A DNA stretch of 64,000 bases from assembly GCA_026537415.1 (NCBI GenBank), contig JAFNMF010000001.1, positions 829,112 to 893,111 on the forward strand. Direction: 5' to 3'. The stretch comes from Acetobacteraceae bacterium B3987. GTDB taxonomy: Bacteria; Pseudomonadota; Alphaproteobacteria; Acetobacterales; Acetobacteraceae. The notes beneath the pieces were generated by a model that was not told where the DNA came from, searched no databases, and saw only the letters and a program-made list of their open reading frames with translations. A program made the translations under genes and the position numbers. Shown here in pieces: positions 1-64,000 of this stretch (its first letter is position 1; every line of letters starts with the position of its first letter).

Positions 1-957
1 AATCGTAGAAAACCACTGAACGAACCGTTTAACCCCCTCCTCCAAAGGGACCTTCGGTGCCCATGGAATCGTTTTTTGTAACGCTGTTGTATCTGCCCAT
101 GTCCTCAACACGTCCTCATCAGGCTTAGGTGCTTTCTGGATAATGGCTTTCTTCTGCAAGGAAGTTTCTAAGCAACGGACCAGATCCCCCACTGAACGAG
201 GCTGTCCATAACCTATATTAAAGAGACGGCTTTCCCCTGCCTTAGGAGGAGCCTTCATCAAATGCAGAATCGCTTCAACGACATCATCAATATATGTGAA
301 GTCTCTTGCCAGTCCCTCAGCGTCCCAGAGCGTAAGAGGGGTTCCATCATGAATGGCCCTAGCAAAACCATAACAGGCCATGTCTGGACGCCCCTGCGGA
401 CCATACACAGTAAAAAAGCGCATCCCTGTGTGAGCAAACCCATAGAGATGACTGTAGGTCTGCGCTGTGAGTTCATTCATCCTTTTAGTTGTTGCGTAAA
501 AAGAGGCCTGTGCGCCCACTGCTTCCGCCTCCGCAAAAGGCAATGTGGCAGACTCTCCATAAACAGCCGATGAGGACGCATAAAGAATATGCCGCAACTG
601 CGGCAAAGAGCGGCAAGCCTCTAAAAGACTGACCTGTCCCGTAATGTTATCTTCTATATAGGCATAAGGATTGAGACGAGATTGTCGCACCCCGGCACGA
701 GCGGCGAGATGCAGAACAACATCAATATCAGAGTGGGCAGCAAACAGATTGGCTAAAACACCCCGATCACACACACTAGCTTTAGTATAATGGAATCCGG
801 GCTGCCCACGAAGTGAAGCAAGACGCAGAGACACCATCTCTGGAGCAGACTGCTCGCTGTCAATTCCGACAACAGTCCATCCCTGCGCCAAGAGGGCACG
901 GGCCGTATGTGACCCGATAAACCCAGCAACCCCCGTTATGAAAACCGTGCGGGACAC
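1..957 (-). CDS. UDP-glucuronate 4-epimerase-like SDR (3' end outside window)
   Basis: Extended short-chain dehydrogenase that probably interconverts UDP-sugars (UDP-glucuronate/UDP-galacturonate type) for surface polysaccharide. The N-terminus carries the Rossmann motif GVAGFIGSHTA, then HLAARAGVR, ASSSAVYG, the catalytic YATTK pair (YxxxK) and RFFTVYGPQGRPDMA, which is typical of the UDP-glucuronate epimerase group. I start it at a GTG (957-955), one base after the stop of the upstream DUF192 gene, so the two are probably co-transcribed. 319 codons are visible and the gene runs off the left edge; family members are about 320-340 residues, so little is missing. The exact sugar substrate is inferred. 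Confidence 0.8.
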   Translation of the reverse strand, partial: MSRTVFITGVAGFIGSHTARALLAQGWTVVGIDSEQSAPEMVSLRLASLRGQPGFHYTKASVCDRGVLANLFAAHSDIDVVLHLAARAGVRQSRLNPYAYIEDNITGQVSLLEACRSLPQLRHILYASSSAVYGESATLPFAEAEAVGAQASFYATTKRMNELTAQTYSHLYGFAHTGMRFFTVYGPQGRPDMACYGFARAIHDGTPLTLWDAEGLARDFTYIDDVVEAILHLMKAPPKAGESRLFNIGYGQPRSVGDLVRCLETSLQKKAIIQKAPKPDEDVLRTWADTTALQKTIPWAPKVPLEEGVKRFVQWFSTI

Positions 958-958
958 A

Positions 959-1465
959 TCAGTGCGCCCCACCAGCCAGTGCCTCGGACGTAACCCGGTT
1001 GCCAACAAGCAGCCCCAACCTTTCCGCCGTTCCTGCTGGAAGCTCCAGAACAGCCCGAACAGGCCCATGACTGCTGATAATACCTTCACTTAAAGGCGTA
1101 GTATGTTCCTCAATAGCGTGGATGCGGTTCTGATCATCGATGAAGACCATATCCAGCGAAACGAATGTATTACGCATCCACATGGCGGAACTCTGCGGAG
1201 TTGGCCAGACGAACAGCATGCCGTGGTCTGGCAATATCTGCTTCCGGAACATCTCACCGACTTCCTGCTGATGCGGTGTGCTGGCTACTTCCACTTTGAA
1301 GTCATGCCCTCGCCCCGCCTGATCGGTAATAGTCAGAATGACTTCAGGCAAAGGCGGTTGAGCTTCCGTAATTGTTTCCTCGGCACGGGCTGGGCCCATG
1401 ATGGTCGTTGCACCTGCCAGAAAGAGTCCTCCCACCAGAAGACCCCACCGATAAAATCCCCCCAT
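959..1465 (-). CDS. DUF192 family secreted protein
   Basis: 168-residue protein with a clear N-terminal signal peptide (hydrophobic stretch around residues 8-25 ending in ARAEE) followed by a DUF192 domain. Seen in the sequence: a region reading HQQEVGEMFRK, then GMLFVWPTPQSSAMWMRNT and SLDMVFID, which are the DUF192 hallmarks (W/M/N and LDMVFID). The biochemical role of this family is not settled; it is exported or periplasmic. The gene lies between a metallo-hydrolase gene 38 bases upstream and the epimerase-like gene that begins 1 base after its stop, suggesting one leftward transcript. Confidence 0.85.
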   Translation of the reverse strand: MGGFYRWGLLVGGLFLAGATTIMGPARAEETITEAQPPLPEVILTITDQAGRGHDFKVEVASTPHQQEVGEMFRKQILPDHGMLFVWPTPQSSAMWMRNTFVSLDMVFIDDQNRIHAIEEHTTPLSEGIISSHGPVRAVLELPAGTAERLGLLVGNRVTSEALAGGAH

Positions 1466-1503
1466 TTTTCCTCCCCTTCCCTGCCCCGTTGCGAAACGGA
1501 CAC

Positions 1504-2151
1504 TTAATGCTGGAATACCGGATTATTCTGTTTCTCCTCCCCGATCGTGGTCGGCAGGCCATGCCCCGGTAGCACGATCATATCATCAGAGAGGGTGAAC
1601 AGCTTGCTCCGGATTCTTTCCAAAAGCTGCCGTTCATTGCCATACGGAAAGTCTGTCCGCCCCACCGTGCCACGAAACAACGTATCCCCTGCAATCACCA
1701 CTCCTGCCTGCCGCAAAATGAATACGACATGACCAGGCGTATGCCCGGGGACATGCGCCACCTCGATCTCATGCCCCAGAAAGGACAACACATCCCCATC
1801 CTTGGAAAAACGATCGGGGGTAACACTTTTCATCCCGCTCAACCCGAAAGCCGCTGCCTGTTGTTCGATTCTTTCCAACAGAAACAGATCCTCCCGCAAT
1901 GGCCCAATAACAGGCACGTCACGGCCCTGCCGTGCCGTAAGCAGCATCTTGAGGTCCGCCGCACCACCGGCGTGGTCAAGATGGCCATGAGTCAACAAAA
2001 TGGCCTCGACATGCAGCCCCTCAACCTCCTGAGCGAGCCGTGCGCTTTCCCCACCGGGATCGACAATAACTGCCCGATTCAACTCATCAGACAGAATCGT
2101 ACAATTCTGTCGAATCGGTGTCACTGTCACTTTTCGCAAGGTTAATTTCAT
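1504..2151 (-). CDS. MBL-fold hydrolase (glyoxalase II-like)
   Basis: 215-residue metallo-beta-lactamase-fold protein. The metal-binding HxHxDH motif is seen in LLTHGHLDHAGG, followed by VPGHTPGHV, GDTLFRGTVGRTDFP and LPGHGLPTTIGEEK, which place it with the short YcbL/GloB-like hydrolases that open thioesters such as S-lactoylglutathione. It lacks the long C-terminal substrate domain of classical glyoxalase II, so the substrate is uncertain. It is first of a leftward set with DUF192 and the epimerase-like gene. Cytoplasmic, with no signal peptide. Confidence 0.85.
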   Translation of the reverse strand: MKLTLRKVTVTPIRQNCTILSDELNRAVIVDPGGESARLAQEVEGLHVEAILLTHGHLDHAGGAADLKMLLTARQGRDVPVIGPLREDLFLLERIEQQAAAFGLSGMKSVTPDRFSKDGDVLSFLGHEIEVAHVPGHTPGHVVFILRQAGVVIAGDTLFRGTVGRTDFPYGNERQLLERIRSKLFTLSDDMIVLPGHGLPTTIGEEKQNNPVFQH

Positions 2152-2191
2152 GGCGGGCTTCCATTTCCGATGGCATCGACCAAGAAAAGAC

Positions 2192-2305
2192 TTACAACTT
2201 CATAGCCAACCCGACAAGAAACCAACCTACCACCGCACCCAACCCTAAAAAGTAGAAAATATAGAAAAAAGAACAGCAAAATAAACAAACATATTTCTGT
2301 GGCAT
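2192..2305 (-). CDS. possible 37-residue membrane peptide
   Basis: A short open frame in an otherwise empty stretch. It begins MPQKYVCLF and ends GWFLVGLAMKL before a TAA stop, with one hydrophobic segment long enough to span a membrane (residues about 8-35). It lies 40 bases upstream of the MBL-fold gene on the same strand. Against it: no good Shine-Dalgarno sequence before the ATG, an AT-rich region in which hydrophobic frames arise easily, and no recognised family. Listed because the residue pattern (aromatic rich, glycine-containing helix, positive end) resembles real small membrane proteins. Confidence 0.25.
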   Translation of the reverse strand: MPQKYVCLFCCSFFYIFYFLGLGAVVGWFLVGLAMKL

Positions 2306-2565
2306 GAATACAGATTTAATAGTCGGCTGCTTTTCTTCTTATCAGCCACCCCTCCTACACAGATGCCTCACCTTGCTTGATGAATATAATCGTCATGGAA
2401 TATATTTATGGTTAGTATATATTTCCTAATATTAAATCTTATTCAGGTTCCTATACCCCTTTGAAGTCAATATTTGTCTTGTCATTCCTACCGACCTTCT
2501 GATAGTTTCTCGGGACTATTGAAAGAGTGAGGTCCATTCGGTCAAACAGAACGGGAAGAGGTATC
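2306..2565. other. AT-rich non-coding gap before the CHAP gene
   Basis: AT-rich stretch (runs such as TATATTTATGGTTAGTATAT near 2400-2420) between the leftward MBL block and the rightward CHAP gene. It must hold the promoters of both directions but I could not pick convincing -35/-10 pairs. The ribosome-binding site of the CHAP gene (GGAAGAGG) lies at its right end. Confidence 0.4.
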
Positions 2566-3234
2566 ATGCGCCGTGCCGGAAAACGGTTATTTCTATCATG
2601 TCTGATGTTTTCTGCGGCAGCATTCTGCGCCCCCAAGGCCGAAGCGAGGCATCACGTTCGCCACTCTAGCCGTCTGGTTAAGAGCGGTCATTTTCTTCAC
2701 AAACATTACCGCCATTACGGTCACGCTCGTGTCATCCAGTGTGTGGCGTATGTGCATCAGAGTACGGACTTCCAGATCCGTGGCAATGCACGGGACTGGT
2801 GGCGTAATGCTGAAGGTCTTTATGCCCGTGGTCAGCAGCCTGAATCTGGTGCCGTGCTGAGCTTCCGTCCCACACGCCGTATGCCACTTGGGCATGTTGC
2901 TGTTGTTCGGGAACAGGTCGATAGCCGGACCATCATGATTGATCAGGCTCACTGGGCATCCAATGGCATCAGCCACAATATTAAAGTGGTGGATGTTTCC
3001 CCAGAAAATGACTGGACAGCCGTCCGCGTGGCTTTACCGGGCAATAGCGGTCGCCTTGGCAGCATCTACCCGACACATGGCTTCATCTACAATCGCCGTG
3101 ACGGGTCTACACCGGCTTCTCCTCATTATCGCAATGTCCTCGCCAGAGGAACGGCAAGCGATATGGAGACAGCATCCGTCCCAGCTGACGCCAGCTTCTT
3201 CGGAGATGAAGCACCGAGCCGCTCTCTCCAGTAA
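2566..3234 (+). CDS. secreted CHAP-domain amidase/peptidase
   Basis: About 222 residues with a signal peptide (basic MRRAGKR, hydrophobic core, cleavage near residues 27-28 after AEA) and a CHAP (cysteine, histidine-dependent amidohydrolase/peptidase) domain. The probable nucleophile is C59 in VIQCVAYVHQ and the general base H110 in MPLGHVAVV; WASNGISHN follows as usual in this fold. These enzymes cut peptidoglycan cross-links or amide bonds in the periplasm. An upstream ATG at 2527 is in frame, but the ATG at 2566 has GGAAGAGG 7 bases before it and gives a proper signal peptide. Monocistronic; a terminator follows. Confidence 0.8.
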   Translation: MRRAGKRLFLSCLMFSAAAFCAPKAEARHHVRHSSRLVKSGHFLHKHYRHYGHARVIQCVAYVHQSTDFQIRGNARDWWRNAEGLYARGQQPESGAVLSFRPTRRMPLGHVAVVREQVDSRTIMIDQAHWASNGISHNIKVVDVSPENDWTAVRVALPGNSGRLGSIYPTHGFIYNRRDGSTPASPHYRNVLARGTASDMETASVPADASFFGDEAPSRSLQ

Positions 3235-3267
3235 TAGAGACGGAGACGCTGCTCCAGTTCCACTAAG

Positions 3268-3302
3268 GCCGGGCCACCCTTTTTTCAGGGTCGCCCGGCT
3301 TT
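3268..3302 (+). terminator. rho-independent terminator of the CHAP gene
   Basis: GCCGGGC (3268-3274) pairs with GCCCGGC (3293-3299) with a second inner stem ACCCT/AGGGT, then TTTA. The right arm and loop lie inside the last codons of the convergent rlmH gene, so the two functions share the same bases. Confidence 0.65.
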
Positions 3303-3740
3303 ATGATATGGATGGCCCATCTGAATAGCCTGCGCCCGAAAGAGCTGTTCAGCCAACATGACCCGAACCAGCATATGCGGCCATGTCAATTTTCCCAGCG
3401 AAAAAACAGCATCTGCCCGCTGAATGACGGCAGCATCAAATCCTTCTGCTCCACCAATCATGAAGCAGACCGGGCGACCACTTTCCTGCCAGCCCTGCAA
3501 TTGGGATGAAAAAGTCGGACTGTCTACCAACTTGCCACCTTCATCCAATGCCACGAGAAACGCATTATCAGGACAAGCCGCCAGAAGGGCTTCAGCCTCC
3601 CGCCGTTTCAGTTCAGCCGGAGCCCCCCGGCCCTGAGCCACTTCCACAATCTCAAGTTTTGGACGCAGACGAGCGCAGTAACGGTCCAGCATGTCCCGTT
3701 CAGGGCCAGATTTCAGTTTCCCGACAGCGATCAGCTTCAC
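3285..3740 (-). CDS. rlmH: 23S rRNA (pseudouridine1915-N3)-methyltransferase
   Basis: 151 residues, the normal length for RlmH (YbeA), a SPOUT/trefoil-knot methyltransferase that uses S-adenosylmethionine to methylate pseudouridine 1915 in helix 69 of 23S rRNA in assembled ribosomes. Seen: N-terminal [15 protein letters not shown], the knot region [26 protein letters not shown] for SAM binding, and the C-terminal HPYHKAGRP tail. It follows rsfS by 27 bases in the nadD-rsfS-rlmH order common in many bacteria, linking it to late ribosome maturation. Confidence 0.95.
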
Positions 3741-3767
3741 ACTGAAGCCCCCTCGCCGTTTATTGCG

Positions 3768-4178
3768 TTACTCAACAGCGATTTCTTCCGCTGCAGCCTC
3801 AAAATCACCACCCCACATGCGTTCAAGCGCATAAAGTTCCCGGCTCTCCGGCATGAAAAGGTGAACGACCACATCGCCCGCATCCATCAGAACCCAATCA
3901 CTACCCTGATCGCCCTCAATGTGCGGACGGGCAAGATTCTCTTCCTTCAAACGACGCTCAAGATGCTGAGCCATAGCAGAAATCTGACGCTCGGAAAGAC
4001 CAGAAGCAATAACCATACGCTCGGCAAACCCGGCACGGCCTGTCAGGTCCAACACGACAATATTCTCAGCCTTATCCTCATCCAGACTTTCCGTAATGAC
4101 GGACAGCAGGTGGGCCAGCCCTTCCTCAGTAAGAGGGGCGGAAGCGGGGATTTCGGTCTCGTTGATGATGGTACTCAC
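3768..4178 (-). CDS. rsfS: ribosomal silencing factor RsfS
   Basis: 136 residues of the Iojap/RsfS family, which binds ribosomal protein L14 and stops the subunits joining when nutrients are short. Seen: LDLTGRAGFAERMVIASG, ISAMAQHLERRLKEE, and SDWVLMDAGDVVVHLFMPE followed by ELYALERMWGG, the conserved end of the domain. There is a short acidic C-terminal tail. Its start overlaps the end of nadD by 4 bases (ATGA), so the genes are translationally coupled. Confidence 0.95.
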   Translation of the reverse strand: MSTIINETEIPASAPLTEEGLAHLLSVITESLDEDKAENIVVLDLTGRAGFAERMVIASGLSERQISAMAQHLERRLKEENLARPHIEGDQGSDWVLMDAGDVVVHLFMPESRELYALERMWGGDFEAAAEEIAVE

Positions 4179-4846
4179 TCCTGATCGACAGATGGGCGAA
4201 ACAGCCCTTTTTGACGCAAAACAGTCGACGATATGTCATTCTGAGGCGCAGAAAGGAACGTCCATCCCGGCCCACTTCTTTTCTCTAGCAGAAGAGACGC
4301 TGCCCTTCCATCATGACGATACCGCCGCAGCACAGAACTCGCCCGCCCTTTGAGAGCCGGTATGATACTTCCCGGCCGGGGCAGAACAGCAATCGGCACC
4401 AGCTGCGCCAACCGCCGCCATGACCGCCAGCGGGAAAACTGAGCCAGCCCATCCGCCCCCATGAGCCAGATAAAGCGGCAATAAGGGAAACGCTGCCGAA
4501 GCATCGCCACGGTTTTGACCGTATAACGCTGCCCTAGCTTCTGCTCTATATCCATAGCGATGATACGTCGGCCATCCGCCAAAGCCTGCGCTGTTTCCAA
4601 CCGCTGGGAAAAAGGGGCCATGCCTTTACGGGATTTGAGCGGATTCCCCGGTGAGACCATCAGCCAGACCTGATCCAGCTTCAGGCTCGATAGTGCCTTC
4701 CGGGCAAGCTGGATATGACCCTCATGCGCTGGATTGAACGAGCCACCAAGCAGACCAATACGCATCCGACGACCATCTCCAAAACGGGAGGCCGCAGCCC
4801 CCAGCGGAATCGCCGGGGGCTTACGAAGGGAAGACTGTCCCTTCAT
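4175..4846 (-). CDS. nadD: nicotinate-nucleotide adenylyltransferase
   Basis: Adds AMP to nicotinate mononucleotide to make deamido-NAD in NAD synthesis; the final amidation would be done by NadE at 13.5-15.5 kb. The nucleotidyltransferase motif GGSFNPAHEGH and the C-terminal ISSTVLR motif are present. The 223-residue frame has about 27 residues before MRIGLLGGSF; an internal ATG at 4765 preceded by GGAGATGG could also be the start, which would give 196 residues. Nine bases separate it from ychF. Confidence 0.92.
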   Translation of the reverse strand: MKGQSSLRKPPAIPLGAAASRFGDGRRMRIGLLGGSFNPAHEGHIQLARKALSSLKLDQVWLMVSPGNPLKSRKGMAPFSQRLETAQALADGRRIIAMDIEQKLGQRYTVKTVAMLRQRFPYCRFIWLMGADGLAQFSRWRSWRRLAQLVPIAVLPRPGSIIPALKGRASSVLRRYRHDGRAASLLLEKRSGPGWTFLSAPQNDISSTVLRQKGLFRPSVDQE

Positions 4847-4855
4847 GAGCGATGA

Positions 4856-5950
4856 TCACACGTTGAAGCGGAACAGCAGAACATCACCATCCTGCACGAC
4901 GTAATTCTTACCCTCAACACGCAGCTTACCGGCCTCACGGGCACCGGCTTCGCCCTTATAAGTCACATAATCATCATAAGCGATGGTTTCACAGGCGATG
5001 AAGCCACGCTCAAAGTCATTATGAATCACAGCGGCAGCCTGCGGAGCTTTTGTCCCTGCCGTGATCGTCCAGGCACGGGTTTCTTTCGGGCCAACCGTGA
5101 AATAGGTCTGAAGACCCAACAGGCGATAACCAGCGGCAATCACACGGTCCAGACCGCTATCTTTCAGGCCGAGACCATCCAGAAACTCCGTCCGTTCTTC
5201 CGCATCCAGCTGGCTGACCTCAGCCTCAATAGCTGCGGACACGATGACAGCCCCGGCACCTTCTGCCTCAGCCCGCTTGCGGACCTGCTCGGAATAGGCA
5301 TTGCCCGTAGAAGCAGCGGATTCTTCGACGTTGCAGACATAAAGCACGGGCTTGGTTGTCATCAACTGAAGGCGGGCAGCTTCCACTTCCTTACCCTCTG
5401 GAACAGCCGTGCGAGCCGGTTTGCCATCACGCAGAGCGGCCAGAAGCGGCTCCATAAGTTCCAGCTGTTCCTTGGCCTCACGGTCATTGCCACGGGCACG
5501 TTTTTCCAACCCGACCTTGCGGCGTTCCAGACTGTCCAGATCGGCCAGCATCAGTTCCGTTTCGATGATGTCTGCATCACGCACGGGGTCCACACCACCC
5601 TCAACATGGGTGATGTCGTCATCATCAAAGCAGCGCAGAACATGGATGATGGCATCTACCTCACGGATATTGGCGAGGAACTGATTCCCCAACCCTTCCC
5701 CCTTGGAAGCCCCACGCACCAGACCAGCAATATCCACAAACTCAAGACTTGTCGGCACGATGCGCTGGGAGTTCCCAGCCTTTGCCAGAACGTCGAGCCT
5801 CTCATCCGGCACAGCAACCCGGCCCGTGTTCGGCTCGATGGTGCAGAACGGATAATTGGCAGACTGGGCCGAGGCCGTCTGCGTCAGTGCGTTAAAGAGG
5901 GTGGATTTGCCGACATTGGGGAGGCCGACGATCCCGCAATTGAACCCCAT
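4856..5950 (-). CDS. ychF: redox-responsive ATPase/GTPase YchF (OLA1 family)
   Basis: 364 residues, full length for the Obg-related YchF family, a ribosome-associated ATPase. Seen: P-loop [15 protein letters not shown] near residue 8, [22 protein letters not shown] (switch II), a coiled-coil middle part, and the C-terminal TGS domain from about residue 280 ([17 protein letters not shown]). It sits upstream of nadD with a 9-base gap and downstream of pth, a neighbour commonly found with ychF in bacteria. Confidence 0.96.
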
Positions 5951-6028
5951 TCGCTCTCTCCCCTTTTTATGCCCTGCCGGTCTGACTTCTTCTCTCTTGC
6001 AGCCGCAGGCTTGTTAGAATCTCTGTGT

Positions 6029-6598
6029 TCAGTTCCGCCGTAGAGCTGTCTTCGTCATGAAGGCCTCATGCTCACCCTGCGCTAAAAGTGGCGTAGCGTC
6101 CGCCATGTCATCCAGCCACAGTTCCAGCTCTGGCCGTTCCGTACTGGAGAAATCCCCCAGCACATGACCATGCACCTTCTCCCGACTGCCCGGATGGCCA
6201 ATGCCCAGACGGACACGCCAGTAATCAGGACCAGGAAGGGATTTATCCATAGAGCGCAGGCCATTATGCCCGGCAGCTCCACCACCCCGTTTGACCCTCA
6301 TCTTTCCAAAAGCCAAATCCAGCTCATCATGGAAGACAGTAATCTCATCTTGTGGGATTTTATAGAAATGTGCTGCCTGTTGCACGCTGTCACCAGACAG
6401 ATTCATGTAGGTCAGCGGCTTGAGCAGAATAACTTTCTGCCGCCCGACCATCCCTTCTGCCGTTTCCCCTCGGAAACGCTTGCGCCACGGGCTGAACCCG
6501 TGGCGCGAGGCAATCGCATCGACTGCCATGAAGCCGATATTATGCCGGTTGCGGCTCATTGATACACCCGGATTACCGAGCCCAACCCAGAGCTTCAC
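6029..6598 (-). CDS. pth: peptidyl-tRNA hydrolase
   Basis: 189 residues. Frees tRNA from peptidyl-tRNA that dropped off ribosomes. Seen: N-terminal WVGLGNPG, catalytic His in RNRHNIGFMAVD, KPLTYMNLSG, FHDELDL with the conserved Asp, and GGGAAGHNGLRSM. It starts 14 bases after rplY, the standard rplY-pth-ychF cluster. Confidence 0.96.
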   Translation of the reverse strand: MKLWVGLGNPGVSMSRNRHNIGFMAVDAIASRHGFSPWRKRFRGETAEGMVGRQKVILLKPLTYMNLSGDSVQQAAHFYKIPQDEITVFHDELDLAFGKMRVKRGGGAAGHNGLRSMDKSLPGPDYWRVRLGIGHPGSREKVHGHVLGDFSSTERPELELWLDDMADATPLLAQGEHEAFMTKTALRRN

Positions 6599-6612
6599 AA
6601 CCGTAATACCTC

Positions 6613-7230
6613 TTACTTGGCTTCAGCAGCGGCTTCTTCAGAAGCCTCTTCTGTCTCTTCATCCACCGTCGGCGGTGCGATGGAAGCGATCACGAAGTTG
6701 GGGATATGCAGGGTCGGTGTGGAATGTTCCGTACCCTGAAGGTCGTCCCAACGCACGTTGTCGTTGATGTCCAGCTTGCTGAGGTCAACCGTGAAATGCT
6801 CAGGGATGTTCTCGACCGGCACTTCAACGTCAACAGAGTGACGAGCAATATTCAGCACGCCACCACGCTTGATGCCAGGAGCCTCATCTTCACCCGTGAA
6901 GGTGATGCCAACCTGAACATGCACGCTCTGGCCAGGAACCAGACGCAGGAAGTCAATGTGGATCGGCGCATCGGACACCGGATGGAACTGAATGTCACGG
7001 ATCAGGGCATGGACCTGCTCACCACCGATGCTGAACTGGTACAGGCGGGAATGCCACGCACCACGGTGCAGCTCCTTCATGATGATGCGAGGGTCGATGG
7101 AGACCAGTGTCGGCTCCTTCTTGCCACCATAAACCACGCCCGGGACCATGCCCTCACGACGTGTTGCGCGCGCTGCCCCCTTACCTGCTTTGGCGCGCTG
7201 GGAGATCTCCAGTGTCGTTACTTTCGCCAC
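6613..7230 (-). CDS. rplY: 50S ribosomal protein L25/general stress protein Ctc
   Basis: 205 residues: an N-terminal L25 domain that binds 5S rRNA ([35 protein letters not shown]) followed by the C-terminal TL5/CTC domain ([24 protein letters not shown]) and an acidic Glu/Ala tail. The long form is usual in alphaproteobacteria. A GC-rich inverted repeat (about 7264-7286) lies in its leader and may be the terminator of the upstream gene or a leader element. Confidence 0.95.
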
Positions 7231-7338
7231 GTTATACGCTCCTGCGTTCTTGAATTATCACACCCAACCGGCCTCCAGGGGTGCCGGATGGTTGCCCCGC
7301 CCTAGCGGAAAAAAGCAAAAAAGACAATTTTTTTTCCG

Positions 7339-8124
7339 TCAGCCCGTCCGTCCTGCACGAATGACAGAGAGCTGACGGCCCGTTCTTGCATCCCCCTTCA
7401 GGGTTGCCCGGCGATGGCTAAAAAACTGCCCATCCGCCAACGTATCATGCCCCGTCCATTCCGCCTTCACGCCCAGCCTTTCCAAAAGAGACAGGCAGAA
7501 AGCAGGCAGATCGAACTGATAGTGACCGTCCCGTGCTGCAGACGCAAAGAAACGACCTCCCTCTGGATGCCGCTCCAGCACCTCCCGGCGCATATCCTCG
7601 CCTACCTCGTAAGAGGCCGGCCCAATACAGGGGCCAACCGCAGCCCGGAGTCCCTCCGCTCCCAACAGGCGCATCTGCTCCACGGTCTGCTCCAGTACCC
7701 CTCCCACAGCTCCACGCCAGCCTGCATGAGCCGCACCGACAATCCGCCCATCCTCTGATGCCAGAAGCACAGGGGCACAATCCGCCGTGGCCACACCCAG
7801 AGCAATATCCGGGCTACCTGTCACCAGAGCATCCCCTGCCGGGAGGGCTTCATGGCCTTTCATGTGAGACCAGACATCTTCAGCTCGCCTCAACACATGC
7901 ACATCGGCCCCGTGAACCTGCCGGAGAGCCACAAACTGCTCCAGATCCACCCCCACGGCAGCCGCCATCCGCCGCCTGTTCTCCTGCACATCTTCAGGCC
8001 GGTCCTGCGTTCCCAAGCCTCCATTGAGCGTCTCATAGGGAGCCGCCGATACCCCACCTTTCCGGGTGAAGAATCCATGCCGGACAGGCAATGAAGACGA
8101 CTGGAAAAACGGGGGATGTATCAT
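7339..8124 (-). CDS. pgeF: PgeF/YfiH laccase-domain protein (purine nucleoside phosphorylase-like)
   Basis: 261 residues of the DUF152/YfiH family, a copper or zinc oxidase fold formerly called polyphenol oxidase; members act in peptidoglycan editing or as purine nucleoside phosphorylases. Seen: HGFFTRKGGVS, LRQVHGADVHV, DALVTGSPDIALGVATADC, AGAAHAGWRGAVGGVLE, AAVGPCIGPASYEVG. I place the start at the ATG that overlaps the lgt stop (ATGA), giving MIHPPFFQ; a longer frame reaches 8208 but would overlap lgt by 88 bases. Confidence 0.88.
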   Translation of the reverse strand: MIHPPFFQSSSLPVRHGFFTRKGGVSAAPYETLNGGLGTQDRPEDVQENRRRMAAAVGVDLEQFVALRQVHGADVHVLRRAEDVWSHMKGHEALPAGDALVTGSPDIALGVATADCAPVLLASEDGRIVGAAHAGWRGAVGGVLEQTVEQMRLLGAEGLRAAVGPCIGPASYEVGEDMRREVLERHPEGGRFFASAARDGHYQFDLPAFCLSLLERLGVKAEWTGHDTLADGQFFSHRRATLKGDARTGRQLSVIRAGRTG

Positions 8125-8948
8125 TCTGTAATCCAATCTGTTTCCCGTGCGGGACGACGGAACGCATAAATCATCAAACCAATCCCGGCCAATGCCATAG
8201 GCAGGCACAGAATCTGACCCATCGTAATCCCCCCTGCCAGAAAACCGATATTGTCATCCGGCTGACGGAATAGCTCACAGAAGGCCCGAGCACAGGCGTA
8301 ACCAAACAGGAACAGACCAGAAAGAAACCCGGCCCGTGCCCGCAAAGCCGGACGGCTTACGGCCACAAGCAGCACAATCAGAAGCAGAACACCTTCTGTC
8401 AGGGCTTCATAAAGTTCAGAGGGATGGCGTGGCTCCGGCCCGACAGCCGGGAAGATCATGGCCCACGGCACCGCTCTTTCCACGGGCCGTCCCCAAAGTT
8501 CACCATTGATGAAATTAGCACACCGCCCCAGAGCCAATCCAATCGGCACCACCACCACAATCCGATCCGAAAAGGCCAGGAAATTCAGTTTCCGCCGCCA
8601 TGTAAACAGAGCCAACGCAATGATGACACCCGCCGCCCCACCATGAAAGGACATACCGCCCTTCCAAGTAGCGAAGATTTCCAAAGGGTGGGCGAGAAAG
8701 AAAAGAGGCCGATAGAACAGAACGTACCCCAGCCGCCCCCCGAGCAGTACACCCAGCACCGCATAGGCAAGAAAGTCATCTACTGCCAATTTTGAAGCCA
8801 CTTTCGGGCTAAGCTGAACCAGCCTGCGGGCCAGAGGCAGAGCGATGATGAAGGCCATGATATAGGCAAGAGCATACCAGCGCACTGCCAGCGGCCCGAT
8901 CTGAAAAGCAACCGGGTCCAGCCCCGGGAAAACAAGCGTATGTGTCAC
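8121..8948 (-). CDS. lgt: prolipoprotein diacylglyceryl transferase
   Basis: 275-residue inner-membrane enzyme with about seven hydrophobic segments that transfers diacylglycerol from phosphatidylglycerol to the lipobox cysteine of prolipoproteins. The family signature is seen as LGRCANFINGELWGRP with the catalytic Arg, along with FHGGAAGVI and RHPSELYEALTEG. It overlaps both the hldD stop and the pgeF start by 4 bases, so hldD-lgt-pgeF form one tightly coupled operon. Confidence 0.96.
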   Translation of the reverse strand: MTHTLVFPGLDPVAFQIGPLAVRWYALAYIMAFIIALPLARRLVQLSPKVASKLAVDDFLAYAVLGVLLGGRLGYVLFYRPLFFLAHPLEIFATWKGGMSFHGGAAGVIIALALFTWRRKLNFLAFSDRIVVVVPIGLALGRCANFINGELWGRPVERAVPWAMIFPAVGPEPRHPSELYEALTEGVLLLIVLLVAVSRPALRARAGFLSGLFLFGYACARAFCELFRQPDDNIGFLAGGITMGQILCLPMALAGIGLMIYAFRRPARETDWITE

Positions 8949-9925
8949 AGATAGGGCCTTCCTGATGCCAGATATTCCCCAATGTAACGGCCAATCCCTT
9001 CCTCCAGCGACGTGAAAGACGCCGTATAGCCTGCCTCATGCAGGGTACTCATATCCGCCTGCGTGAAGGACTGATACTGCCCCTTCAAGCTTTCTGGCAT
9101 CGGGATATAGTCGATCTCTGCCGGTCGGCCTGCCGCAGCACAGACAGCCCGTGCCAGAGCTTCATAGGTTCGGGCCTGTCCCGTTCCGCAGTTGAACAAT
9201 CCACTGACAAAAGGATGTTCCAGCAGCCAGAGCAGGACATTCACCACATCACCAACCCAGATGAAATCACGCTTTTGCTGCCCGTCAGCAATATCGGACC
9301 GGTCCGACCGAAACAGACGCACAGGGCCACCCGCCATCAGCTCATCATATTTCACCTTGATGACCGAGATCATCCGTCCTTTGTGATATTCATTGGGGCC
9401 ATAGACATTGAAGAACTTCAGGCCAGCCCATTGCGGCGGGGTCGGCTCTCCGGCTTCCACTGTCCGTTTTACCCAAAGGTCAAACGCCTGTTTGGACCAG
9501 CCATAGAGATTGAGCGGCTGCAAGCCTTCAACATGTCCCAGCCCATCGGCGAACAGATCCGGCCTGTCCGCTGTCCCATAGGTGGCCGCGGAAGAGGCAT
9601 AGAGGAACGGGACCTCATGCTCCGCACACCACCGCCAAAGCTGCTGGGACAGAGTGACATTGCTCTGCCAGACCAGATCACCATCCCGAGCGGTCGTCTC
9701 GCTGATAGCCCCCATATGGATGACGGCCTCCACCCCTTTCGCCTCTGCCAGAAAGGCAGTCAGCTCACTGGGAGGGACCAGAAGATGGGGCGGATGGCTG
9801 GCAAGATTACGCCACTTTCCCTGATCGTGTAGATAATCCACAACGACAGTCCGCCGCCCCTGCTGGAACAGAGCGTTCTGTACGCATGACCCAATAAATC
9901 CGGCTCCGCCGGTGACGATAATCAT
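8945..9925 (-). CDS. hldD: ADP-L-glycero-D-manno-heptose 6-epimerase
   Basis: 326 residues. Makes the L,D-heptose precursor of the lipopolysaccharide inner core. Seen: NAD-binding VTGGAGFIGSCVQNAL, YASSAATYG, the catalytic Tyr/Lys in NLYGWSKQAFD, FFNVYGPNEYHKGRM and RDFIWVGDVVNVLLWLLEH, all typical for HldD (RfaD). First gene of the leftward hldD-lgt-pgeF operon; the 149-base gap to ubiK is a divergent promoter region. Confidence 0.95.
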   Translation of the reverse strand: MIIVTGGAGFIGSCVQNALFQQGRRTVVVDYLHDQGKWRNLASHPPHLLVPPSELTAFLAEAKGVEAVIHMGAISETTARDGDLVWQSNVTLSQQLWRWCAEHEVPFLYASSAATYGTADRPDLFADGLGHVEGLQPLNLYGWSKQAFDLWVKRTVEAGEPTPPQWAGLKFFNVYGPNEYHKGRMISVIKVKYDELMAGGPVRLFRSDRSDIADGQQKRDFIWVGDVVNVLLWLLEHPFVSGLFNCGTGQARTYEALARAVCAAAGRPAEIDYIPMPESLKGQYQSFTQADMSTLHEAGYTASFTSLEEGIGRYIGEYLASGRPYL

Positions 9926-10074
9926 TCTTCCTGTATAGTCTGGCAGAAAGCGGCTTCCAACAGGAAGAACGCAGAAACAGGGATGACTGGTTGACAGACC
10001 AGCGTCCGGTTCTGAAAGAGTCGTGACGGAAAGACAGGTCCGTTTTCAATGCTGAATGTCCAGGAGTATACACT

Positions 10075-10359
10075 ATGGTCTCTCGCCCCCGTTTCCTTGA
10101 TGACCTGACCGGCTTTGCCGGAACGGCATTCTCTGCCGCATCCGGCTTGCGGGAGGAGGTCCATACGCTCATCCGCAGCCAGATCAACGAAATCCTGTTC
10201 TCTCTCAATCTCGTACGCCGCGATGAATTCGATGCCGTGCAGGAAATGGCAGCCCGTGCCCGGGCTGAGCAGGAGCAGACCGCAGAGCGGCTTCAGGCTC
10301 TGGAAGCCCGACTGGACGAACTGGAACAGGCCCTGACGGCCCCATCCTCACAGCGTTAA
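10075..10359 (+). CDS. ubiK: ubiquinone biosynthesis accessory factor UbiK (BMFP domain)
   Basis: 94 residues matching the YqiC/UbiK family: an N-terminal amphipathic part (FAGTAFSAASGLREEV), LIRSQINEILFSLNLVRRDEFDAVQEMAARAR, and a C-terminal coiled coil rich in Glu and Leu (LQALEARLDELEQAL). UbiK helps the ubiquinone-making enzymes and forms trimeric coiled coils on the membrane. GGAG lies 8 bases before the ATG. It is followed after 35 bases by proC in the same direction. Confidence 0.88.
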   Translation: MVSRPRFLDDLTGFAGTAFSAASGLREEVHTLIRSQINEILFSLNLVRRDEFDAVQEMAARARAEQEQTAERLQALEARLDELEQALTAPSSQR

Positions 10360-10394
10360 GCCCTATTCACCTCCACACATCAGGAGACCCCTCC

Positions 10395-11207
10395 ATGACA
10401 ACACCAACCCTCCTTCTGGTCGGCTGCGGCAAAATGGGCGGTGCCCTTATGCGGGGCTGGGTCAGCAGTCCGAACCCACCACGCATCTTCATCCTCGACC
10501 GAAAGATTCAGGATGCCCCCGCTGGCAGCACTGTCTTCCGCACCCCTGAAGAGATCACGGATGATGTTCAGCCGGATATTATCGTGCTGGCCGTCAAGCC
10601 TGCTGGCGCAGAACCCATGCTGAAGGCCCTCCGTAACGTGCTGGGCGCACGGATGGATAAAGCCGCTCTGCTCTCCGTCATGGCCGGAAAGAGCTGCGAA
10701 AAGCTGGCTGAATGGTGTGGCCGGGCCGATATGCCCATCATCCGCACCATGCCCAACACACCCTCCAGCGTGGGGGCTGGCAGCACGGGGCTTTATGCCT
10801 CCCCGCATGTCAGCAAAGAACAGAAAGAGCTGGCCATCCGCCTGATGGAACAGGTGGGGGCTGTTGTCCCTGTCCCGCATGAGGAAGACCTGCGCTCCGT
10901 CATCGCCATTGCAGGCTCTGCCCCGGCTTATGTCTTCCTGCTGGCCGAGCTGCTGGAGAAAACAGGGCAGGAACTGGGGCTGGAGAAACAGGCTGCCCGC
11001 ACACTGGTCCGCAGCATGATCTACGGCGTTGGCAAGATGCTGCATGAACTGCCTGATGAAGCCGAAACCCTGCGGAAGAACGTCACCAGCCCCAATGGCA
11101 CGACCGCCGCTGCGCTGGATGTCTTCATGGCTGAAGAAAACTGGCCCCGCTTGGTCCCGCTGGCCGCTGAAGCCGCCATCAAACGCTCCCGCGAGCTTGA
11201 TGACTAA
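10395..11207 (+). CDS. proC: pyrroline-5-carboxylate reductase
   Basis: 270 residues. Last step of proline synthesis, NAD(P)H-dependent. Seen: N-terminal Rossmann motif GCGKMGGALMRGW, VLAVKPAGAEPML, RTMPNTPSSVGAGSTGL, and the C-terminal dimer domain with AIAGSAPAYVFLLAELLEK and SPNGTTAAALDVF. The long open frame on the opposite strand is a codon shadow. Upstream neighbour ubiK, downstream a TetR-fold protein. Confidence 0.96.
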   Translation: MTTPTLLLVGCGKMGGALMRGWVSSPNPPRIFILDRKIQDAPAGSTVFRTPEEITDDVQPDIIVLAVKPAGAEPMLKALRNVLGARMDKAALLSVMAGKSCEKLAEWCGRADMPIIRTMPNTPSSVGAGSTGLYASPHVSKEQKELAIRLMEQVGAVVPVPHEEDLRSVIAIAGSAPAYVFLLAELLEKTGQELGLEKQAARTLVRSMIYGVGKMLHELPDEAETLRKNVTSPNGTTAAALDVFMAEENWPRLVPLAAEAAIKRSRELDD

Positions 11208-11288
11208 AACCAGACGCAAGCAGGGAGTCTTCACGGGGGCATCCCTGCCTGCCTTATCACTGCTGCCGCACGGACAGGGACAATCATC

Positions 11289-11966
11289 ATGAACGCTAAC
11301 CACCACGACCCGCTCTTTGACAGGACCATGATTGAAGCTACGCTCCAGCTTGCCCAAAGCGTGGGCTGGCAGCATGTCTCCCTAGTTGATGCTTCACGTG
11401 AAGCAGGACTGCCCCTCCAGCAGGTCCGGCAGCGTTTCCCGTTCAAAACCATGATTCTGCTACGGCTAAACCAGCAAATTGATGATGCGGCCCTTTGTGG
11501 AGACAGTTACGGCACGACCGTCCGTGAACGGTTGTTCGACCTCCTCATGCGCCGCTTTGATGCCATGCAGGATTACCGCTCTGGCATTTGTGCCATCATG
11601 CGGACACTCCCCCGTGACCCCGCTCTGGCAGCTTTTCTCGCTGGCACAACCATGGAAAGCCTGCGCTGGATTGCCGATGCCGCAACGCTGGACCGGCACG
11701 GCCTCACCGGCTTGATTCGCCTGAATGCCCTACTAGCTCTCTGGTCCCGAACGCTCATCAGCTGGGAAAAAGACGATACACCCGACCTCGCCAACACAAT
11801 GCAAACGCTGGATGGTGCCTTAGCCCGTGCCGAACGGATGGGCCTATTAAAAGAAGCTCCTACTTCCCTCGCCTCCACCACTACATCAGAAGGCGGGCTA
11901 CCCGATCATGTTGCCCCTGATGAACAGGACAACATGATTTATCCAGCCCATGATGAACCACTCTAA
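11289..11966 (+). CDS. TetR-fold protein, COQ9-like or TetR regulator
   Basis: 225 residues. The first 60 residues read like a TetR helix-turn-helix (MIEATLQLAQSVGWQHVSL, EAGLPLQQVRQRFPFKTM). The rest resembles COQ9, the lipid-binding ubiquinone protein that has a TetR fold: RERLFDLLMRRFDAMQDYR, then LISWEKDDTPDLANTMQTLD, close to the COQ9 pattern W-x-D-x7-T-x3-LD. Being two genes from ubiK makes a ubiquinone role attractive, but this is inference and a DNA-binding repressor is the alternative. It holds a parS-like palindrome at 11390-11405. Confidence 0.6.
   Translation: MNANHHDPLFDRTMIEATLQLAQSVGWQHVSLVDASREAGLPLQQVRQRFPFKTMILLRLNQQIDDAALCGDSYGTTVRERLFDLLMRRFDAMQDYRSGICAIMRTLPRDPALAAFLAGTTMESLRWIADAATLDRHGLTGLIRLNALLALWSRTLISWEKDDTPDLANTMQTLDGALARAERMGLLKEAPTSLASTTTSEGGLPDHVAPDEQDNMIYPAHDEPL
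11390..11405. promoter_or_regulatory. parS-like palindrome inside the TetR/COQ9-like gene
   Basis: TGCTTCACGTGAAGCA is a perfect 16-bp palindrome that differs from the ParB-binding parS consensus TGTTNCACGTGAAACA at only two symmetric positions. It lies within coding sequence, as many parS sites do. Confidence 0.5.
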
Positions 11967-12041
11967 CAATCACGCACCAACAAAAAATACAGCGTCTCTC
12001 TTTACCCTTCTTCAAGTTCACGATATTAAGAAGCGCAGCGT

Positions 12042-12116
12042 TGGGGCGTAGCCAAGCGGTAAGGCAGCGGATTTTGATTCCGCCATGCGGAGGTTCGAAT
12101 CCTCCCGCCCCAGCCA
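12042..12116 (+). tRNA. tRNA-Gln (anticodon TTG)
   Basis: Cloverleaf: acceptor TGGGGCG/CGCCCCA, D arm GCC...GGC, anticodon stem GCGGA/TCCGC with loop TTTTGAT (anticodon TTG), T arm GGAGG-TTCGAAT-CCTCC, discriminator G and an encoded CCA end (12114-12116). Reads glutamine codons CAA and, by wobble, CAG. Confidence 0.96.
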
Positions 12117-12151
12117 AAAAATATCCCTTTCCCAAAAATGAAGTATAAAAA

Positions 12152-12180
12152 AACGCCGCCTCCATGATGGAAACGGCGTT
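12152..12180 (-). terminator. second terminator downstream of the RTX-like gene
   Basis: On the minus strand AACGCCG pairs with CGGCGTT around a 15-base loop and runs into a T stretch (TTTTTTT). It stands behind another terminator and just after the rightward tRNA-Gln, so it probably also prevents leftward transcription entering the tRNA. Confidence 0.7.
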
Positions 12181-12197
12181 CTTGGCATGCCCGCTGC

Positions 12198-12226
12198 AAA
12201 AAATCCGGCCCTTTTTAAGGGGCCGG
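12198..12226 (-). terminator. terminator of the RTX-like gene
   Basis: Minus-strand stem CCGGCCC/GGGCCGG (12205-12226) with a short loop, followed by six T residues. It lies 12 bases after the stop of the RTX-like gene. Confidence 0.8.
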
Positions 12227-12237
12227 AGCAAAGTTCA

Positions 12238-13107
12238 TCAGAACTTCTGGAAATCTTTCGGATGAAGCTGATTCTGATCAAGGAAGGTGATCTGACCCTG
12301 ATCATTCGGCAGGTCGATCGTGGTGTTGCCACCCTTGACGGTCTGATTCTCAAGCATCTGACCGATCTGCTCGTCAGTGGCTTTAAGACCAATCTTGTTC
12401 CCTGCAGCCTTACCGAAGTCAGAGATCGTGTAATGGCCGCCCTTGTTGTTAAGGAACTGGAACAGGTTGGCAGACCCACTACCACCGCCCAGCGTCGCAC
12501 CGACATCAGTGCCACCCGTAACGGTGTTATGGACCGTGATCGTGTCGGCAGCTGTACCACCGTTGATCGTATCCCCAATCCCCGCAAAAGCCTGAAGAGA
12601 CTGATGAGACTTGGACGCATCAAACAGGATGTTATCCGGGTTCAGCGCATCACTCTGATGATCCGTCTTAAAGACGCTCTGCCCAGCACTCCCCTGACGG
12701 GCATAGTGATAGACACTGTTAGCTGTCCCGAAGATAGTGGCGTTATCACCGACAGAACGTGTGCCCGAGCCTACACCACCAAGGAAGCTCAGCGTACCAC
12801 CAAGAGAAAGCTGCGTGCCATCGCCAGCAGCGGAAATCGTATCCTGACCACCCAGCACAGTAGCAGGCGTCTGGCTGACCGTATCATCCCCCATACGGAG
12901 AAAATCCGAACCGAGCGAGGCAAGCGGACCGCCTCCCACAACTTCGGAAGGAGACAACGGCGTACCAGTGCTATCCCCGGATCCCGAGGCAGACACCAGA
13001 GATGCAAAGGAGGTTGAAAACAGTCTGTCCAAGTCCACCGCTCCCTGAATGGGAATACTTACGGGGAACTGATGCTGCTGCCCTCCGGGAACGGTTACGA
13101 TAGCCAA
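12238..13107 (-). CDS. glycine-rich RTX-like secreted protein
   Basis: 289 residues, rich in Gly, Ser, Thr and Asp with no Cys and no classical signal peptide. Several stretches resemble degenerate hemolysin-type calcium-binding repeats, for example VLGGQDTISAAGDGT, GDTINGGTAADTITV and HYTISDFGKAAGNKIGL; the end reads TTIDLPNDQGQITFLDQ. Such beta-strand repeat proteins in acetic acid bacteria are typically cell-surface or type I secreted. No secretion ABC transporter lies beside it. It stands alone between tandem terminators and a 392-base promoter region. Function unknown; adhesin-like role is inference. Confidence 0.6.
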   Translation of the reverse strand: MAIVTVPGGQQHQFPVSIPIQGAVDLDRLFSTSFASLVSASGSGDSTGTPLSPSEVVGGGPLASLGSDFLRMGDDTVSQTPATVLGGQDTISAAGDGTQLSLGGTLSFLGGVGSGTRSVGDNATIFGTANSVYHYARQGSAGQSVFKTDHQSDALNPDNILFDASKSHQSLQAFAGIGDTINGGTAADTITVHNTVTGGTDVGATLGGGSGSANLFQFLNNKGGHYTISDFGKAAGNKIGLKATDEQIGQMLENQTVKGGNTTIDLPNDQGQITFLDQNQLHPKDFQKF

Positions 13108-13499
13108 GAAACTTCACCTCAATGCAGCGTTGATCACACTCAACTGGGCCAACAGGAAGGACGCCTCCTCAACCGGAGCTGCGGACCGCCCCACATTCCC
13201 TTCTGACCATGAATGATCGCCATGATTCATGGCCTCCTCTGGTCCAAATTAAGGAATATGTGTGACAACCCACCCAGCACCCCGTCTTTTCAAACGAGGT
13301 TATATAAGGATTACAAAATCCTTCCTTCTCAATTCATTAATAGTAACTCTTGTATTATGCAACGACAACCCATTTGCTGCCTTTTGGTTAAAAAATAACA
13401 ACCAAAATGTACAAACGCACAACGCCCTGCATGCGGAATCGCACACAAGGCGTTGATAAAACATCCAAAATTAAAAGTACTTGGTTTTAACGCAGTTCG
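13108..13499. other. non-coding gap with inverted repeats
   Basis: AT-rich gap between the RTX-like gene and nadE. It contains two perfect inverted repeats: CCATGAAT/ATTCATGG (13207-13232, 10-base spacer) and AAGGATT/AATCCTT (13306-13323, 4-base spacer). Both lie upstream of the leftward RTX-like gene and could be operators. CAACGCC (13420-13426) and GGCGTTG (13449-13455) form a stem after nadE but without a T run. No gene is seen here. Confidence 0.45.
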
Positions 13500-15536
13500 T
13501 TACCGTATCCGGGACTCCAGACGCTCCAACGCAGCAAGCCAAAGAGTCGCCGTACCGTCAGACGGTGCCCGCCAATCCCCACGAGGGGAGAGACTGCCTC
13601 CCGCCACCACCTTCGGCCCATTAGGCATGGCCGAACGCTTAAACTGACTGGTCGCAAAAAACCGCCTCATGAACAGGCGCATCCAATGAATAATCGCCGG
13701 TAGATCGTACCCGGCCCGATCCTGCACAGGGTAATTCAGCGGCCAGCTCCCTGCCTCGGCATCGTGCCACGCATGAAACTGAAGAAAAGCGATTTTCTCA
13801 GGGGCGAATCCATAACGCAGCACATAGTAAAGGGTGAAGTCCTGCAATGGATAAGGCCCAATTACCTGCTGAGTACTCTGCACGCCCTGCCCTTGGTCTG
13901 GCACCAGCTCTGGTGAAATTTCCGCTGATACAATCCTCTCCAGAAGAGTTCGGGCCGTAACAGAAAAACTATCATCATGACCCACGGCCCAACGGATGAC
14001 ATGCTGAATAAGCGTCTTAGGCAACCCTGCATTCACATTGTAATGGGCCATCTGGTCCCCAACACCATAGGTACACCAGCCTAATGCCAGCTCGGACATA
14101 TCCCCTGTCCCAATCACTAGCCCTTGATGATGATTGGCTAACCGGAAAAGAAAATCGGTCCGCAATCCGGCCTGTACATTCTCAAATGTCACATCATGAA
14201 CCGGCTCACCACGCCCATATGGATGGTCAATCGCTTTCAACATGGCCAACGCCGTGGGCCGGATATCCAGCTCACCAGCACTGACCCCAAGGCTTGCCAT
14301 CAAGCCATGCGCCATGGAGAGCGATTCACTGCCTGTCGCAAAACCCGGCATCGTTCTGGCCAGAACACGATTACGCTCCCACCCCAGACAGTCCGCCGCC
14401 TTCACCGCTACCAGAAGGGCAAGAGCACTATCCAACCCTCCCGACACACCGATGACCATAGTTTTGGCATGAGCAGCCTTCAGCCTCTGGCACAGAGCCT
14501 GAACCTGAATACCCCATGCCTCCCGGCAATCCTGCTCGCAAAGTTCTGGACGAGCCGGAACAAAAGGAAAACGGGGGACATCTCGCAACAGTCCCCAATC
14601 TTTCACCTCTGGAGCCAGAGTGAAGGCAATGTAGCGGAATCCCCCGTCATCAACGCAACTGAAATAGCCATTCTGAAGCCGTTCCTGCCGCAACCGGTCG
14701 AGGTCGATATCCGCCACGACCATCTCCCCCTGCTGAACAAAACGCTCCGAAGAGGCAAGACAGTCGCCGGCTTCATGAATCAGAAGCTGACCATCCCAAG
14801 CCAAATCAGTCGTGGATTCGCCTTCACTAGCGGCTGCGTAGAGATAAGCACTAACCGTCCGCATGGACTGTGCCTTGCAGAGCAAAGCACGCTGCTCCGC
14901 CCGCCCAACTGTCACGGGGGACGCCGAAAGATTGGCCAGAATCGTAGCCCCAGCCTGAGCTAACGCTCCACTAGGTGGCTGAGGTACCCACAAGTCTTCA
15001 CAGATTTCCACGCCCAACGTCAGACCGGGAATATCCTCTGCCTTAAACAGGATATCCGTCCCAAACGGGATAGCCTGCCCGCCCAGCGTGACCGTGCCTG
15101 AACACCCCTGACCGCTAGTAAAGTGCCGGGGTTCATAAAATTCCCGGTAACGGGGCAGCATCGTCTTAGGCACAATACCCAGAATCCGCCCCCGATGGAA
15201 AACCGCCGCACAATTATACAGGGCATCCCCCCGCCGCAGGGGCAGACCGACAATACCAACCGTCATGAGGTCAGCTGTTTCTTCAACCAGTGCCAGCAGG
15301 GCCTGCTGCGCCCCCTCCAGAACCACTTGCTGAAAGAAAATATCTTCCAACGTATAGCCCGTCAGCCCCAACTCCGGGAAAACCGCAACAGCGACACCTT
15401 GCTTATGGCAACGCTCCAGCCATTCCCGCACGACCATCGCATTATGGAGAGGTTCACCCAATGTGATGGGCGTCGTACAGGCCGCCACACGAGCAAAACC
15501 CTGCCGATACAGACACAGAAAATCAGCCAGTGACAT
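13500..15536 (-). CDS. nadE: glutamine-dependent NAD+ synthetase
   Basis: 678 residues: an N-terminal nitrilase-like glutaminase domain (FPELGLTGYTLEDIFF with the Glu, VEICEDLWVPQPPSGAL with the catalytic Cys) and a C-terminal ATP pyrophosphatase-type synthetase domain (GVSGGLDSALALLVAVKA, NVQAGLRTDFLFRLAN, GTGDMSELALGWCTYG). It amidates deamido-NAD using ammonia tunnelled from glutamine. Size and order match the long two-domain bacterial type. Completes the route begun by NadD at 4.2-4.8 kb. Confidence 0.95.
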   Translation of the reverse strand: MSLADFLCLYRQGFARVAACTTPITLGEPLHNAMVVREWLERCHKQGVAVAVFPELGLTGYTLEDIFFQQVVLEGAQQALLALVEETADLMTVGIVGLPLRRGDALYNCAAVFHRGRILGIVPKTMLPRYREFYEPRHFTSGQGCSGTVTLGGQAIPFGTDILFKAEDIPGLTLGVEICEDLWVPQPPSGALAQAGATILANLSASPVTVGRAEQRALLCKAQSMRTVSAYLYAAASEGESTTDLAWDGQLLIHEAGDCLASSERFVQQGEMVVADIDLDRLRQERLQNGYFSCVDDGGFRYIAFTLAPEVKDWGLLRDVPRFPFVPARPELCEQDCREAWGIQVQALCQRLKAAHAKTMVIGVSGGLDSALALLVAVKAADCLGWERNRVLARTMPGFATGSESLSMAHGLMASLGVSAGELDIRPTALAMLKAIDHPYGRGEPVHDVTFENVQAGLRTDFLFRLANHHQGLVIGTGDMSELALGWCTYGVGDQMAHYNVNAGLPKTLIQHVIRWAVGHDDSFSVTARTLLERIVSAEISPELVPDQGQGVQSTQQVIGPYPLQDFTLYYVLRYGFAPEKIAFLQFHAWHDAEAGSWPLNYPVQDRAGYDLPAIIHWMRLFMRRFFATSQFKRSAMPNGPKVVAGGSLSPRGDWRAPSDGTATLWLAALERLESRIR

Positions 15537-15579
15537 GACAGCTTCCTCCCGTTGGACACATCCTCACAGCGAACCCGGC

Positions 15580-16113
15580 TTACACACCCATCCGATTGTT
15601 GCGCACGAAACGAAACAGACTCAGCGTTTCCCGAACAGCCAAACAGAAAACCAGCACAGCATAAAAAGCCGAAAGCGTTGTCATCGAGACAGGCAGACCG
15701 AAGGGATAATCTGGCAGATCACAGGGTTTAGTTGGCCGTGCAGGGAGATGAGCCATCCAGTCCGAAAAATTATGCCCTTCCACAAGGGCAACATGGCACT
15801 CCGCTGCGGGACTCGGCCACAACCCATGCTCCACCCCAACATGAAGAACCCCAAGCCCGACACTGACCATCAGGCAAACCAGACCAACTACAGCCGCCCA
15901 ACGAGCATAGCGTGGAGACAACACCAAAGCCAGCACGCCAATCCCCAGCAGCACCCGCCACGGCCCCCGCTCCCACAGACATAGCTCGCAAGGAACCATA
16001 TGCAGGAACGTCTCAGCCGTAAAAACAGTCAGAAAAACAAAGAGAGCGGCCAGAATGTACAGCCCACCAATTCGCCAGACGGCTTTTATTTGCCGCTTGT
16101 CGGTAAACAGCAT
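15580..16113 (-). CDS. dsbB: disulfide bond formation protein B
   Basis: 177 residues with four hydrophobic segments. Passes electrons from periplasmic DsbA to quinone. The first periplasmic loop has the CxxC pair in VPCELCLWERGPW; the second loop has two cysteines in AECHVALVEG and TKPCDLP. Both redox pairs are therefore present. No dsbA is adjacent. It ends 43 bases before nadE in the same leftward direction. Confidence 0.9.
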   Translation of the reverse strand: MLFTDKRQIKAVWRIGGLYILAALFVFLTVFTAETFLHMVPCELCLWERGPWRVLLGIGVLALVLSPRYARWAAVVGLVCLMVSVGLGVLHVGVEHGLWPSPAAECHVALVEGHNFSDWMAHLPARPTKPCDLPDYPFGLPVSMTTLSAFYAVLVFCLAVRETLSLFRFVRNNRMGV

Positions 16114-16147
16114 TCCCCTCTCCTTCTATTTTTTGCCCATTCAGCTT

Positions 16148-16804
16148 TTAGGGGTGGATAACCGTACCCGGTGCCGGCTGCGGGGCCGGCAATGACGCCG
16201 CTGGCGGCAGCAGAGACGTAGGGCCAGAAGACCCACTACCCTGCCCGCCATTCCCTTCGGAAGAAGGAGGGGCCAGCACGGTCGGCCCCTGCCCCTCATC
16301 CGCTTCAACATGCGATGCCATAGCCATAGGCAGTTGCGGCGGCACGGGCGCAGGCAAAGGCCCAACCATTGGCTCTACCTTGTCTCCATCACAAGACACG
16401 ACCTGCACGTCATACAAAGCCCCAGCATAAGCACCCAGCGCAGGATCATCCGTAAACATCCAGCCTTCAAAAGGGGCACTGCCGGATTCCTGATTCTCTT
16501 CAATCTTCAGCAAGGCGGCTGTCTGTGCTGGAAGGCCATCCGGCTTCTGGAGACAACGCTCCAGACGGAAAGACAGAGGCCCGTAGGCCGTATCAGTCCC
16601 TACACGCAGCGATACCAGCTCCACATGGGAATCCAGACGCCGCATAACCCGCAGCACCACACCACTACGCCCCTGCCATGTCGTGGCAGGATAAACAGCC
16701 GGTGCTGCCACGCCTCTGACACCCTCCGCATGAAGAACATCCGGCACTACGGCCAGCAAACCCGCCAGACAGGACAGGGCCAGAACACTCTTCCTGATCC
16801 TCAC
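16148..16804 (-). CDS. DUF2155 domain protein
   Basis: About 218 residues starting at a GTG that overlaps the stop of the upstream small gene (GTGA). The N-terminus is a signal peptide (VRIRKSVLALSCLAGLLAV..LHAEG). The middle is a DUF2155 domain: VVLRVMRRLDSHVELVSLRVG, FRLERCLQKPDG, FEGWMFTDDPALGAYAGALYDV. The C-terminal 60 residues are Pro/Ala/Ser-rich low complexity (PLPAPVPPQLP and beyond). Periplasmic; function not known. A longer frame to 16927 exists but would lose the signal peptide position. Confidence 0.78.
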   Translation of the reverse strand: MRIRKSVLALSCLAGLLAVVPDVLHAEGVRGVAAPAVYPATTWQGRSGVVLRVMRRLDSHVELVSLRVGTDTAYGPLSFRLERCLQKPDGLPAQTAALLKIEENQESGSAPFEGWMFTDDPALGAYAGALYDVQVVSCDGDKVEPMVGPLPAPVPPQLPMAMASHVEADEGQGPTVLAPPSSEGNGGQGSGSSGPTSLLPPAASLPAPQPAPGTVIHP

Positions 16805-17049
16805 TCCGCACCTTCCTTTCCCGCTGCCTCTCCGGCTCCGCTTTCCAGCATCGCATCCGCTAGAATTCGCTCCATGCGATGCCGTAGAAATACAGGTCCT
16901 ACATCCATAAGCAGGGCATCCGCACAAGCATCACGCAGCACCTGCCGTAGTTCTTCTTCATTCTCCCGCAGGACACGCAACTTACCCGTACAGCTTATGG
17001 GCTGCCCTTCCCGGTCCAGCCAGACCTGCTCCTCAGAGAGATGGCTCAC
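16801..17049 (-). CDS. small conserved hypothetical protein
   Basis: 82 residues, soluble, helical and charged: WLDREGQPISCTGKLRVLRENEEELRQVLRDACADALLM. I do not recognise a named domain. Coupled at both ends: its ATG overlaps the stop of the MCE gene upstream and its TGA overlaps the GTG of the DUF2155 gene. That tight packing argues that it is a real gene. In many alphaproteobacteria the MCE and DUF2155 genes flank an NDUFA12 gene at this spot; this protein is not NDUFA12. Confidence 0.7.
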   Translation of the reverse strand: MSHLSEEQVWLDREGQPISCTGKLRVLRENEEELRQVLRDACADALLMDVGPVFLRHRMERILADAMLESGAGEAAGKEGAE

Positions 17050-17621
17050 TGTGCTGATTGCCCAACACCCGGCTCTGCTCCACCACCTGAGGAAGGAACC
17101 TCGCTAGGCTGTGCGGCTGGGGCTGCCTTCTTCTGGAGAGAATCCGTAACCGAGAAGATGAACTTACTCAGCAACTGCTCAAGGCTGATGGCCCCCTGTG
17201 TTTCGCTAATCGTGCCATTGGGTTTCAGCATGGTCGTATCACCACCGGGGGTCAAAGCCACATATTTCCCACCTAGCAGGGAGTCCGATGTGATGATGGC
17301 CCCACTATCAACTGGAAGCTGAATAGTCGGCGCAACGGAAAAGACAATATTGGCCTGAAATGTATGAGGGTCTACCTGCATGCTTCGCACATGGCCAACC
17401 GTAACACCAGCCAGCCGAACATCCGACCCCACACTCAACCCATCAATATGCCCGAATGACGCATGAAGGGGATAACCACCATCCTGAGGATGCTGCCGCC
17501 CGACAAGTGCCAGCACAATCAACACCGCCAGCACGACAGCCGTCACCAGCCCGACCAGCAGTTCCATCCGATCCCGACCAGCCCGTCTTGCTGCGATATA
17601 CCCGGCATTATCTGAAGCCAT
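17046..17621 (-). CDS. MCE-domain lipid-transport protein (MlaD-like, orphan copy)
   Basis: About 191 residues from the ATG at 17621 (preceded by GGTGGGG); a longer frame reaches 17762. One N-terminal membrane helix (MELLVGLVTAVVLAVLIVL) and one MCE domain: FGHIDGLSVGSDVRLAGVTV, DSLLGGKYVALTPGGD. The tail is Ser/Gly/Pro rich. MlaD forms hexamers that pass phospholipids between the inner membrane and the outer membrane. A second, longer MlaD is in the mla operon at 26.7 kb; no ABC genes adjoin this copy. Confidence 0.82.
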   Translation of the reverse strand: MASDNAGYIAARRAGRDRMELLVGLVTAVVLAVLIVLALVGRQHPQDGGYPLHASFGHIDGLSVGSDVRLAGVTVGHVRSMQVDPHTFQANIVFSVAPTIQLPVDSGAIITSDSLLGGKYVALTPGGDTTMLKPNGTISETQGAISLEQLLSKFIFSVTDSLQKKAAPAAQPSEVPSSGGGAEPGVGQSAQ

Positions 17622-17818
17622 GAAGCATCCCCACCTAGTATTATTGACCCACCATGCAGTCACGCCATACCGCTCTAGCGGACTCCGCCCCTCACGTCCA
17701 ATATCCTGCATGATGGACGCCGTTTTTTCTTCTTCCTCGTACAAAGGGTAGTTATCCCCCATATCCCCACTTTTCCGCCTGCTTATGCCCGCTATCCCCC
17801 TGTGACCATGGTTCCCTC

Positions 17819-19381
17819 ATGGCTCCAGCAGTACTAGACTCACCTATTATGAAAGCGCATCTTCACTGGAGTGGCGTTCACATGAGAACGCTTCAGACGA
17901 GCACAGACCCCGACAGCACAGCTCTGCGGTCGGTAACCCTCCCTTCTGTCTGGAGTGACGATGCCGCTCAGGCACTCATCCAGTTGGCCGCTGCGGAAGG
18001 TGGTCCTGTCCGTCTTGCCAGTGAAGCCGCTCGCTGGGTGGAGCTGATTGATTCCACTCCCCCGCTGCCTCACACTCCGCAAGATGCGCCACCTATTGGG
18101 CGTAGCCTGTCCTGCCTGCTGCTCATGCAGCAAATGGCTCCCAATGCTGCCCTCTGGCGCAACGAACCAGACAGGCTACCCGGCTTCGTCATACGGCTTT
18201 CCGGCTTTGTGCAGGATGGTATGTTCGCTACAGAACATTTCGCTGCCTGCCTGAAACTAGCCTGCGACAGCCTACGCAGGCTGGAAGCGGCGCGCCGCCC
18301 TTATCGCAGTGGCGACCTGCCTCTTTTTGATGATCCTGCCCCTCATGATGACAATGACGGACCTGCCGGCCTCATTCTGCTGACGGATCTTGATGCCTGC
18401 CTTGCCGCTCTCGGACTGGATTATGACAGTGATGAAGGCCGTACCACCGCTGCAACCATAGCCCGCTTTACACGGCTGGTTGCTCGCTCCGGTACGGCGG
18501 TGCCAGACAGTGCCTTTACCTGCCCACAGGCACCGGATATCGAGCAGGCCAGCATCGCCATCAGTTCCGCTACACAAACCATGACCGGACTTGCTCTTAT
18601 CGAGACCGGTTTCTCCTCCCCCGGACCTGTCGATGCTCTGCTAGACGTGGAGGCCTGCGGTCCGGGTCCGATTTTCTCTCTGGTTAACAATCAGGGAGGG
18701 TTGCGCCCTTCCACACTGAACCGTCTGGCCCATAAAGGCCTCTCACCAGAGGCGGCTCTGGCTCTTGCGCTAGACGGGCAAACGCCTCTCCAGCCCGCTG
18801 GAGCCCGTGCCCATGCTTTGATGCATGAGGCTCTCCTGCCCTTCTGTGACCATCTGCCGGCACTGCCCGAGCCGGAAATGGATGACCTCAAGGAAAAATT
18901 GGGACGTGGCGTCCGTCGCCCGCTACCCATGCGGCAGGGTGGTTTCAGTCAACGTGCCTCCATCGGCGGGCATCGCCTTTTCATGCGAACGGGTGAGTTC
19001 GAGGATGGCACACTGGCTTCCCTCTCTCTCACGCCACCCCGTGAGAGTCCGATGGCTCGTGGGCTGATGGAATGTTTTAGTCAGGCTGTCAGCATCGGTC
19101 TTCAATTTGGCGTGCCACTGGACGTATTTGTCGAACAATTCGCCTATTCCCGCTTCGGTGCCTGTGGAACGGTAGAAGGTGATGACATGGCCAGCTATGC
19201 GACCTCCATGCTGGATTATGCCTTCCGGGCTCTTTCAGAAGCCTATCTGGGCCAGCGTATGCCCGATGCTCCTACGGAATCCGGTGAAAAACAGCAGGAA
19301 GCTCCCATGCTGCCCTTCGGGCCGGAGCGAGATGGTCCATCTTCACGACCCAAAAACAGAAAACTCCGCCTCGTTGGTTGA
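17819..19381 (+). CDS. half-length NrdJ-like (TSCPD) protein
   Basis: 520 residues. The C-terminal part (about residues 365-480) closely follows the end of B12-dependent class II ribonucleotide reductase NrdJ: RRPLPMRQGGFSQRASIGGH, MECFSQAVSIGLQFGVPLDV, FAYSRFGACGTVEGDDM, ATSMLDYAFRALSEAYLG. Earlier stretches echo the NrdJ barrel: LGLDYDSDEGRTTAATIARF and CGPGPIFSLVNNQGGLRPST. The usual N-terminal half, the radical-site Cys context and the C-terminal redox CxxC are missing, so it is unlikely to be an active reductase by itself. Start is uncertain (in-frame ATGs at 17849 and 17882). Divergent from the orphan MCE gene. Confidence 0.65.
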   Translation: MAPAVLDSPIMKAHLHWSGVHMRTLQTSTDPDSTALRSVTLPSVWSDDAAQALIQLAAAEGGPVRLASEAARWVELIDSTPPLPHTPQDAPPIGRSLSCLLLMQQMAPNAALWRNEPDRLPGFVIRLSGFVQDGMFATEHFAACLKLACDSLRRLEAARRPYRSGDLPLFDDPAPHDDNDGPAGLILLTDLDACLAALGLDYDSDEGRTTAATIARFTRLVARSGTAVPDSAFTCPQAPDIEQASIAISSATQTMTGLALIETGFSSPGPVDALLDVEACGPGPIFSLVNNQGGLRPSTLNRLAHKGLSPEAALALALDGQTPLQPAGARAHALMHEALLPFCDHLPALPEPEMDDLKEKLGRGVRRPLPMRQGGFSQRASIGGHRLFMRTGEFEDGTLASLSLTPPRESPMARGLMECFSQAVSIGLQFGVPLDVFVEQFAYSRFGACGTVEGDDMASYATSMLDYAFRALSEAYLGQRMPDAPTESGEKQQEAPMLPFGPERDGPSSRPKNRKLRLVG

Positions 19382-19415
19382 AGCCTCAAGCCACAAGTAC
19401 AGAACAGGTAAAGCA

Positions 19416-19445
19416 TTGACAGTTCCTAAATGGCCTGTCTAGCTA
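19416..19445 (+). promoter_or_regulatory. candidate promoter of the atp F0 operon
   Basis: TTGACA (19416-19421) is a perfect -35 box; 18 bases on is TAGCTA (19440-19445) as a weak -10. Downstream, 19469-19500 can fold (CCCTGCC with GGCGGGG around GGCTATAGCC) just before the atpI ribosome-binding region, so the leader may be structured. Confidence 0.4.
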
Positions 19446-19518
19446 GACCCTGTCCTGCTACGGATGACCTCCCTGCCGCACGGCTATAGCCATGGCGGGG
19501 ACACATAGGGGATCGCGG

Positions 19519-19878
19519 ATGACCGATCACGATACAGCTAAACGGGATCAGTTTGACGACCGACTTGCCCAACTGGAGCGAAAGGTTGCTCCCCGGGCGA
19601 GAAAGGCAAAGTCGTCCGCCCTTTCCGAACAATCTTCCCTCGGTATGGCCTTCCGTATCGCCAGCGATATGATCGCCGGTATTGCCGTAGGCTTAGGCAT
19701 TGGCTATGAGCTTGACCGATGGACAGGATACAGGCCTGTGTTTATAATTGTGTTTGCCATGCTCGGCATGGCGGCCGGCCTGCGGAATGTCTGGCGTGTT
19801 GTGAATGTGATGGATGTCCCCGAAAGCGGGACGCAGAAAGACGGGAGAAGCCAGCGTGGCCAGCGGATCGACGATTGA
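19519..19878 (+). CDS. atpI: ATP synthase protein I (AtpI)
   Basis: 119 residues from the ATG at 19519 (MTDHDTAK); an upstream ATG at 19492 is less likely. A charged, partly coiled N-terminus (RLAQLERKVAPRARKAK) is followed by two hydrophobic helices (ASDMIAGIAVGLGIGYELDR and VFIIVFAMLGMAAGLRNVWRV), the normal AtpI layout. AtpI is thought to help assemble the c ring and handle Mg2+. Its end overlaps the start of atpB by 23 bases. Confidence 0.88.
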   Translation: MTDHDTAKRDQFDDRLAQLERKVAPRARKAKSSALSEQSSLGMAFRIASDMIAGIAVGLGIGYELDRWTGYRPVFIIVFAMLGMAAGLRNVWRVVNVMDVPESGTQKDGRSQRGQRIDD

Positions 19879-20605
19879 CGCGCTCGGACAGTTTGAGCTG
19901 CATCCGATTTTTGGTTCTTTTGGTGAGGCCCTGTGTTTCTCTCAGGCCCCACTCTATATGGTCATCAGCGTGGCTGTTGTGCTGGCATTCCTTTATGTCG
20001 GCATGAAGCCAAAGGCCGTTGTCCCCGGCAGGCTGCAAGCCGCAGCAGAGGTCAGTTACGAATTCGTACATGGGCTTGCCGTTGATACCATCGGCGAAAA
20101 AGGTACGGCTTTCTTTCCATTTGTCTTCGCCCTGTTCTTCTTCATTCTGGCTGGTAACTATATCGGCCTGCTGCCGTTCTCCTACACCTTCACCAGCCAC
20201 ATCGCCGTGACATTTGCACTGGCGATAACGGTATTCATCATCTGCATCCTGACGTCCCTGCGCTTTCAGGGCGTGGGCTTTCTGAAGCATTTCATGCCAG
20301 AAGGGGCACCAATTGCCCTGTCCCCTATTCTGGTTCCTATCGAGATTCTTTCCTACATCTCCCGCCCCATCAGCCTGTCCATCCGTCTGTTCGCCAATAT
20401 GGTGGCCGGGCATGTGCTGCTGGAGGTTTTTGCAAGTTTCACGATCATGCTTGCCGGTCTTGGAGTTGTCGGCGATGCGCTGGCTATTGCTCCGCTTGTG
20501 CTAAATATCGCACTGACGGCACTTGAGCTGCTGGTAGGGCTGTTACAGGCCTATGTCTTTGCCATCCTTACCTGCATTTACCTGCGTGAGGCTGTCGCTC
20601 ACTGA
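19856..20605 (+). CDS. atpB: F0F1 ATP synthase subunit a
   Basis: 249 residues from a GTG at 19856 (VASGSTIDALGQFELHP) with GGAGAA 8 bases before it. Membrane subunit that forms the two proton half-channels beside the c ring. The essential Arg is seen in ISLSIRLFANMVAGHVLLEV, and FFFILAGNYIGLLPFSYT and the C-terminal LVGLLQAYVFAILTCIYLREA are typical. An ATG at 19814 would give a longer frame with no likeness to the family at its start. Confidence 0.95.
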   Translation: MASGSTIDALGQFELHPIFGSFGEALCFSQAPLYMVISVAVVLAFLYVGMKPKAVVPGRLQAAAEVSYEFVHGLAVDTIGEKGTAFFPFVFALFFFILAGNYIGLLPFSYTFTSHIAVTFALAITVFIICILTSLRFQGVGFLKHFMPEGAPIALSPILVPIEILSYISRPISLSIRLFANMVAGHVLLEVFASFTIMLAGLGVVGDALAIAPLVLNIALTALELLVGLLQAYVFAILTCIYLREAVAH

Positions 20606-20662
20606 GTGGCCGGCTGTCTCTACGTGTCTTCCTTCGCCCTGTCTTTAAAGGAAACCTGAACC

Positions 20663-20890
20663 ATGGATCTTCTTCATCCCGCCCGTGAGATTGGTGCTGG
20701 TCTTGCCGTAATTGCTCTCGCCGGTGTCGGTGCTGGTATCGGTAACATCTTTGCTGCCCTGGTGAACTCCATCGCCCGCAACCCGGCTTCCCGCCCGCAT
20801 GTGTTCGGTCTGGGTATGCTCGGCTTCGCCCTGACAGAGGCCATCGCCCTCTTCGCCCTGCTGATCGCCTTCCTTATTCTCTTCGTCTGA
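20663..20890 (+). CDS. atpE: F0F1 ATP synthase subunit c
   Basis: 75 residues, two membrane helices joined by the polar loop [11 protein letters not shown]. The ion-carrying carboxylate is Glu in [15 protein letters not shown]; the Gln/Ser ligands needed for Na+ are absent, so the ring carries protons. A clean AAAGGAAA ribosome-binding site precedes the ATG. High expression is expected because many copies per enzyme are required. Confidence 0.96.
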
Positions 20891-20901
20891 GGGCAGGACC
20901 C

Positions 20902-21474
20902 ATGCGCCTTACGCCTCGTTTCCTCCTGTCTGCCGCCGCCCCCCTTGCGGCCTTACCGGGCCGGGCCGTGGCGGAAGGCATGCCCCAGCTCCACTTTAAG
21001 GACCCCCTGCTACAGGGGCAGGTGGTCTGGGGTGCCCTTATTTTCATTGTCTTCTACCTGCTTCTGAGCCGCTCCGCCCTGCCTAAAGTGGCGGATGTCA
21101 TCAAAGCACGTGAGGTTCGTGTCCGGAATGATCTGGACGTGGCCCGCCGTGCCCGTAAGGATGCTGACCAAGCACAAAAAGAACTCTGCGAAGCGCGCGA
21201 AAAAGCCGCTGAGGAGGCATCTGCCACCATCCAGAGTATCCGTGATGCTGCCAAGGAGAACATCCGGGCCCGGACAGAAGAGACAGCAGCTCGTCTGGAA
21301 GCTGAAATCAAAGAAGCCGAAGCGCACATTGCTCTCTCCCGCAACAATGCGTTGGCTCAGATCAATGAGATCGCCTCCAGCACCGCCGTAACTCTCACAG
21401 AGCGTCTCATTGGCACAGCTGACCAGCAGGCCATTACCGCTGCTGTTGAACACGCCCATGCTGCGAGGAGCTAA
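20902..21474 (+). CDS. atpF': F0F1 ATP synthase subunit b'
   Basis: 190 residues. The N-terminus looks like a signal or extra helix (LLSAAAPLAALPGRAVAEG), then the membrane helix WGALIFIVFYLLLSRSALPKV and a long charged coiled coil that forms half of the peripheral stalk with subunit b. Separate b and b' genes are typical of photosynthetic bacteria and alphaproteobacteria. It lies 11 bases after atpE and 2 bases before atpF. Confidence 0.92.
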   Translation: MRLTPRFLLSAAAPLAALPGRAVAEGMPQLHFKDPLLQGQVVWGALIFIVFYLLLSRSALPKVADVIKAREVRVRNDLDVARRARKDADQAQKELCEAREKAAEEASATIQSIRDAAKENIRARTEETAARLEAEIKEAEAHIALSRNNALAQINEIASSTAVTLTERLIGTADQQAITAAVEHAHAARS

Positions 21475-21476
21475 GC

Positions 21477-21977
21477 ATGTTTCATGAACCCCGTTTCTGG
21501 ACAGCGCTTGCCTTTGTCCTTTTCTTCGTCATCTTTGGCCGTAAGATCTGGGGTATTATCGCCTCCAAGCTTGATGGACGTGCTGATGAAGTCCGCAAGA
21601 ATCTGGATGAAGCCACACGTCTTCGCCGTGAAGCTGAGCAGATGCTTGAAGATTCCCGACGTGACCATAGCCGGGCGCAGGAAGAAGCACAGGCACTGAT
21701 TGCCAAATCCAACGAGGAGGCAGAGAAGCTGCGCGCTCAGGCTGAGCGTGATGCGGCAGAGCTTATCGCACGCCATGAAAAGATGGCTCGTGAGCGCATT
21801 GAAGCTGCCGAAAAGATGGCCCTGCGTGACATCCGCCGCGAGGCTGCTGCTTTGGCTCTGGCCGCTGCAAAAGATGTTCTTGGCAAAAAGCTGGAGGAAG
21901 ACTCCGAGCTTGCCAACAAGCTCATCAATAATGGGCTGGAAGCACTGCCGCGTGCCTTTGGTGACAAAGCTGCGTAA
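21477..21977 (+). CDS. atpF: F0F1 ATP synthase subunit b
   Basis: 166 residues: one N-terminal membrane helix (WTALAFVLFFVIFGRKIWGI) and a long coiled coil with RREAEQMLEDSRRDHSRAQEE. Pairs with b' to form the stator that holds F1 still. The F1 genes (atpHAGDC) are not in the window, in keeping with the split F0/F1 operons of alphaproteobacteria. Confidence 0.93.
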   Translation: MFHEPRFWTALAFVLFFVIFGRKIWGIIASKLDGRADEVRKNLDEATRLRREAEQMLEDSRRDHSRAQEEAQALIAKSNEEAEKLRAQAERDAAELIARHEKMARERIEAAEKMALRDIRREAAALALAAAKDVLGKKLEEDSELANKLINNGLEALPRAFGDKAA

Positions 21978-21983
21978 ACCATC

Positions 21984-22733
21984 ATGACAGCCAGTAAGAT
22001 GACCAGTCCCTTACTGGCTGTCGTGGTCACCGCTCTCAATGAGGGCGAGAACATCCTTCCCGTCTGTAGGGAAATCCGTACAGCCCTTGAGGGTCTTCCC
22101 CCGACGGAAGTCATCTTCGTGGATGATGGCAGCACAGACGATACCCTCCAGAAATTGCAGGAAGCCCGCAGCACCATCCTTCCTGAGCTGCGTATTCTCG
22201 TCCATCCTTCCTGCCTGGGTAAATCTACAGCTTTACGCACAGCTATCCGGGCCGCCCGTGCCCCGTGGATTGCTACGATGGACGGTGACGGGCAGGATGA
22301 TCCGACCTTCATCCACACAATGCTCGAAGCGGCCCTAGCTCATGGTGAAGAGCCAATCGGTCCTCTTGTGGTCGGTATCCGTCGCAAACGACAGGATAAG
22401 CTATCCCGCAGGCTGGCAACACGTTTTGCCAACGGCCTCCGTCAGCATCTTTTAAAAGATGACTGCCCGGACACGGGGGGGCCGCTCAAACTGTTCCAAC
22501 GAGAACTATTCCTCTCACTGCCACAATTTGAAGGGCTACACCGTTTCATCCCTGCCCTGATGAAAAGTTACGGTGCCCCGCTCATCTGTCTCGAAACACG
22601 GCACAGACCTCGGCTGCATGGGCACTCCAAATATACAAATCTTCATCGGGCTCTTGTCGGTGTCCGAGATATGCTGGGTGTACTCTGGCTACAGAACCGT
22701 ACCCGTCGCCCGCCACCGCTAATCGAACGATAA
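21984..22733 (+). CDS. family 2 glycosyltransferase (dolichyl/undecaprenyl-phosphate sugar transferase type)
   Basis: 249 residues of the GT2 family like DPM1/ArnC, which load a sugar from a nucleotide sugar onto a polyprenyl phosphate. Seen: VVVTALNEGENILPV, EVIFVDDGSTDDT, the metal-binding DxD region in IATMDGDGQDDP and DTGGPLKLFQRELF. No C-terminal membrane helices, unlike ArnC. It begins 6 bases after atpF and is followed by an ArnT-like membrane transferase, so the two likely act in sequence on a lipid-linked sugar. Confidence 0.82.
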   Translation: MTASKMTSPLLAVVVTALNEGENILPVCREIRTALEGLPPTEVIFVDDGSTDDTLQKLQEARSTILPELRILVHPSCLGKSTALRTAIRAARAPWIATMDGDGQDDPTFIHTMLEAALAHGEEPIGPLVVGIRRKRQDKLSRRLATRFANGLRQHLLKDDCPDTGGPLKLFQRELFLSLPQFEGLHRFIPALMKSYGAPLICLETRHRPRLHGHSKYTNLHRALVGVRDMLGVLWLQNRTRRPPPLIER

Positions 22734-22821
22734 ACGGGACATCCGCAACCAGCCCAACGGGCTGATATTTCCCTAAGAGCCGGATGTCATATCGGCTCAT
22801 CCGGTGCGAAGCCGAGTACTC

Positions 22822-24519
22822 ATGACCCTTTCTTTCCGCCATTATGCCTTACTTGCCGTTCTAGCCTTTCTCGTGGCTCTGCCGGGACGCCTCAGCCTAC
22901 CGCCGCTAGACCGGGACGAACCCCGTTACATGCAAGCCACTGCTCAGATGCTGTCTTCGGGCAATTTTCTGGATATACGCTTTCAAGACCAACCTCGGTA
23001 TCTTCAACCGGCAGGCATCTACTGGCTAGAAGCAGGAGCGGTAAAAACCACCGAAATCATCACACAAAACAGCAATCTGCGGCATGAAAGCTGGCCATAC
23101 CGCATCCCGAGCCTGTTGGCGTCCGTCTTCAGTATTCTTCTGACGGCATGGATTGGCTCCCGACTGTTTGGCGGGATTACCGGACTATGTGCAGCGGGCC
23201 TTCTTCTGGTGGCACCTCTTTTCGCCGCAGAGAGCCGGATGGCGACCATCGACAGCGTCCTGCTGCTGGATGTTCTCTGTCTTCAAGCACTATTGCTCCG
23301 CCATTTCGACGACATGCGGGCAGAACGCTCAACACCATATCGTTTCAGCCTTCTCTACTGGTGCGCCCTCGGGGTCGGCCTGATGCTGAAAGGTCCCATC
23401 GTCCTTATTCCTGTGCTTGGCACCCTGTTTTCGCTCTCCATCTGTCTGCGTAGTATGGCACTCATACGACAGTTACGGACCGGATGGGGCTGGATGGTCA
23501 GCCTGCTCATCACCCTGCCTTGGTGTATCGGCATTGCCGTGGTCAGTCATGGTGAGTTCTTCCGCCGTGCCGTGGGGCATAATCTGCTTGGCAAAATTGC
23601 ACATCCTCAGGAGACGCATGGTTTCCCCCCCGGCTATTATCTCATCCTGTTCCTGCTCGCTTTCTGGCCGGGAGCTCTGGCTGCTATTCGCTCTCTTCCA
23701 GCTCTCTGGCAGCGGCGTGCCAGACCTGAAATCCTGTTCCTTCTCTGCTGGGTCATCCCGCATTGGCTCATCTTTGAATGTCTCGCCACGAAACTCCCTC
23801 ATTATGTCCTGCCAACCTATCCCGCCATCGCCATTCTAACCGCTGCCAGCCTGACACTCTGGCCCCTCACTCCATTACGGTCTCTCTGGTCGAAACTGGG
23901 CGTCACTCTCTATGCCCTGCTCTGGGGATTGGCTGGTTTTCTTTTCTGCATTGCTGGGCCTGTTCTACTCTACAGGATGGAAGGGCATCTCTTTGCTGCT
24001 TCACTTATCCCTGCCATCGGTAGTCTGCCGCTTCTTCTAGTGAGCGTACGACTTTTCTGGAAGCAAGATTGGCAAGGTGGGATCATCTGTTCCATTGGAA
24101 CGGCCTTGCTCACCGAGGCTGGTATTTTCCTCTGTGTGATTCCCCATCTATCCAGCATCCAGCTCTCCCCCCGCATTGCAGAAAGTTTCAGGGAGCTGCG
24201 CCCCTGCCCCGAAAGCGTCCTGCTCTCCCCTTCTTATAGAGAGCCAAGCCTCGTCTTCCTTACAGGGGGAGCGGTGCGCCTACTGTCACCTCTACAAGCA
24301 GCAGATGCACTCCATAATCATGCCCGCTGCACTCTGGCTCTCATAGACCAGAAAGATGAATCAGCGTTTCAGCATGAGCTGAACCGGCTTGGCTCGGAAA
24401 GCATTCTGTATGACCAATTCGAAGGACTGAATTATTCCAACGGACATAAGCTACATCTGCGGCTCTATGTCAGCAATGAGGGTATTATACCCACACACCC
24501 CACTAAATCTCCGGGGTAA
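22822..24519 (+). CDS. ArnT-like membrane glycosyltransferase (GT39)
   Basis: About 565 residues with roughly ten hydrophobic segments. The N-terminal periplasmic loop has LDRDEPRYMQATAQMLSSG, the DE motif of the ArnT/PMT family that takes a sugar from a polyprenyl phosphate donor and attaches it to lipid A or protein. LKGPIVLIPVLGTLFSL and LPHYVLPTYPAIAILTA also match. A GTG at 22804 is a possible earlier start. Probably works with the GT2 protein upstream to decorate the envelope; the transferred sugar cannot be told from sequence. Confidence 0.82.
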   Translation: MTLSFRHYALLAVLAFLVALPGRLSLPPLDRDEPRYMQATAQMLSSGNFLDIRFQDQPRYLQPAGIYWLEAGAVKTTEIITQNSNLRHESWPYRIPSLLASVFSILLTAWIGSRLFGGITGLCAAGLLLVAPLFAAESRMATIDSVLLLDVLCLQALLLRHFDDMRAERSTPYRFSLLYWCALGVGLMLKGPIVLIPVLGTLFSLSICLRSMALIRQLRTGWGWMVSLLITLPWCIGIAVVSHGEFFRRAVGHNLLGKIAHPQETHGFPPGYYLILFLLAFWPGALAAIRSLPALWQRRARPEILFLLCWVIPHWLIFECLATKLPHYVLPTYPAIAILTAASLTLWPLTPLRSLWSKLGVTLYALLWGLAGFLFCIAGPVLLYRMEGHLFAASLIPAIGSLPLLLVSVRLFWKQDWQGGIICSIGTALLTEAGIFLCVIPHLSSIQLSPRIAESFRELRPCPESVLLSPSYREPSLVFLTGGAVRLLSPLQAADALHNHARCTLALIDQKDESAFQHELNRLGSESILYDQFEGLNYSNGHKLHLRLYVSNEGIIPTHPTKSPG

Positions 24520-24650
24520 GAGGGACGCCCCCAAAACCACCTCAAAAAATTAATAGCAACAATTAGGAAACCCTAACAAAAAACTTATACCCTCTACCAA
24601 TAGCAGCTCTGAATAGAAGCACCTCGCTTTCATTAACAAATTGATATAGA

Positions 24651-24678
24651 CTGCCCAAACAAGACATTTTGTGGGCAG
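24651..24678 (+). promoter_or_regulatory. inverted repeat in the mla operon leader
   Basis: CTGCCCA (24651-24657) and TGGGCAG (24672-24678) form a perfect 7-bp inverted repeat 40 bases before the mlaE start, downstream of an AT-rich stretch with TTGATA. It may be an operator or a leader hairpin; no factor is identifiable. Confidence 0.35.
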
Positions 24679-24717
24679 AACCATGCTACAAACCTTCATT
24701 CTCTCCGTGCCAATGGC

Positions 24718-25905
24718 ATGGTACACCGTCCCTCTGTTCCCATGACCCGGCAGGCATCCTCCTCCCCTGCACAGACGGCATCTTCACCTTCCTGGTCTGT
24801 CGATAGTACAGCCAGCGGCCTTTCCCTGACAATCAAGGGGGAATGGAAGACTCTCTCCGATGAGTTAATGCAGTTTCCAGAAACCGCACTCACGGCCGCT
24901 TCCCCGAAAGCTGGGCAGACTTTAGTTATTAATCCTGCCAATCTTGAAGGTTGGGATTCCAGTTTCATCATGTTCCTCTGGAACGTCAAACAGGCAGCCT
25001 TCCGGGCCTCTCTGACTTTTGACGACCACTCCCTGCCATCCTCAGCGCAACGGCTTCTTGCTCTTTTGCCGGGAAAAGCAGGGCAGCCCACCCCCCATCA
25101 AGACGCCCGGGAAGGGGTTCTGGCCCGCATTGGTGGCACAACGCTAAGTGTTCTACAGGAAATAAGTACCTCCAGCTCCCTTCTTCTGGATGTACTGCGG
25201 GGTGCTTTCAGAGCGTTGCGGGGCAAAAGCTCCATGCGGCTTAAAGACCTGCTCGTGGATGTCTGGAACGCCGGTCCCTCTGCCCTGCTTATTGTCAGTA
25301 TCGTCAATTTTCTAATTGGTGCCATTCTAGCCTTTGTAGGGCTGCTGGAGCTGCGTAAATTTGCCGCTGAGATCTATGTCACCAATCTGGTAGGCATTGC
25401 CTCCGCACGCGAAATCTCCGCCATCATGACCGCCATCATCATGGCAGGACGAACAGGGGGGGCCTATGCTGCCCGTATCTCCACCATGCAGGGCAATGAG
25501 GAGATCGACGCCCTACAGGTAACGGGAATCTCCGTAGCAGGCTACATCCTGCTGCCCTCCATCCTGTCACTAATCCTCATGATGCCGCTGCTGTATCTCT
25601 ACGGTACGCTAGTCGCCATTTTTGGCGGTTTTGTTGTCTCCATGACCATGATGGACCTCTCCCCTACAGGCTACTGGCTGTCCACCTTCAATGGTGTAGA
25701 ACTCAACCAGTTTGTTTTTGGCTTCATCAAGGCACTCTTCTTTGCCGGATTCATCGCTCTAGCTGCGTGCCGGACTGGCCTAAAAGCAGGCCGTAGTGCT
25801 GCTGATGTCGGGATTGCCGCAACACGGGCTGTCGTGATCGGCATTGTCGGGGTAATCGCTCTGGATGCCGTTTTTGCCGTTCTCGCCGATGTAGTCGGGA
25901 TATGA
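24718..25905 (+). CDS. mlaE: lipid-transport ABC permease MlaE with N-terminal STAS domain
   Basis: 395 residues. Residues about 20-120 form a STAS-like domain (LTIKGEWKTLSDELMQFPET, NLEGWDSSFIMFLWNVK), the job done by the separate MlaB protein in E. coli. The rest is the MlaE permease: SALLIVSIVNFLIGAILAFVG, FAAEIYVTNLVGIASAREIS, ALQVTGISVAGYILLPSILS. The fused form is common in alphaproteobacteria. With MlaF, MlaD and the lipoprotein it makes an ABC system that moves phospholipids between inner and outer membranes. Confidence 0.9.
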   Translation: MVHRPSVPMTRQASSSPAQTASSPSWSVDSTASGLSLTIKGEWKTLSDELMQFPETALTAASPKAGQTLVINPANLEGWDSSFIMFLWNVKQAAFRASLTFDDHSLPSSAQRLLALLPGKAGQPTPHQDAREGVLARIGGTTLSVLQEISTSSSLLLDVLRGAFRALRGKSSMRLKDLLVDVWNAGPSALLIVSIVNFLIGAILAFVGLLELRKFAAEIYVTNLVGIASAREISAIMTAIIMAGRTGGAYAARISTMQGNEEIDALQVTGISVAGYILLPSILSLILMMPLLYLYGTLVAIFGGFVVSMTMMDLSPTGYWLSTFNGVELNQFVFGFIKALFFAGFIALAACRTGLKAGRSAADVGIAATRAVVIGIVGVIALDAVFAVLADVVGI

Positions 25906-26702
25906 TGATGTCTGATAAAGAAACGCTCATTTCCGTCCGTGACCTCCAACTCTCTTTTGGTCCCAAAATCATCCAGCAGAATGTTTCGTTCGACCTGAAG
26001 AAAGGCTCCATCTTCGCCGTGATGGGCGGGTCAGGCTGCGGCAAAAGTACGCTGCTGCGGAGCATGATCGGCCTTTTGCGTCCCACAGCGGGGCGCATCA
26101 TGGTTGGTGGTGAAGATTACTGGGGGCAGGATGACGCCCATCGTACAGCCATCAACCGCCGTTATGGCGTTCTCTTTCAAAGTGGTGCGCTATGGAGCTC
26201 CATGACAGTTGGCGAGAATGTCGCTCTGCCGTTGGAGATGTTCACAGACCTCAAGCCCGATGTCATTGAGGATATGGTGCGCCTGAAGCTCGGGCTAGTC
26301 GGGATGGAACATGCCATCAATCTCTTCCCCTTCGAGATTTCCGGTGGGATGCGTAAACGTGCCGGTCTTGCACGGGCTATTGCCCTGGAGCCTGACATTC
26401 TCTTCTTTGATGAACCTTCCGCCGGCTTGGACCCGATCACCTCCGCCCGACTGGATGACCTGATCCTCACCCTTCGTGATGGGCTGGGAGCCACGATCGT
26501 CATCGTCAGCCACGAGCTGCCCAGTCTATTTACCATTGCCGATGACGGCATCTTTCTGGATGCCATCACGCACAAACCCATTGCTCATGGTTCCCCCCGT
26601 GCCCTGCATGACAGCTGTACCCTGCCAGAGGTAACGGCCTTCATGCACCGCTCTGCCTCCATCCCATCCCAGACAAAACAGAAGGCCGAACAGCATGTCT
26701 GA
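25902..26702 (+). CDS. mlaF: lipid-transport ABC ATPase MlaF
   Basis: 266 residues. Walker A GGSGCGKST, signature ISGGMRKRAGLARAIALEP, Walker B DILFFDEPSAGLDP and switch His in IVSHELPS. The GGMRKR form of the signature is characteristic of MlaF/TGD3 ATPases. It overlaps mlaE by 4 bases; three consecutive ATG codons at the start leave the first residue open. Confidence 0.94.
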   Translation: MMMSDKETLISVRDLQLSFGPKIIQQNVSFDLKKGSIFAVMGGSGCGKSTLLRSMIGLLRPTAGRIMVGGEDYWGQDDAHRTAINRRYGVLFQSGALWSSMTVGENVALPLEMFTDLKPDVIEDMVRLKLGLVGMEHAINLFPFEISGGMRKRAGLARAIALEPDILFFDEPSAGLDPITSARLDDLILTLRDGLGATIVIVSHELPSLFTIADDGIFLDAITHKPIAHGSPRALHDSCTLPEVTAFMHRSASIPSQTKQKAEQHV

Positions 26703-27651
26703 AAATACCAACAGGAAAACCCAGATCGGCATCTTTGTTGTCCTTGGGGGCGTGCTTCTACTGTTCATCATCATGACCTTTGGCCATCTTCGTCTCTTCT
26801 CCAAGACACGGGATGTTGCTGTGGTGTTCCAAAACTCCATTTCCGGCCTCTCTGTCGGGGCACCGGTCAATTTCCGTGGCGTGAAGGTCGGGTCAGTCAA
26901 AAGCATCACCCTGCATTTCGATCCACAGGACCGGAAAGCCTACATACCCGTTGTCATCACCCTGCAAACTGGGCAGATGCATGTTGTTAAAGACAGGTCC
27001 GATCAACAGCAGATCAGCCTTCAGGCCATGATTGATAACGGCCTACGCGCCGGACTGAATCTCCAGAGCCTTGTAACGGGTCAATCCGACATCGAACTGG
27101 ATTTCGACAAATCTGTTCCCGCTATGCTGCATCCCCGTATTACGTCCCTACCGGAGATCCCTGTTCGGCTTTCCACCATGGAAAAGCTGAAGAACACACT
27201 GGAACAAATTCCCATTAAAGATATCAGCCAACATGCTGACACGGCCCTGCTTTCCATCACGGCACTAAGCAACAGCCTCCATCAGGACCTGCCCGGCCTT
27301 ATTGCCAGTGTGAAGAAAACCTCTGATCAATCACAAGAGACCATCCAGACGGCTACAGAAACCATCAAGGACCTACGGACCCATCTGGATGTGACGTTAG
27401 AAAAAATGGACAAGCTGCTTGATACGGGCACCAACCAGCTTGAAATGCGTAGCCAAGATATCCACAAAACACTTGCCTCTGCTACGGCCACATTGGAAGC
27501 ACTTCAGGACATTCTTTCAGCCCGCTCTGTAGACCGGGCCAATCTGGATGCTGCATTGCGGGATATTGCTGCAACGGCTTCCTCTCTCCGTGGTTTCGCC
27601 AGCGACGTAGAACGTAACCCGCAACTCCTGCTTATGGGACGCCACCCATGA
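26695..27651 (+). CDS. mlaD: MCE-domain lipid-transport protein MlaD
   Basis: 318 residues: N-terminal membrane helix (IGIFVVLGGVLLLFIIMTF), one MCE domain (VVFQNSISGLSVGAPVNFRG, GLRAGLNLQSLVTGQSDIEL) and a long C-terminal coiled coil (MDKLLDTGTNQLEMRSQDI). Longer than E. coli MlaD and closer to PqiB/YebT-like or alphaproteobacterial MlaD with a helical needle. Overlaps mlaF by 8 bases and the next gene by 4. Confidence 0.9.
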   Translation: MSENTNRKTQIGIFVVLGGVLLLFIIMTFGHLRLFSKTRDVAVVFQNSISGLSVGAPVNFRGVKVGSVKSITLHFDPQDRKAYIPVVITLQTGQMHVVKDRSDQQQISLQAMIDNGLRAGLNLQSLVTGQSDIELDFDKSVPAMLHPRITSLPEIPVRLSTMEKLKNTLEQIPIKDISQHADTALLSITALSNSLHQDLPGLIASVKKTSDQSQETIQTATETIKDLRTHLDVTLEKMDKLLDTGTNQLEMRSQDIHKTLASATATLEALQDILSARSVDRANLDAALRDIAATASSLRGFASDVERNPQLLLMGRHP

Positions 27652-28238
27652 TGTTTCCTTTCCGCCGTACCGCTCTTGCTTTTCTAGGAAGCTGCACTCT
27701 GCTTGCAGGCTGCACCTCTCCACGGTTGCACGTCTATACACTGGATATTCCTGTCCATTCCGACACGAAGTCTCTGCAGGTCTCCCCGCAAGCGACCATC
27801 GTGCAGCTGAGCAGGATTGTCATACCGGACTATCTGGACTGTCAGGACATCATCACCCGGCAGGGTGAGGAAATCCACCGCAGTCCCAACTCCCGCTGGG
27901 CCTCACGGCTTTCTCTCAGCATCACGAACCTGATCACAAACGAAGTGGCTGCAACACAACATGATATTCTAGTGACGGACCAGCCTCTGATTCAGGCTGC
28001 CAACATGCAGATCATGATTGCCATTTCCGAGTTCGATGTGGACGTCAGCGGTCATGCCATCCTGAATGCACACTGGGCCATCGTTCCGCACGATCGCCGC
28101 AAGCCGCTTATCCGCAACATCGCCCACCTATCAGCCGATGGCCCTGTTAAAACGGATGCTGATACGGCGGCTCTAATGCGTAAGCTGGTCGTGCAGCTGG
28201 CGGACCATATTTCCCGTTCCATCCCGACAACACCATAA
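27648..28238 (+). CDS. ABC-type transport auxiliary lipoprotein (PqiC-like)
   Basis: 196-residue lipoprotein: lipobox LLAGC with the modified Cys at residue 22, then an ABC_trans_aux/PqiC-type domain (YTLDIPV, IVQLSRIVIPDYLDCQDIITR, RWASRLSLSITNLI). It is last in the mla operon and probably sits under the outer membrane to receive lipid from the MlaD needle. This takes the place of a MlaA/MlaC pair, neither of which is seen nearby. Confidence 0.85.
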   Translation: MMFPFRRTALAFLGSCTLLAGCTSPRLHVYTLDIPVHSDTKSLQVSPQATIVQLSRIVIPDYLDCQDIITRQGEEIHRSPNSRWASRLSLSITNLITNEVAATQHDILVTDQPLIQAANMQIMIAISEFDVDVSGHAILNAHWAIVPHDRRKPLIRNIAHLSADGPVKTDADTAALMRKLVVQLADHISRSIPTTP

Positions 28239-28250
28239 ATCTTTGACTCT

Positions 28251-28289
28251 ATCCTGCATGTTTCCTCTCTCATGGAAACAATGCAGGAT
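28251..28289 (+). terminator. long hairpin closing the mla operon
   Basis: ATCCTGCAT-GTTTCC (28251-28265) pairs with GGAAAC-ATGCAGGAT (28274-28289) with one bulged A: a 15-bp stem 12 bases after the lipoprotein stop. It lacks a T run, so it may protect the 3' end or act with Rho rather than end transcription alone. Confidence 0.5.
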
Positions 28290-28316
28290 GGATGGCTTCC
28301 TCTCTCACAAAGAGGA

Positions 28317-29303
28317 TTAGGGCCGGTACTGGAAAGAAGCCCGATATTGTACAGGGCTAAGACCAAGTCTCTTCTGGAAAACAGCCCTCATCTGCGCTGG
28401 ACTGGTGAAGCCACAGTCAAAGGCAACGGTCTTGATGGCACTATCTGTTGCCTCCAGCAAATTGCGGGCATGATCGATCCGCACAGCCTCTACATAATCA
28501 TGAGGCGTACAGCCCAGTTTCTTTACGAACAGACGGGCCAGACTGCGCACACTAAGACCCGCGATAGTGGCGAGACGCTGCACAGGGAATGATTCCGTCA
28601 AATGGGCGGCAACATAGGCCTGTACCCTCCCAAGAGGGGATTCATGGGCCGTTTCTGACATAAGAAACGGACTGAACTGTGACTGTCCCCCCTGACGCTG
28701 TGCCACAACGACCAGCCGCTTCGCACAAGCCAAAGCCACGGCTGAGCCATGATCTTCCCTTACCAGAGCAAGGGCTAGATCAATCCCTGCTGTCACCCCT
28801 GCGGATGTCACCAGCCGCCCATCCCGAACATAAATCCTGTCCGGCTGCACATCTGCTTTAGGAAAAAGTCGGGCCAGCTGTTCAGCATGCTGCCAATGTG
28901 TCGTGACAATCCGCCCATCAAGCAACCCGGCCTGCCCCAGCATGAAAGCCCCCGTACAGATGGAACCGTACCGTGTGGCCTTGCCACAGACTGCCCGCAA
29001 CCAGGCTGATATTGTCCTGTCTTCAGGGGATTCAGGCAGGCCGGGTCCACCGGGAACAAGCACCGTATGAAACATGTCCGAAGCCTGCTCAAATGCCATA
29101 TGCGCTGAAAACAACAAACCATTTGACGCCCTCATGGGCGCAGTGTGATGGCCTGCCAGATAACAATCATAATGCTCACATACGGGTAAACGGGCATTAG
29201 CCTCAGCAAACACGTCCAACGGACCGGCAACATCCAGTGCCTGCACGCCTTCCTGAAGGACCAGAACCACTTTTCTACGAGCCACAGCTTTCCATCCTTC
29301 CAT
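28317..29303 (-). CDS. GlxA-type AraC-family transcription regulator
   Basis: 328 residues: an N-terminal DJ-1/PfpI-like domain (VLVLQEGVQALDVAGPLDVF, VPGGPGLPES, YGSICTGAFMLGQAGLLDGR with the elbow Cys) and a C-terminal AraC DNA-binding domain with two helix-turn-helices (VQRLATIAGLSVRSLARLFV, FDCGFTSPAQMRAVFQKRLG). GlxA-type regulators sense small nitrogen compounds or aldehydes. Divergent from the HD protein, 182 bases away, which is its most obvious target. Confidence 0.88.
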   Translation of the reverse strand: MEGWKAVARRKVVLVLQEGVQALDVAGPLDVFAEANARLPVCEHYDCYLAGHHTAPMRASNGLLFSAHMAFEQASDMFHTVLVPGGPGLPESPEDRTISAWLRAVCGKATRYGSICTGAFMLGQAGLLDGRIVTTHWQHAEQLARLFPKADVQPDRIYVRDGRLVTSAGVTAGIDLALALVREDHGSAVALACAKRLVVVAQRQGGQSQFSPFLMSETAHESPLGRVQAYVAAHLTESFPVQRLATIAGLSVRSLARLFVKKLGCTPHDYVEAVRIDHARNLLEATDSAIKTVAFDCGFTSPAQMRAVFQKRLGLSPVQYRASFQYRP

Positions 29304-29485
29304 CAGCTCCCGGCCCTAGCTTCCCGCGGCAAAATATCGTGCCAGTCTGGCCGTTTTCCTGCGCCATTCATGATTGCCGCCCGGCCCGGTTTACGCCGAT
29401 AAATTGGACATGCCCACAGCCAGAGATGATCTCAACCATCTGGCTGCCAAGAGTCTCATCCATCACAGGCAGAAAGGCCACTATC

Positions 29486-30139
29486 ATGACAACTACCCTG
29501 CCCTCCTCCATTTCAGGCGTGAACATTCCTGACTCTGCTCTGGCGCGCGCCATTACAGAATTTATCCGTGATACGGAAACGGAACTTCTCTTCAATCACT
29601 CAAGCCGCGTTTATTTCTTTGCTGCTCTAGCTGGGCAGAAACGTGGTCTGACCTTCAATGCCGAACTACTTTATGCCGCTACCATGTTTCATGATATCGG
29701 CCTCATGCCCTCACACAGCAGCCCGGACCTCCGCTTTGAAGTGGATGGGGCCAATGCCGCCCGGACGTTTCTGCAAAGCTATCACATCGACCCTTCAGAC
29801 ATAGAAAAAGTCTGGACTGGCATCGCCCTACACACCACCCCGGGTATTCCCCAGTTCATGCATCCCATTATCGCCCTAACCACGGCGGGCGTTGAAATGG
29901 ATGTATTGGGCCTCTCCTATCAGGATTATCCGGATGACATCCGTGAAGCTATCGTCTCCGCCTTCCCACGGACACCGGCTTTTAAAGAAGACATCATCCA
30001 GAGCTTTTATGATGGCATTAAACACAAACCGGAAACGACCTTCGGCAATGTCAAAGCTGATGTTCTCGCCGATAAGGACCCTCATTTCCATAGGGGTAAT
30101 TTCTGCTCCATCATACGCTGCTCCCACTGGGCCGGATAA
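29486..30139 (+). CDS. HD-domain hydrolase, cyanamide hydratase-like
   Basis: 217 residues from the ATG at 29486 (MTTTLPSSISG), preceded by GAAAGG; the frame is open back to 29237 but that part overlaps the divergent regulator. HD-fold metal motif: H in LLFNHSSRVYFF, then LYAATMFHDIGLMPSH with the HD pair, and VWTGIALHTTPGIPQF. The pattern resembles fungal/bacterial cyanamide hydratase-type HD proteins that hydrate nitriles to urea-like products. The substrate is inferred; the GlxA-type neighbour fits a catabolic role. Confidence 0.72.
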   Translation: MTTTLPSSISGVNIPDSALARAITEFIRDTETELLFNHSSRVYFFAALAGQKRGLTFNAELLYAATMFHDIGLMPSHSSPDLRFEVDGANAARTFLQSYHIDPSDIEKVWTGIALHTTPGIPQFMHPIIALTTAGVEMDVLGLSYQDYPDDIREAIVSAFPRTPAFKEDIIQSFYDGIKHKPETTFGNVKADVLADKDPHFHRGNFCSIIRCSHWAG

Positions 30140-30170
30140 AAGAAACCCCACCCTATGAAAGGCAGAAAAT

Positions 30171-30201
30171 AAAGCCACAGGAAGCTAGATTCTGTGGCTT
30201 T
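30171..30201. terminator. bidirectional terminator between HD gene and tRNA-Ala
   Basis: AAAGCCACAG/CTGTGGCTTT is a perfect 10-bp stem with an 11-base loop. On the minus strand it is followed by TATTTTC and would end the tRNA-Ala transcript; on the plus strand it ends the HD gene. Confidence 0.75.
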
Positions 30202-30283
30202 ACCTGTCGCCGAGCCATCCATAAAAACAGACGCTCCCTGCTAATGGGGTGGGGCCAGACAGTCACCATGTTTCGGGAAATCG

Positions 30284-30359
30284 TGGTGGAGCTAAGGGGA
30301 TTCGAACCCCTGGCCTCCTCATTGCGAACGAGGCGCTCTCCCAACTGAGCTATAGCCCC
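30284..30359 (-). tRNA. tRNA-Ala (anticodon CGC)
   Basis: Minus-strand cloverleaf: acceptor GGGGCTA/TAGCTCC, D arm with AGCTCAGTTGGGAGAGC, anticodon stem CCTCG/TGAGG with loop TTCGCAA (anticodon CGC), T arm with GGTTCGAA, discriminator A and encoded CCA (30284-30286). Reads the alanine codon GCG. Confidence 0.95.
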
Positions 30360-30500
30360 ACGATCCGTGATCCAGGACATCATGCACGGCTGGACCTGTC
30401 AAGATACGAGCAAGCGGCACCTGATCTCGCCAGCCATGCAGAAGACTGTTACATATATTGGTCCGCATTCATCTCACGCCGCCGAGAGGGGTTCTTGCCT

Positions 30501-30824
30501 GTGCATGCTGCCATCATCTATCTCCAGATCATCAACCTGCTCATGGTGGTGCTGGATGTTTATACATGGATCATCCTTGCCTACTGTCTCGCTACCATGG
30601 CTGTCAGCTTTGGCATCATCAACCCTCATTCCAACCGTTTCATGATGAGCGTGGTTGAGATTCTGGCCAAACTTGTAGAGCCAGTCCTCCAGCCAATCCG
30701 CAATATCCTGCCACCAACAGGCATGATGGATTTCTCCCCCCTCATCCTGCTTCTAGCCATTCAGTACGCTATTCCCTTCATTCTGAAGAGTATTTTCAAA
30801 CTGTTCTTCCTGCCTCAGGGCTGA
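30501..30824 (+). CDS. YggT family membrane protein
   Basis: 107 residues from a GTG at 30501 with GAGAGGGG 9 bases before it. Two hydrophobic segments (NLLMVVLDVYTWIILAYCL and LILLLAIQYAIPFILKSIF) flank VEPVLQPIRNILPP, the YggT signature. The family is inner-membrane and linked to membrane integrity or cell-division protein placement; precise role unknown. The frame is open further upstream but that part runs through the antisense of tRNA-Ala. Confidence 0.85.
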   Translation: MHAAIIYLQIINLLMVVLDVYTWIILAYCLATMAVSFGIINPHSNRFMMSVVEILAKLVEPVLQPIRNILPPTGMMDFSPLILLLAIQYAIPFILKSIFKLFFLPQG

Positions 30825-30829
30825 TGCAA

Positions 30830-30866
30830 AAAACCCCCGCCTGTGTTCAGGCGGGGGTTTTCTTTT
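30830..30866. terminator. bidirectional terminator
   Basis: AAAACCCCCGCCTG/CAGGCGGGGGTTTT stem with a TGTT loop followed by TTTTCTTTTT on the plus strand and TTTTTT on the minus strand. It ends yggT and the convergent outer-membrane gene. Confidence 0.92.
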
Positions 30867-30885
30867 TCATCCTAAGCCAATCCGA

Positions 30886-32022
30886 TCAGAACACAGCGAA
30901 CACGGCTGCCTGCGGAGAGATAGAACGAGACGTGTTATGCCCAGCCACCGGCAAGATCACACCAACAATCCCACCAACGCTTGATGTCCAGTTATATTCA
31001 ATACCGGGACCGACATTAAAAGCACCGGACCAGCCTGTCCGGGAATGGATATACTGCTTTGTATACCGGTTATATCCGTTGACAGAGTTGGACGAAGACC
31101 ATGTGTGATACAAGTCCAACGCAAAAACCCATTTCTTGGTGATACCCAACTCAATAGCACCACCATCATTCCCATAAGGGCCAGCATGTCCCCGCCCAAC
31201 AAAGCCTTTCTCCGTCCCATAGCTGGTGATGTTCTTCAGCTTCGTACTGGCAACGGGATGACGGACCTGCGCCCAAAGACGGATACGCATGGCGTGCTTA
31301 AAGAACGGCAATGCAAACTGACTATGCACACCATAGCGAAGTGCCCAGACACCCTGACCAACGCCTTCCGAAGCATTGGCAAGGTTATTATAGTCACCTG
31401 TCGGAGTATTCACGCCAAAATACAAAGTGATTGATGGCGTATAATGCGGCGTCAGACGATACTGGAACTCTACCGGAAGGTCATTGAACTTCAGGCCAGA
31501 ATGTTTGGTATGATTCCCCCAACTATAGCTGTATGTCGGCAGCAGATAGATGGAGAGATGGTTCGTGATACCGTATTTCGCCAAGGAAAACTGAGTGATG
31601 GAATGCTGCCCACCAGCCCCTTTTCTCGTATTGAGATGCCCATTGGAATCAAACGCTCCAGCCGGCAGACCAGCGGCCACGTAAGGCTCCACAGCAATCA
31701 TGCCCGGCGTAGGCAGTGCTGGTGAAGGCGAATAAAGAGACCCCGTGTACCACTGTTCTGGCAGCGGTTTTGGGCCCGGTTTCGCCTCGATAGAAACAAC
31801 CGGCTGCTGAGCTCCAGCGGCGTGAGATGCCGTACTACTTGTTGCAACAGCTTTGGCAGGTTGCGCTGCTTTACCTGCTTTCTTTGTAGACTTGTCATCT
31901 GTCTGAGAACCAGCGTTGGCAGCAATAGCGGCATCCGCGGCATACACGTTTGCAGAGACACTATAAGTACCTGCAAAAAGACTGGACAGAAGGGCTGCGT
32001 AACGCACGGACTTCTTCATCAC
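30886..32022 (-). CDS. outer-membrane beta-barrel protein (phenol-degradation MetA-like)
   Basis: 378 residues: signal peptide (MMKKSVRYAALLSSLFAG..VYA), an Ala/Lys/Ser-rich spacer to about residue 75, then a barrel of alternating strands (LYFGVNTPTGDYNNLAN, MRIRLWAQVRHPV, GAFNVGPGIEYNWTSSVGG) ending in Phe as required for outer-membrane insertion. It resembles the PF13557 transporter-like family. Cargo unknown. Alone between terminators, with an AT-rich promoter region upstream (32023-32188). Confidence 0.72.
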   Translation of the reverse strand: MMKKSVRYAALLSSLFAGTYSVSANVYAADAAIAANAGSQTDDKSTKKAGKAAQPAKAVATSSTASHAAGAQQPVVSIEAKPGPKPLPEQWYTGSLYSPSPALPTPGMIAVEPYVAAGLPAGAFDSNGHLNTRKGAGGQHSITQFSLAKYGITNHLSIYLLPTYSYSWGNHTKHSGLKFNDLPVEFQYRLTPHYTPSITLYFGVNTPTGDYNNLANASEGVGQGVWALRYGVHSQFALPFFKHAMRIRLWAQVRHPVASTKLKNITSYGTEKGFVGRGHAGPYGNDGGAIELGITKKWVFALDLYHTWSSSNSVNGYNRYTKQYIHSRTGWSGAFNVGPGIEYNWTSSVGGIVGVILPVAGHNTSRSISPQAAVFAVF

Positions 32023-32188
32023 GGTGAACCATCTTTCATTGCTGCGATCAAAAAATATTACGACAGCAAAAAGATATTTTGCAATAGCGAAATGAAAATT
32101 TGTTTATATCTGAAACATATTCCACTTGTTTTATCTATCCGAGACATACTCGGAGAGCAGAAGGTAACGTGCTGTTTTTAAATATTTT

Positions 32189-33679
32189 TCATGAGGCTGT
32201 GCCCCCAATAGTCAATCCACTGACTTTCAGCATGGGCTGTCCCACACCAACAGGAACACCCTGCCCAGCCTTGCCGCATGTTCCTATACCGGGGTCCAAT
32301 TCCATAGAAGGACCAATCATGCTGATCTGCTCCATCACCTCCGCTCCACTGCCAATCAGCGTCGCTCCACGCACGGGTGATGTGATCCTACCATCCTCAA
32401 TCAGATAAGCCTCCGAGGCAGCGAACACGAACTTACCGGATGTAATATCAACCTGCCCCCCACCAAAGTTACGGGCATAAATTCCCTTCTTTGTGGAGCG
32501 GATCATCTCCTCCTCCGAGGCATTACCCTCTGCCATGATGGTATTAGTCATGCGGGGCATCGGGGCGTGGGCATAGGACTGACGGCGGCCATTTCCCGTC
32601 GGAGCAACGCCTGTCAGGCGGGCATTTAGCCTGTCCTGCATGTAGCCTTGCAATATGCCGTCCTCAATCAGCACGGTTCGGCTGGTCGGTGTGCCCTCAT
32701 CATCCATGTTCAGAGAACCACGCCGCTCCGGCAAAGTACCATCATCCAAAACCGTCACCCCTGGAGCCGCAATGCGCTTACCCACACGCCCAGAAAAAAC
32801 AGATGTGCCTTTCCTGTTAAAATCGCCTTCCAGACCATGCCCCACGGCCTCATGCAGCAGAATCCCCGGCCATCCAGCTCCCAGCACGACAGGCATTTCA
32901 CCTGCCGGTGCAGCAACGGCCTCCAGATTGACCAGAGCCTGACGCAGAGCCTCTTGTGCCATACCCTGCCAGCAAGCGGGGACCATCAGGCGAGACAGGG
33001 CATAGCGTCCCCCCTGCCCGGAACGGCCACTCTCCCGCCGCCCGTCCTGTTCCACCACAACGGAAATATCGAGCCGAACCAAGGGACGGACATCCACCAA
33101 CTGGCCAGCCTGTTCCCCCTGAAGAGAGGCAGGACGCATGATCCGCACAACCTGCCACTGCGTGTTAAGCGTCGCATTGACCTGCACGACACGGCGATCC
33201 AGCCCACGGCCATAGGCATCAATCTCGCCCAGCAGAGCCGCACGCTGTGAAAACTCTCCACCCTCAAGCGGATGAGATGCCCCATAAAGGGCAGAACGCC
33301 CCGCCGCTTCCCCATCAATCAGATGGGCTGGAGCTTTCTGGTCCGAGCGAAGAGCCGTGCGCTCTACAGTTCCCAACCCTTCAGAAGCCCGCTGAAGAGC
33401 CTCCATGCCTAGCAAGTCGGAATAGGCAAAGATGGTCTGGCTACCCATCACACCCCGCAGGCCAAAACCGGACGAACGGTTGAAGCCGACATTCCGCAGC
33501 AGGCCATTTTCCAGCACGAGCGTCTCTTCTTCCCGATATTCAAGAAACAGTTCTCCGTCATCCATACCGGAGAGGCTGCGGGCGAGCTGATGACTGACAT
33601 CATCGGGTGTCCACGGCAGGGCATCGTGAAAAAACAGGGAATCAGAGAGTTTTGTCAGGGAAGGCTCAGACATGACCAC
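32189..33679 (-). CDS. tldD: metalloprotease TldD
   Basis: 496 residues. Partner of TldE/PmbA in processing peptides such as microcin precursors and antitoxin CcdA. The zinc motif HExxxH is seen in LLHEAVGHGLEGDF, with RKGTSVFSGRVGKRIA, YMQDRLNARLTGVAPTGNGR and the C-terminal GTCGKAGQGVPVGVGQPMLK (conserved Cys and Gly). pmbA is not in the window. Divergent from glnA. Confidence 0.94.
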   Translation of the reverse strand: MVMSEPSLTKLSDSLFFHDALPWTPDDVSHQLARSLSGMDDGELFLEYREEETLVLENGLLRNVGFNRSSGFGLRGVMGSQTIFAYSDLLGMEALQRASEGLGTVERTALRSDQKAPAHLIDGEAAGRSALYGASHPLEGGEFSQRAALLGEIDAYGRGLDRRVVQVNATLNTQWQVVRIMRPASLQGEQAGQLVDVRPLVRLDISVVVEQDGRRESGRSGQGGRYALSRLMVPACWQGMAQEALRQALVNLEAVAAPAGEMPVVLGAGWPGILLHEAVGHGLEGDFNRKGTSVFSGRVGKRIAAPGVTVLDDGTLPERRGSLNMDDEGTPTSRTVLIEDGILQGYMQDRLNARLTGVAPTGNGRRQSYAHAPMPRMTNTIMAEGNASEEEMIRSTKKGIYARNFGGGQVDITSGKFVFAASEAYLIEDGRITSPVRGATLIGSGAEVMEQISMIGPSMELDPGIGTCGKAGQGVPVGVGQPMLKVSGLTIGGTAS

Positions 33680-33834
33680 CAGATGGATTTTCCAATCAGC
33701 TCGAGAGCCGGAAAGTATAAAAAACTGAGAAGATAGTGTCTCATAAAATGAAGTTTACGAGCAAGCACTCGACAGAAGAACGATTGTCCCTTAATCGTTT
33801 TGGTATCAGTTCAAAAAATGCGAGGCATGCAGCC

Positions 33835-35295
33835 ATGGCAAAAAAAGCAGTTTCCTCTTCTTCCGCTCAACGCCCTTCCCCTCAGAAAGCCGCCATCCAG
33901 CGCGTTTTTGAGCTGATCGAAGAGCATGGCATCGAATTTGTCGATCTCCGCTTCACCGATACAAAGGGTAAGTGGCAGCATACGACACAGACGGTCCGCA
34001 CCATCGAGGAAGATACCTTCACGGAAGGCTTCATGTTTGACGGGTCCTCCATTCAGGGGTGGAAGGCCATTAATGAGTCCGACATGGTTCTCCTGCCGGA
34101 CCCGGAAACAGCCGTTGTTGATCCCTTCTCTGCCCGTCCGCAACTCATCCTGATCTGTGACATCATCGACCCCAAAACGGGCGGTTATTACAACCGTGAC
34201 CCCCGTGCAACCGCCAAACAGGCAGAAGCCTATCTGAAAAAGAGCGGTCTGGGTGACACAGCCTTCTTCGGCCCGGAAGCTGAGTTCTTCATCTTTGACA
34301 GTGTCCGCTTTGGCACGGGTGAGAATTACGGCACTTACCACCTCGACAGCATCGAGGGGCCGGAAGCGTCCATGAAGGAATATCCGGAAGGCAACATGGG
34401 CCACCGTCCGGCCCGTAAGGGTGGTTACTTCCCGGTACCGCCGGTGGATAGCGAAAACGACCTGCGTGCCGAAATGCTTGCCACAATGGGCGAGATGGGT
34501 CTGCCGATTGAGAAGCATCACCATGAAGTGGCCCGCAGCCAGCACGAGCTGGGCACGGCATTTGCCACACTGGTGAAGTCAGCCGACTTCATGCAGATCT
34601 ATAAATATTGCGTGCATAATGTGGCCCATTCCTATGGCAAGACGGCAACCTTCATGCCGAAGCCGATCTATGGCGATAACGGCACCGGGATGCATGTGCA
34701 TCAGTCCGTCTGGAAGAATGGCAAGCCGCTCTTTGCTGGCAAACGCTATGCTGACCTCTCTGATGAAGCCCTGTATTACATTGGCGGTATCATCAAGCAC
34801 GCCAAGGCACTGAACGCCTTCACCAATCCTTCCACCAACTCCTACAAGCGTCTGATTCCGGGCTTCGAAGCACCGGTGCTGCTGGCTTACTCCTCTGCCA
34901 ACCGCTCCGCTTCCTGTCGTATTCCGCACGCTACCAGCCCGAAAGCAAAGCGTGTTGAGGTCCGCTTCCCCGACCCGACAGCCAACCCTTACCTCGCTTT
35001 CAGTGCCATGCTGATGGCCGGTCTGGACGGCATCCGCAACAAGATCCATCCGGGCGAAGCCATGGATAAAGACCTATACGAGCTGCCACCGGAAGAGCTG
35101 AGCATGATCCCAACGGTCTGCGGCTCCCTGCGTGAAGCTCTGGAAGCCCTGAAGACCGACCACGCCTTCCTTCTGGAAGGGGATGTCTTCACCAAAGACC
35201 AGATCGAGAGCTACATCACTCTCAAGATGCAGGAAGTGTACCGCTTCGAACACACACCGCATCCGGTTGAGTTTGAAATGTATTACTCCGTCTAA
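33835..35295 (+). CDS. glnA: glutamine synthetase type I
   Basis: 486 residues from the ATG at 33835 ([10 protein letters not shown]); ATGs at 33736 and 33745 give a longer frame with no family likeness. Makes glutamine from glutamate, ammonia and ATP. Seen: [77 protein letters not shown]. The regulatory adenylylation Tyr is in [10 protein letters not shown], so control by GlnE is expected. glnB, often just upstream in alphaproteobacteria, is not here. Confidence 0.96.
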
Positions 35296-35351
35296 TCCCT
35301 CCCAGGCCTTCCTACTCCTTCGGGAGTGGAAGACAGGGTTGGACCCTATGG

Positions 35352-35390
35352 AAACCGCCTGATCTTCATCGAAGGGCAGGCGGTTTTTTT
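35352..35390 (+). terminator. terminator of glnA
   Basis: AAACCGCCTG/CAGGCGGTTT stem (35352-35361 with 35377-35386), 15-base loop, then a T run to 35390. Confidence 0.9.
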
Positions 35391-35420
35391 CATGGCAGAA
35401 CTATCCGTCAAACAGCCCAT

Positions 35421-35460
35421 ATAAAAACAGAGCCTTCCCCGTAATGAGAAAGGCCCTGTT
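35421..35460 (-). terminator. terminator of the ROK kinase transcript
   Basis: Minus-strand stem AACAGGGCCTT/AAGGCTCTGTT (one G-U pair) followed by TTTAT. It lies 48 bases after the ROK kinase stop. Confidence 0.7.
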
Positions 35461-35507
35461 GTCTTAACAATCCACCATCATAAAATTGACAGAAGATTCC
35501 GCCGGAT

Positions 35508-36461
35508 TCAGCCCCGCGGCATACCGCTCTCTGTCACATCCCACAGCCATGCAGCACCACGCACACCGGAGCTATCACCATGACGGTTCTGCACGATCGG
35601 CGTTGTGCAAGGGGAAGTAATCACATGGCGAGGCAGCAGCTTGGGCACACGCTCATAGATGCTGGAAAGATTGGACACACCACCACCCAGCACGATCACG
35701 TCAGGGTCAAGGAAGTTGACGGCCTGAGCGCAGGCACGGGCAAAACGGTCCATATAGAGGTCCAGCGCACGGATAGCCGCTTCATCCCCATCACGGGCAG
35801 CATCCTCAATTCCGTTGGGAGAGCGGTTCCCTTCGCCCTTCCACTCCGCAGCAAGAGCGGGGCCACAAAGATAACGCTCCTGACAGCCCTCATTGCCACA
35901 GAAACACTTCCGCATGGGCATGTCTTCCGGCTTGGCCCACGGCAGAGGAATATGTCCCCACTCACCAGCAATATGGTGATGGCCGGACAGAATACGGGCA
36001 TTCGCCACGATGCCGCCGCCCATGCCGGTTCCAATAATCACACCCAGAACGGTGGAGTAGCCTTCCCCAGCACCATCAGCAGCCTCGGAGAGAGCAAAGC
36101 AGTTGGCATCATTCTCCACACGCACGGGGCGGTTGAGGCTTTCCTCCACGTCACGCTTGAACGCATTATTGTTCAGCCACGTTGCGTTGGAGTTACGAAC
36201 AAGCCCCGTCTCCGGGGAAAGAGACCCAGGGATGCCAATGCCCAGCGTGGATGTAAGCTGCGTCCCCGTGATGCGATGGGCCGGAACACAGCCGACCTTA
36301 TCTTCTGTTTGCAGCACAAGGTCGCGGATAGCCTGAATGGCCTTGTCATAAACCCCAGGGTTGGGGATACGCTCACGCAGCACTTCTCTGCCGCCACGAT
36401 CCAGCGCGAGAATTTCAATTTTCGTGCCGCCAAAATCAATTCCAAGACGATAATCAGCCAT
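35508..36461 (-). CDS. ROK family sugar kinase (fructokinase-like)
   Basis: 317 residues. ATP-binding LGIDFGGTKIEILAL, catalytic Asp region VENDANCFALSEA, GVIIGTGMGGGIV, the ROK His in HIAGEWGHIPLP and the zinc cluster CFCGNEGCQERYLCGP. Layout and zinc motif fit Mak-type fructokinase, phosphorylating fructose or a similar hexose. Glucokinase activity cannot be excluded. Followed by its own terminator; the ABM protein gene is 24 bases upstream, so the two share a transcript. Confidence 0.88.
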   Translation of the reverse strand: MADYRLGIDFGGTKIEILALDRGGREVLRERIPNPGVYDKAIQAIRDLVLQTEDKVGCVPAHRITGTQLTSTLGIGIPGSLSPETGLVRNSNATWLNNNAFKRDVEESLNRPVRVENDANCFALSEAADGAGEGYSTVLGVIIGTGMGGGIVANARILSGHHHIAGEWGHIPLPWAKPEDMPMRKCFCGNEGCQERYLCGPALAAEWKGEGNRSPNGIEDAARDGDEAAIRALDLYMDRFARACAQAVNFLDPDVIVLGGGVSNLSSIYERVPKLLPRHVITSPCTTPIVQNRHGDSSGVRGAAWLWDVTESGMPRG

Positions 36462-36485
36462 GTGGTGATTCTCCCTAAATCCAGC

Positions 36486-36788
36486 TTACGATGCGGGATG
36501 CAGCGGCTGCTGACGGATGACCTCCAGCTCGGCACCATGTTCTTTGGCAAAACCGGCCAGATGGCCAAAATGCTCACTGGCAAGATGGGCTTCAAACCCT
36601 TCCTTGCTGGCCCAGATCTCACTCACCGTGAAGCGACCTGACTTCTCAAGATCACGAGAAATCTCGTAACGCTGACAGGCCTTTTCCTTCAACGAATGAC
36701 CAGCACAGACCTGCACGGCCTTCTCCAGCTGGGCGGCTTTGTCTTCCGAAATGGAAATAAGTGCCAGAATATGGATGGTCTCACTCAT
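36486..36788 (-). CDS. ABM-domain monooxygenase (putative quinol monooxygenase)
   Basis: 100 residues from the ATG at 36788, with AAGGAGAG just before it. Small dimeric alpha-beta barrel of the antibiotic biosynthesis monooxygenase type (YgiN-like): IHILALISISEDKAAQLEKA, CQRYEISRDLEKSGRFTVSE, SEHFGHLAGF. Members oxidise quinols without cofactor or act in stress. A longer frame to 36860 lacks a ribosome-binding site. Confidence 0.82.
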   Translation of the reverse strand: MSETIHILALISISEDKAAQLEKAVQVCAGHSLKEKACQRYEISRDLEKSGRFTVSEIWASKEGFEAHLASEHFGHLAGFAKEHGAELEVIRQQPLHPAS

Positions 36789-36944
36789 CTCGACTCTCCT
36801 TGAGTTGCCATGCCCAGCTCTTGATGAAATCACACTGAGCAAAAAAGCGGCCACTAGCAAAACACATTCCCGTCAGCCAATCCTCCATCAAGGAAGGACC
36901 TCGGGCCATGCATACCTTAGCCCCTACAGGGAGTGAGCCTCACC

Positions 36945-36970
36945 AAAAAACAGGGCTATGTAAAGCCCTG
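36945..36970 (-). terminator. terminator of the gcvT transcript
   Basis: Minus-strand CAGGGCT/AGCCCTG stem with a 6-base loop and TTTTTT after it, 35 bases downstream of the gcvT stop. Confidence 0.88.
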
Positions 36971-37004
36971 CTCATAAACTCCCTTATCTGTTTTCTAAGG
37001 GTGT

Positions 37005-38147
37005 TCAGTGCCCTGTTTGCGGGATGAAAGGCAGAGCCGTTACGACAACCGTATGGGGCTGTCCTGCTTCATCTGTGGCATAAAGTGTTGTGCCTTCCAC
37101 CGCATGAGAGGGAGTAACGTACCCCATAGCAATCATGGCCCGCAGAGTCGGACTGAAACAGCCGGAAGTAATACGCCCGACACGGTCGGTTTTCTCTTCA
37201 TCGGAGAACAGTTCCACATCGGCACCCAACAGAACATCATCCTGAGGTCGCAGGCCGACACGCTGGCGATAGATACCATGTTCCATCTGCCCCTCGATCG
37301 TCTCGGCACCGGGATAGCCACCAGCCCGCTCACCACCGGCACGACGACAAGCGGCTATACTACCGACCAAAGCAGCTTCAACCGGTGATGTCGCCTTATC
37401 AATATCGGCCCCATACAGGCATAGTCCGGCTTCCATACGCAGGCTATTGCGGGTAGCCAGCCCGGCAGGTGCCACATCCGGGTCTGCCAAGAGGCGACGG
37501 GCAAAGGCTTCCGCCTGCTCGGCCGCTATGGAAATATCAAACCCTTCCATCCCCGTATAACCGAAGCGGGCGACGATAATACTCCCACCTTCCCACGGCA
37601 TTTCGACACTGTCCCGATACTTCATACCCGCAATGACCTGCGGCTCCAGAACACGAGATAGAACCTCTGCCGATTGCGGCCCCTGCAAGGACAGCATGGC
37701 CCGATCAAACTCCCGGATCAGCTTACAGTCATCACCAATGGCATTTTCGAGATAGTCGGCATTATCTTCCCGGTTCGGACCATTCAACATCAGCAGGAAA
37801 TCATTTTCCTGCCGGGAAATGGCCAGATCATCCCGGATGCCCCCCTGATCGGTCGTCAACAGGCCATAACATACCCGATTCTTCTCAAGCCCCTTGATGT
37901 CCAGAGGCATCAGAGCTTCGAGGGCCTCGGCTGCAATAGCAGGGTTATCCTCTTTAGCACGGACACGGACCTGCCCCAGAAAGGAAATATCAAACAGCCC
38001 CGCCTGTTTGCGGGTATGGAGATGCTCCACTTCCATGCCAGAAGGGTAATGCTCGGGCAGGGCATAACCTGCATAGCTTCCCATCGTGGCATTCAGCTCT
38101 TCATGCAGGGCCTGAAGGGGGCTGGGCTTCAATGTTTCATCCGTCAT
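37005..38147 (-). CDS. gcvT: glycine cleavage system aminomethyltransferase (T protein)
   Basis: 380 residues from the ATG at 38147 (MTDETLKPSPLQ, AGGA before it). Moves the aminomethyl carbon of lipoyl-bound glycine to tetrahydrofolate. Seen: MEVEHLHTRKQAGLFDISFLG, NRVCYGLLTTDQGGIRDD, SLQGPQSAEVL, RFGYTGMEGFDI, LRMEAGLCLYGAD. gcvH and gcvP, usually adjacent, are not here, and no glycine riboswitch was recognised. It follows panB after a 108-base gap on the same strand; PanB consumes the methylene-folate that GcvT makes. Confidence 0.93.
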   Translation of the reverse strand: MTDETLKPSPLQALHEELNATMGSYAGYALPEHYPSGMEVEHLHTRKQAGLFDISFLGQVRVRAKEDNPAIAAEALEALMPLDIKGLEKNRVCYGLLTTDQGGIRDDLAISRQENDFLLMLNGPNREDNADYLENAIGDDCKLIREFDRAMLSLQGPQSAEVLSRVLEPQVIAGMKYRDSVEMPWEGGSIIVARFGYTGMEGFDISIAAEQAEAFARRLLADPDVAPAGLATRNSLRMEAGLCLYGADIDKATSPVEAALVGSIAACRRAGGERAGGYPGAETIEGQMEHGIYRQRVGLRPQDDVLLGADVELFSDEEKTDRVGRITSGCFSPTLRAMIAMGYVTPSHAVEGTTLYATDEAGQPHTVVVTALPFIPQTGH

Positions 38148-38255
38148 TCTGTTTTCATCCTGTAAATACAGGGGGAAGTAAACCACTCTGCCAGCTTCAT
38201 CCCCATCTGACAATCCGGGTGAACGCACCCTCTGCCAAGCTATATGTGAGAGGGA

Positions 38256-39089
38256 TCAGCCCTTCATCTTCAGAGCAGCCAGAACATCAGGCTTCATGCT
38301 CACGCTCTGCGCCTGTGTCGGGAAAGACCCTTCCTCCACCTGCCGGACATAATGGGAAAGTGCCCCGACCATCTGCTCGCCAATCTCAGCAAAACGATGG
38401 GCATGGCGAGGTGATTTGCCTTCAAAAAGACCCAGCACGTCATGCCAGACCTGAACCTGCCCATCACAACCCGGCCCAGCCCCGATCCCGATGGTCGGAA
38501 TCGTCAATGACCGGGACACAAGTTCAGCCAGTTCAGACGGGATGACCTCTAGCACGACACCGAAGGCCCCGGCTTCCTCCAGCGCACGGGCATCATCCAG
38601 CAGCTTGCGAGCTGCCTCTACCTGCTTGGCCTGCGCCCGCAGGCCAATCTGATGCTGTGCCTGCGGTGTCAGACCCAGATGCCCCATGACAGGCACTCCC
38701 ATCTCCGTCAGACGGCGGACAATCGGGGCAATCTCCCGACCGCCTTCCAGCTTCAGGGCCTGCCCGCCCCCTTCCTGCATCACACGCCGGGCGGCATCCA
38801 CCGCATCCTGCTCAGTTGCATAGGAAAGGAAGGGCAGGTCCACCACGATGAGAGCCTTATGGCTGCCACGCCGGACCATCTGGGCATGGTAGATCATATC
38901 ATCCACACGCACGGGCAGAGTGGTGTCCTGCCCCTGCATGACCATACCCAGAGAATCCCCCACCAGAATGACCGGCACACCCGCCTGCTCGGCAATCAGG
39001 GCCGAGGCGTAATCATAGACTGTGAGCATGGCGATCCGCCGGCCCTCATCCTTCATTTTCTGAAAGTCTGCGATTGTTGTCCGGCGCAT
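38256..39089 (-). CDS. panB: 3-methyl-2-oxobutanoate hydroxymethyltransferase
   Basis: 277 residues. First committed step of pantothenate synthesis: transfers a hydroxymethyl group from methylene-tetrahydrofolate to ketoisovalerate. Seen: IAMLTVYDYASALIAEQAG, VGDSLGMVMQG, DDMIYHAQMVRRG, VVDLPFLSY, AALKLEGG-type KLEGGREI, MGHLGLTPQ and IPTIGIGAGPGCDGQV. Ketoisovalerate comes from the IlvBC route encoded a few kb to the right. Confidence 0.95.
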   Translation of the reverse strand: MRRTTIADFQKMKDEGRRIAMLTVYDYASALIAEQAGVPVILVGDSLGMVMQGQDTTLPVRVDDMIYHAQMVRRGSHKALIVVDLPFLSYATEQDAVDAARRVMQEGGGQALKLEGGREIAPIVRRLTEMGVPVMGHLGLTPQAQHQIGLRAQAKQVEAARKLLDDARALEEAGAFGVVLEVIPSELAELVSRSLTIPTIGIGAGPGCDGQVQVWHDVLGLFEGKSPRHAHRFAEIGEQMVGALSHYVRQVEEGSFPTQAQSVSMKPDVLAALKMKG

Positions 39090-39112
39090 GATGGGGTTCC
39101 TTCTCTATGACC

Positions 39113-39988
39113 TCACGAACGGGGGAGGTTCTGGGCGATATAAGGAGGCAGACTGAAAGAGGCAACATGCACCTCTGGTGTCCAATACTGGCAGCTTGCC
39201 TCAATGCCCTTTGCACGACGGGCCAGTTCGGCCACATCCAGCTTATGGGGCGGTGTGCCCTTCTTGGCCATACCCAGCGTCATGAACCCACCGACATAGG
39301 TCGGCACAGCGGCCAGATAAGCCGTGACATGAGGGAAGAACTTCGCACGGCGAGCCGTTGTCTCCCGCAGCTCATCCGCCTGCTGGAAGGGAACGCCACA
39401 CTGATTGACGATGATCCCTTCATCCGAAAGGATACGGGCACAATTCTTGTAAAAATCATCCGTAAACAGCACATCGCCCACACCAATCGGGTCCGTACTA
39501 TCTACGATAATGACATCAAAGGACGCATCGCCGGCTTTCTTGACGTAATCGATCCCATCCCCAACGATGACCTCGGCCCGTGGGTCGTTCCACGCATCCT
39601 TGCCGAACATCGGCAGGTGCTGTTTGGAAAGTTCGATCACATCGCCATCAATCTCCACCATGACAGCTTTCTCGACCGTTTCATGCTGAAGGACACGACG
39701 CAGCACACCGCCATCACCAGCCCCGATGATGAGAACACATTTCGGGTTCGGGTGCATGAAGAGCGGCACATGGGCCAGCATCTCCTGATAGATGAACTCA
39801 TCCCGTTCCGTGATCTGCACGATGCCATCCAGCACCAGCACACGACCGTGGCTGCTGCTCTCAAAAATGCGGATGTCCTGGAATGGTGATTTCTTATGAA
39901 CCAGCTCTTTCACCACTTTGAAACGCTGACCCCAATCGGGATAAAGGGCCTCGTTAAACCAGGTCCCGGAAGATGTGCCAGATGTCAT
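39113..39988 (-). CDS. speE: spermidine synthase
   Basis: 291 residues. Transfers aminopropyl from decarboxylated S-adenosylmethionine to putrescine. Seen: LVLDGIVQITERDEFIYQEM, VLIIGAGDGGVLRRVLQH, VEIDGDVIELSKQHLP, VGDGIDYVKK, VIIVDSTDPIGVG. Its substrate is made by SpeD, encoded 185 bases upstream in the same direction. Confidence 0.95.
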   Translation of the reverse strand: MTSGTSSGTWFNEALYPDWGQRFKVVKELVHKKSPFQDIRIFESSSHGRVLVLDGIVQITERDEFIYQEMLAHVPLFMHPNPKCVLIIGAGDGGVLRRVLQHETVEKAVMVEIDGDVIELSKQHLPMFGKDAWNDPRAEVIVGDGIDYVKKAGDASFDVIIVDSTDPIGVGDVLFTDDFYKNCARILSDEGIIVNQCGVPFQQADELRETTARRAKFFPHVTAYLAAVPTYVGGFMTLGMAKKGTPPHKLDVAELARRAKGIEASCQYWTPEVHVASFSLPPYIAQNLPRS

Positions 39989-40173
39989 GGCGGCATCCTT
40001 TCTTCATTACAGGGCCACACCTTGCCAGCCGGTCTTCTTGCGGAACAGGCAGCAAGGCACGCAGCCCCCAGCCCCGTTCTTTACACCCAGCCAGACAGGT
40101 CTGACCAGCAAACGGGAACAACACTATAATCTATGGGAAAACAGGGAGAAAACCCGGTCTTTCCTAATCCAGC

Positions 40174-40656
40174 TTACCGGCCCGTATGCCGTGTCTCGCT
40201 GACACGCCCACGTCGGAAAGCATCAATCTCTACACGTCCTGCCTGAAACAGCTCCTGCATGACAGGAATGGACATATTAGGATCGCACACACCGCACATG
40301 AAAATATCAACAGCGGCGAAGTGACGCTCAGGCCATGTATGGATGGAAATATGGCTCTCGGCCAGTACCAGCACACCAGACACACCGCCATTAGGTGTGA
40401 AATGATGGAAATGACCATGAAGAATGGTCGCCCCGGCTGCCTCGGCAGCACGCCTTAAAGTGGCGTCGATCTGTTCGGGGTCATCAAGATTTCTGGCGTT
40501 CCAGAAATCGATGAGAAGATGGTTCCCTGCGTAGGTAATACCACCACGCTTAATGAAAAAGTCCTTACAGTCCTCAAAGACCGTGTCGATTGCCTCAGTG
40601 TTCTGGATATCTCTCGGAAGGTCCGATTCCATCCCCAGTCGAGCAAGTGCGTCCAT
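40174..40656 (-). CDS. speD: S-adenosylmethionine decarboxylase proenzyme
   Basis: 160 residues of the short SpeD class. It cleaves itself before a Ser to make the pyruvoyl cofactor: the site is Ser in VLAESHISIHTWPE. Also seen: GATILHGHFHHF, AAVDIFMCGVCDPNMSI. Supplies decarboxylated S-adenosylmethionine to SpeE. The N-terminus has about 45 extra residues compared with the 115-125-residue short form. Confidence 0.93.
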   Translation of the reverse strand: MDALARLGMESDLPRDIQNTEAIDTVFEDCKDFFIKRGGITYAGNHLLIDFWNARNLDDPEQIDATLRRAAEAAGATILHGHFHHFTPNGGVSGVLVLAESHISIHTWPERHFAAVDIFMCGVCDPNMSIPVMQELFQAGRVEIDAFRRGRVSETRHTGR

Positions 40657-40791
40657 AACGTACTCCTGAACCAGCAGATTGCCGCAGCCTTTCCCAATGA
40701 AGGAGCGGAAGCGTGACCTCTAAGGTAATATAAGGCTTAACGCAACTCTATTCTGTACCTCCCGACAGTAAATGCCCAAATGTTGTCACAA

Positions 40792-40821
40792 TAAAAAATG
40801 GGGAGGAAAATCCTCCCCATT
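40792..40821 (-). terminator. terminator of ilvC
   Basis: Perfect AATGGGGAGGA/TCCTCCCCATT stem with a 3-base loop; on the minus strand it runs into TTTTTTATT, 24 bases after the ilvC stop. Confidence 0.93.
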
Positions 40822-40844
40822 CGCAACTAGCTGTAAAAAAGACC

Positions 40845-41927
<1,083 letters not shown>

Positions 41928-42002
41928 TTACTCCCCAGATACACAACACTCAATCCTGCCGCCTTCATCTGAAAAATGTCAGGCGACTGGTAAAACTGTC
42001 AT

Positions 42003-43781
42003 TCAGACGAGGCGTTTGCCTTCTTCCGTCAGCTCCGCACCACCAAAGACACGATCCGGCCCCAGAAGCATCTGGTCATGGCTGGCCCCTGACGGGATCA
42101 TCGGGAAGCAGCATTCTTCCTGCTCCACATGCACATCCACCAACACCGGCCCTTCATGAGTCAGCATAGTGTTGATGGCGTCATCCAACCCACCCTTCGT
42201 CTCAACTCGCAGACCAAGGATGCCGAATGATTCCGCCAGCTTCACGAAATCCGGCAGGGCCGCACTGTAGGACTGGGAATAGCGTGACTCATGCACCAGC
42301 TCCTGCCACTGCCGCACCATACCCATATACTGGTTGTTCAGGATGAAAATCTTCACCGGCAGGCGGTACTGCGCAATAGTGCCTAACTCCTGAATATTCA
42401 TCAGGGTAGACGCTTCACCGGCAATATCAATCACCAGCCCCTCAGGGTGGGCAATCTGTGCGCCAACGGCGGCAGGCAGACCATAGCCCATGGTTCCCAG
42501 ACCGCCAGACGTCAGCCAGTGATTGGGCTTATCAAAACCGAAATGCTGAGCCGCCCACATCTGATGCTGCCCGACCTCGGTGGACACGAAACAATCCCGA
42601 CCGCTGGCTTTCACCTCCTCATAAAGGCGGCTGATAGCATATTGCGGCTTGATGATGGCCGTATCAGCCTCATCCTGCTCAAACCCAAAACCTTTAACGG
42701 CACGCCACTGCTCGATCTCCTGCCACCAACCGGACAGGTCCGGAGCGGCTGTATCCCCCCAACCCTCCAGAAGAGCCTTTAGCGTGGCCTTGAGATCACC
42801 TTGAAGGGCGACATCAACCTTCACAATCTTACCAAATTCACGGGGATCAATATCCGCCTGAATCTTGAAAGAATGAGGTGAGAACCCATCAACACGGCCT
42901 GTCACCCGGTCATCAAAACGGGCACCCAGAGCAACCAGCACATCGCAATCATGCGCTGCCATGTTGGCTTCCACAGAGCCGTGCATCCCCAACATTCCCA
43001 GGAAATGATCGCTGGAAGACGGATAGGCACCCAGTCCCATCAGTGTGGATGTCACAGGAAAACCTGTCTTCTCTGCCAGCTGTCGCAGCAGCTTTGCCGC
43101 TTCCGGTCCTGCATTGATGACACCACCACCTACATAAAGCAGCGGCTTGCGGGCCTTCTTCAGGGCCTCGACAGCACGGCTGACCGCCTGTGCATCCAGA
43201 GAGACCTTAGCCTTTTCCTCTGCTGTCTCTGCCGGACGGGGCGGCAAGGGAGCTTCGGAAACTGTGATGTTCTTGGGCAGGTCCACCAGAACCGGGCCGG
43301 GGCGACCGGATCTGGCCAGAGCAAACGCCTTACGCAGGGTCGGAGCCAGAGCTTCAACTTCACGTACCTGAACACTGTTCTTGGTCGCTGGGCGGGTAAT
43401 GCTCACCATGTCCGCTTCCTGAAACGCATCCTTGCCGATCAGCGGCACGGGCACCTGACCTGCCAAACAGACCAGCGGAATGGAATCCATCTTTGCATCC
43501 ATCAGGCCCGTCACGGCATTGGTCGCACCAGGGCCGGATGTCACCAACACCACACCAACCTTACCTGTGGAACGAGCATAGGCTTCTGCCGCATGGGTCG
43601 CCGCCTGCTCATGCCGGACCAGAATATGACGGATCTTCTTCTGCCGGAACAGGGCGTCATAAATAGGAAGGACTGCGCCACCGGGATAGCCGAAAATAAC
43701 ATCCACGCCTTCTTCTTCAAGAACACGGAGGACGACCTCGGCACCTGTTGCCATCATTTGGGCTGTCTCGCTGGCGGGCAT
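42003..43781 (-). CDS. ilvB: acetolactate synthase large subunit
   Basis: 592 residues. Thiamine-diphosphate enzyme that joins two pyruvates, or pyruvate and 2-ketobutyrate. Seen: FGYPGGAVLPIYDAL, the catalytic Glu in VRHEQAATHAAEAYAR, TSGPGATNAVTG, FQEADMVSITRPATK, GTMGYGLPAAVGAQ and the cofactor region DIAGEASTLMNIQEL...FILNNQYMGMV. The regulatory small subunit gene (ilvH/ilvN), usually between ilvB and ilvC, is absent here. Confidence 0.95.
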   Translation of the reverse strand: MPASETAQMMATGAEVVLRVLEEEGVDVIFGYPGGAVLPIYDALFRQKKIRHILVRHEQAATHAAEAYARSTGKVGVVLVTSGPGATNAVTGLMDAKMDSIPLVCLAGQVPVPLIGKDAFQEADMVSITRPATKNSVQVREVEALAPTLRKAFALARSGRPGPVLVDLPKNITVSEAPLPPRPAETAEEKAKVSLDAQAVSRAVEALKKARKPLLYVGGGVINAGPEAAKLLRQLAEKTGFPVTSTLMGLGAYPSSSDHFLGMLGMHGSVEANMAAHDCDVLVALGARFDDRVTGRVDGFSPHSFKIQADIDPREFGKIVKVDVALQGDLKATLKALLEGWGDTAAPDLSGWWQEIEQWRAVKGFGFEQDEADTAIIKPQYAISRLYEEVKASGRDCFVSTEVGQHQMWAAQHFGFDKPNHWLTSGGLGTMGYGLPAAVGAQIAHPEGLVIDIAGEASTLMNIQELGTIAQYRLPVKIFILNNQYMGMVRQWQELVHESRYSQSYSAALPDFVKLAESFGILGLRVETKGGLDDAINTMLTHEGPVLVDVHVEQEECCFPMIPSGASHDQMLLGPDRVFGGAELTEEGKRLV

Positions 43782-43837
43782 GGCGTATTCCTTCTGCCGG
43801 TTAACGCAACGGTTCTGCTCTATCGCTCTGAAACGAG

Positions 43838-44803
43838 TCAGTCAATTCTGGATGATATGAAATATTCAATTTCTTGCATTTTTTTACTCGAAAAGAACTC
43901 TTTCATGCCTGTTCTTTGAAATATTATTTCGCCATCTCCCTCCCGACTCAACCTATGGTGGCGGAACCATGTGGCTTGCCGGCGGGTATAGCGGCCAATG
44001 GCACGGGTCGCTGCCAGCCGGGCATCTTCCATACTGCTTTGCCCTGCCAGTACCTGCCCCAACTCCGGCACGCCATGAGCCCTCATAGCTGGAAGAGTGG
44101 GAGACAGGTTCTGCGTACGCAGAGCCGCTACTTCATCCAACGCCCCTGCCGCCACCATAGCGTCAAAACGCTGAACAATGGCAGCCCGCAACTCATCACG
44201 AGGCGGATCAAGCTGAAGCGAAATGAAACGATAAGGTGCGGCTGGCAAGGCCTTATCTTCCCGCCATGAAGCCAGCCCCCGGCCTGTCCCTACAAAAACC
44301 TCCCACGCACGGCTTATTCTTTGGGAATCCTGCTCATGAAGCTGAGAGGCCGTTTGAGGGTCTAGCTGCATCAATTTTTCGTGCAGTGCCTCCGGGCCAA
44401 TCTCCGCCAACAGAGTGCGGGCTTGTTGGCGGGCTTCCTCTCCGGGGTCGGGCACTTCTACAAGGCCATCGGTCAGGGCACGAAGGTACATGCCTGTCCC
44501 ACCACAAAGGATCGGTAACCGCCCGTCCCGGCGGCAAGCGGCCATTTCTGCCAGAACCTGCTCCCGCCACCAGGCCACACTCCCCGGTGTAGCCGCTGGC
44601 AAAACGCCATAAAGGCGATGAGGAATCGCCGCTTCTTCTTCCTCACTCGGACGGGCTGTGAGGATGCGCAGCTCCCTATAAACCTGCATGGAATCTGCAT
44701 TGATGACCGTACCACAATACAGGTCTGCCAAATGAAAGGCCAAAGCCGACTTGCCCGAACAGGTCGGCCCCGCCACAATAAGGGCGTTTTCAGAAGAGTT
44801 CAT
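43838..44803 (-). CDS. miaA: tRNA dimethylallyltransferase
   Basis: 321 residues. Adds an isopentenyl group to A37 of tRNAs reading codons that begin with U. Seen: P-loop IVAGPTCSGKSALAF, INADSMQVYRELRILTARPS, LCGGTGMYLRALTDGL, RISRAWEVFVGTGRGLASW, TRAIGRYTRRQATWFRHH. Convergence of IlvB and MiaA on one strand; serB is divergent 44 bases away. Confidence 0.95.
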   Translation of the reverse strand: MNSSENALIVAGPTCSGKSALAFHLADLYCGTVINADSMQVYRELRILTARPSEEEEAAIPHRLYGVLPAATPGSVAWWREQVLAEMAACRRDGRLPILCGGTGMYLRALTDGLVEVPDPGEEARQQARTLLAEIGPEALHEKLMQLDPQTASQLHEQDSQRISRAWEVFVGTGRGLASWREDKALPAAPYRFISLQLDPPRDELRAAIVQRFDAMVAAGALDEVAALRTQNLSPTLPAMRAHGVPELGQVLAGQSSMEDARLAATRAIGRYTRRQATWFRHHRLSREGDGEIIFQRTGMKEFFSSKKMQEIEYFISSRID

Positions 44804-44847
44804 ACACTTATTCTGCCATATCTTCTGATCTTTTAGCGAGAGATGTC

Positions 44848-45741
44848 ATGTCCCTTCCCTGTGTTCTGACTCTTGTTGCCAATCGCCGCCACGGGACTCT
44901 TCCCAAAGAGGCGATCGACATTGCCCGCAATCTTGTCAAAGGTGAATCACCGGTCGTTCTGTCCGAAGGTGAAGCCGTTGACATTTTCTGCCCGCCTCCC
45001 GGCCCCGGTGATGCCACGCCTGCAACAATCCGTGCCGCCCTTGCTCCCTACAAGGTCGATGCCATTCTCACCAAGACCCGTGGCCGCCGCAAAGCCGTGC
45101 TTGTCTCTGACATGGACAGCACTATTTTTGATGGCGAAACACTGGATGATCTGGCCAAAGCAACAGGCACGGGCGATTATGTAGCCGAAATCACTCAGCG
45201 TGCCATGAATGGCGAGATGGAATTTGATGAATCCCTCCGCAAGCGCACTATCGGCCTGAAGGGGCATCCTGAATCCCTGCTGCACGATGTTCTGGAGCGT
45301 CTTCCTTTCACGGACGGCATCAAGGAACTGGTGCAGACCATGAAGGCCAACGGCGCACGCACGGCTCTCATTTCCGGTGGTTTCGACTGGTTCACCGAGC
45401 GGGCTGCCAAAAAACTTGGCTTTGATGAGCATTACGGCAACAAGCTTGAGATCAAGGACGGAATCATCACTGGTCAGCTGCTTGGTGACATTCTCGGCCC
45501 CGATGCCAAGAAAGAGCATCTAGAAGCCATCTGTGCCGAGCGGGGCGTCAAGCTCTCTGCCAGCCTGACGACGGGTGACGGTGCCAACGACATCCCCATG
45601 CTCAAAGCCGCTGGTCTTGGCATTGCCTATCACGCCAAGCCAAATGTCCGGCAGGTGATCGAACAGCAGGTCAATTTTGCCGGGATGCGTGTGCATCTCT
45701 TTGCACAGGGCTATAAGGCTTCTGACATCGTAACTGACTGA
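44848..45741 (+). CDS. serB: phosphoserine phosphatase
   Basis: 297 residues, HAD superfamily. Final step of serine synthesis. Motif I SDMDSTIFDGETLDDLAKATG with the nucleophile Asp, motif II ALISGGFDWFTERAAK, motif III/IV LTTGDGANDIPMLKAAGLG. The N-terminal 80 residues form the extra domain seen in proteobacterial SerB. Confidence 0.95.
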   Translation: MSLPCVLTLVANRRHGTLPKEAIDIARNLVKGESPVVLSEGEAVDIFCPPPGPGDATPATIRAALAPYKVDAILTKTRGRRKAVLVSDMDSTIFDGETLDDLAKATGTGDYVAEITQRAMNGEMEFDESLRKRTIGLKGHPESLLHDVLERLPFTDGIKELVQTMKANGARTALISGGFDWFTERAAKKLGFDEHYGNKLEIKDGIITGQLLGDILGPDAKKEHLEAICAERGVKLSASLTTGDGANDIPMLKAAGLGIAYHAKPNVRQVIEQQVNFAGMRVHLFAQGYKASDIVTD

Positions 45742-45791
45742 TAAATATTTCTTTTCCTGTGTCTTCAGCTGCTGGTCGATGACACAGGCAT

Positions 45792-45825
45792 GGCCTGCCG
45801 CCCTTAAAAGCGGCGGGCTTTTTTT
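45792..45825 (+). terminator. terminator of serB
   Basis: GCCTGCCGC/GCGGCGGGC stem (one G-U) with an 8-base loop, followed by TTTTTTT. It overlaps the last codons of the convergent DUF721 gene. Confidence 0.8.
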
Positions 45826-46370
45826 GTGCCTTGCCTCTTGGCACGGATATGCCCCCCCAGACGGGCCAGCGTTTCTTTCAACTCTTCATCCTCAATGCCA
45901 TTCACGGGAACAGGGGCTGCATCCTTCCACGGCCGTCTTGGCGGGGCTGACCGCTTGCGCTGAACAGGCCGGTCCTGCACCAGCTTAATGTGATGCAAAG
46001 CTTCATCCCCATAAAGACCGCAGGCCGTGTTGATGTTGGCCAGAATGCGAGGTGCCGCATATTGCATCTCCACGGCTGCCGGGCCACAACAGCGTATGGT
46101 CAATACACCCGGCCTTAGGCGGCATGGCTCACTCACCTCTGCCAGAGACGGGCCAACCAGCGTTTCCCACTCCATGAGCAGCCGGACATAAAGTGGCGAT
46201 TTCTTACGGAAGATGGGCTTTGTCACCGCTGGCAAAAAAGCCCCGATCATGCGGGCGGTGCCCCGACGCCGTTCGGTCCACCCCTTATTATTATCCGTTT
46301 TCCGCTCCTGCCCTGAAGCTGATGAATGGGCAGGTCTCTTTCTACCGGTTTCGTCTGCCATAGGTCCCAT
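45804..46370 (-). CDS. DUF721 (DciA-like) protein
   Basis: 188 residues with basic ends and a central DUF721 domain: MIGAFLPAVTKPIFRKKSPLY, LLMEWETLVGPSLAEVSEPCR, GVLTIRCCGPAAVEMQYAAP. DUF721 proteins include DciA, the helicase loader of bacteria that lack DnaC, and KH-like nucleic-acid-binding relatives. The alphaproteobacterial copies usually lie divergent to mutY, as here (15-base gap). Whether this one loads DnaB is inference. Confidence 0.82.
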   Translation of the reverse strand: MGPMADETGRKRPAHSSASGQERKTDNNKGWTERRRGTARMIGAFLPAVTKPIFRKKSPLYVRLLMEWETLVGPSLAEVSEPCRLRPGVLTIRCCGPAAVEMQYAAPRILANINTACGLYGDEALHHIKLVQDRPVQRKRSAPPRRPWKDAAPVPVNGIEDEELKETLARLGGHIRAKRQGTKKARRF

Positions 46371-46385
46371 TCCACCACGCTGCTT

Positions 46386-47564
46386 ATGGAGTCTTCATAC
46401 CATCATCATAGGGGCGGACGGAAACAGTTCAGCACCTTCCCCTTGCCCCAACCTCTTTTCTTCGTCATAGACACCGGCGTGACACCTGATGCTTCCCTTC
46501 TTCTCCACTGGTATGACCGCCACCGCCGCACCTTGCCTTGGCGTGCAGCACCCGGCCAGCAGGCAGACCCGTATCATGTCTGGCTCAGTGAAATCATGCT
46601 CCAGCAGACTGTCGTTCAAACGGTCATTCCCTATTATGAGCGGTTTCTGGACCACTTCCCGACTGTTGATGCTCTAGCGGAGGCCCCGCAAGATGAGGTC
46701 CTCCAACTTTGGGCCGGGCTGGGCTATTACGCACGGGCACGAAATCTCCATGCCTGCGCTCAGGCGGTTCACAGGCTGGGAGCGTTTCCTCGCACGATTG
46801 AAGGGCTGCAGAAACTTCCCGGCATCGGGGCTTATACCTCCCGGGCCGTAGCGGCCATTGCCTTCAATATTCCGACCGTTCCGGTTGATGGCAATGTTGA
46901 GCGTATCACGGCCCGTCTCAATGCCGTGGAAGACCCGCTCCCTGCGTCCCGCCCCTTACTGGCACAACTTGCCAGCCATCTGAACGATGACCCGGCAGCA
47001 CAGGCCCGCCCTTCTGATTTCGCACAGGCTTTGTTCGACCTTGGAGCCAGCCTCTGCTCGCCCCGCTCTCCCTCCTGCCTAACATGCCCGTGGCGGGAGT
47101 GCTGCCTTGCCAAAGCCCGCAACATGGCCGAGGCCCTGCCTGCACGGCAAAAGAAAAAACCCCGCCCCACACGACACGCCATTCTTTTCCGTGTCATCGA
47201 TGCAGAAGGGAATGTCCTGCTACGTTCCCGACCACCGGAAGGGCTACTCGGTGGAACAGACGAACTGCCCGGCACGCCGTGGTCGGAAGGTAAAAGCACA
47301 CCCTCCCCGGATGAACTGATAAAAACGGCCTTTACTCACTACGCACCATTACAGGCTCAGTGGGAAGATTGTGGCGAGGTAAAACATATCTTCAGTCATT
47401 TCACACTGTTTGTCCGTATCTATGGCTGCACCCTGCCCGAAAAAAGCAATTATCCCATCAATCCGACTCATGGCCAGTTTCAGCCCTTCAGGAACGCCAT
47501 ACTTTCCAGTGTGATGAAAAAATGTCTTCTGGTCGGGAAAAAGCACAAACCCACTACCAACTGA
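46386..47564 (+). CDS. mutY: A/G-specific adenine glycosylase
   Basis: About 392 residues; start uncertain (ATGs at 46326 and 46386, GTG at 46479; the last would give 361 residues, nearer the family norm). Removes A paired with 8-oxoguanine. Seen: RRTLPWRAAPGQ, SEIMLQQTVVQTVIPYYERF with the catalytic Glu, the helix-hairpin-helix KLPGIGAYTSRAVAAIAF, catalytic Asp in VPVDGNVERI and the [4Fe-4S] ligands in CSPRSPSCLTCPWRECC (spacing 6-2-5). A C-terminal NUDIX-like domain begins near residue 250. Confidence 0.93.
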   Translation: MESSYHHHRGGRKQFSTFPLPQPLFFVIDTGVTPDASLLLHWYDRHRRTLPWRAAPGQQADPYHVWLSEIMLQQTVVQTVIPYYERFLDHFPTVDALAEAPQDEVLQLWAGLGYYARARNLHACAQAVHRLGAFPRTIEGLQKLPGIGAYTSRAVAAIAFNIPTVPVDGNVERITARLNAVEDPLPASRPLLAQLASHLNDDPAAQARPSDFAQALFDLGASLCSPRSPSCLTCPWRECCLAKARNMAEALPARQKKKPRPTRHAILFRVIDAEGNVLLRSRPPEGLLGGTDELPGTPWSEGKSTPSPDELIKTAFTHYAPLQAQWEDCGEVKHIFSHFTLFVRIYGCTLPEKSNYPINPTHGQFQPFRNAILSSVMKKCLLVGKKHKPTTN

Positions 47565-47566
47565 CA

Positions 47567-47582
47567 TGTTCCACATGAAACA
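47567..47582. promoter_or_regulatory. parS-like site after mutY
   Basis: TGTTCCACATGAAACA matches the parS consensus TGTTNCACGTGAAACA at 15 of 16 positions counting N (only G9 to A differs). It lies in the short gap right after the mutY stop. Confidence 0.6.
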
Positions 47583-47584
47583 TA

Positions 47585-47615
47585 AAAAAAGAGGCCGGAA
47601 ATCCGACCTCCTTTT
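47585..47615. terminator. bidirectional terminator between mutY and wrbA
   Basis: GAGGCCGGA/TCCGACCTC stem (47591-47610, one mismatch) with T-rich flanks on both sides; on the minus strand TTTTTTT follows, ending wrbA. Confidence 0.85.
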
Positions 47616-47641
47616 TCTCTACCTGAAACGGGCTATGACCC

Positions 47642-48238
47642 TCAGGCCAATTTCTTAACCAGACCGGCCACATGCTCACCAAGGAAACGGGCACCTTCCA
47701 GCTCTGTCTTGCTCGGCTGACGGGAGCCATCACCACCGGCAATTGTCGTGGCACCGTAAGGCGCACCACCAACAATTTCATCATTCCGCATCTGCCCCTG
47801 AAAGCTGTAAGGCAGGCCGCTAATGACCATCCCATGATGCAGCAGGTTGGACATCAGGGAGTACAGCGTCGTCTCCTGACCACCATGCTGGGTCCCTGTG
47901 GAGGTAAAGACGGCACCGACCTTGCCGATCAGCTTGCCATGGAACCAAAGACCACCTGTCTGATCCCAGAAATTGGCCATCTGTGACGGCAGACGCCCGA
48001 AGCGGGTCGGGGCACCAACGATGATCCCATCATACTCAACCAGTTCAGCCGGTGTAGCAATCGGTGCTTCCTGATCCAGCTTGAAGTGTCCGGCTTTAGC
48101 GGCTTCTTCCGGTACCAGTTCCGGGACACGCTTCACAGCGACCTCTACACCAGCAGCACGCACGCCCTCGGCGACACTGTGAGCCATGGTCTCAACGTGG
48201 CCATAGGAAGAATAATAAAGTACAAGAATCTTAGACAT
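47642..48238 (-). CDS. wrbA: NAD(P)H:quinone oxidoreductase WrbA
   Basis: 198 residues from the ATG at 48238 ([24 protein letters not shown] before it); a longer frame to 48286 is not needed. FMN-binding flavodoxin-like enzyme that reduces quinones by two electrons and so avoids radicals. Seen: [11 protein letters not shown] phosphate loop, [54 protein letters not shown]. Next to a LysR regulator and a pirin gene, a redox-stress set. Confidence 0.95.
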
Positions 48239-48385
48239 GCTGGTTTGTCCCTTCCAACCAGCCCCCGCACTCATCGGAGGCATCATCTAGCTTCGAGAAT
48301 AACGTGCCCTATGAGGACTGAATAGGTCAAAATAAGAAAGAGAGCCTTTCGTTTTTTGAAAGACCCTCAACACATTCTCATGCCT

Positions 48386-49303
48386 TTAAACAGACAAACG
48401 CCATGCAGGAACCTCAAACTGCCTGACGAGATAATCCATCAGCAGGCTCACCCTCTGAGGACGCAACTTGCTACCTGTGGTGACAAGGTAAAGCGCAATA
48501 TCCTCCGCACGCCATGCCGGGAGCATCTCTTCCAGTCGCCCTTCCTTAATGGCATCGCTCACCATAAACTCCGGCAACAGTCCGAAGCCCAAACCAGCCT
48601 CCAACGCAGGGAGAAAACCTTCTCCATTATCTGACTGAAACCGTGCCGACTGAGAGAGCGCATAGCTTTCTCCCGTCTGTCGTTCAGTCAATCTAATAAT
48701 CCCACATGTATCCCTATTGACGTAAACAAAGCTCTTTCGCCCCTCCAATTCCCGTGGGTGGGTAGGGCAGCCCAAACGCTTCAGATAATCCGGCGATGCC
48801 ACAAGGATACGCCGTACCGTGCATATCCTGCGGGCTTTGAGAGATGAGTCGGAAAGAGTGGCAATCCGTATTGCCAGATCATACCCTTCGGACACGAGAT
48901 CGACCAATGTATCTGTAAAACTGACAAACACATCAATTTCTGGATAGGCCTCCAAAAAAGCTGGCAGAACAGCCGCTACATACCGAAGACCAAACGTAGT
49001 GGGCACTGTCATGCGAATAAGCCCAGAAGGCTGAATACCTCCACCTCTGACCTCATTCTCAGCCATTTCTGCTTCCAGAAACATGCGGTTAGCCCGCTCC
49101 AAGGCACGCTGGCCTGTCTGCGTAATGGACATATGCCGAGAATTACGGCTGAACAGTGCCGCACCAAGAGAGTCCTCCAGCCGGCTTACCGCCTTGGAAA
49201 CGGTCGGCGGCGAGAGCTGAAGCTCCCTAGCGGCTTGGGAAAAAGAACCATATTCTGCCACCTTGGCAAAAATTGCCCATGCCTCGAAGTCGGGCAGCTT
49301 CAT
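48386..49303 (-). CDS. LysR-family transcription regulator
   Basis: 305 residues. N-terminal winged helix-turn-helix (FAKVAEYGSFSQAARELQLS, TVSKAVSRLEDSLGAALFSR) and a C-terminal substrate-binding fold (GLIRMTVPTTFGLRYVAAVL, DLAIRIATLSDSSLKARRIC). It is divergent from the pirin gene, 156 bases away, and upstream of wrbA; such LysR-pirin-WrbA sets usually respond to quinones or electrophiles. Confidence 0.9.
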   Translation of the reverse strand: MKLPDFEAWAIFAKVAEYGSFSQAARELQLSPPTVSKAVSRLEDSLGAALFSRNSRHMSITQTGQRALERANRMFLEAEMAENEVRGGGIQPSGLIRMTVPTTFGLRYVAAVLPAFLEAYPEIDVFVSFTDTLVDLVSEGYDLAIRIATLSDSSLKARRICTVRRILVASPDYLKRLGCPTHPRELEGRKSFVYVNRDTCGIIRLTERQTGESYALSQSARFQSDNGEGFLPALEAGLGFGLLPEFMVSDAIKEGRLEEMLPAWRAEDIALYLVTTGSKLRPQRVSLLMDYLVRQFEVPAWRLSV

Positions 49304-49459
49304 ACTCCTAATCCCCTCTTTCTTTTATCTGTTTCCAAAAAGCGCACGTCGTCTGACCATATAAAATATGACAACAATGTCTTTCTTTTGTTTCTATATG
49401 AAATACCTCCCTCACACCCTACCTATTGTTCTGTCTTCAACAGGCGAAAGCATCAGACA

Positions 49460-50164
49460 ATGATCGATATCCGCTCTTTCAATCAGCTCGGCCACGCCAA
49501 TCATGGCTGGCTGGATGCTCATCACCATTTTTCTTTTGCCAATTATCTGGATTATGAACGCATGGGCTGGGGGGCTCTGCGTGTCTGGAATGACGATACC
49601 ATCGCTCCCGGTACAGGATTTGGAATGCACCCTCACCGGGATATGGAAATCATTACCTATGTCCGTCAGGGTGCCATCACGCACAAGGACAGTCTCGGCA
49701 ATGAAGGTCGGACGGAAGCAGGTGACGTGCAGGTCATGTCGGCTGGAACGGGGATATTCCATAGCGAATACAACCATGAATCCATCCCGACACAGATCTT
49801 CCAGATATGGATTATTCCGACTGAAGGTGGCCATAAACCCTCATGGGGCACACGCCATTTTCCAAAGGATGGGCAGACAGATCAATTCACAGTTCTGGCG
49901 TCTGGCTATGCAGAGGACAAGGACGCCCTACCCATTCATACCGAGGCCCGTGTTCTGGGGCTGACTTTACAGAAAGGTCAGAAAACAGAATACCGCCTTG
50001 GGAAAGACCGGCGTGGCTATCTTGTCCCAGCAACGGGCAACCTGTTGCTGAACGGAAAAACCGTCACCACCCGTAGCGGTGCCGCCATCGCTGATGAGGA
50101 GATACTGTCTCTAGAGGCACTGGACGACAATACGGAAATCGTATTGGTCGATACAGCTCCTTGA
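49460..50164 (+). CDS. pirin family protein
   Basis: 234 residues from the ATG at 49460 (MIDIRSFNQLGHANHG); the frame stays open upstream to 49133 over the LysR gene. Bicupin: the metal-binding His residues are seen in GFGMHPHRDMEIITYV and SAGTGIFHSEYNHES (His and Glu). Bacterial pirins of the YhhW type have quercetin dioxygenase activity and respond to redox stress. Confidence 0.93.
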   Translation: MIDIRSFNQLGHANHGWLDAHHHFSFANYLDYERMGWGALRVWNDDTIAPGTGFGMHPHRDMEIITYVRQGAITHKDSLGNEGRTEAGDVQVMSAGTGIFHSEYNHESIPTQIFQIWIIPTEGGHKPSWGTRHFPKDGQTDQFTVLASGYAEDKDALPIHTEARVLGLTLQKGQKTEYRLGKDRRGYLVPATGNLLLNGKTVTTRSGAAIADEEILSLEALDDNTEIVLVDTAP

Positions 50165-50207
50165 TTAAGCACGCTCCCTGACCAAAAAGACGACCATGCC
50201 TCTGGAA

Positions 50208-50223
50208 TGTTTCCCGTGGAACA
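50208..50223. promoter_or_regulatory. parS-like site after pirin
   Basis: TGTTTCCCGTGGAACA differs from TGTTNCACGTGAAACA at two positions (7 and 12). Intergenic, 44 bases after the pirin stop and 2.6 kb from the site after mutY. Confidence 0.5.
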
Positions 50224-50263
50224 TATAAGCCTGTAGGCGATCTTGTCAGGGAGCTGCCTTTTC

Positions 50264-50914
50264 ATGAACATCCATCAGACTGATCACGAACCTCATTCAT
50301 CTCCCCCGCCTCCCCTCTGGCTGCTAGACACAACAGGGCAAATGCTGGGACATGATACCCTCAATGACAAGGTTATCCGTCAACTCTTCGACACCAGAAC
50401 CATGCCGGGGCTGAGTCTCCACCTCGAAGCCCCTCTACCGCAAAAAGACCAAGACACCCCTGCTGTCAGAGCGCATTTCCGGAAACAAGTTTCTCTTCCC
50501 TTTCCTTTACCGGAAGTAGACGTGATTCCCATTATGCCGAACATCATTGCTCTACGCTGTACGGAAGATCCCCCAAGCTGGCTTAGCATTGGGCCAGAAA
50601 TGCGTGAAGTTCATTTCAATGCCCCCATAATAACAGCGGGGGATGTTTTTCTTCCTCTGACAGCCGAGGCCCTGTTTGGGCTTGCCATGATGTTTGATCG
50701 AGGATTAGCCAGCATTCAAACTCATGATGGTCAAGTCATTGGCCCGGCCTTCTTCCCGCCGGACAGCCCCCACCAACTGACCTTAGGGAACGTTACGTTC
50801 CATCTGGCTGAACAGCTGGATATGCTCACCCAGCTTGGCCAGCTTTTACCAGAGCAAGAACTCTCCCTTTCTTTCGGCCAGAATCATCATTTCACAGCAC
50901 GCCGCATAGGCTGA
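50264..50914 (+). CDS. hypothetical protein
   Basis: 216 residues from the ATG at 50264 with GGGAG 10 bases before it; an ATG at 50243 is possible. No signal peptide or membrane segment, no motif I recognise. It is Pro- and His-rich at the start (HEPHSSPPPPLWLLDTTGQM) and has a mixed alpha-beta character later (FLPLTAEALFGLAMMFDRGL, HQLTLGNVTFHLAEQLDMLT). It stands between a parS-like site and a strong terminator, convergent with the catalase gene. Confidence 0.6.
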   Translation: MNIHQTDHEPHSSPPPPLWLLDTTGQMLGHDTLNDKVIRQLFDTRTMPGLSLHLEAPLPQKDQDTPAVRAHFRKQVSLPFPLPEVDVIPIMPNIIALRCTEDPPSWLSIGPEMREVHFNAPIITAGDVFLPLTAEALFGLAMMFDRGLASIQTHDGQVIGPAFFPPDSPHQLTLGNVTFHLAEQLDMLTQLGQLLPEQELSLSFGQNHHFTARRIG

Positions 50915-50933
50915 CCCGGCCATAAACCACAAT

Positions 50934-50976
50934 AAAAAAGGCCCTCCGGGAATGATTACCCGGAGGGCCTTTTCCG
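50934..50976. terminator. bidirectional terminator between hypothetical gene and catalase
   Basis: AAGGCCCTCCGGG/CCCGGAGGGCCTT, 13-bp perfect stem with an 8-base loop, A run before and TTTT after; works in both directions. Confidence 0.93.
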
Positions 50977-51019
50977 TATCTCCCTCCCGGATGAACCGGA
51001 AGGGAGGTTAAAAAGCCTA

Positions 51020-52459
51020 TCAGCCCTTCAGTGCCTTACGGACACCTTCGGCATAAGCAGGGTCAACTTTCTCAAACAGACCCAGCTGACGCTCGATGAT
51101 GTTCTGCGGCACGCCAGCCATAGCACCGGCAATGTTGTTGAACAGACGCTGCTTCTGCGCATCATCGAACAGATGGAACAGAGCGCGCGGCTGTGCAAAG
51201 TCGTCACCATCGGTACGGTGTTCGTAGTAGGTAGCATCCCCACTCACACGCAGCGGCGGCTCCATCGCAGACAGGTCTTCTACTGCACCACCGAAAGAGT
51301 TCGGCTCGTAGAAGTCACCATCACCACGCTTCGGCGCATCAAAGCGCATAGCACCATCGAGGTGATAGTTCTTCACGGCGATCTTCGGACGGTTGATCGG
51401 CAGGGACTCATAATGTGTGCCGACACGATAGCGATGGGCGTCCGCATAGGCAAAGATACGGCCCTGAAGCATCTTGTCCGGAGAGAACCCGATACCCGGT
51501 ACGATGTTGGACGGAGAGAAGGAAGCCTGCTCAACTTCGGAGAAGTAATCATCCGGGTTGCGGTTCAGTTCCAGCTCACCAACTTCGATCAGCGGATAAT
51601 CCTTGTGTGACCAAACCTTCGTCACATCGAACGGATTGAAGTTGACGCGCTCGGCCTCTTCTTCTTCCATCACCTGAATGTAGAACGTCCATTTGGGGAA
51701 GTTCCCCTTCTCGATGTTCTCGTACAGGTCTTCCTGAGTGGACTCACGGTTCCCGGCTACGATCTGGGCAGCCTCTTCGTTCGTGTAGAACTCATGACCC
51801 TGCTGGGTCTTGAAGTGGAACTTCACCCAGAAGCGTTCACCCTTGGCATTCCACAGAGAATAAGTGTGGCTGCCATACCCGTTCATGTTGCGGATACCCT
51901 TGGGGATACCACGGTCGGACATCAGGATTGTCACCTGATGCAGGCTCTCCGGGCTGAGGGACCAGAAATCCCAAGCGGCCGTAGCGGAGCGCATGTTGGT
52001 GCGGGGATGACGCTTCTGCGTATGGATGAAGTCCGGGAACTTGATCGGATCACGAATGAAGAAGACCGGGGTGTTGTTACCCACCAAGTCCCAGTTACCG
52101 TCATCCGTGTAGAACTTCAGTGCCCAGCCACGAACGTCACGCTCAGCATCGGCAGCACCACGTTCACCGGCAACGGTGGAAGCACGCAGGAACATATCCG
52201 TCTTCTTGCCAACCTTGGAGAAGATGGAGGCACAGCTGTACTTCGTGATGTCCTTAGTGATCGTCAGCGTACCGTGGGCACCATAGCCCTTGGCATGGAC
52301 GGTACGTTCCGGAATACGCTCACGGTTCTGGTGAGCCAGCTTTTCGATCAGCTGATAGTTTTCCAGCAGCAGCGGGCCACGGGGACCAGCAGACTTGCTG
52401 TCCTGGTTGCTGACCCACGGGGCACCAGCGGTCGTGCGAATGATATTCTTCTCAGACAT
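51020..52459 (-). CDS. monofunctional heme catalase
   Basis: 479 residues, small-subunit (clade 3-like) catalase that splits hydrogen peroxide. Distal His in [15 protein letters not shown], distal Asn in [17 protein letters not shown], heme-ligand Tyr in [38 protein letters not shown] is also typical. Oddity: the usual RFSTV near the heme reads RASTV. AGGAAGGAG precedes the ATG. No signal peptide, so cytoplasmic. Monocistronic. Confidence 0.96.
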
Positions 52460-52652
52460 CTAAAGGACTCCTTCCTTCTATCTGATTTCAGAAGATAGGT
52501 GTCACCCACGGGAAAAGGAAAATGATTGATCCTGTTTCTCTAATAAACAGTCCTGATCCAGTACGGTATCAACCTTTAATTAATGATGATAAGCATGTTC
52601 CAAGGTACTGTCTATCCCTCTCTGCTTTTAAAAAGGCGATATTTTATTTGAT

Positions 52653-52676
52653 TAATGTCACTGAACAGAGACATTA
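52653..52676. promoter_or_regulatory. inverted repeat upstream of the catalase gene
   Basis: TAATGTC (52653-52659) and GACATTA (52670-52676) form a perfect 7-10-7 inverted repeat about 200 bases upstream of the catalase start, a shape typical of dimeric regulator sites. No factor can be named. Confidence 0.35.
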
Positions 52677-52687
52677 GCTCCATTAAT

Positions 52688-52706
52688 GAGAATGAGAAGC
52701 AATAAC
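52688..52706. promoter_or_regulatory. Fur-box-like sequence upstream of the catalase gene
   Basis: GAGAATGAGAAGCAATAAC matches 14 of 19 bases of the classical Fur box (GATAATGATAATCATTATC), with all G/C core positions kept. It lies 12 bases beyond the inverted repeat in the 300-base gap. Iron control of a heme catalase would make sense; this is inference. Confidence 0.3.
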
Positions 52707-52759
52707 TTATCTTCATTTATTTCAGTTATTATCAAGACCGGTCGTCACGGCCTGTTCTG

Positions 52760-53773
52760 TCAGAACAGACGAGCCATCTTCATGAAAATGAAGGTCACAG
52801 CCATGGCGGCAACACACAGCCCACCCGCAAAGATGGTGCCCAGCCCACCAGACGCCAAAAACATACCCCCCGTATTCATGCCGAAGAACCCCGTAACCAA
52901 AGTGGCCGGAAGCATGAGTGTCGTCACGATAGACACGATGCAAAGACGACGGTTGGTTTCTTCTGCCTGACTGGAAGCTAGCTCATCCTGTAAAGACCGT
53001 GCTCGATCCTGAAGAGCGATCAAATCATCCAGAGCGGCATGTATCTGCCGTTCAGCCCGGTCCCGCAGGTCATCTTCAGCCCATTCAGGCAGTTCAAGAT
53101 CTTCATCACGCAGCACACGATCAATCGGCATAACCACACGCCGCAATTCAGTTGAGCGGCGGCGGACCTTACCGACAATACCACCAAGATGACCAAGATC
53201 GGACCCGTGAACAATGGCCAGCAGCACATCTTCTGCCCGATCCAGCTCATCATCAAGCTGCGCCAGTTGCCGCCGCACGGTGCCCGTGAAGTCCCGCAAA
53301 ACGCGGTCGATCACCCCGGCTGGATTACGCGGCACACCCTGCGTCTGAAGAGAACGATAAGCCGACCCCAACACGGGGATAGGGGTCCGCCGTGTTGTAA
53401 TCAAAATATTCTGCCGCATGGCAAAACGCCACGCACATATCTCCCGGTCTTCCTCCGCCAAAGCATCATCAAAAGCAGGAAGAGCCCCCCACACCGTGTC
53501 ATCGGCGGCCTCAAGAGCAATACCGTAATCCGTCTCCGCCAGCATGGTTCCCACATCTTCCGGCATACCCGGTAGACGGCCTACATGAGTACGGGCAGAA
53601 CTATGAACCGTATCGAAATGCAGCCAGCACCAGCCATTCTCCCCAGAGGCTGCCTCATAACCTTCTTCGCCGGGAGACTGAAGAATACGCTGCACCTCTT
53701 CGGCCTCCAGCGGGGTAATACCCTGCCCCGGTACGGCACGAATTGCCCAGACAAGCCCCTTGATCCGGGACAT
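52760..53773 (-). CDS. zntB: CorA-family divalent metal transporter (ZntB-like)
   Basis: 337 residues from the ATG at 53773 (MSRIKGLVWAIRAVP, AAGGAAG before it); the frame also extends to 53848. A long cytoplasmic N-terminal domain with a coiled stalk (RDRAERQIHAALDDLIALQD) and two C-terminal helices around the GMN selectivity motif in GFFGMNTGGM. GMNTGG with this N-terminus fits ZntB-type zinc transporters better than CorA magnesium channels (GMNxEx). Confidence 0.85.
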   Translation of the reverse strand: MSRIKGLVWAIRAVPGQGITPLEAEEVQRILQSPGEEGYEAASGENGWCWLHFDTVHSSARTHVGRLPGMPEDVGTMLAETDYGIALEAADDTVWGALPAFDDALAEEDREICAWRFAMRQNILITTRRTPIPVLGSAYRSLQTQGVPRNPAGVIDRVLRDFTGTVRRQLAQLDDELDRAEDVLLAIVHGSDLGHLGGIVGKVRRRSTELRRVVMPIDRVLRDEDLELPEWAEDDLRDRAERQIHAALDDLIALQDRARSLQDELASSQAEETNRRLCIVSIVTTLMLPATLVTGFFGMNTGGMFLASGGLGTIFAGGLCVAAMAVTFIFMKMARLF

Positions 53774-54130
53774 GGGATGAGCTTCCTTCAAGGAAGGGTC
53801 AAGCACTGTAAACGAAAAATTCGGAACAGTATTGTCGGGCACAGCCACCCCCCATTACAGTTTTCTTGCCCGGACTGAAGGCAGCGGGAAATCCCTTTTA
53901 CCGAGAAGAGCCAAAGCTTCAGACACATGAATACCGCCCGTTCTCTGACACGTTGCCCAGTAGGACGCAATATAGATGACACTATTTTGTAACGGAAAAC
54001 TGTTGGCCCGTTCTTCTTTCCAGCCTTACGGCAAGGCTCTATAGTTTCCTAGTGCAAGAACCGCACCAAGGCCCTGCCTGTCTGCGGTTCCGTCCATGAT
54101 TATTAACTGCCGAAAGCTAAGGAAACATAT
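53774..54130. promoter_or_regulatory. divergent region with two leader hairpins before ahcY
   Basis: No gene seen. Two clear inverted repeats lie in the ahcY leader: AGCCTT/AAGGCT (54022-54038) and GAACCGCA/TGCGGTTC (54058-54090). The gap serves zntB leftward and ahcY rightward. I compared the leader by eye with SAH and SAM-II riboswitches and found no convincing match. AAGGAAAC before the ATG is the likely ribosome-binding site. Confidence 0.4.
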
Positions 54131-55429
54131 ATGGCTACGCAGGACTACAAGGTTCGTGACATGTCCCTGGCCGACTGGGGCCGCAAGGAAATCTCCATCG
54201 CCGAGGGCGAAATGCCGGGCCTGATGGCTCTCCGTAAAGAATATGGGAAAAGCCAGCCGCTAAAAGGTGCCCGGATTGCCGGCTGCCTACACATGACCAT
54301 CCAGACCGCTGTGCTGATCGAAACGCTGATTGCCCTTGGTGCTACAGTCCGTTGGTCCTCCTGTAACGTGTTCTCCACACAGGATCAGGCCGCTGCTGCC
54401 ATTGCCGCCGCCAACATTCCCGTTTTTGCCTGGAAGGGCATGAATGAGGAAGAATTCATCTGGTGCATCGAGCAGACCATCAAGGGGCCGGATGGCTGGG
54501 TGCCCAACATGATCCTCGATGATGGTGGCGACCTGACCACTCTCATGCATGAGAAATATCCTGAACTTCTCAAGGATGTCCGTGGCATTTCCGAAGAGAC
54601 GACCACGGGTGTGCATCGTCTTTGGGACATGGAACGCAAGGGTACGCTCAAGGTTCCGGCTATCAATGTCAATGATAGCGTGACCAAATCCAAGTTCGAT
54701 AACCTCTATGGCTGCCGTGAAAGCCTCGTAGATGCCATCCGCCGTGGTACGGATGTCATGATGGCAGGCAAGGTTGCCGTCGTCGCCGGCTATGGCGATG
54801 TGGGTAAAGGCTCCGCCGCATCTCTCCGCAGCGCAGGCTGCCGTGTGCTGGTGACAGAGGTTGACCCGATCTGTGCCCTGCAGGCCGCTATGGAAGGCTA
54901 TGAAGTCGTCACGATGGAAAATGCCGCTCCCCGTGGGGACATTTTCGTGACCTGTACCGGCAATGAAGACATCATCACCATCGAGCATATGCGTGAGATG
55001 AAGGACCGGGCCATCGTCTGCAATATCGGGCACTTCGACAGCGAGATTCAGGTCTCCGCCCTGCGCAACCACAAATGGACCAACATCAAGCCGCAGGTTG
55101 ATGAGATCGAGCTGGCCCCGAACCGCCGCCTCATCCTTCTCTCCGAAGGTCGTCTGGTCAATCTGGGCAACGCCACAGGTCACCCGTCCTTCGTGATGTC
55201 CGCTTCCTTCACCAACCAGACACTGGCCCAGATCGAACTCTGGAATGCAAAAGCAGGCCAGTATGAAGCAGGAAAAGTCTATACACTGCCGAAAATCCTT
55301 GATGAAAAGGTTGCAGCTCTCCATCTTGCCAAAGTGGGAGCCACGCTCTCCAAAATGACACAAGCTCAGGCGGATTATATCGGGGTTTCACCCAACGGGC
55401 CGTTCAAGCACGATCTTTACCGTTACTGA
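54131..55429 (+). CDS. ahcY: adenosylhomocysteinase
   Basis: 432 residues. Splits S-adenosylhomocysteine to adenosine and homocysteine with bound NAD+, keeping methylation and polyamine chemistry running. Seen: [54 protein letters not shown] motif [50 protein letters not shown] and C-terminal KHDLYRY. The long antisense frame is a shadow. Confidence 0.97.
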
Positions 55430-55445
55430 TCTTTGCTGTCATGCT

Positions 55446-55471
55446 CCCTGCTACCATTCTCGGTAGCAGGG
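55446..55471 (+). terminator. hairpin after ahcY
   Basis: CCCTGCTACC/GGTAGCAGGG perfect 10-bp stem with a 6-base loop, 17 bases after the ahcY stop. No T run follows, so transcription may partly continue into the DUF3597 gene. Confidence 0.55.
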
Positions 55472-55513
55472 TCATACCGACCAGTCATTCCTGTTTCAGG
55501 GAAGGAATATATC

Positions 55514-55894
55514 ATGGGTCTTTTTAACGATATCGTTTCCAAAGTTTCCGGCTTTGCCAAAAGCCTGTTTGGCTCTTCCGCTCAGGCTGCTGATGCTGCA
55601 CAGCCAGCTGCAGCCTCAGCAGCTTCCTCCATCTCACAGGTGGATGTTGATGCCGTTCTGAAAGAACTGGCCGCCAAGGCTGGCCAGCCGCTGAACTACA
55701 AGGAATCCATTGTCGATCTGCTCAAGCTTCTGGGCCTCGATAGCTCCCTGCAGGCCCGTCAGGCTCTGGCCGACGAGCTGCATTACACGGGGGACAAGAA
55801 CGACACAGCCACGATGAATGTCTGGCTGATTAAGCAGGTTTACACAGAGCTTGCTAATAATGGTGGCAAGATTCCTGCCGGGTGGGGTCACTGA
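55514..55894 (+). CDS. DUF3597 protein
   Basis: 126 residues from the ATG at 55514 (GGAAGGAA before it). N-terminal amphipathic MGLFNDIVSKVSGFAKSLFG, Ala/Ser spacer, then the DUF3597 domain: VDVDAVLKELAAKAGQPLNY, SIVDLLKLLGLDSSLQARQA, ADELHYTGDKNDTATMNVWL. The fold is a small helical bundle of unknown function, sometimes beside LysM proteins. No such neighbour here. Confidence 0.88.
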   Translation: MGLFNDIVSKVSGFAKSLFGSSAQAADAAQPAAASAASSISQVDVDAVLKELAAKAGQPLNYKESIVDLLKLLGLDSSLQARQALADELHYTGDKNDTATMNVWLIKQVYTELANNGGKIPAGWGH

Positions 55895-55932
55895 TTCCAC
55901 TTTCTGCTCAGTGTCCCTGTACTGAACAGATG

Positions 55933-55972
55933 AAAACCCCTCCATCCGATTTGGATGGAAGGGTTTTTCTTT
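55933..55972 (+). terminator. terminator of DUF3597 gene
   Basis: AACCCCTCCATCC/GGATGGAAGGGTT stem with one mismatch and a GATTT loop, followed by TTTCTTT. On the minus strand an A/T-rich flank makes it usable for sucB only weakly. Confidence 0.85.
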
Positions 55973-55986
55973 ATCATGATTAAAAA

Positions 55987-57111
55987 TCAGATATCCAACA
56001 ACAGGCGGCGAGGATCTTCAATCAGCTCCTTAAGCCGCACAAGGAAGCTGACAGCTTCCCGTCCATCCACAAGACGATGATCGTAAGATAGTGCCACATA
56101 CATCATGGGCCGGATGACAACCTGCCCATCCCGTGCCACAGGCCGCTCCTGAATGGCATGCATCCCCAACACTCCAGATTGTGGTGCATTCAGGATGGGG
56201 GTTGATAGTAGCGAGCCGAAAATCCCGCCATTGGTGATGGTAAAGCTCCCGCCTTCCAGCTCCTTCAAGGCAAGGCCTCCCTTGCGGGCTCTCTTACCGT
56301 AATCGGCAATACGACGTTCCAGCTCGGCAAAGCCCAGCGTCTCAGCTTTACGTAGAACAGGAACAACCAACCCTCGCTCTGTTCCTACGGCAATGCCTAG
56401 ATTAACATGGTCCTGATAAACGATCTCATTGCCTTCAATCCGGGCATTCAACACCGGAAAATCCTTCAAAGCTCCCACAACAGCCCGGGCAAAAAAGGAC
56501 ATGAAGCCCAGCCGGGCACCATCATGCTTCTTTTCGAACAAGTCCCGATACTGGCTACGCAGTGCTTTGACGGCACTCATATCAACTTCATTGAATGTCG
56601 TCAGGATAGCCGCATTATTCTGGGCCGCCTTGAGGTTACGAGCAATGGTCTGCCGTAGACGGCTCATGGGCACACGTCTCTCCCCTGTTCCTTCTTCAGC
56701 AGGAAGAGATTCGGAGATTTCGAATGTTGCAGGGGTTGGACGGGTCACAGAACCACCGCTCACTACGGACTGATCCGCCTCACCAGGAACTGCCGAGCCA
56801 TGATCGGTCACATTCTGCTCCACGTCCGCTTCACGGGGGGGCTGTGATGCAGGTTGCTCCACGACAGGGGGCACGGCCTGATCATCCACTAAGGCAATAA
56901 CCTGCCCAACCTCAACATCTGTTCCTTCTGGCAAATCGTGGCTCAATGTTCCTGCGGCGGGGGACGTCACATCCAATGTGACCTTGTCCGTCTCCAGTTC
57001 CATAACAGCATCCCCAGCCTGCACATACTCGCCAGACTGTTTAAGCCAACGCATTACGGTTGCCTGTTTCAAGCTTTCACCAAGCACAGGGACTTTAATT
57101 TCAACCGTCAT
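55987..57111 (-). CDS. sucB: dihydrolipoyl succinyltransferase-like E2 lacking a visible subunit-binding domain
   Basis: 374 residues from the ATG at 57111 (AGGAG before it). E2 of 2-oxoglutarate dehydrogenase. N-terminal lipoyl domain ([19 protein letters not shown], lipoyl Lys in [14 protein letters not shown]), a 60-residue Pro/Glu/Val linker, then the catalytic domain beginning [17 protein letters not shown] with catalytic [12 protein letters not shown] and [14 protein letters not shown]-type residues ([16 protein letters not shown]). Oddity: the linker contains no peripheral-subunit-binding domain, and sucA and lpd are not adjacent. Length is about 30-50 residues below normal, the size of that domain. 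Confidence 0.88.
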
Positions 57112-57263
57112 CGTGACTCCTGCCATTCCAAAACGTGCAAAATGGACCCAATCTCTCTACCTCCCGGAAGAGACCCAGCCTCTCATTAGCCTTATATCTC
57201 CCTATGAGGCTATAGGGTAAAGCCTTCTCTGTATCTTTTCACTTTTCTAGCAGGAAACCATTC

Positions 57264-57890
57264 ATGAACCGCCCCCTACCCACTTTTCTTCAATCAGATC
57301 ATATCTCGTCCCGAACACGCACTGCCCTACTTACAAGAATGGAGCAGGAACAGGGCCAGCGGGAGCATCTTTCCCCGGAAGCATTTCAGCTTCTTGAGCT
57401 GGTCTGTGATGACATTCTCCCACAGAGGCCGCTTCTGGGTGATGTACATCTCAATTTAGCTGTCATGATTGATCATGCTCTCGCCGGGCCTGGAGATGGA
57501 TGGCGTTTCGCTGATCTCCCGGCAGATCTTGCCGCATGGGAAGATGGTCTTGCCTCTCTTAACAGCTATGCACAGGCTCTATTTCAGCAGAATTATGCCG
57601 CTCTTAGCCCGGAACAGCGTGGTACAATTCTAGATAAAGCCTTTGATGGTTCATTACCTGATGGTACTCAGGCGCCTTTTTCTACAGCGCAAATGACCTT
57701 GTGGAGTGGTGATCTACGCAATCAAATCGTTGCAGCATTTCTGGCGCATCCAATTGCACAGGAACAGCTTGGAATATCCTCTAACCTGACCGGTGGAGAT
57801 AAGGAAATTCAAGGCTTTTCTGCTAAGTCTTTGACTGAAAAGGAAGCGTTTGAGCCTAAAAATGAACGCCGTTTTTTGGAACCGTCATAA
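57264..57890 (+). CDS. gluconate 2-dehydrogenase subunit 3-like protein
   Basis: 208 residues resembling the small (gamma) subunit that stabilises the FAD subunit of membrane sugar dehydrogenases: HLSPEAFQLLELVCDDILPQ, ADLAAWEDGLASLNSYAQAL, AALSPEQRGTILDKAF, LRNQIVAAFLAHPIAQEQLG. Real family members usually have a twin-arginine signal; none is seen here. The C-terminal 35 residues are polar and divergent. The likely partner, the GMC flavoprotein, starts 439 bases downstream. Base composition changes from C-rich to G-rich through this gene. Confidence 0.65.
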   Translation: MNRPLPTFLQSDHISSRTRTALLTRMEQEQGQREHLSPEAFQLLELVCDDILPQRPLLGDVHLNLAVMIDHALAGPGDGWRFADLPADLAAWEDGLASLNSYAQALFQQNYAALSPEQRGTILDKAFDGSLPDGTQAPFSTAQMTLWSGDLRNQIVAAFLAHPIAQEQLGISSNLTGGDKEIQGFSAKSLTEKEAFEPKNERRFLEPS

Positions 57891-58329
57891 GGGACCCTTT
57901 TAGGGATTTTCTGCCTTCATAAGAGGCAAGGAAAAAGCTGCTGTAGGGGACTGATACTGTGTCAGCCTTTAATGCTTTGGGCCAGATTGAAGCTAGGTTG
58001 AAGAATGGAACAGCCAAACAACACAACAGATAAGATTATAAATCTAAAAGTTAGATGTTGTTGAAGAACCTTGTGGAAACCGGGGTACCCGGCTTTCGAG
58101 AAATGTACCCCAGCTTACTAACAGTGTGTACAACCTCTAGAAGCTAGGGTAAGTAAGGCCTGCAGAATGTTATCCTTCTTTTTCCACAATGAGGCTGTGT
58201 ACAATCCCCGTTTCATAAGGGGGTACAGTACCGTCCCCGGTACTCGGTACCTCTTACGCTTCAAGCAGTACTGTCCCCATGTACCCCAGTACAAACATCT
58301 TTAATCCATAAGCTGATGGAAGCCGTTGC
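57891..58329. other. candidate replication origin: GTAC-rich non-coding region
   Basis: Longest gap in the window. 58015-58065 is AT-rich with GATTATAAATC and flanking CAACA/TGTTG arms. Eleven GTAC cores lie in 58085-58292, many next to runs of four or five G or C; AGTACCG/CGGTACT (58227-58244) is a hairpin and AGTACYGTCCCC is repeated at 58227 and 58267. DnaA-box-like 9-mers: TTTTCCACA (58180-58188, fits TTWTNCACA), GTTTCCACA on the minus strand (58072-58080) and TTGTACACA on the minus strand twice (58125-58133, 58196-58204). No perfect TTATCCACA. It sits where the strand bias changes. Alternative: a complex promoter for the GMC gene. Confidence 0.5.
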
Positions 58330-59874
58330 ATGATGCAGGAAATACATAACGATTTTTCACAGGAAACCGCCGATGTTGTTGTCATTGGTACTGGTGCAGG
58401 TGGTGCGCCGCTTATAGCTCGGCTTGCTATGGCTGGGCGCAAAGTTGTGGCATTGGAGGCCGGGCCGTCTTTTAATGCTCAGTCCCATACGCCGGACGAA
58501 CCTACCGCACAGGAGCTGTACTGGCTGCATGAGCGTCTTTCTGGTGGTGGTACACCTCAAGCCTTTGGTGGCAATAATAGTGGAACAGGAATTGGCGGTT
58601 CCCTTCTCCATTATGGAGCGTTTTTGCCCCGTATGGACCCTCGGGATTACAAGTTGCACAGTGAGAGCGGCAAAGGGGTGGACTGGCCTTTTGGGGCTGA
58701 GGAGCTTCAGCCTTATGTGGAGGAAGTGGAGCGTTTCATTGGGGTAAGTGGCCCGGCTCATTATCCTTGGGATGAAAGCCGCCATTATGCCTATCCTCCG
58801 GCTGCACCCAACCGGGCGGCCCTGAAGATGCGTCAGGCCTGTGATAATCTTGGCCTGCGCCATGCGGATGGCCCTCTGGCTGTAGTGACAAAAGAACGTG
58901 ATCAGCCCCATTTTGGTCGTCGTGAAGGCTGCGTGAATTGCGGTGCCTGCCATCAGGGATGCCGGAATGGAGCAAAATCCGGTGTGGATAATACATATCT
59001 GCCGTTGGCTTGCGCCCATGGGGCAGAGCTGCGGGCCGGATGTATGGCAACCGGGTTCGAACGGGACAGCCAGGGGCGCATTACGGCGGTCATCTATATC
59101 CGCAATGGGCGGGAGGAACGGCAGAAATGCAAAGCCGTCGTGTTGTCCGCTGGGGCTGTGGAAACGGCTCGTCTGCTCCTGAATAACGGTCTGGCAAACA
59201 GTTCCGGTCAGGTAGGCCGTAATTACATGACGCACGTTTCCACACAGGTGTGGGGTGTGTTTGATGAGGAAACCCTCCCCAACAAGGGCTATCCGTCCCT
59301 GACCATTTCTGAGGATATGCTGCGGCCAAAGGATGCCGATTTTGCCGGGGGGTATTTGTTGCAGTCTTTGGGTATGATGCCTTTGACCTGGGCCGCCAAC
59401 CTTGTGCGAGCAGATGGACGCCGTGGCGAAGCGTTAAGCCGGACATTGGCTGCCTATAATTACAGCGCGGGGATTGGCATGCACGGCGAGAGCCTGCCAC
59501 GGGATGAGAACCGTGTGACCCTCTCTGATGAGAAAGACGCCTTTGGTCTGCCCAAACCACGGATCGACCATACATACGGCCCCAATGAGGAAGCCATGCA
59601 CCGCCATGCTTCCCGTTTGATGGTAAAGATGTGGGAGTCCATCGGGGCGAAGGATATCCGTGTCATTAGCCGGGCGGCTCATATGATCGGGACATGCCGG
59701 ATGGGAACAGATGCCGGGGCAGCGGTGGTGAATCCTTATGGGCGTAGCTTCGATATCGACAATCTGTGGATTAGCGATCACTCTACCTTCCCGAGTTCTG
59801 GTGCGGCTAACCCGGCTTTGACGATCATGGCTCTTGCCCTACGTACGGCTGATGCCATGTTGAAGGTGGTTTGA
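58330..59874 (+). CDS. GMC-family FAD dehydrogenase (gluconate/polyol dehydrogenase large-subunit type)
   Basis: 514 residues. FAD motif VVVIGTGAGGAPLIARLAMA, ALEAGPSFN, the cysteine-rich loop CVNCGACHQGCRNGAKSG that in related membrane dehydrogenases holds an Fe-S cluster, and the catalytic His regions AAHMIGTCRMGTD and DHSTFPSSGAANPALTIMAL. No signal peptide; members are exported with their Tat-bearing small subunit. Such enzymes oxidise sugars or polyols and feed ubiquinone, the hallmark of acetic acid bacteria. The substrate is not predictable and no cytochrome c subunit gene follows. Confidence 0.85.
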   Translation: MMQEIHNDFSQETADVVVIGTGAGGAPLIARLAMAGRKVVALEAGPSFNAQSHTPDEPTAQELYWLHERLSGGGTPQAFGGNNSGTGIGGSLLHYGAFLPRMDPRDYKLHSESGKGVDWPFGAEELQPYVEEVERFIGVSGPAHYPWDESRHYAYPPAAPNRAALKMRQACDNLGLRHADGPLAVVTKERDQPHFGRREGCVNCGACHQGCRNGAKSGVDNTYLPLACAHGAELRAGCMATGFERDSQGRITAVIYIRNGREERQKCKAVVLSAGAVETARLLLNNGLANSSGQVGRNYMTHVSTQVWGVFDEETLPNKGYPSLTISEDMLRPKDADFAGGYLLQSLGMMPLTWAANLVRADGRRGEALSRTLAAYNYSAGIGMHGESLPRDENRVTLSDEKDAFGLPKPRIDHTYGPNEEAMHRHASRLMVKMWESIGAKDIRVISRAAHMIGTCRMGTDAGAAVVNPYGRSFDIDNLWISDHSTFPSSGAANPALTIMALALRTADAMLKVV

Positions 59875-59896
59875 ACGGTTCGTTCTGCCTTGTTGG

Positions 59897-59925
59897 GGGG
59901 CCGCTTGACAGTGCGGCCCTCTTTC
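59897..59925 (+). terminator. terminator of the GMC gene
   Basis: GGGCCGC/GCGGCCC stem (59898-59919) with an 8-base loop followed by TCTTTC, 23 bases after the GMC stop. Confidence 0.7.
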
Positions 59926-60142
59926 ACCTAGGAAGAAAGCCGACCTGATGGTGGCGGCGTCCTGCTTTGCCTTCCGGGTCGTCTCCTTCGCACCGGAAGG
60001 CAGTTCTGACTGTCCCTGAGGTCTGGCATGCTCCGTGGCGCATGGTCCGTCATGCAAGATCGTGCGGGTATCCGGCCCATATTCTGGTTTTTTGTTTCTC
60101 CCGCTTATCACCCCACCGGGGCATATCAAGGCGCATCATTTC

Positions 60143-61453
60143 ATGCATCTCGCCGAACTGAAGAAGAAATCTCCCGCTGATCTGCTGACTTTTGCTGAGG
60201 AATTGGAGGTTGAAAACGCATCATCTCTGCGCAAGCAGGACATGATGTTTGCCATCCTCAAGAGTCTCGCCGAACGCGATCAGGCTATCTATGGTGAAGG
60301 GACGCTGGAAATCCTGCCGGATGGTTTTGGCTTCCTTCGCAGCCCGGAGGCCAATTATCTGCCGGGGCCGGATGATATCTATGTATCTCCGGCTCAGGTC
60401 CGGCGTTTTGCGCTGCGGCCTGGCGATACAGTGGAAGGTGAGATCCGTGCGCCGCGGGATGGTGAGCGTTATTTTGCGCTTCAGAAGGTCAACACTATCA
60501 ATTTTGAAGCACCGGAACAGGTCCGGGCCCGCATCAATTTTGATAACCTGACCCCTCTTTTCCCTGAGCGTCGCCTGCGCATGGAGACTGAACCGAAGGG
60601 TGATGCAGCGGCTGCTCCGGCTCCGGCCAAGGGGAAAGGGCGGGATCGCAAGGACCAGAAAGATTATACGTCCCGTGTGATTGATCTGGTCTCCCCCATC
60701 GGTATGGGACAGCGTGCCCTGATCGTTGCTCCGCCGAGAACGGGTAAGACGGTGATGCTCCAGAGCATTGCTTCTTCCATTTCCGCCAATCATCCCGATG
60801 TGTTCCTCATCGTCCTGCTGATTGATGAACGGCCTGAGGAAGTGACGGACATGGCCCGGTCCGTCCGTGGTGAGGTCGTGTCCTCCACCTTTGATGAACC
60901 GGCCCATCGCCATGTGCAGGTGACGGAAATGGTGCTGGAAAAGGCCAAGCGTCTCGTTGAGCATAAGCGTGACGTGGTCATTCTTTTGGATTCCATCACC
61001 CGTCTGGCTCGGGCCTATAACACGGTCGTGCCATCATCCGGTAAGGTGCTGACCGGTGGTGTGGATGCCAATGCCCTTCAGCGGCCAAAACGTTTCTTCG
61101 GTGCAGCCCGTAACATTGAAGAGGGCGGCTCCCTGACCATTATTGCGACGGCCCTGATTGATACAGGTTCCCGTATGGATGAGGTCATCTTTGAAGAGTT
61201 CAAGGGAACGGGTAACTCCGAGCTGATGCTTGACCGTAAGCTGGCAGACAAGCGTACCTTCCCGGCCATCGACATCACCAAGTCCGGCACCCGTAAGGAG
61301 GAGCTGCTGGTGGATCGGGCATCCCTCTCCAAGATGTGGGTTCTGCGCCGCATCCTTGCCCCGATGGGTACGATGGATGCCATGGACTTCCTGCTGGACA
61401 AGCTGCGCTACAGCAAGACCAATCAGGACTTCTTTGATGCCATGAATAACTGA
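60143..61453 (+). CDS. rho: transcription termination factor Rho
   Basis: 436 residues from the ATG at 60143 ([15 protein letters not shown]); the frame is open to 60035 but that part is unlike Rho. RNA-binding N-terminus ([43 protein letters not shown]), Walker [45 protein letters not shown] and the Q/R loops. A hexameric RNA helicase that ends unstructured transcripts. A 268-base leader without other genes precedes it and could carry autoregulation. Confidence 0.97.
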
Positions 61454-61480
61454 ATGAGTGATAGTTATTTTCTGAATAGG

Positions 61481-61509
61481 AAAAGCAGGGTAGAAAACCC
61501 TGCTTTTTT
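61481..61509 (+). terminator. terminator of rho
   Basis: AAAAGCAGGG/CCCTGCTTTT stem with a 7-base loop and a T run, 28 bases after the rho stop. Confidence 0.9.
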
Positions 61510-61557
61510 ATTTAGAAATATTGACGATTTGGCCTGAAACTTTAGGAGGATATTTTC

Positions 61558-62379
61558 ATGATCAGAGCTGCATTAGTGTATGATTTTGATGGCACTCTCG
61601 CAAAAGGAAATTTACAAGAAACAAGTTTTATTCCAAATATCAAAATGAGTACGGAAGAATTTTGGGATGAGGTGAAAAAAACGGCGAAAGATTCTGATGC
61701 AGATGAAATTTTGACGTATATGTACGTTATGCTAAGAAAAGCGGAGGAGGCTGGTGTAAGTGTAACGAAAAATGATCTAAAAGAACATGGGAAGAAAGCA
61801 CCTCTTTTTGAGGGTCTTGAAAGTAAAGATTGGTTTAATAGGATAAATTGTTTTGCTCGTTGTTATGATATAGAACTTGAGCATTATGTTGTATCGTCAG
61901 GGATACAAGAGATGATTGAAGGGTGTTCAATATTTAGTTGTTTTAAGAAAGTTTTTGCATCAAAATTTATATATAAAGGAGATGTGGCTGTTTGGCCTGG
62001 TGTTGGAATTAATTATACAACTAAGACACAGTATTTGTTTAGAATAAACAAAGGAATAGATAATAATTGGGACAATAAAGCAATTAATTCTTTCATGCCT
62101 GATGAAGATAGACCAATCCCTTTTAACAGAATGGTATTTCTAGGGGATGGAGATACAGACATCCCGGCTATGAAGATGCTTACCTACCAAGGCGGGCATT
62201 CTGTAGCTGTTTATGATCCCGATAGGAGTGAAAGAGGTATTAATAAGATTCACAGACTCATATCAGATGGTCGTGTTGATTTTGTTGCACCAGCTGACTT
62301 TCAAGAAAAATCGCAATTGGATATTATTGTGAAAGGTATAATAGGAAGAATGGCAAACAAGCTTAAATTGAAGTTATAA
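61558..62379 (+). CDS. low-GC HAD-family phosphatase, probably acquired
   Basis: 273 residues. Motif I LVYDFDGTLAKGN, motif II in YVVSSGIQEMIEG, motif III/IV Lys and acidic FLGDGDTDIPAMKM: a complete HAD phosphatase set with a helical cap between. Substrate unknown. The DNA is AT-rich (for example 62041-62100 is mostly A and T) and uses codons such as ATA, AGA and AAA unlike the flanking rho and mnmE, and it has a perfect AGGAGG ribosome-binding site. All this points to horizontal gain between two conserved neighbours. No integrase or repeat is seen beside it. Confidence 0.85.
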   Translation: MIRAALVYDFDGTLAKGNLQETSFIPNIKMSTEEFWDEVKKTAKDSDADEILTYMYVMLRKAEEAGVSVTKNDLKEHGKKAPLFEGLESKDWFNRINCFARCYDIELEHYVVSSGIQEMIEGCSIFSCFKKVFASKFIYKGDVAVWPGVGINYTTKTQYLFRINKGIDNNWDNKAINSFMPDEDRPIPFNRMVFLGDGDTDIPAMKMLTYQGGHSVAVYDPDRSERGINKIHRLISDGRVDFVAPADFQEKSQLDIIVKGIIGRMANKLKLKL

Positions 62380-62696
62380 AATATTTTGTATTACTTAGAG
62401 AATAGAAATTGGCCTAGAAGGATAGGTAGACTTCATATGAACCTGCCTTTTTCTATAACCGGTTTCTCTTAAATGTGGGATTAGCCTCTGAAGAGATTCC
62501 AACAAAATTCACTCTCCATTTTTAGCTATATTACTTCGAGAAATATAATATGTACGTCAATGGTAAATGAAAGGGCCTAGTTCCAGCAGGTCGAGGCAAT
62601 ATAATGATTTATCGCCCTATTTTTGTAGAGTTCTTTGAAAGGACGATAGTGTGGCCCCTATGGAAGCATTTCTGCATGATTGTGCAGTTCTGGCCA
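62380..62696. other. AT-rich non-coding end of the acquired segment
   Basis: No gene seen. The low-GC character continues to about 62640 and then returns to normal before ogt. AGGTAG/CTGCCT (62424-62448) with TTTTTC after it may be the terminator of the HAD gene. CTGCA/TGCAG near 62672-62687 could serve ogt. Confidence 0.4.
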
Positions 62697-63158
62697 TCAG
62701 GGAATTGAAGCTCCACGTTCCAGCTCCAGCAGGAAGGCTTTGCTCTCTGGGCCTTCAAACCCACTGTAATCGCCATAGTTCTTGCCATGTGAGGGCAGGA
62801 TACGATGGCAGGGAATGAGAATGAGCAACGGGTTCCGGGCTACGGCCTGACCGATGGATTGCGGACTTCCACCAATGGCTTTTGCTAGCTCGGCATAAGT
62901 GCGGGTCTGGCCGTGGGGAATGGCACGCAGGGCGGCCCAGACACGTTTCTGATAGGCCGTACCATCAAGCATCAGCGGAATGGACTGGAAGTCCACTACC
63001 TCGCCGTCAAAATAATCCTGCATCATGTCCCGCACTTTCAGCAGGAGGGGCGTTTCGCTTTGGTCCCGGCCCCAACCTTCATCAAGGGAAACAATCTGCC
63101 CCTCTTCTTCACTGAGAGTCAGGGCACCGAGGGGGGAATGGAAAGAAAGCTGTGGCAT
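62697..63158 (-). CDS. ogt: methylated-DNA-protein cysteine methyltransferase
   Basis: 153 residues from the ATG at 63158 (MPQLSFHSPLG). Suicide repair protein that moves methyl groups from O6-methylguanine to its Cys in LLILIPCHRILPSHG; FQKRVWAALRAIPHGQTRTY-type helix (QKRVWAALRAIPHGQTRTYA) and GGSPQSIGQAVARNP are typical. Slightly odd end of the site: GDYSGFEG in place of the common GGYxxG. The frame stays open well upstream over mnmE but that is antisense. No clear ribosome-binding site. Confidence 0.9.
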   Translation of the reverse strand: MPQLSFHSPLGALTLSEEEGQIVSLDEGWGRDQSETPLLLKVRDMMQDYFDGEVVDFQSIPLMLDGTAYQKRVWAALRAIPHGQTRTYAELAKAIGGSPQSIGQAVARNPLLILIPCHRILPSHGKNYGDYSGFEGPESKAFLLELERGASIP

Positions 63159-63245
63159 AAAAACAAGGCTGCCTGTTTTGCCGGGGAGCGTCAATTCTTT
63201 CTTCGGGCCGCTGCTTTTCCCGGCTGAGTGCTGTATGAAAGGCGC

Positions 63246-64000
63246 ATGACACCATCCAGCACATCCACTCATACCATTTTTGCCGTGGCGACAGGGCCGG
63301 TGCAGGGGGCCATTGCCGTTATGCGGGTCAGTGGACCAGAAAGTGCCGCTTTGTTGAAAGCCCTCTGCGGAGCGGTACCTGCCCCTCGTCATGCCAGCCT
63401 GCGGGCTTTGAAGCATGAAGGTGATGTGCTGGATCACGCCCTTGTTCTTTGGCTGCCGGGGCCTCGTTCCTATACGGGGGAGGACAGTTTCGAGCTGCAT
63501 CTTCACGCAGGTCCGGCCATTGTGGAGGCCGTAGCGCAGGCTCTCGTCTCTTTTGGTGCCCGTCCAGCCGAACCGGGAGAGTTTACCCGTCGGGCTGTGC
63601 AGGCAGGACGGATGGACCTGTTGCAGGCTGAGGCCATAGCGGACCTGATAGAGGCAGATACGCAGGCCCAGCGTCATCAGGCTCTGCGGCAGGCTGATGG
63701 AGCCTTGAGCCAGCTCTATATGGGCTGGGCATCCCGACTGCGTCAGATTCTGGCCCAGCAGGAAGCCCTGATCGATTTCCCGGATGAGGAACTGCCCCCG
63801 GAGGTGGAAGAGGCCCTTCTGGCAGACTGTCGGACCCTGGCTGAGGAGATGCAGGTCCATCTGGCTGATAAACGGGGTGAGATCGTCCGTGATGGCCTGA
63901 AGATCGTTCTGGCGGGGGCGCCGAATGTTGGTAAATCCAGCCTGCTGAATGCGCTGAGCGGGCAGGATGCAGCCATTGTTACGCAGAAGGCGGGCACGAC
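63246..64000 (+). CDS. mnmE: tRNA uridine-5-carboxymethylaminomethyl modification GTPase (3' end outside window)
   Basis: 251 codons visible from the ATG at 63246 (GAAAGG before it). N-terminal folate-binding domain ([59 protein letters not shown]), helical domain, then the start of the GTPase domain with P-loop [18 protein letters not shown], cut in the G2 region by the window edge. With MnmG it modifies U34 of several tRNAs. In alphaproteobacteria mnmG-rsmG-parA-parB commonly follow. Confidence 0.96.

Follow-up and report, generated by a model that had tools for sequence, protein, structure and literature searches.

The window analysed in this work is a stretch of 64,000 nucleotides of contig G000:C28 from an Acetobacteraceae assembly (G000, 2.04 Mb). 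It contains an intergenic gap at positions 57891..58329, bounded by open reading frames that end at 57890 and start at 58330. The left neighbour is a gene of the gluconate 2-dehydrogenase subunit 3 family (57264..57890, plus strand; PF13618), and the right neighbour encodes a GMC oxidoreductase (58330..59874, plus strand; PF05199 and PF00732). Further downstream, the frame at 60035..61453 (plus strand), for which tblastn finds counterparts at the corresponding position in close relatives, is taken to be rho, and the frame starting at 63228 is presumably mnmE, both recognised from their sequences. An earlier note on this DNA had placed the gap beside rho and mnmE, in agreement with these coordinates. 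On the other side of the gap, a DUF3597 gene (55433-55894) lies between ahcY and a 2-oxoacid dehydrogenase acyltransferase gene and is kept in Bombella relatives.

The gap is distinguished by an array of GTAC tetramers. Within 208 bp (58085-58292) of the 439-bp gap there are eleven copies, starting at 58085, 58105, 58128, 58199, 58223, 58228, 58240, 58247, 58268, 58281 and 58289. The earlier note had reported the same number and described it as far above chance, and the comparison with background bears this out: across the 64-kb window the mean is 0.39 GTAC per 208-bp window, and 2000 dinucleotide-preserving shuffles of the gap contain 1.81 copies on average and 7 at most, against the 11 observed. 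In the whole 2.04-Mb assembly, the pattern GTACN{0,25}GTACN{0,25}GTAC is found at 17 places, 7 of them in the gap and 10 elsewhere, and the control, the same pattern reversed (CATG), gives 408 matches. Nine of the ten places outside the gap were inspected; all are isolated and all overlap an open frame of 116-1010 codons. The gap is the sole dense GTAC cluster in this genome.

The internal layout of the array is not uniform. At its left edge, an inverted pair GGGGTAC ... GTACCCC (58082..58111) carries the cores 58085 and 58105. The cores 58128 and 58199 are embedded in two copies of the 9-mer TTGTACACA, at 58125..58133 and 58196..58204, both on the minus strand. They are followed by two closely spaced copies (58223 and 58228, within 58223..58231), by the paired cores 58240 and 58247 in GTACTCGGTAC (58240..58250), and by GTACTGTCCCCATGTACCCCAGTAC (58268..58292), which includes the cores 58268, 58281 and 58289 together with TCCCCA at 58274-58279. 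GANTC, the target of CcrM, is absent from the gap (57891-58329), although the genome has a CcrM relative; the CtrA site TTAA-N7-TTAA is not found in the same interval either. Two structural claims of the earlier note are recovered, namely copies that pair with one another, as inverted arms such as GGGGTAC/GTACCCC around 58077-58116, and a repeat at 40-base spacing, from AGTACCGTCCCC (58227) to AGTACTGTCCCC (58267). Its statement that most copies are flanked by runs of four to five G or four C requires qualification: direct contact with a run of at least four G or C is seen for only 4 of the 11 copies, and the others lie a few bases away. The TCCCCA sequence is that of the Caulobacter W-box as described in PMC4285127.

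The same gap contains elements of the kind associated with DnaA binding and DNA unwinding. Five 9-mers differ from TTATCCACA by at most two mismatches, whereas 130 tiles of the window average 0.95 such 9-mers and never contain more than 4; the DnaA-box-like 9-mers of the earlier note number five at this threshold rather than four. Box 1 (58072..58080, minus strand) reads GTTTCCACA here and TCATCCACA or GTATCCACA in many relatives; at this position, 65 of the 79 aligned loci have a box that departs from TTATCCACA by no more than two bases, and in 55 of them a single base differs. The 9-mer TTGTACACA, two mismatches from TTATCCACA, is present at 58125..58133 in 45 of 79 loci, and its copy at 58196..58204 is identical in all 79. 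Between these copies lie TTATCC (58170..58175, plus strand), half a DnaA box that is extended to TTATCCCGA or TTATCCAGA in many relatives and forms a box with at most two mismatches in 42 of 79 loci, and the DnaA-box-like TTTTCCACA (58180..58188, plus strand), which has one mismatch and a box with at most two in 44 of 79 loci. A perfect TTATCCACA occurs in none of the array elements of the 78 loci checked. To the left of box 1, an A+T-rich block (58018..58068), already pointed out in the earlier note, constitutes a putative DNA unwinding element: across 78 named loci, the A+T content reaches 83% in the 20-bp bin located 40-21 bases before box 1, compared with 34-44% for the bins at 300-61 bases. 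The juxtaposition of an A+T-rich unwinding element and a DnaA box, characteristic of a chromosomal origin, is thus observed.

Conservation of the element was followed at increasing distances. Among 60 genomes searched with BLASTN, the own genome included, the gap has matches in 10 of 10 same-genus genomes and in four genomes of other genera of the family. A two-part pattern derived from the alignment retrieves 78 stretches from the named genome collection, all Acetobacteraceae by title, from Acetobacter, Gluconobacter, Komagataeibacter, Gluconacetobacter, Asaia, Bombella, Parasaccharibacter, Neokomagataea, Saccharibacter, Swaminathania, Acidomonas, Ameyamaea and an unclassified Acetobacteraceae MAG; the viral contigs give no match to this pattern. 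Nine of the eleven GTACs of the array persist in 72 or more of the 79 aligned loci. GTAC is present in 78 of 78 valid rows at 58085, 58105 and 58128, in 77 of 79 rows at 58268 and in 72 at 58289. It is also present in all 79 at 58240, 58247 and 58281, although counts at these three cores are biased for 78 of the rows, because those rows were supplied by the search pattern, which contained GTACTCGGTAC and TCCCCATGTACCCC and thereby fixes the three cores. The remaining two copies are lineage-limited, with GTAC in 35 of 36 ungapped rows at 58223 (43 rows are gapped) and in 37 of 79 at 58228. The density of GTAC in the element is 10-14 per 300 bp over the 78 loci, against 0.32 in flanking DNA, and sequence conservation at the array extends beyond the four GTAC bases. 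A profile built from 33 loci matches 125 of 395 family genomes, once in each; these matches were classed as 116 strong and 9 weak. In all eight weakly matching genomes that were aligned, GGGGTAC or GTGGTAC stands no more than a few bases after TGTGGA. The array is accordingly kept in relatives both within the genus and across many genera, a point that the earlier note had left to comparison, and there is one element per chromosome, as is usual for oriC.

The base composition around the gap changes in the manner described by the earlier note. In 4-kb bins of the window, the GC skew is negative throughout up to 54-58 kb (-0.05 to -0.20), amounts to 0.000 at 56-60 kb and is then about +0.10, which places the change from minus to plus at about 58 kb. 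In the complete genome G035, represented by twenty 20-kb samples, the skew stays below zero between 420 and 1780 kb and, apart from one sample at -0.002, above it between 1875 and 3200 kb; the element is located at 1874.4 kb, at the change of sign. Of 10 genomes with 1-20 contigs each, 9 have a higher skew to the right of the element than to the left, with a change of sign in 7 of 10, and G074 shows the reverse order; G235 and G060 were taken as one genome, and Ga. diazotrophicus, in which the skew at the element is weak, is re-sampled in this set. Among the named loci with sufficient flanks (16 of 78 were dropped for short ones), the skew is higher on the right in 53 of 62 and changes sign in 31 of 62. 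A GC-skew minimum, a further property of replication origins, is thus found at the site. The contig of the window shows the minus-to-plus change at the element and has a second skew change, from plus to minus, at 440-540 kb, outside the window; the latter would be explicable by an inversion, a nearby terminus or a misassembly.

Partitioning sites and neighbouring genes point in the same direction. Sites resembling parS, searched for with at most one mismatch, lie 8-123 kb from the element in all six genomes searched, with one to three sites per genome and none for the reversed control. The distances are 8 kb in G000, 10 kb in G009, 12-15 kb in G060, 27-35 kb in G035, 76 kb in G023 and 100-123 kb in G032, whose contig was treated as circular. 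By tblastn, 63 of the 78 named loci have both hemE and maf within 1 kb of the element, three (Neokomagataea) have only hemE there, and 12 have neither gene. A Pfam scan of nine loci finds hemE (URO-D) beside the element in five and Maf in two; the scanned proteins of L095, L043 and L112 include neither. The 12 loci without hemE or maf belong to Bombella/Parasaccharibacter, Saccharibacter and one Acetobacteraceae MAG, and the GMC, subunit 3 and rho genes adjoin the element there instead, some neighbour genes falling outside the 8-kb piece. The hemE-maf neighbourhood is the classic site of alphaproteobacterial origins, and both parS and conserved origin genes are therefore found near the element. 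That the gap would serve as a promoter or regulatory-RNA region of the adjoining dehydrogenase genes, as its position directly 5' of the GMC oxidoreductase gene in the window might suggest, is highly improbable, given that these neighbours accompany the element in only 12 of 78 loci and hemE adjoins it in the other 66, and given that no Rfam family reaches the gathering score in the gap.

The position of dnaA deserves separate consideration. The distance between dnaA and the element is 0.36 Mb in G000, 0.99 in G009, 1.19 in G032, 1.27 in G035, 1.35 in G023 and 1.75 Mb in G060 (the shorter way round). In the window's genome dnaA, at 527 kb, is separated from the element by just 360 kb; in G009 it is about 992 kb away in a genome of 1.9 Mb, and in G009, G023 and G060 it is roughly half a chromosome away. 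No GTAC array was seen by eye in the dnaA upstream regions of five genomes. Published predictions for two Acetobacter strains place oriC at dnaA: near this gene and opposite dif in A. pasteurianus 386B (PMC3751514), and by this gene at the GC-skew maximum in A. cerevisiae KSO5 (PMC13209655). A corresponding reading would make the element part of the terminus region (dif), with the origin near dnaA. Such an assignment is very hard to reconcile with a skew that runs from minus to plus in the window and in G035, with the nearby parS sites and with the hemE and maf genes flanking most elements, and dnaA is, in the description of PMC8116508, not conserved near the origin in Rhodospirillales; a terminus at this position is thus extremely unlikely. 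A search with the dif consensus gave no match in six genomes, and a 16S rRNA search for strand bias found a match in only one of six and was uninformative. Considered together, the skew minimum, the conserved array, the nearby parS and the hemE-maf location in most other genera make it very probable that the gap 57891-58329 is an oriC, in line with the alphaproteobacterial origin proposed by the earlier note, and the stretch is very probably the start of chromosome replication in acetic acid bacteria.

Genomes with the array share a further component, an orphan methyltransferase referred to here as MT2. This enzyme has about 280 aa and the motifs TSPPYN and VLDPFxGTGT; its gene in the window's genome (G000:C28:285847-286689) is flanked by mltA and an Smr-domain gene and has no nuclease gene as a neighbour. 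All 20 array genomes scanned contain at least two full-length PF01555 methyltransferases, a CcrM relative and MT2. In the window's genome, CcrM is the best NCBIfam match of the companion, below the curated cut-off, and MT2 itself remains below every NCBIfam cut-off. The Dam family (PF02086) was also considered as partner of the array and rejected, as it occurs in only 10 of the 20 genomes. The best solved relatives of MT2 include a DNA cytosine-N4 methyltransferase, and MT2 has TSPPY, which is typical of m4C enzymes. MT2 is 42-44% identical over 250-259 aa to the methyltransferases of the Synechococcus phages Syn19 and ACG-2014j, and its phage relatives in general are 42-47% identical (11 records); identity to three CcrM relatives is 23-27%, and a long central region is common to MT2 and the phage enzymes and different in CcrM. 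In both named phages, the methyltransferase gene overlaps a gene annotated as 'R.RsaI endonuclease', although no Pfam or NCBIfam model matched the two R proteins. M.RsaI forms m4C at GTAC (PMC6256690, Table 1), and archaeal orphan m4C methylases of GTAC are described in PMC10609329. By homology and by the phage annotation, MT2 is probably an M.RsaI-type N4-cytosine enzyme with GTAC as its target. A relative of MT2 with about 51% identity is encoded on a Paracoccus alcaliphilus plasmid (L364:2899-3777), next to an IS4 transposase; no nuclease is annotated directly beside it, and a GIY-YIG nuclease gene lies 2 kb away.

The distribution of MT2 was compared with that of the array. With a cut-off of E <= 1e-30, MT2 is present in 172 of 395 family genomes, comprising all 116 with a strong array and 56 of the 279 others; genomes such as G100 are called MT2-negative by their absence from this list of 172. 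There are 48 MT2 genomes without an R1 match, and G217 is a weak match without MT2. A conserved orphan methyltransferase therefore co-occurs with the motif cluster, though the independent contrasts are too few for significance, and shared descent accounts for part of the co-occurrence.

Genomes without the strong array provide a second view of this relationship. It was predicted in advance that those with MT2 would be richer in GTAC at hemE-side origins. For this comparison 52 genomes were chosen (26 MT2-positive, 26 MT2-negative), of which G195, G206 and G084 were dropped for want of a hemE match, leaving 49. In a fixed interval of 500 bp upstream of hemE, used because confident windows centred on DnaA boxes were too few, the mean number of GTACs is 1.88 in the 24 MT2-positive genomes and 0.48 in the 25 MT2-negative ones, against backgrounds of 0.38 and 0.31, respectively. 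The Mann-Whitney p was printed as 0.0000, and seven other palindromes give p of 0.06-0.60. The MT2-negative set includes G064 and G100, which were later grouped with the acetic acid bacteria by the tree. Windows centred on DnaA boxes in hemE loci were available for 4 MT2-positive and 10 MT2-negative genomes (p 0.027), and for 2 and 8 at a stricter cut (p 0.056). The neighbour of the hemE-proximal box is often GTACCCCG in MT2-positive and TCCCCG in MT2-negative genomes, with exceptions both ways; 8 of 24 and 4 of 25 genomes, respectively, have no TCCACA in the 700 bp upstream.

Several observations limit the weight of this difference. GTAC adjoins the box or lies near it in four genomes without MT2 (G062, G092, G096, G099), and two sister pairs depart from the association: G014 (MT2-negative) and G134 (MT2-positive) have two GTACs each, and G077 (MT2-negative) has two against one in G083 (MT2-positive). 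In a hemE tree, in which four acetic-acid-bacterium rows were labelled MT2-positive and GTAC-rich by inference, 10 changes of MT2 are needed and only five well-supported independent pairs are obtained. For the presence of GTAC, 1.5 of these pairs go with MT2, 0.0 against it and 3.4 show no difference (median p 0.5 by sign test); when at least two GTACs are required, the values are 1.8, 1.1 and 2.1 (median p 1). The difference derives largely from one MT2-negative clade of 14 genomes with no GTAC, and the family-wide association is therefore not independent proof. One further case comes from two genomes placed with the acetic acid bacteria. G064 and G100, which group in the hemE tree with Neokomagataea (99/88) and Gluconobacter (100/99), have neither MT2 nor the array. 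The origin of G100 next to hemE (L362:4500-4790) has 14 perfect TTATCCACA boxes and no GTAC in 380 bp, and G064 has two perfect TTATCCACA boxes and one GTAC in 410 bp. The two genomes count as a single event, with long branches in a single-gene tree, and G064 was flagged for its odd letter make-up.

The explanation that best accommodates these results is an oriC whose GTAC array is methylated by MT2, with hemimethylation limiting initiation; its probability is estimated at about two thirds. It starts from what is observed at the locus, namely position, conservation, uniqueness, skew, parS, hemE-maf location and co-occurrence. An A+T-rich unwinding block would adjoin DnaA box 1, and the next 210 bp or so would contain weak DnaA-type sites with 11 GTACs, each of which would at the same time be a target of the conserved orphan methyltransferase. 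Passage of the fork would leave the array hemimethylated, which may change its occupancy by DnaA (or by a reader protein) until MT2 remethylates it, and this delay would limit initiation much as Dam and GATC do in E. coli. In this chain we infer the specificity of MT2, the methylation, the effect on DnaA and any reader protein. The GTAC sites, dense and strictly conserved, are probably marked by methylation through an enzyme dedicated to them, like GATC in E. coli, and it is fairly likely that they are MT2 methylation sites influencing initiation. The balance leans slightly towards a broader proposal, in which N4-cytosine methylation of GTAC by an M.RsaI-type orphan enzyme at an 11-site array would time replication as an independently evolved counterpart of Dam/SeqA, and in which the array would decay or be replaced by ordinary DnaA boxes once the enzyme is lost, as in G064 and G100.

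Two other functions of the array within an oriC have to be weighed. The earlier note found the GTAC array unlike known origin motifs and suggested an unknown initiator or regulator; methylation now takes precedence over an unknown initiator because of the co-occurrence of the array and an orphan methyltransferase with RsaI-linked relatives, and the two GTACs inside TTGTACACA boxes narrow the role of the array. A separate regulator, either a repressor or an accessory of initiation, would suit the paired cores GTACTCGGTAC and GTACCCCAGTAC and the inverted arms, which a dimeric protein could bind, but no candidate protein was found, the array occurs once per genome, and G000 has no other dense cluster of GTAC, so that such a regulator is improbable. 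A less remote, still unlikely explanation is that the GTACs are merely the core of lineage-specific weak DnaA sites (TTGTACACA, GTACCCC/TCCCCA), with methylation irrelevant and MT2 serving another function. The closeness of TTGTACACA to TTATCCACA, its invariant copy and the conservation beyond four bases speak for this explanation, as does the recognition helix of DnaA, which is the standard RDHTTV in five genomes. Moreover, actinobacterial boxes accept G or C at position 3, and weak TCCCCA W-boxes are described in Caulobacter (PMC4285127). However, weak DnaA sites as such leave unexplained why exact GTAC is kept at so many positions, why all 116 strong-array genomes have an RsaI-type methyltransferase and why MT2 and array are jointly absent from G064 and G100.

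The proposed methylation of the array by MT2 can be compared with several known systems. As in Caulobacter, where hemE adjoins Cori, most relatives have hemE as a neighbour, and a TCCCCA site and weak 9-mers are also common to both. Cori has TCCCCA W-boxes and G-boxes, and a GTAC array does not figure in its description in PMC4285127. In relation to M.RsaI restriction-modification (GTAC, m4C), MT2 is akin to phage methyltransferases overlapping annotated R.RsaI genes, but in the window's genome it stands between the mltA and Smr genes without an adjacent nuclease gene. Orphan methylases with motif clusters at origins are treated in PMC4752239, which gives four: Dam with GATC, an Arthrobacter enzyme with TTAA, a Nocardia enzyme with CTCGAG and a haloarchaeal m4C enzyme, whose motif is CATG in the text and CTAG in a figure legend; the main text of that paper mentions neither GTAC nor Acetobacter. 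A conserved orphan methyltransferase, a non-coding motif cluster at the origin and correlated presence are shared with these systems as described there, whereas the present array keeps its individual sites from genus to genus and has two GTACs inside DnaA-like boxes. The GTAC/MT2 case is a probable further member of this group, with a new bacterial class and a new motif, and the methylated base is probably different from that of Dam and the Arthrobacter enzyme. In the top-ranked results of literature searches, neither a description of a GTAC origin in Acetobacteraceae nor a methylome of an acetic acid bacterium was recognised.

The closest parallel is the Dam/SeqA system at E. coli oriC. Common descent with that origin beyond box R1 was considered and is not supported: the window is not significant (132 of 200 shuffles are as good), only Gluconobacter L042 among nine loci tested beats all 200 shuffles, and the array profile scores 6.4 bits against E. 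coli (907 bases, E 0.0029), with its match on the other strand from that of R1. In both systems, a dense array of a palindromic tetramer lies among weak DnaA sites beside an A+T-rich unwinding block, and many acetic acid bacterial relatives have an R1-like box (CCCTGTGGAT) at the same edge. The tetramer is GATC with the m6A enzyme Dam in E. coli and GTAC with a probable m4C enzyme here, and a Dam-family methylase is not conserved among the array genomes as sequestration of the Dam/SeqA type would entail. If the methylation reading is correct, an independently evolved counterpart of Dam/SeqA and m4C-based control of origins would exist in bacteria, and a single gene, MT2, would bear on whether methylation of origins arose repeatedly in evolution, here at the N4 of cytosine rather than the N6 of adenine. 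The element also gives a well-supported oriC for the acetic acid bacteria, which include vinegar, cellulose and bee-symbiont species and for which the two published Acetobacter predictions point to dnaA instead. G064 and G100 may represent a natural experiment, the joint loss of the enzyme and its sites.
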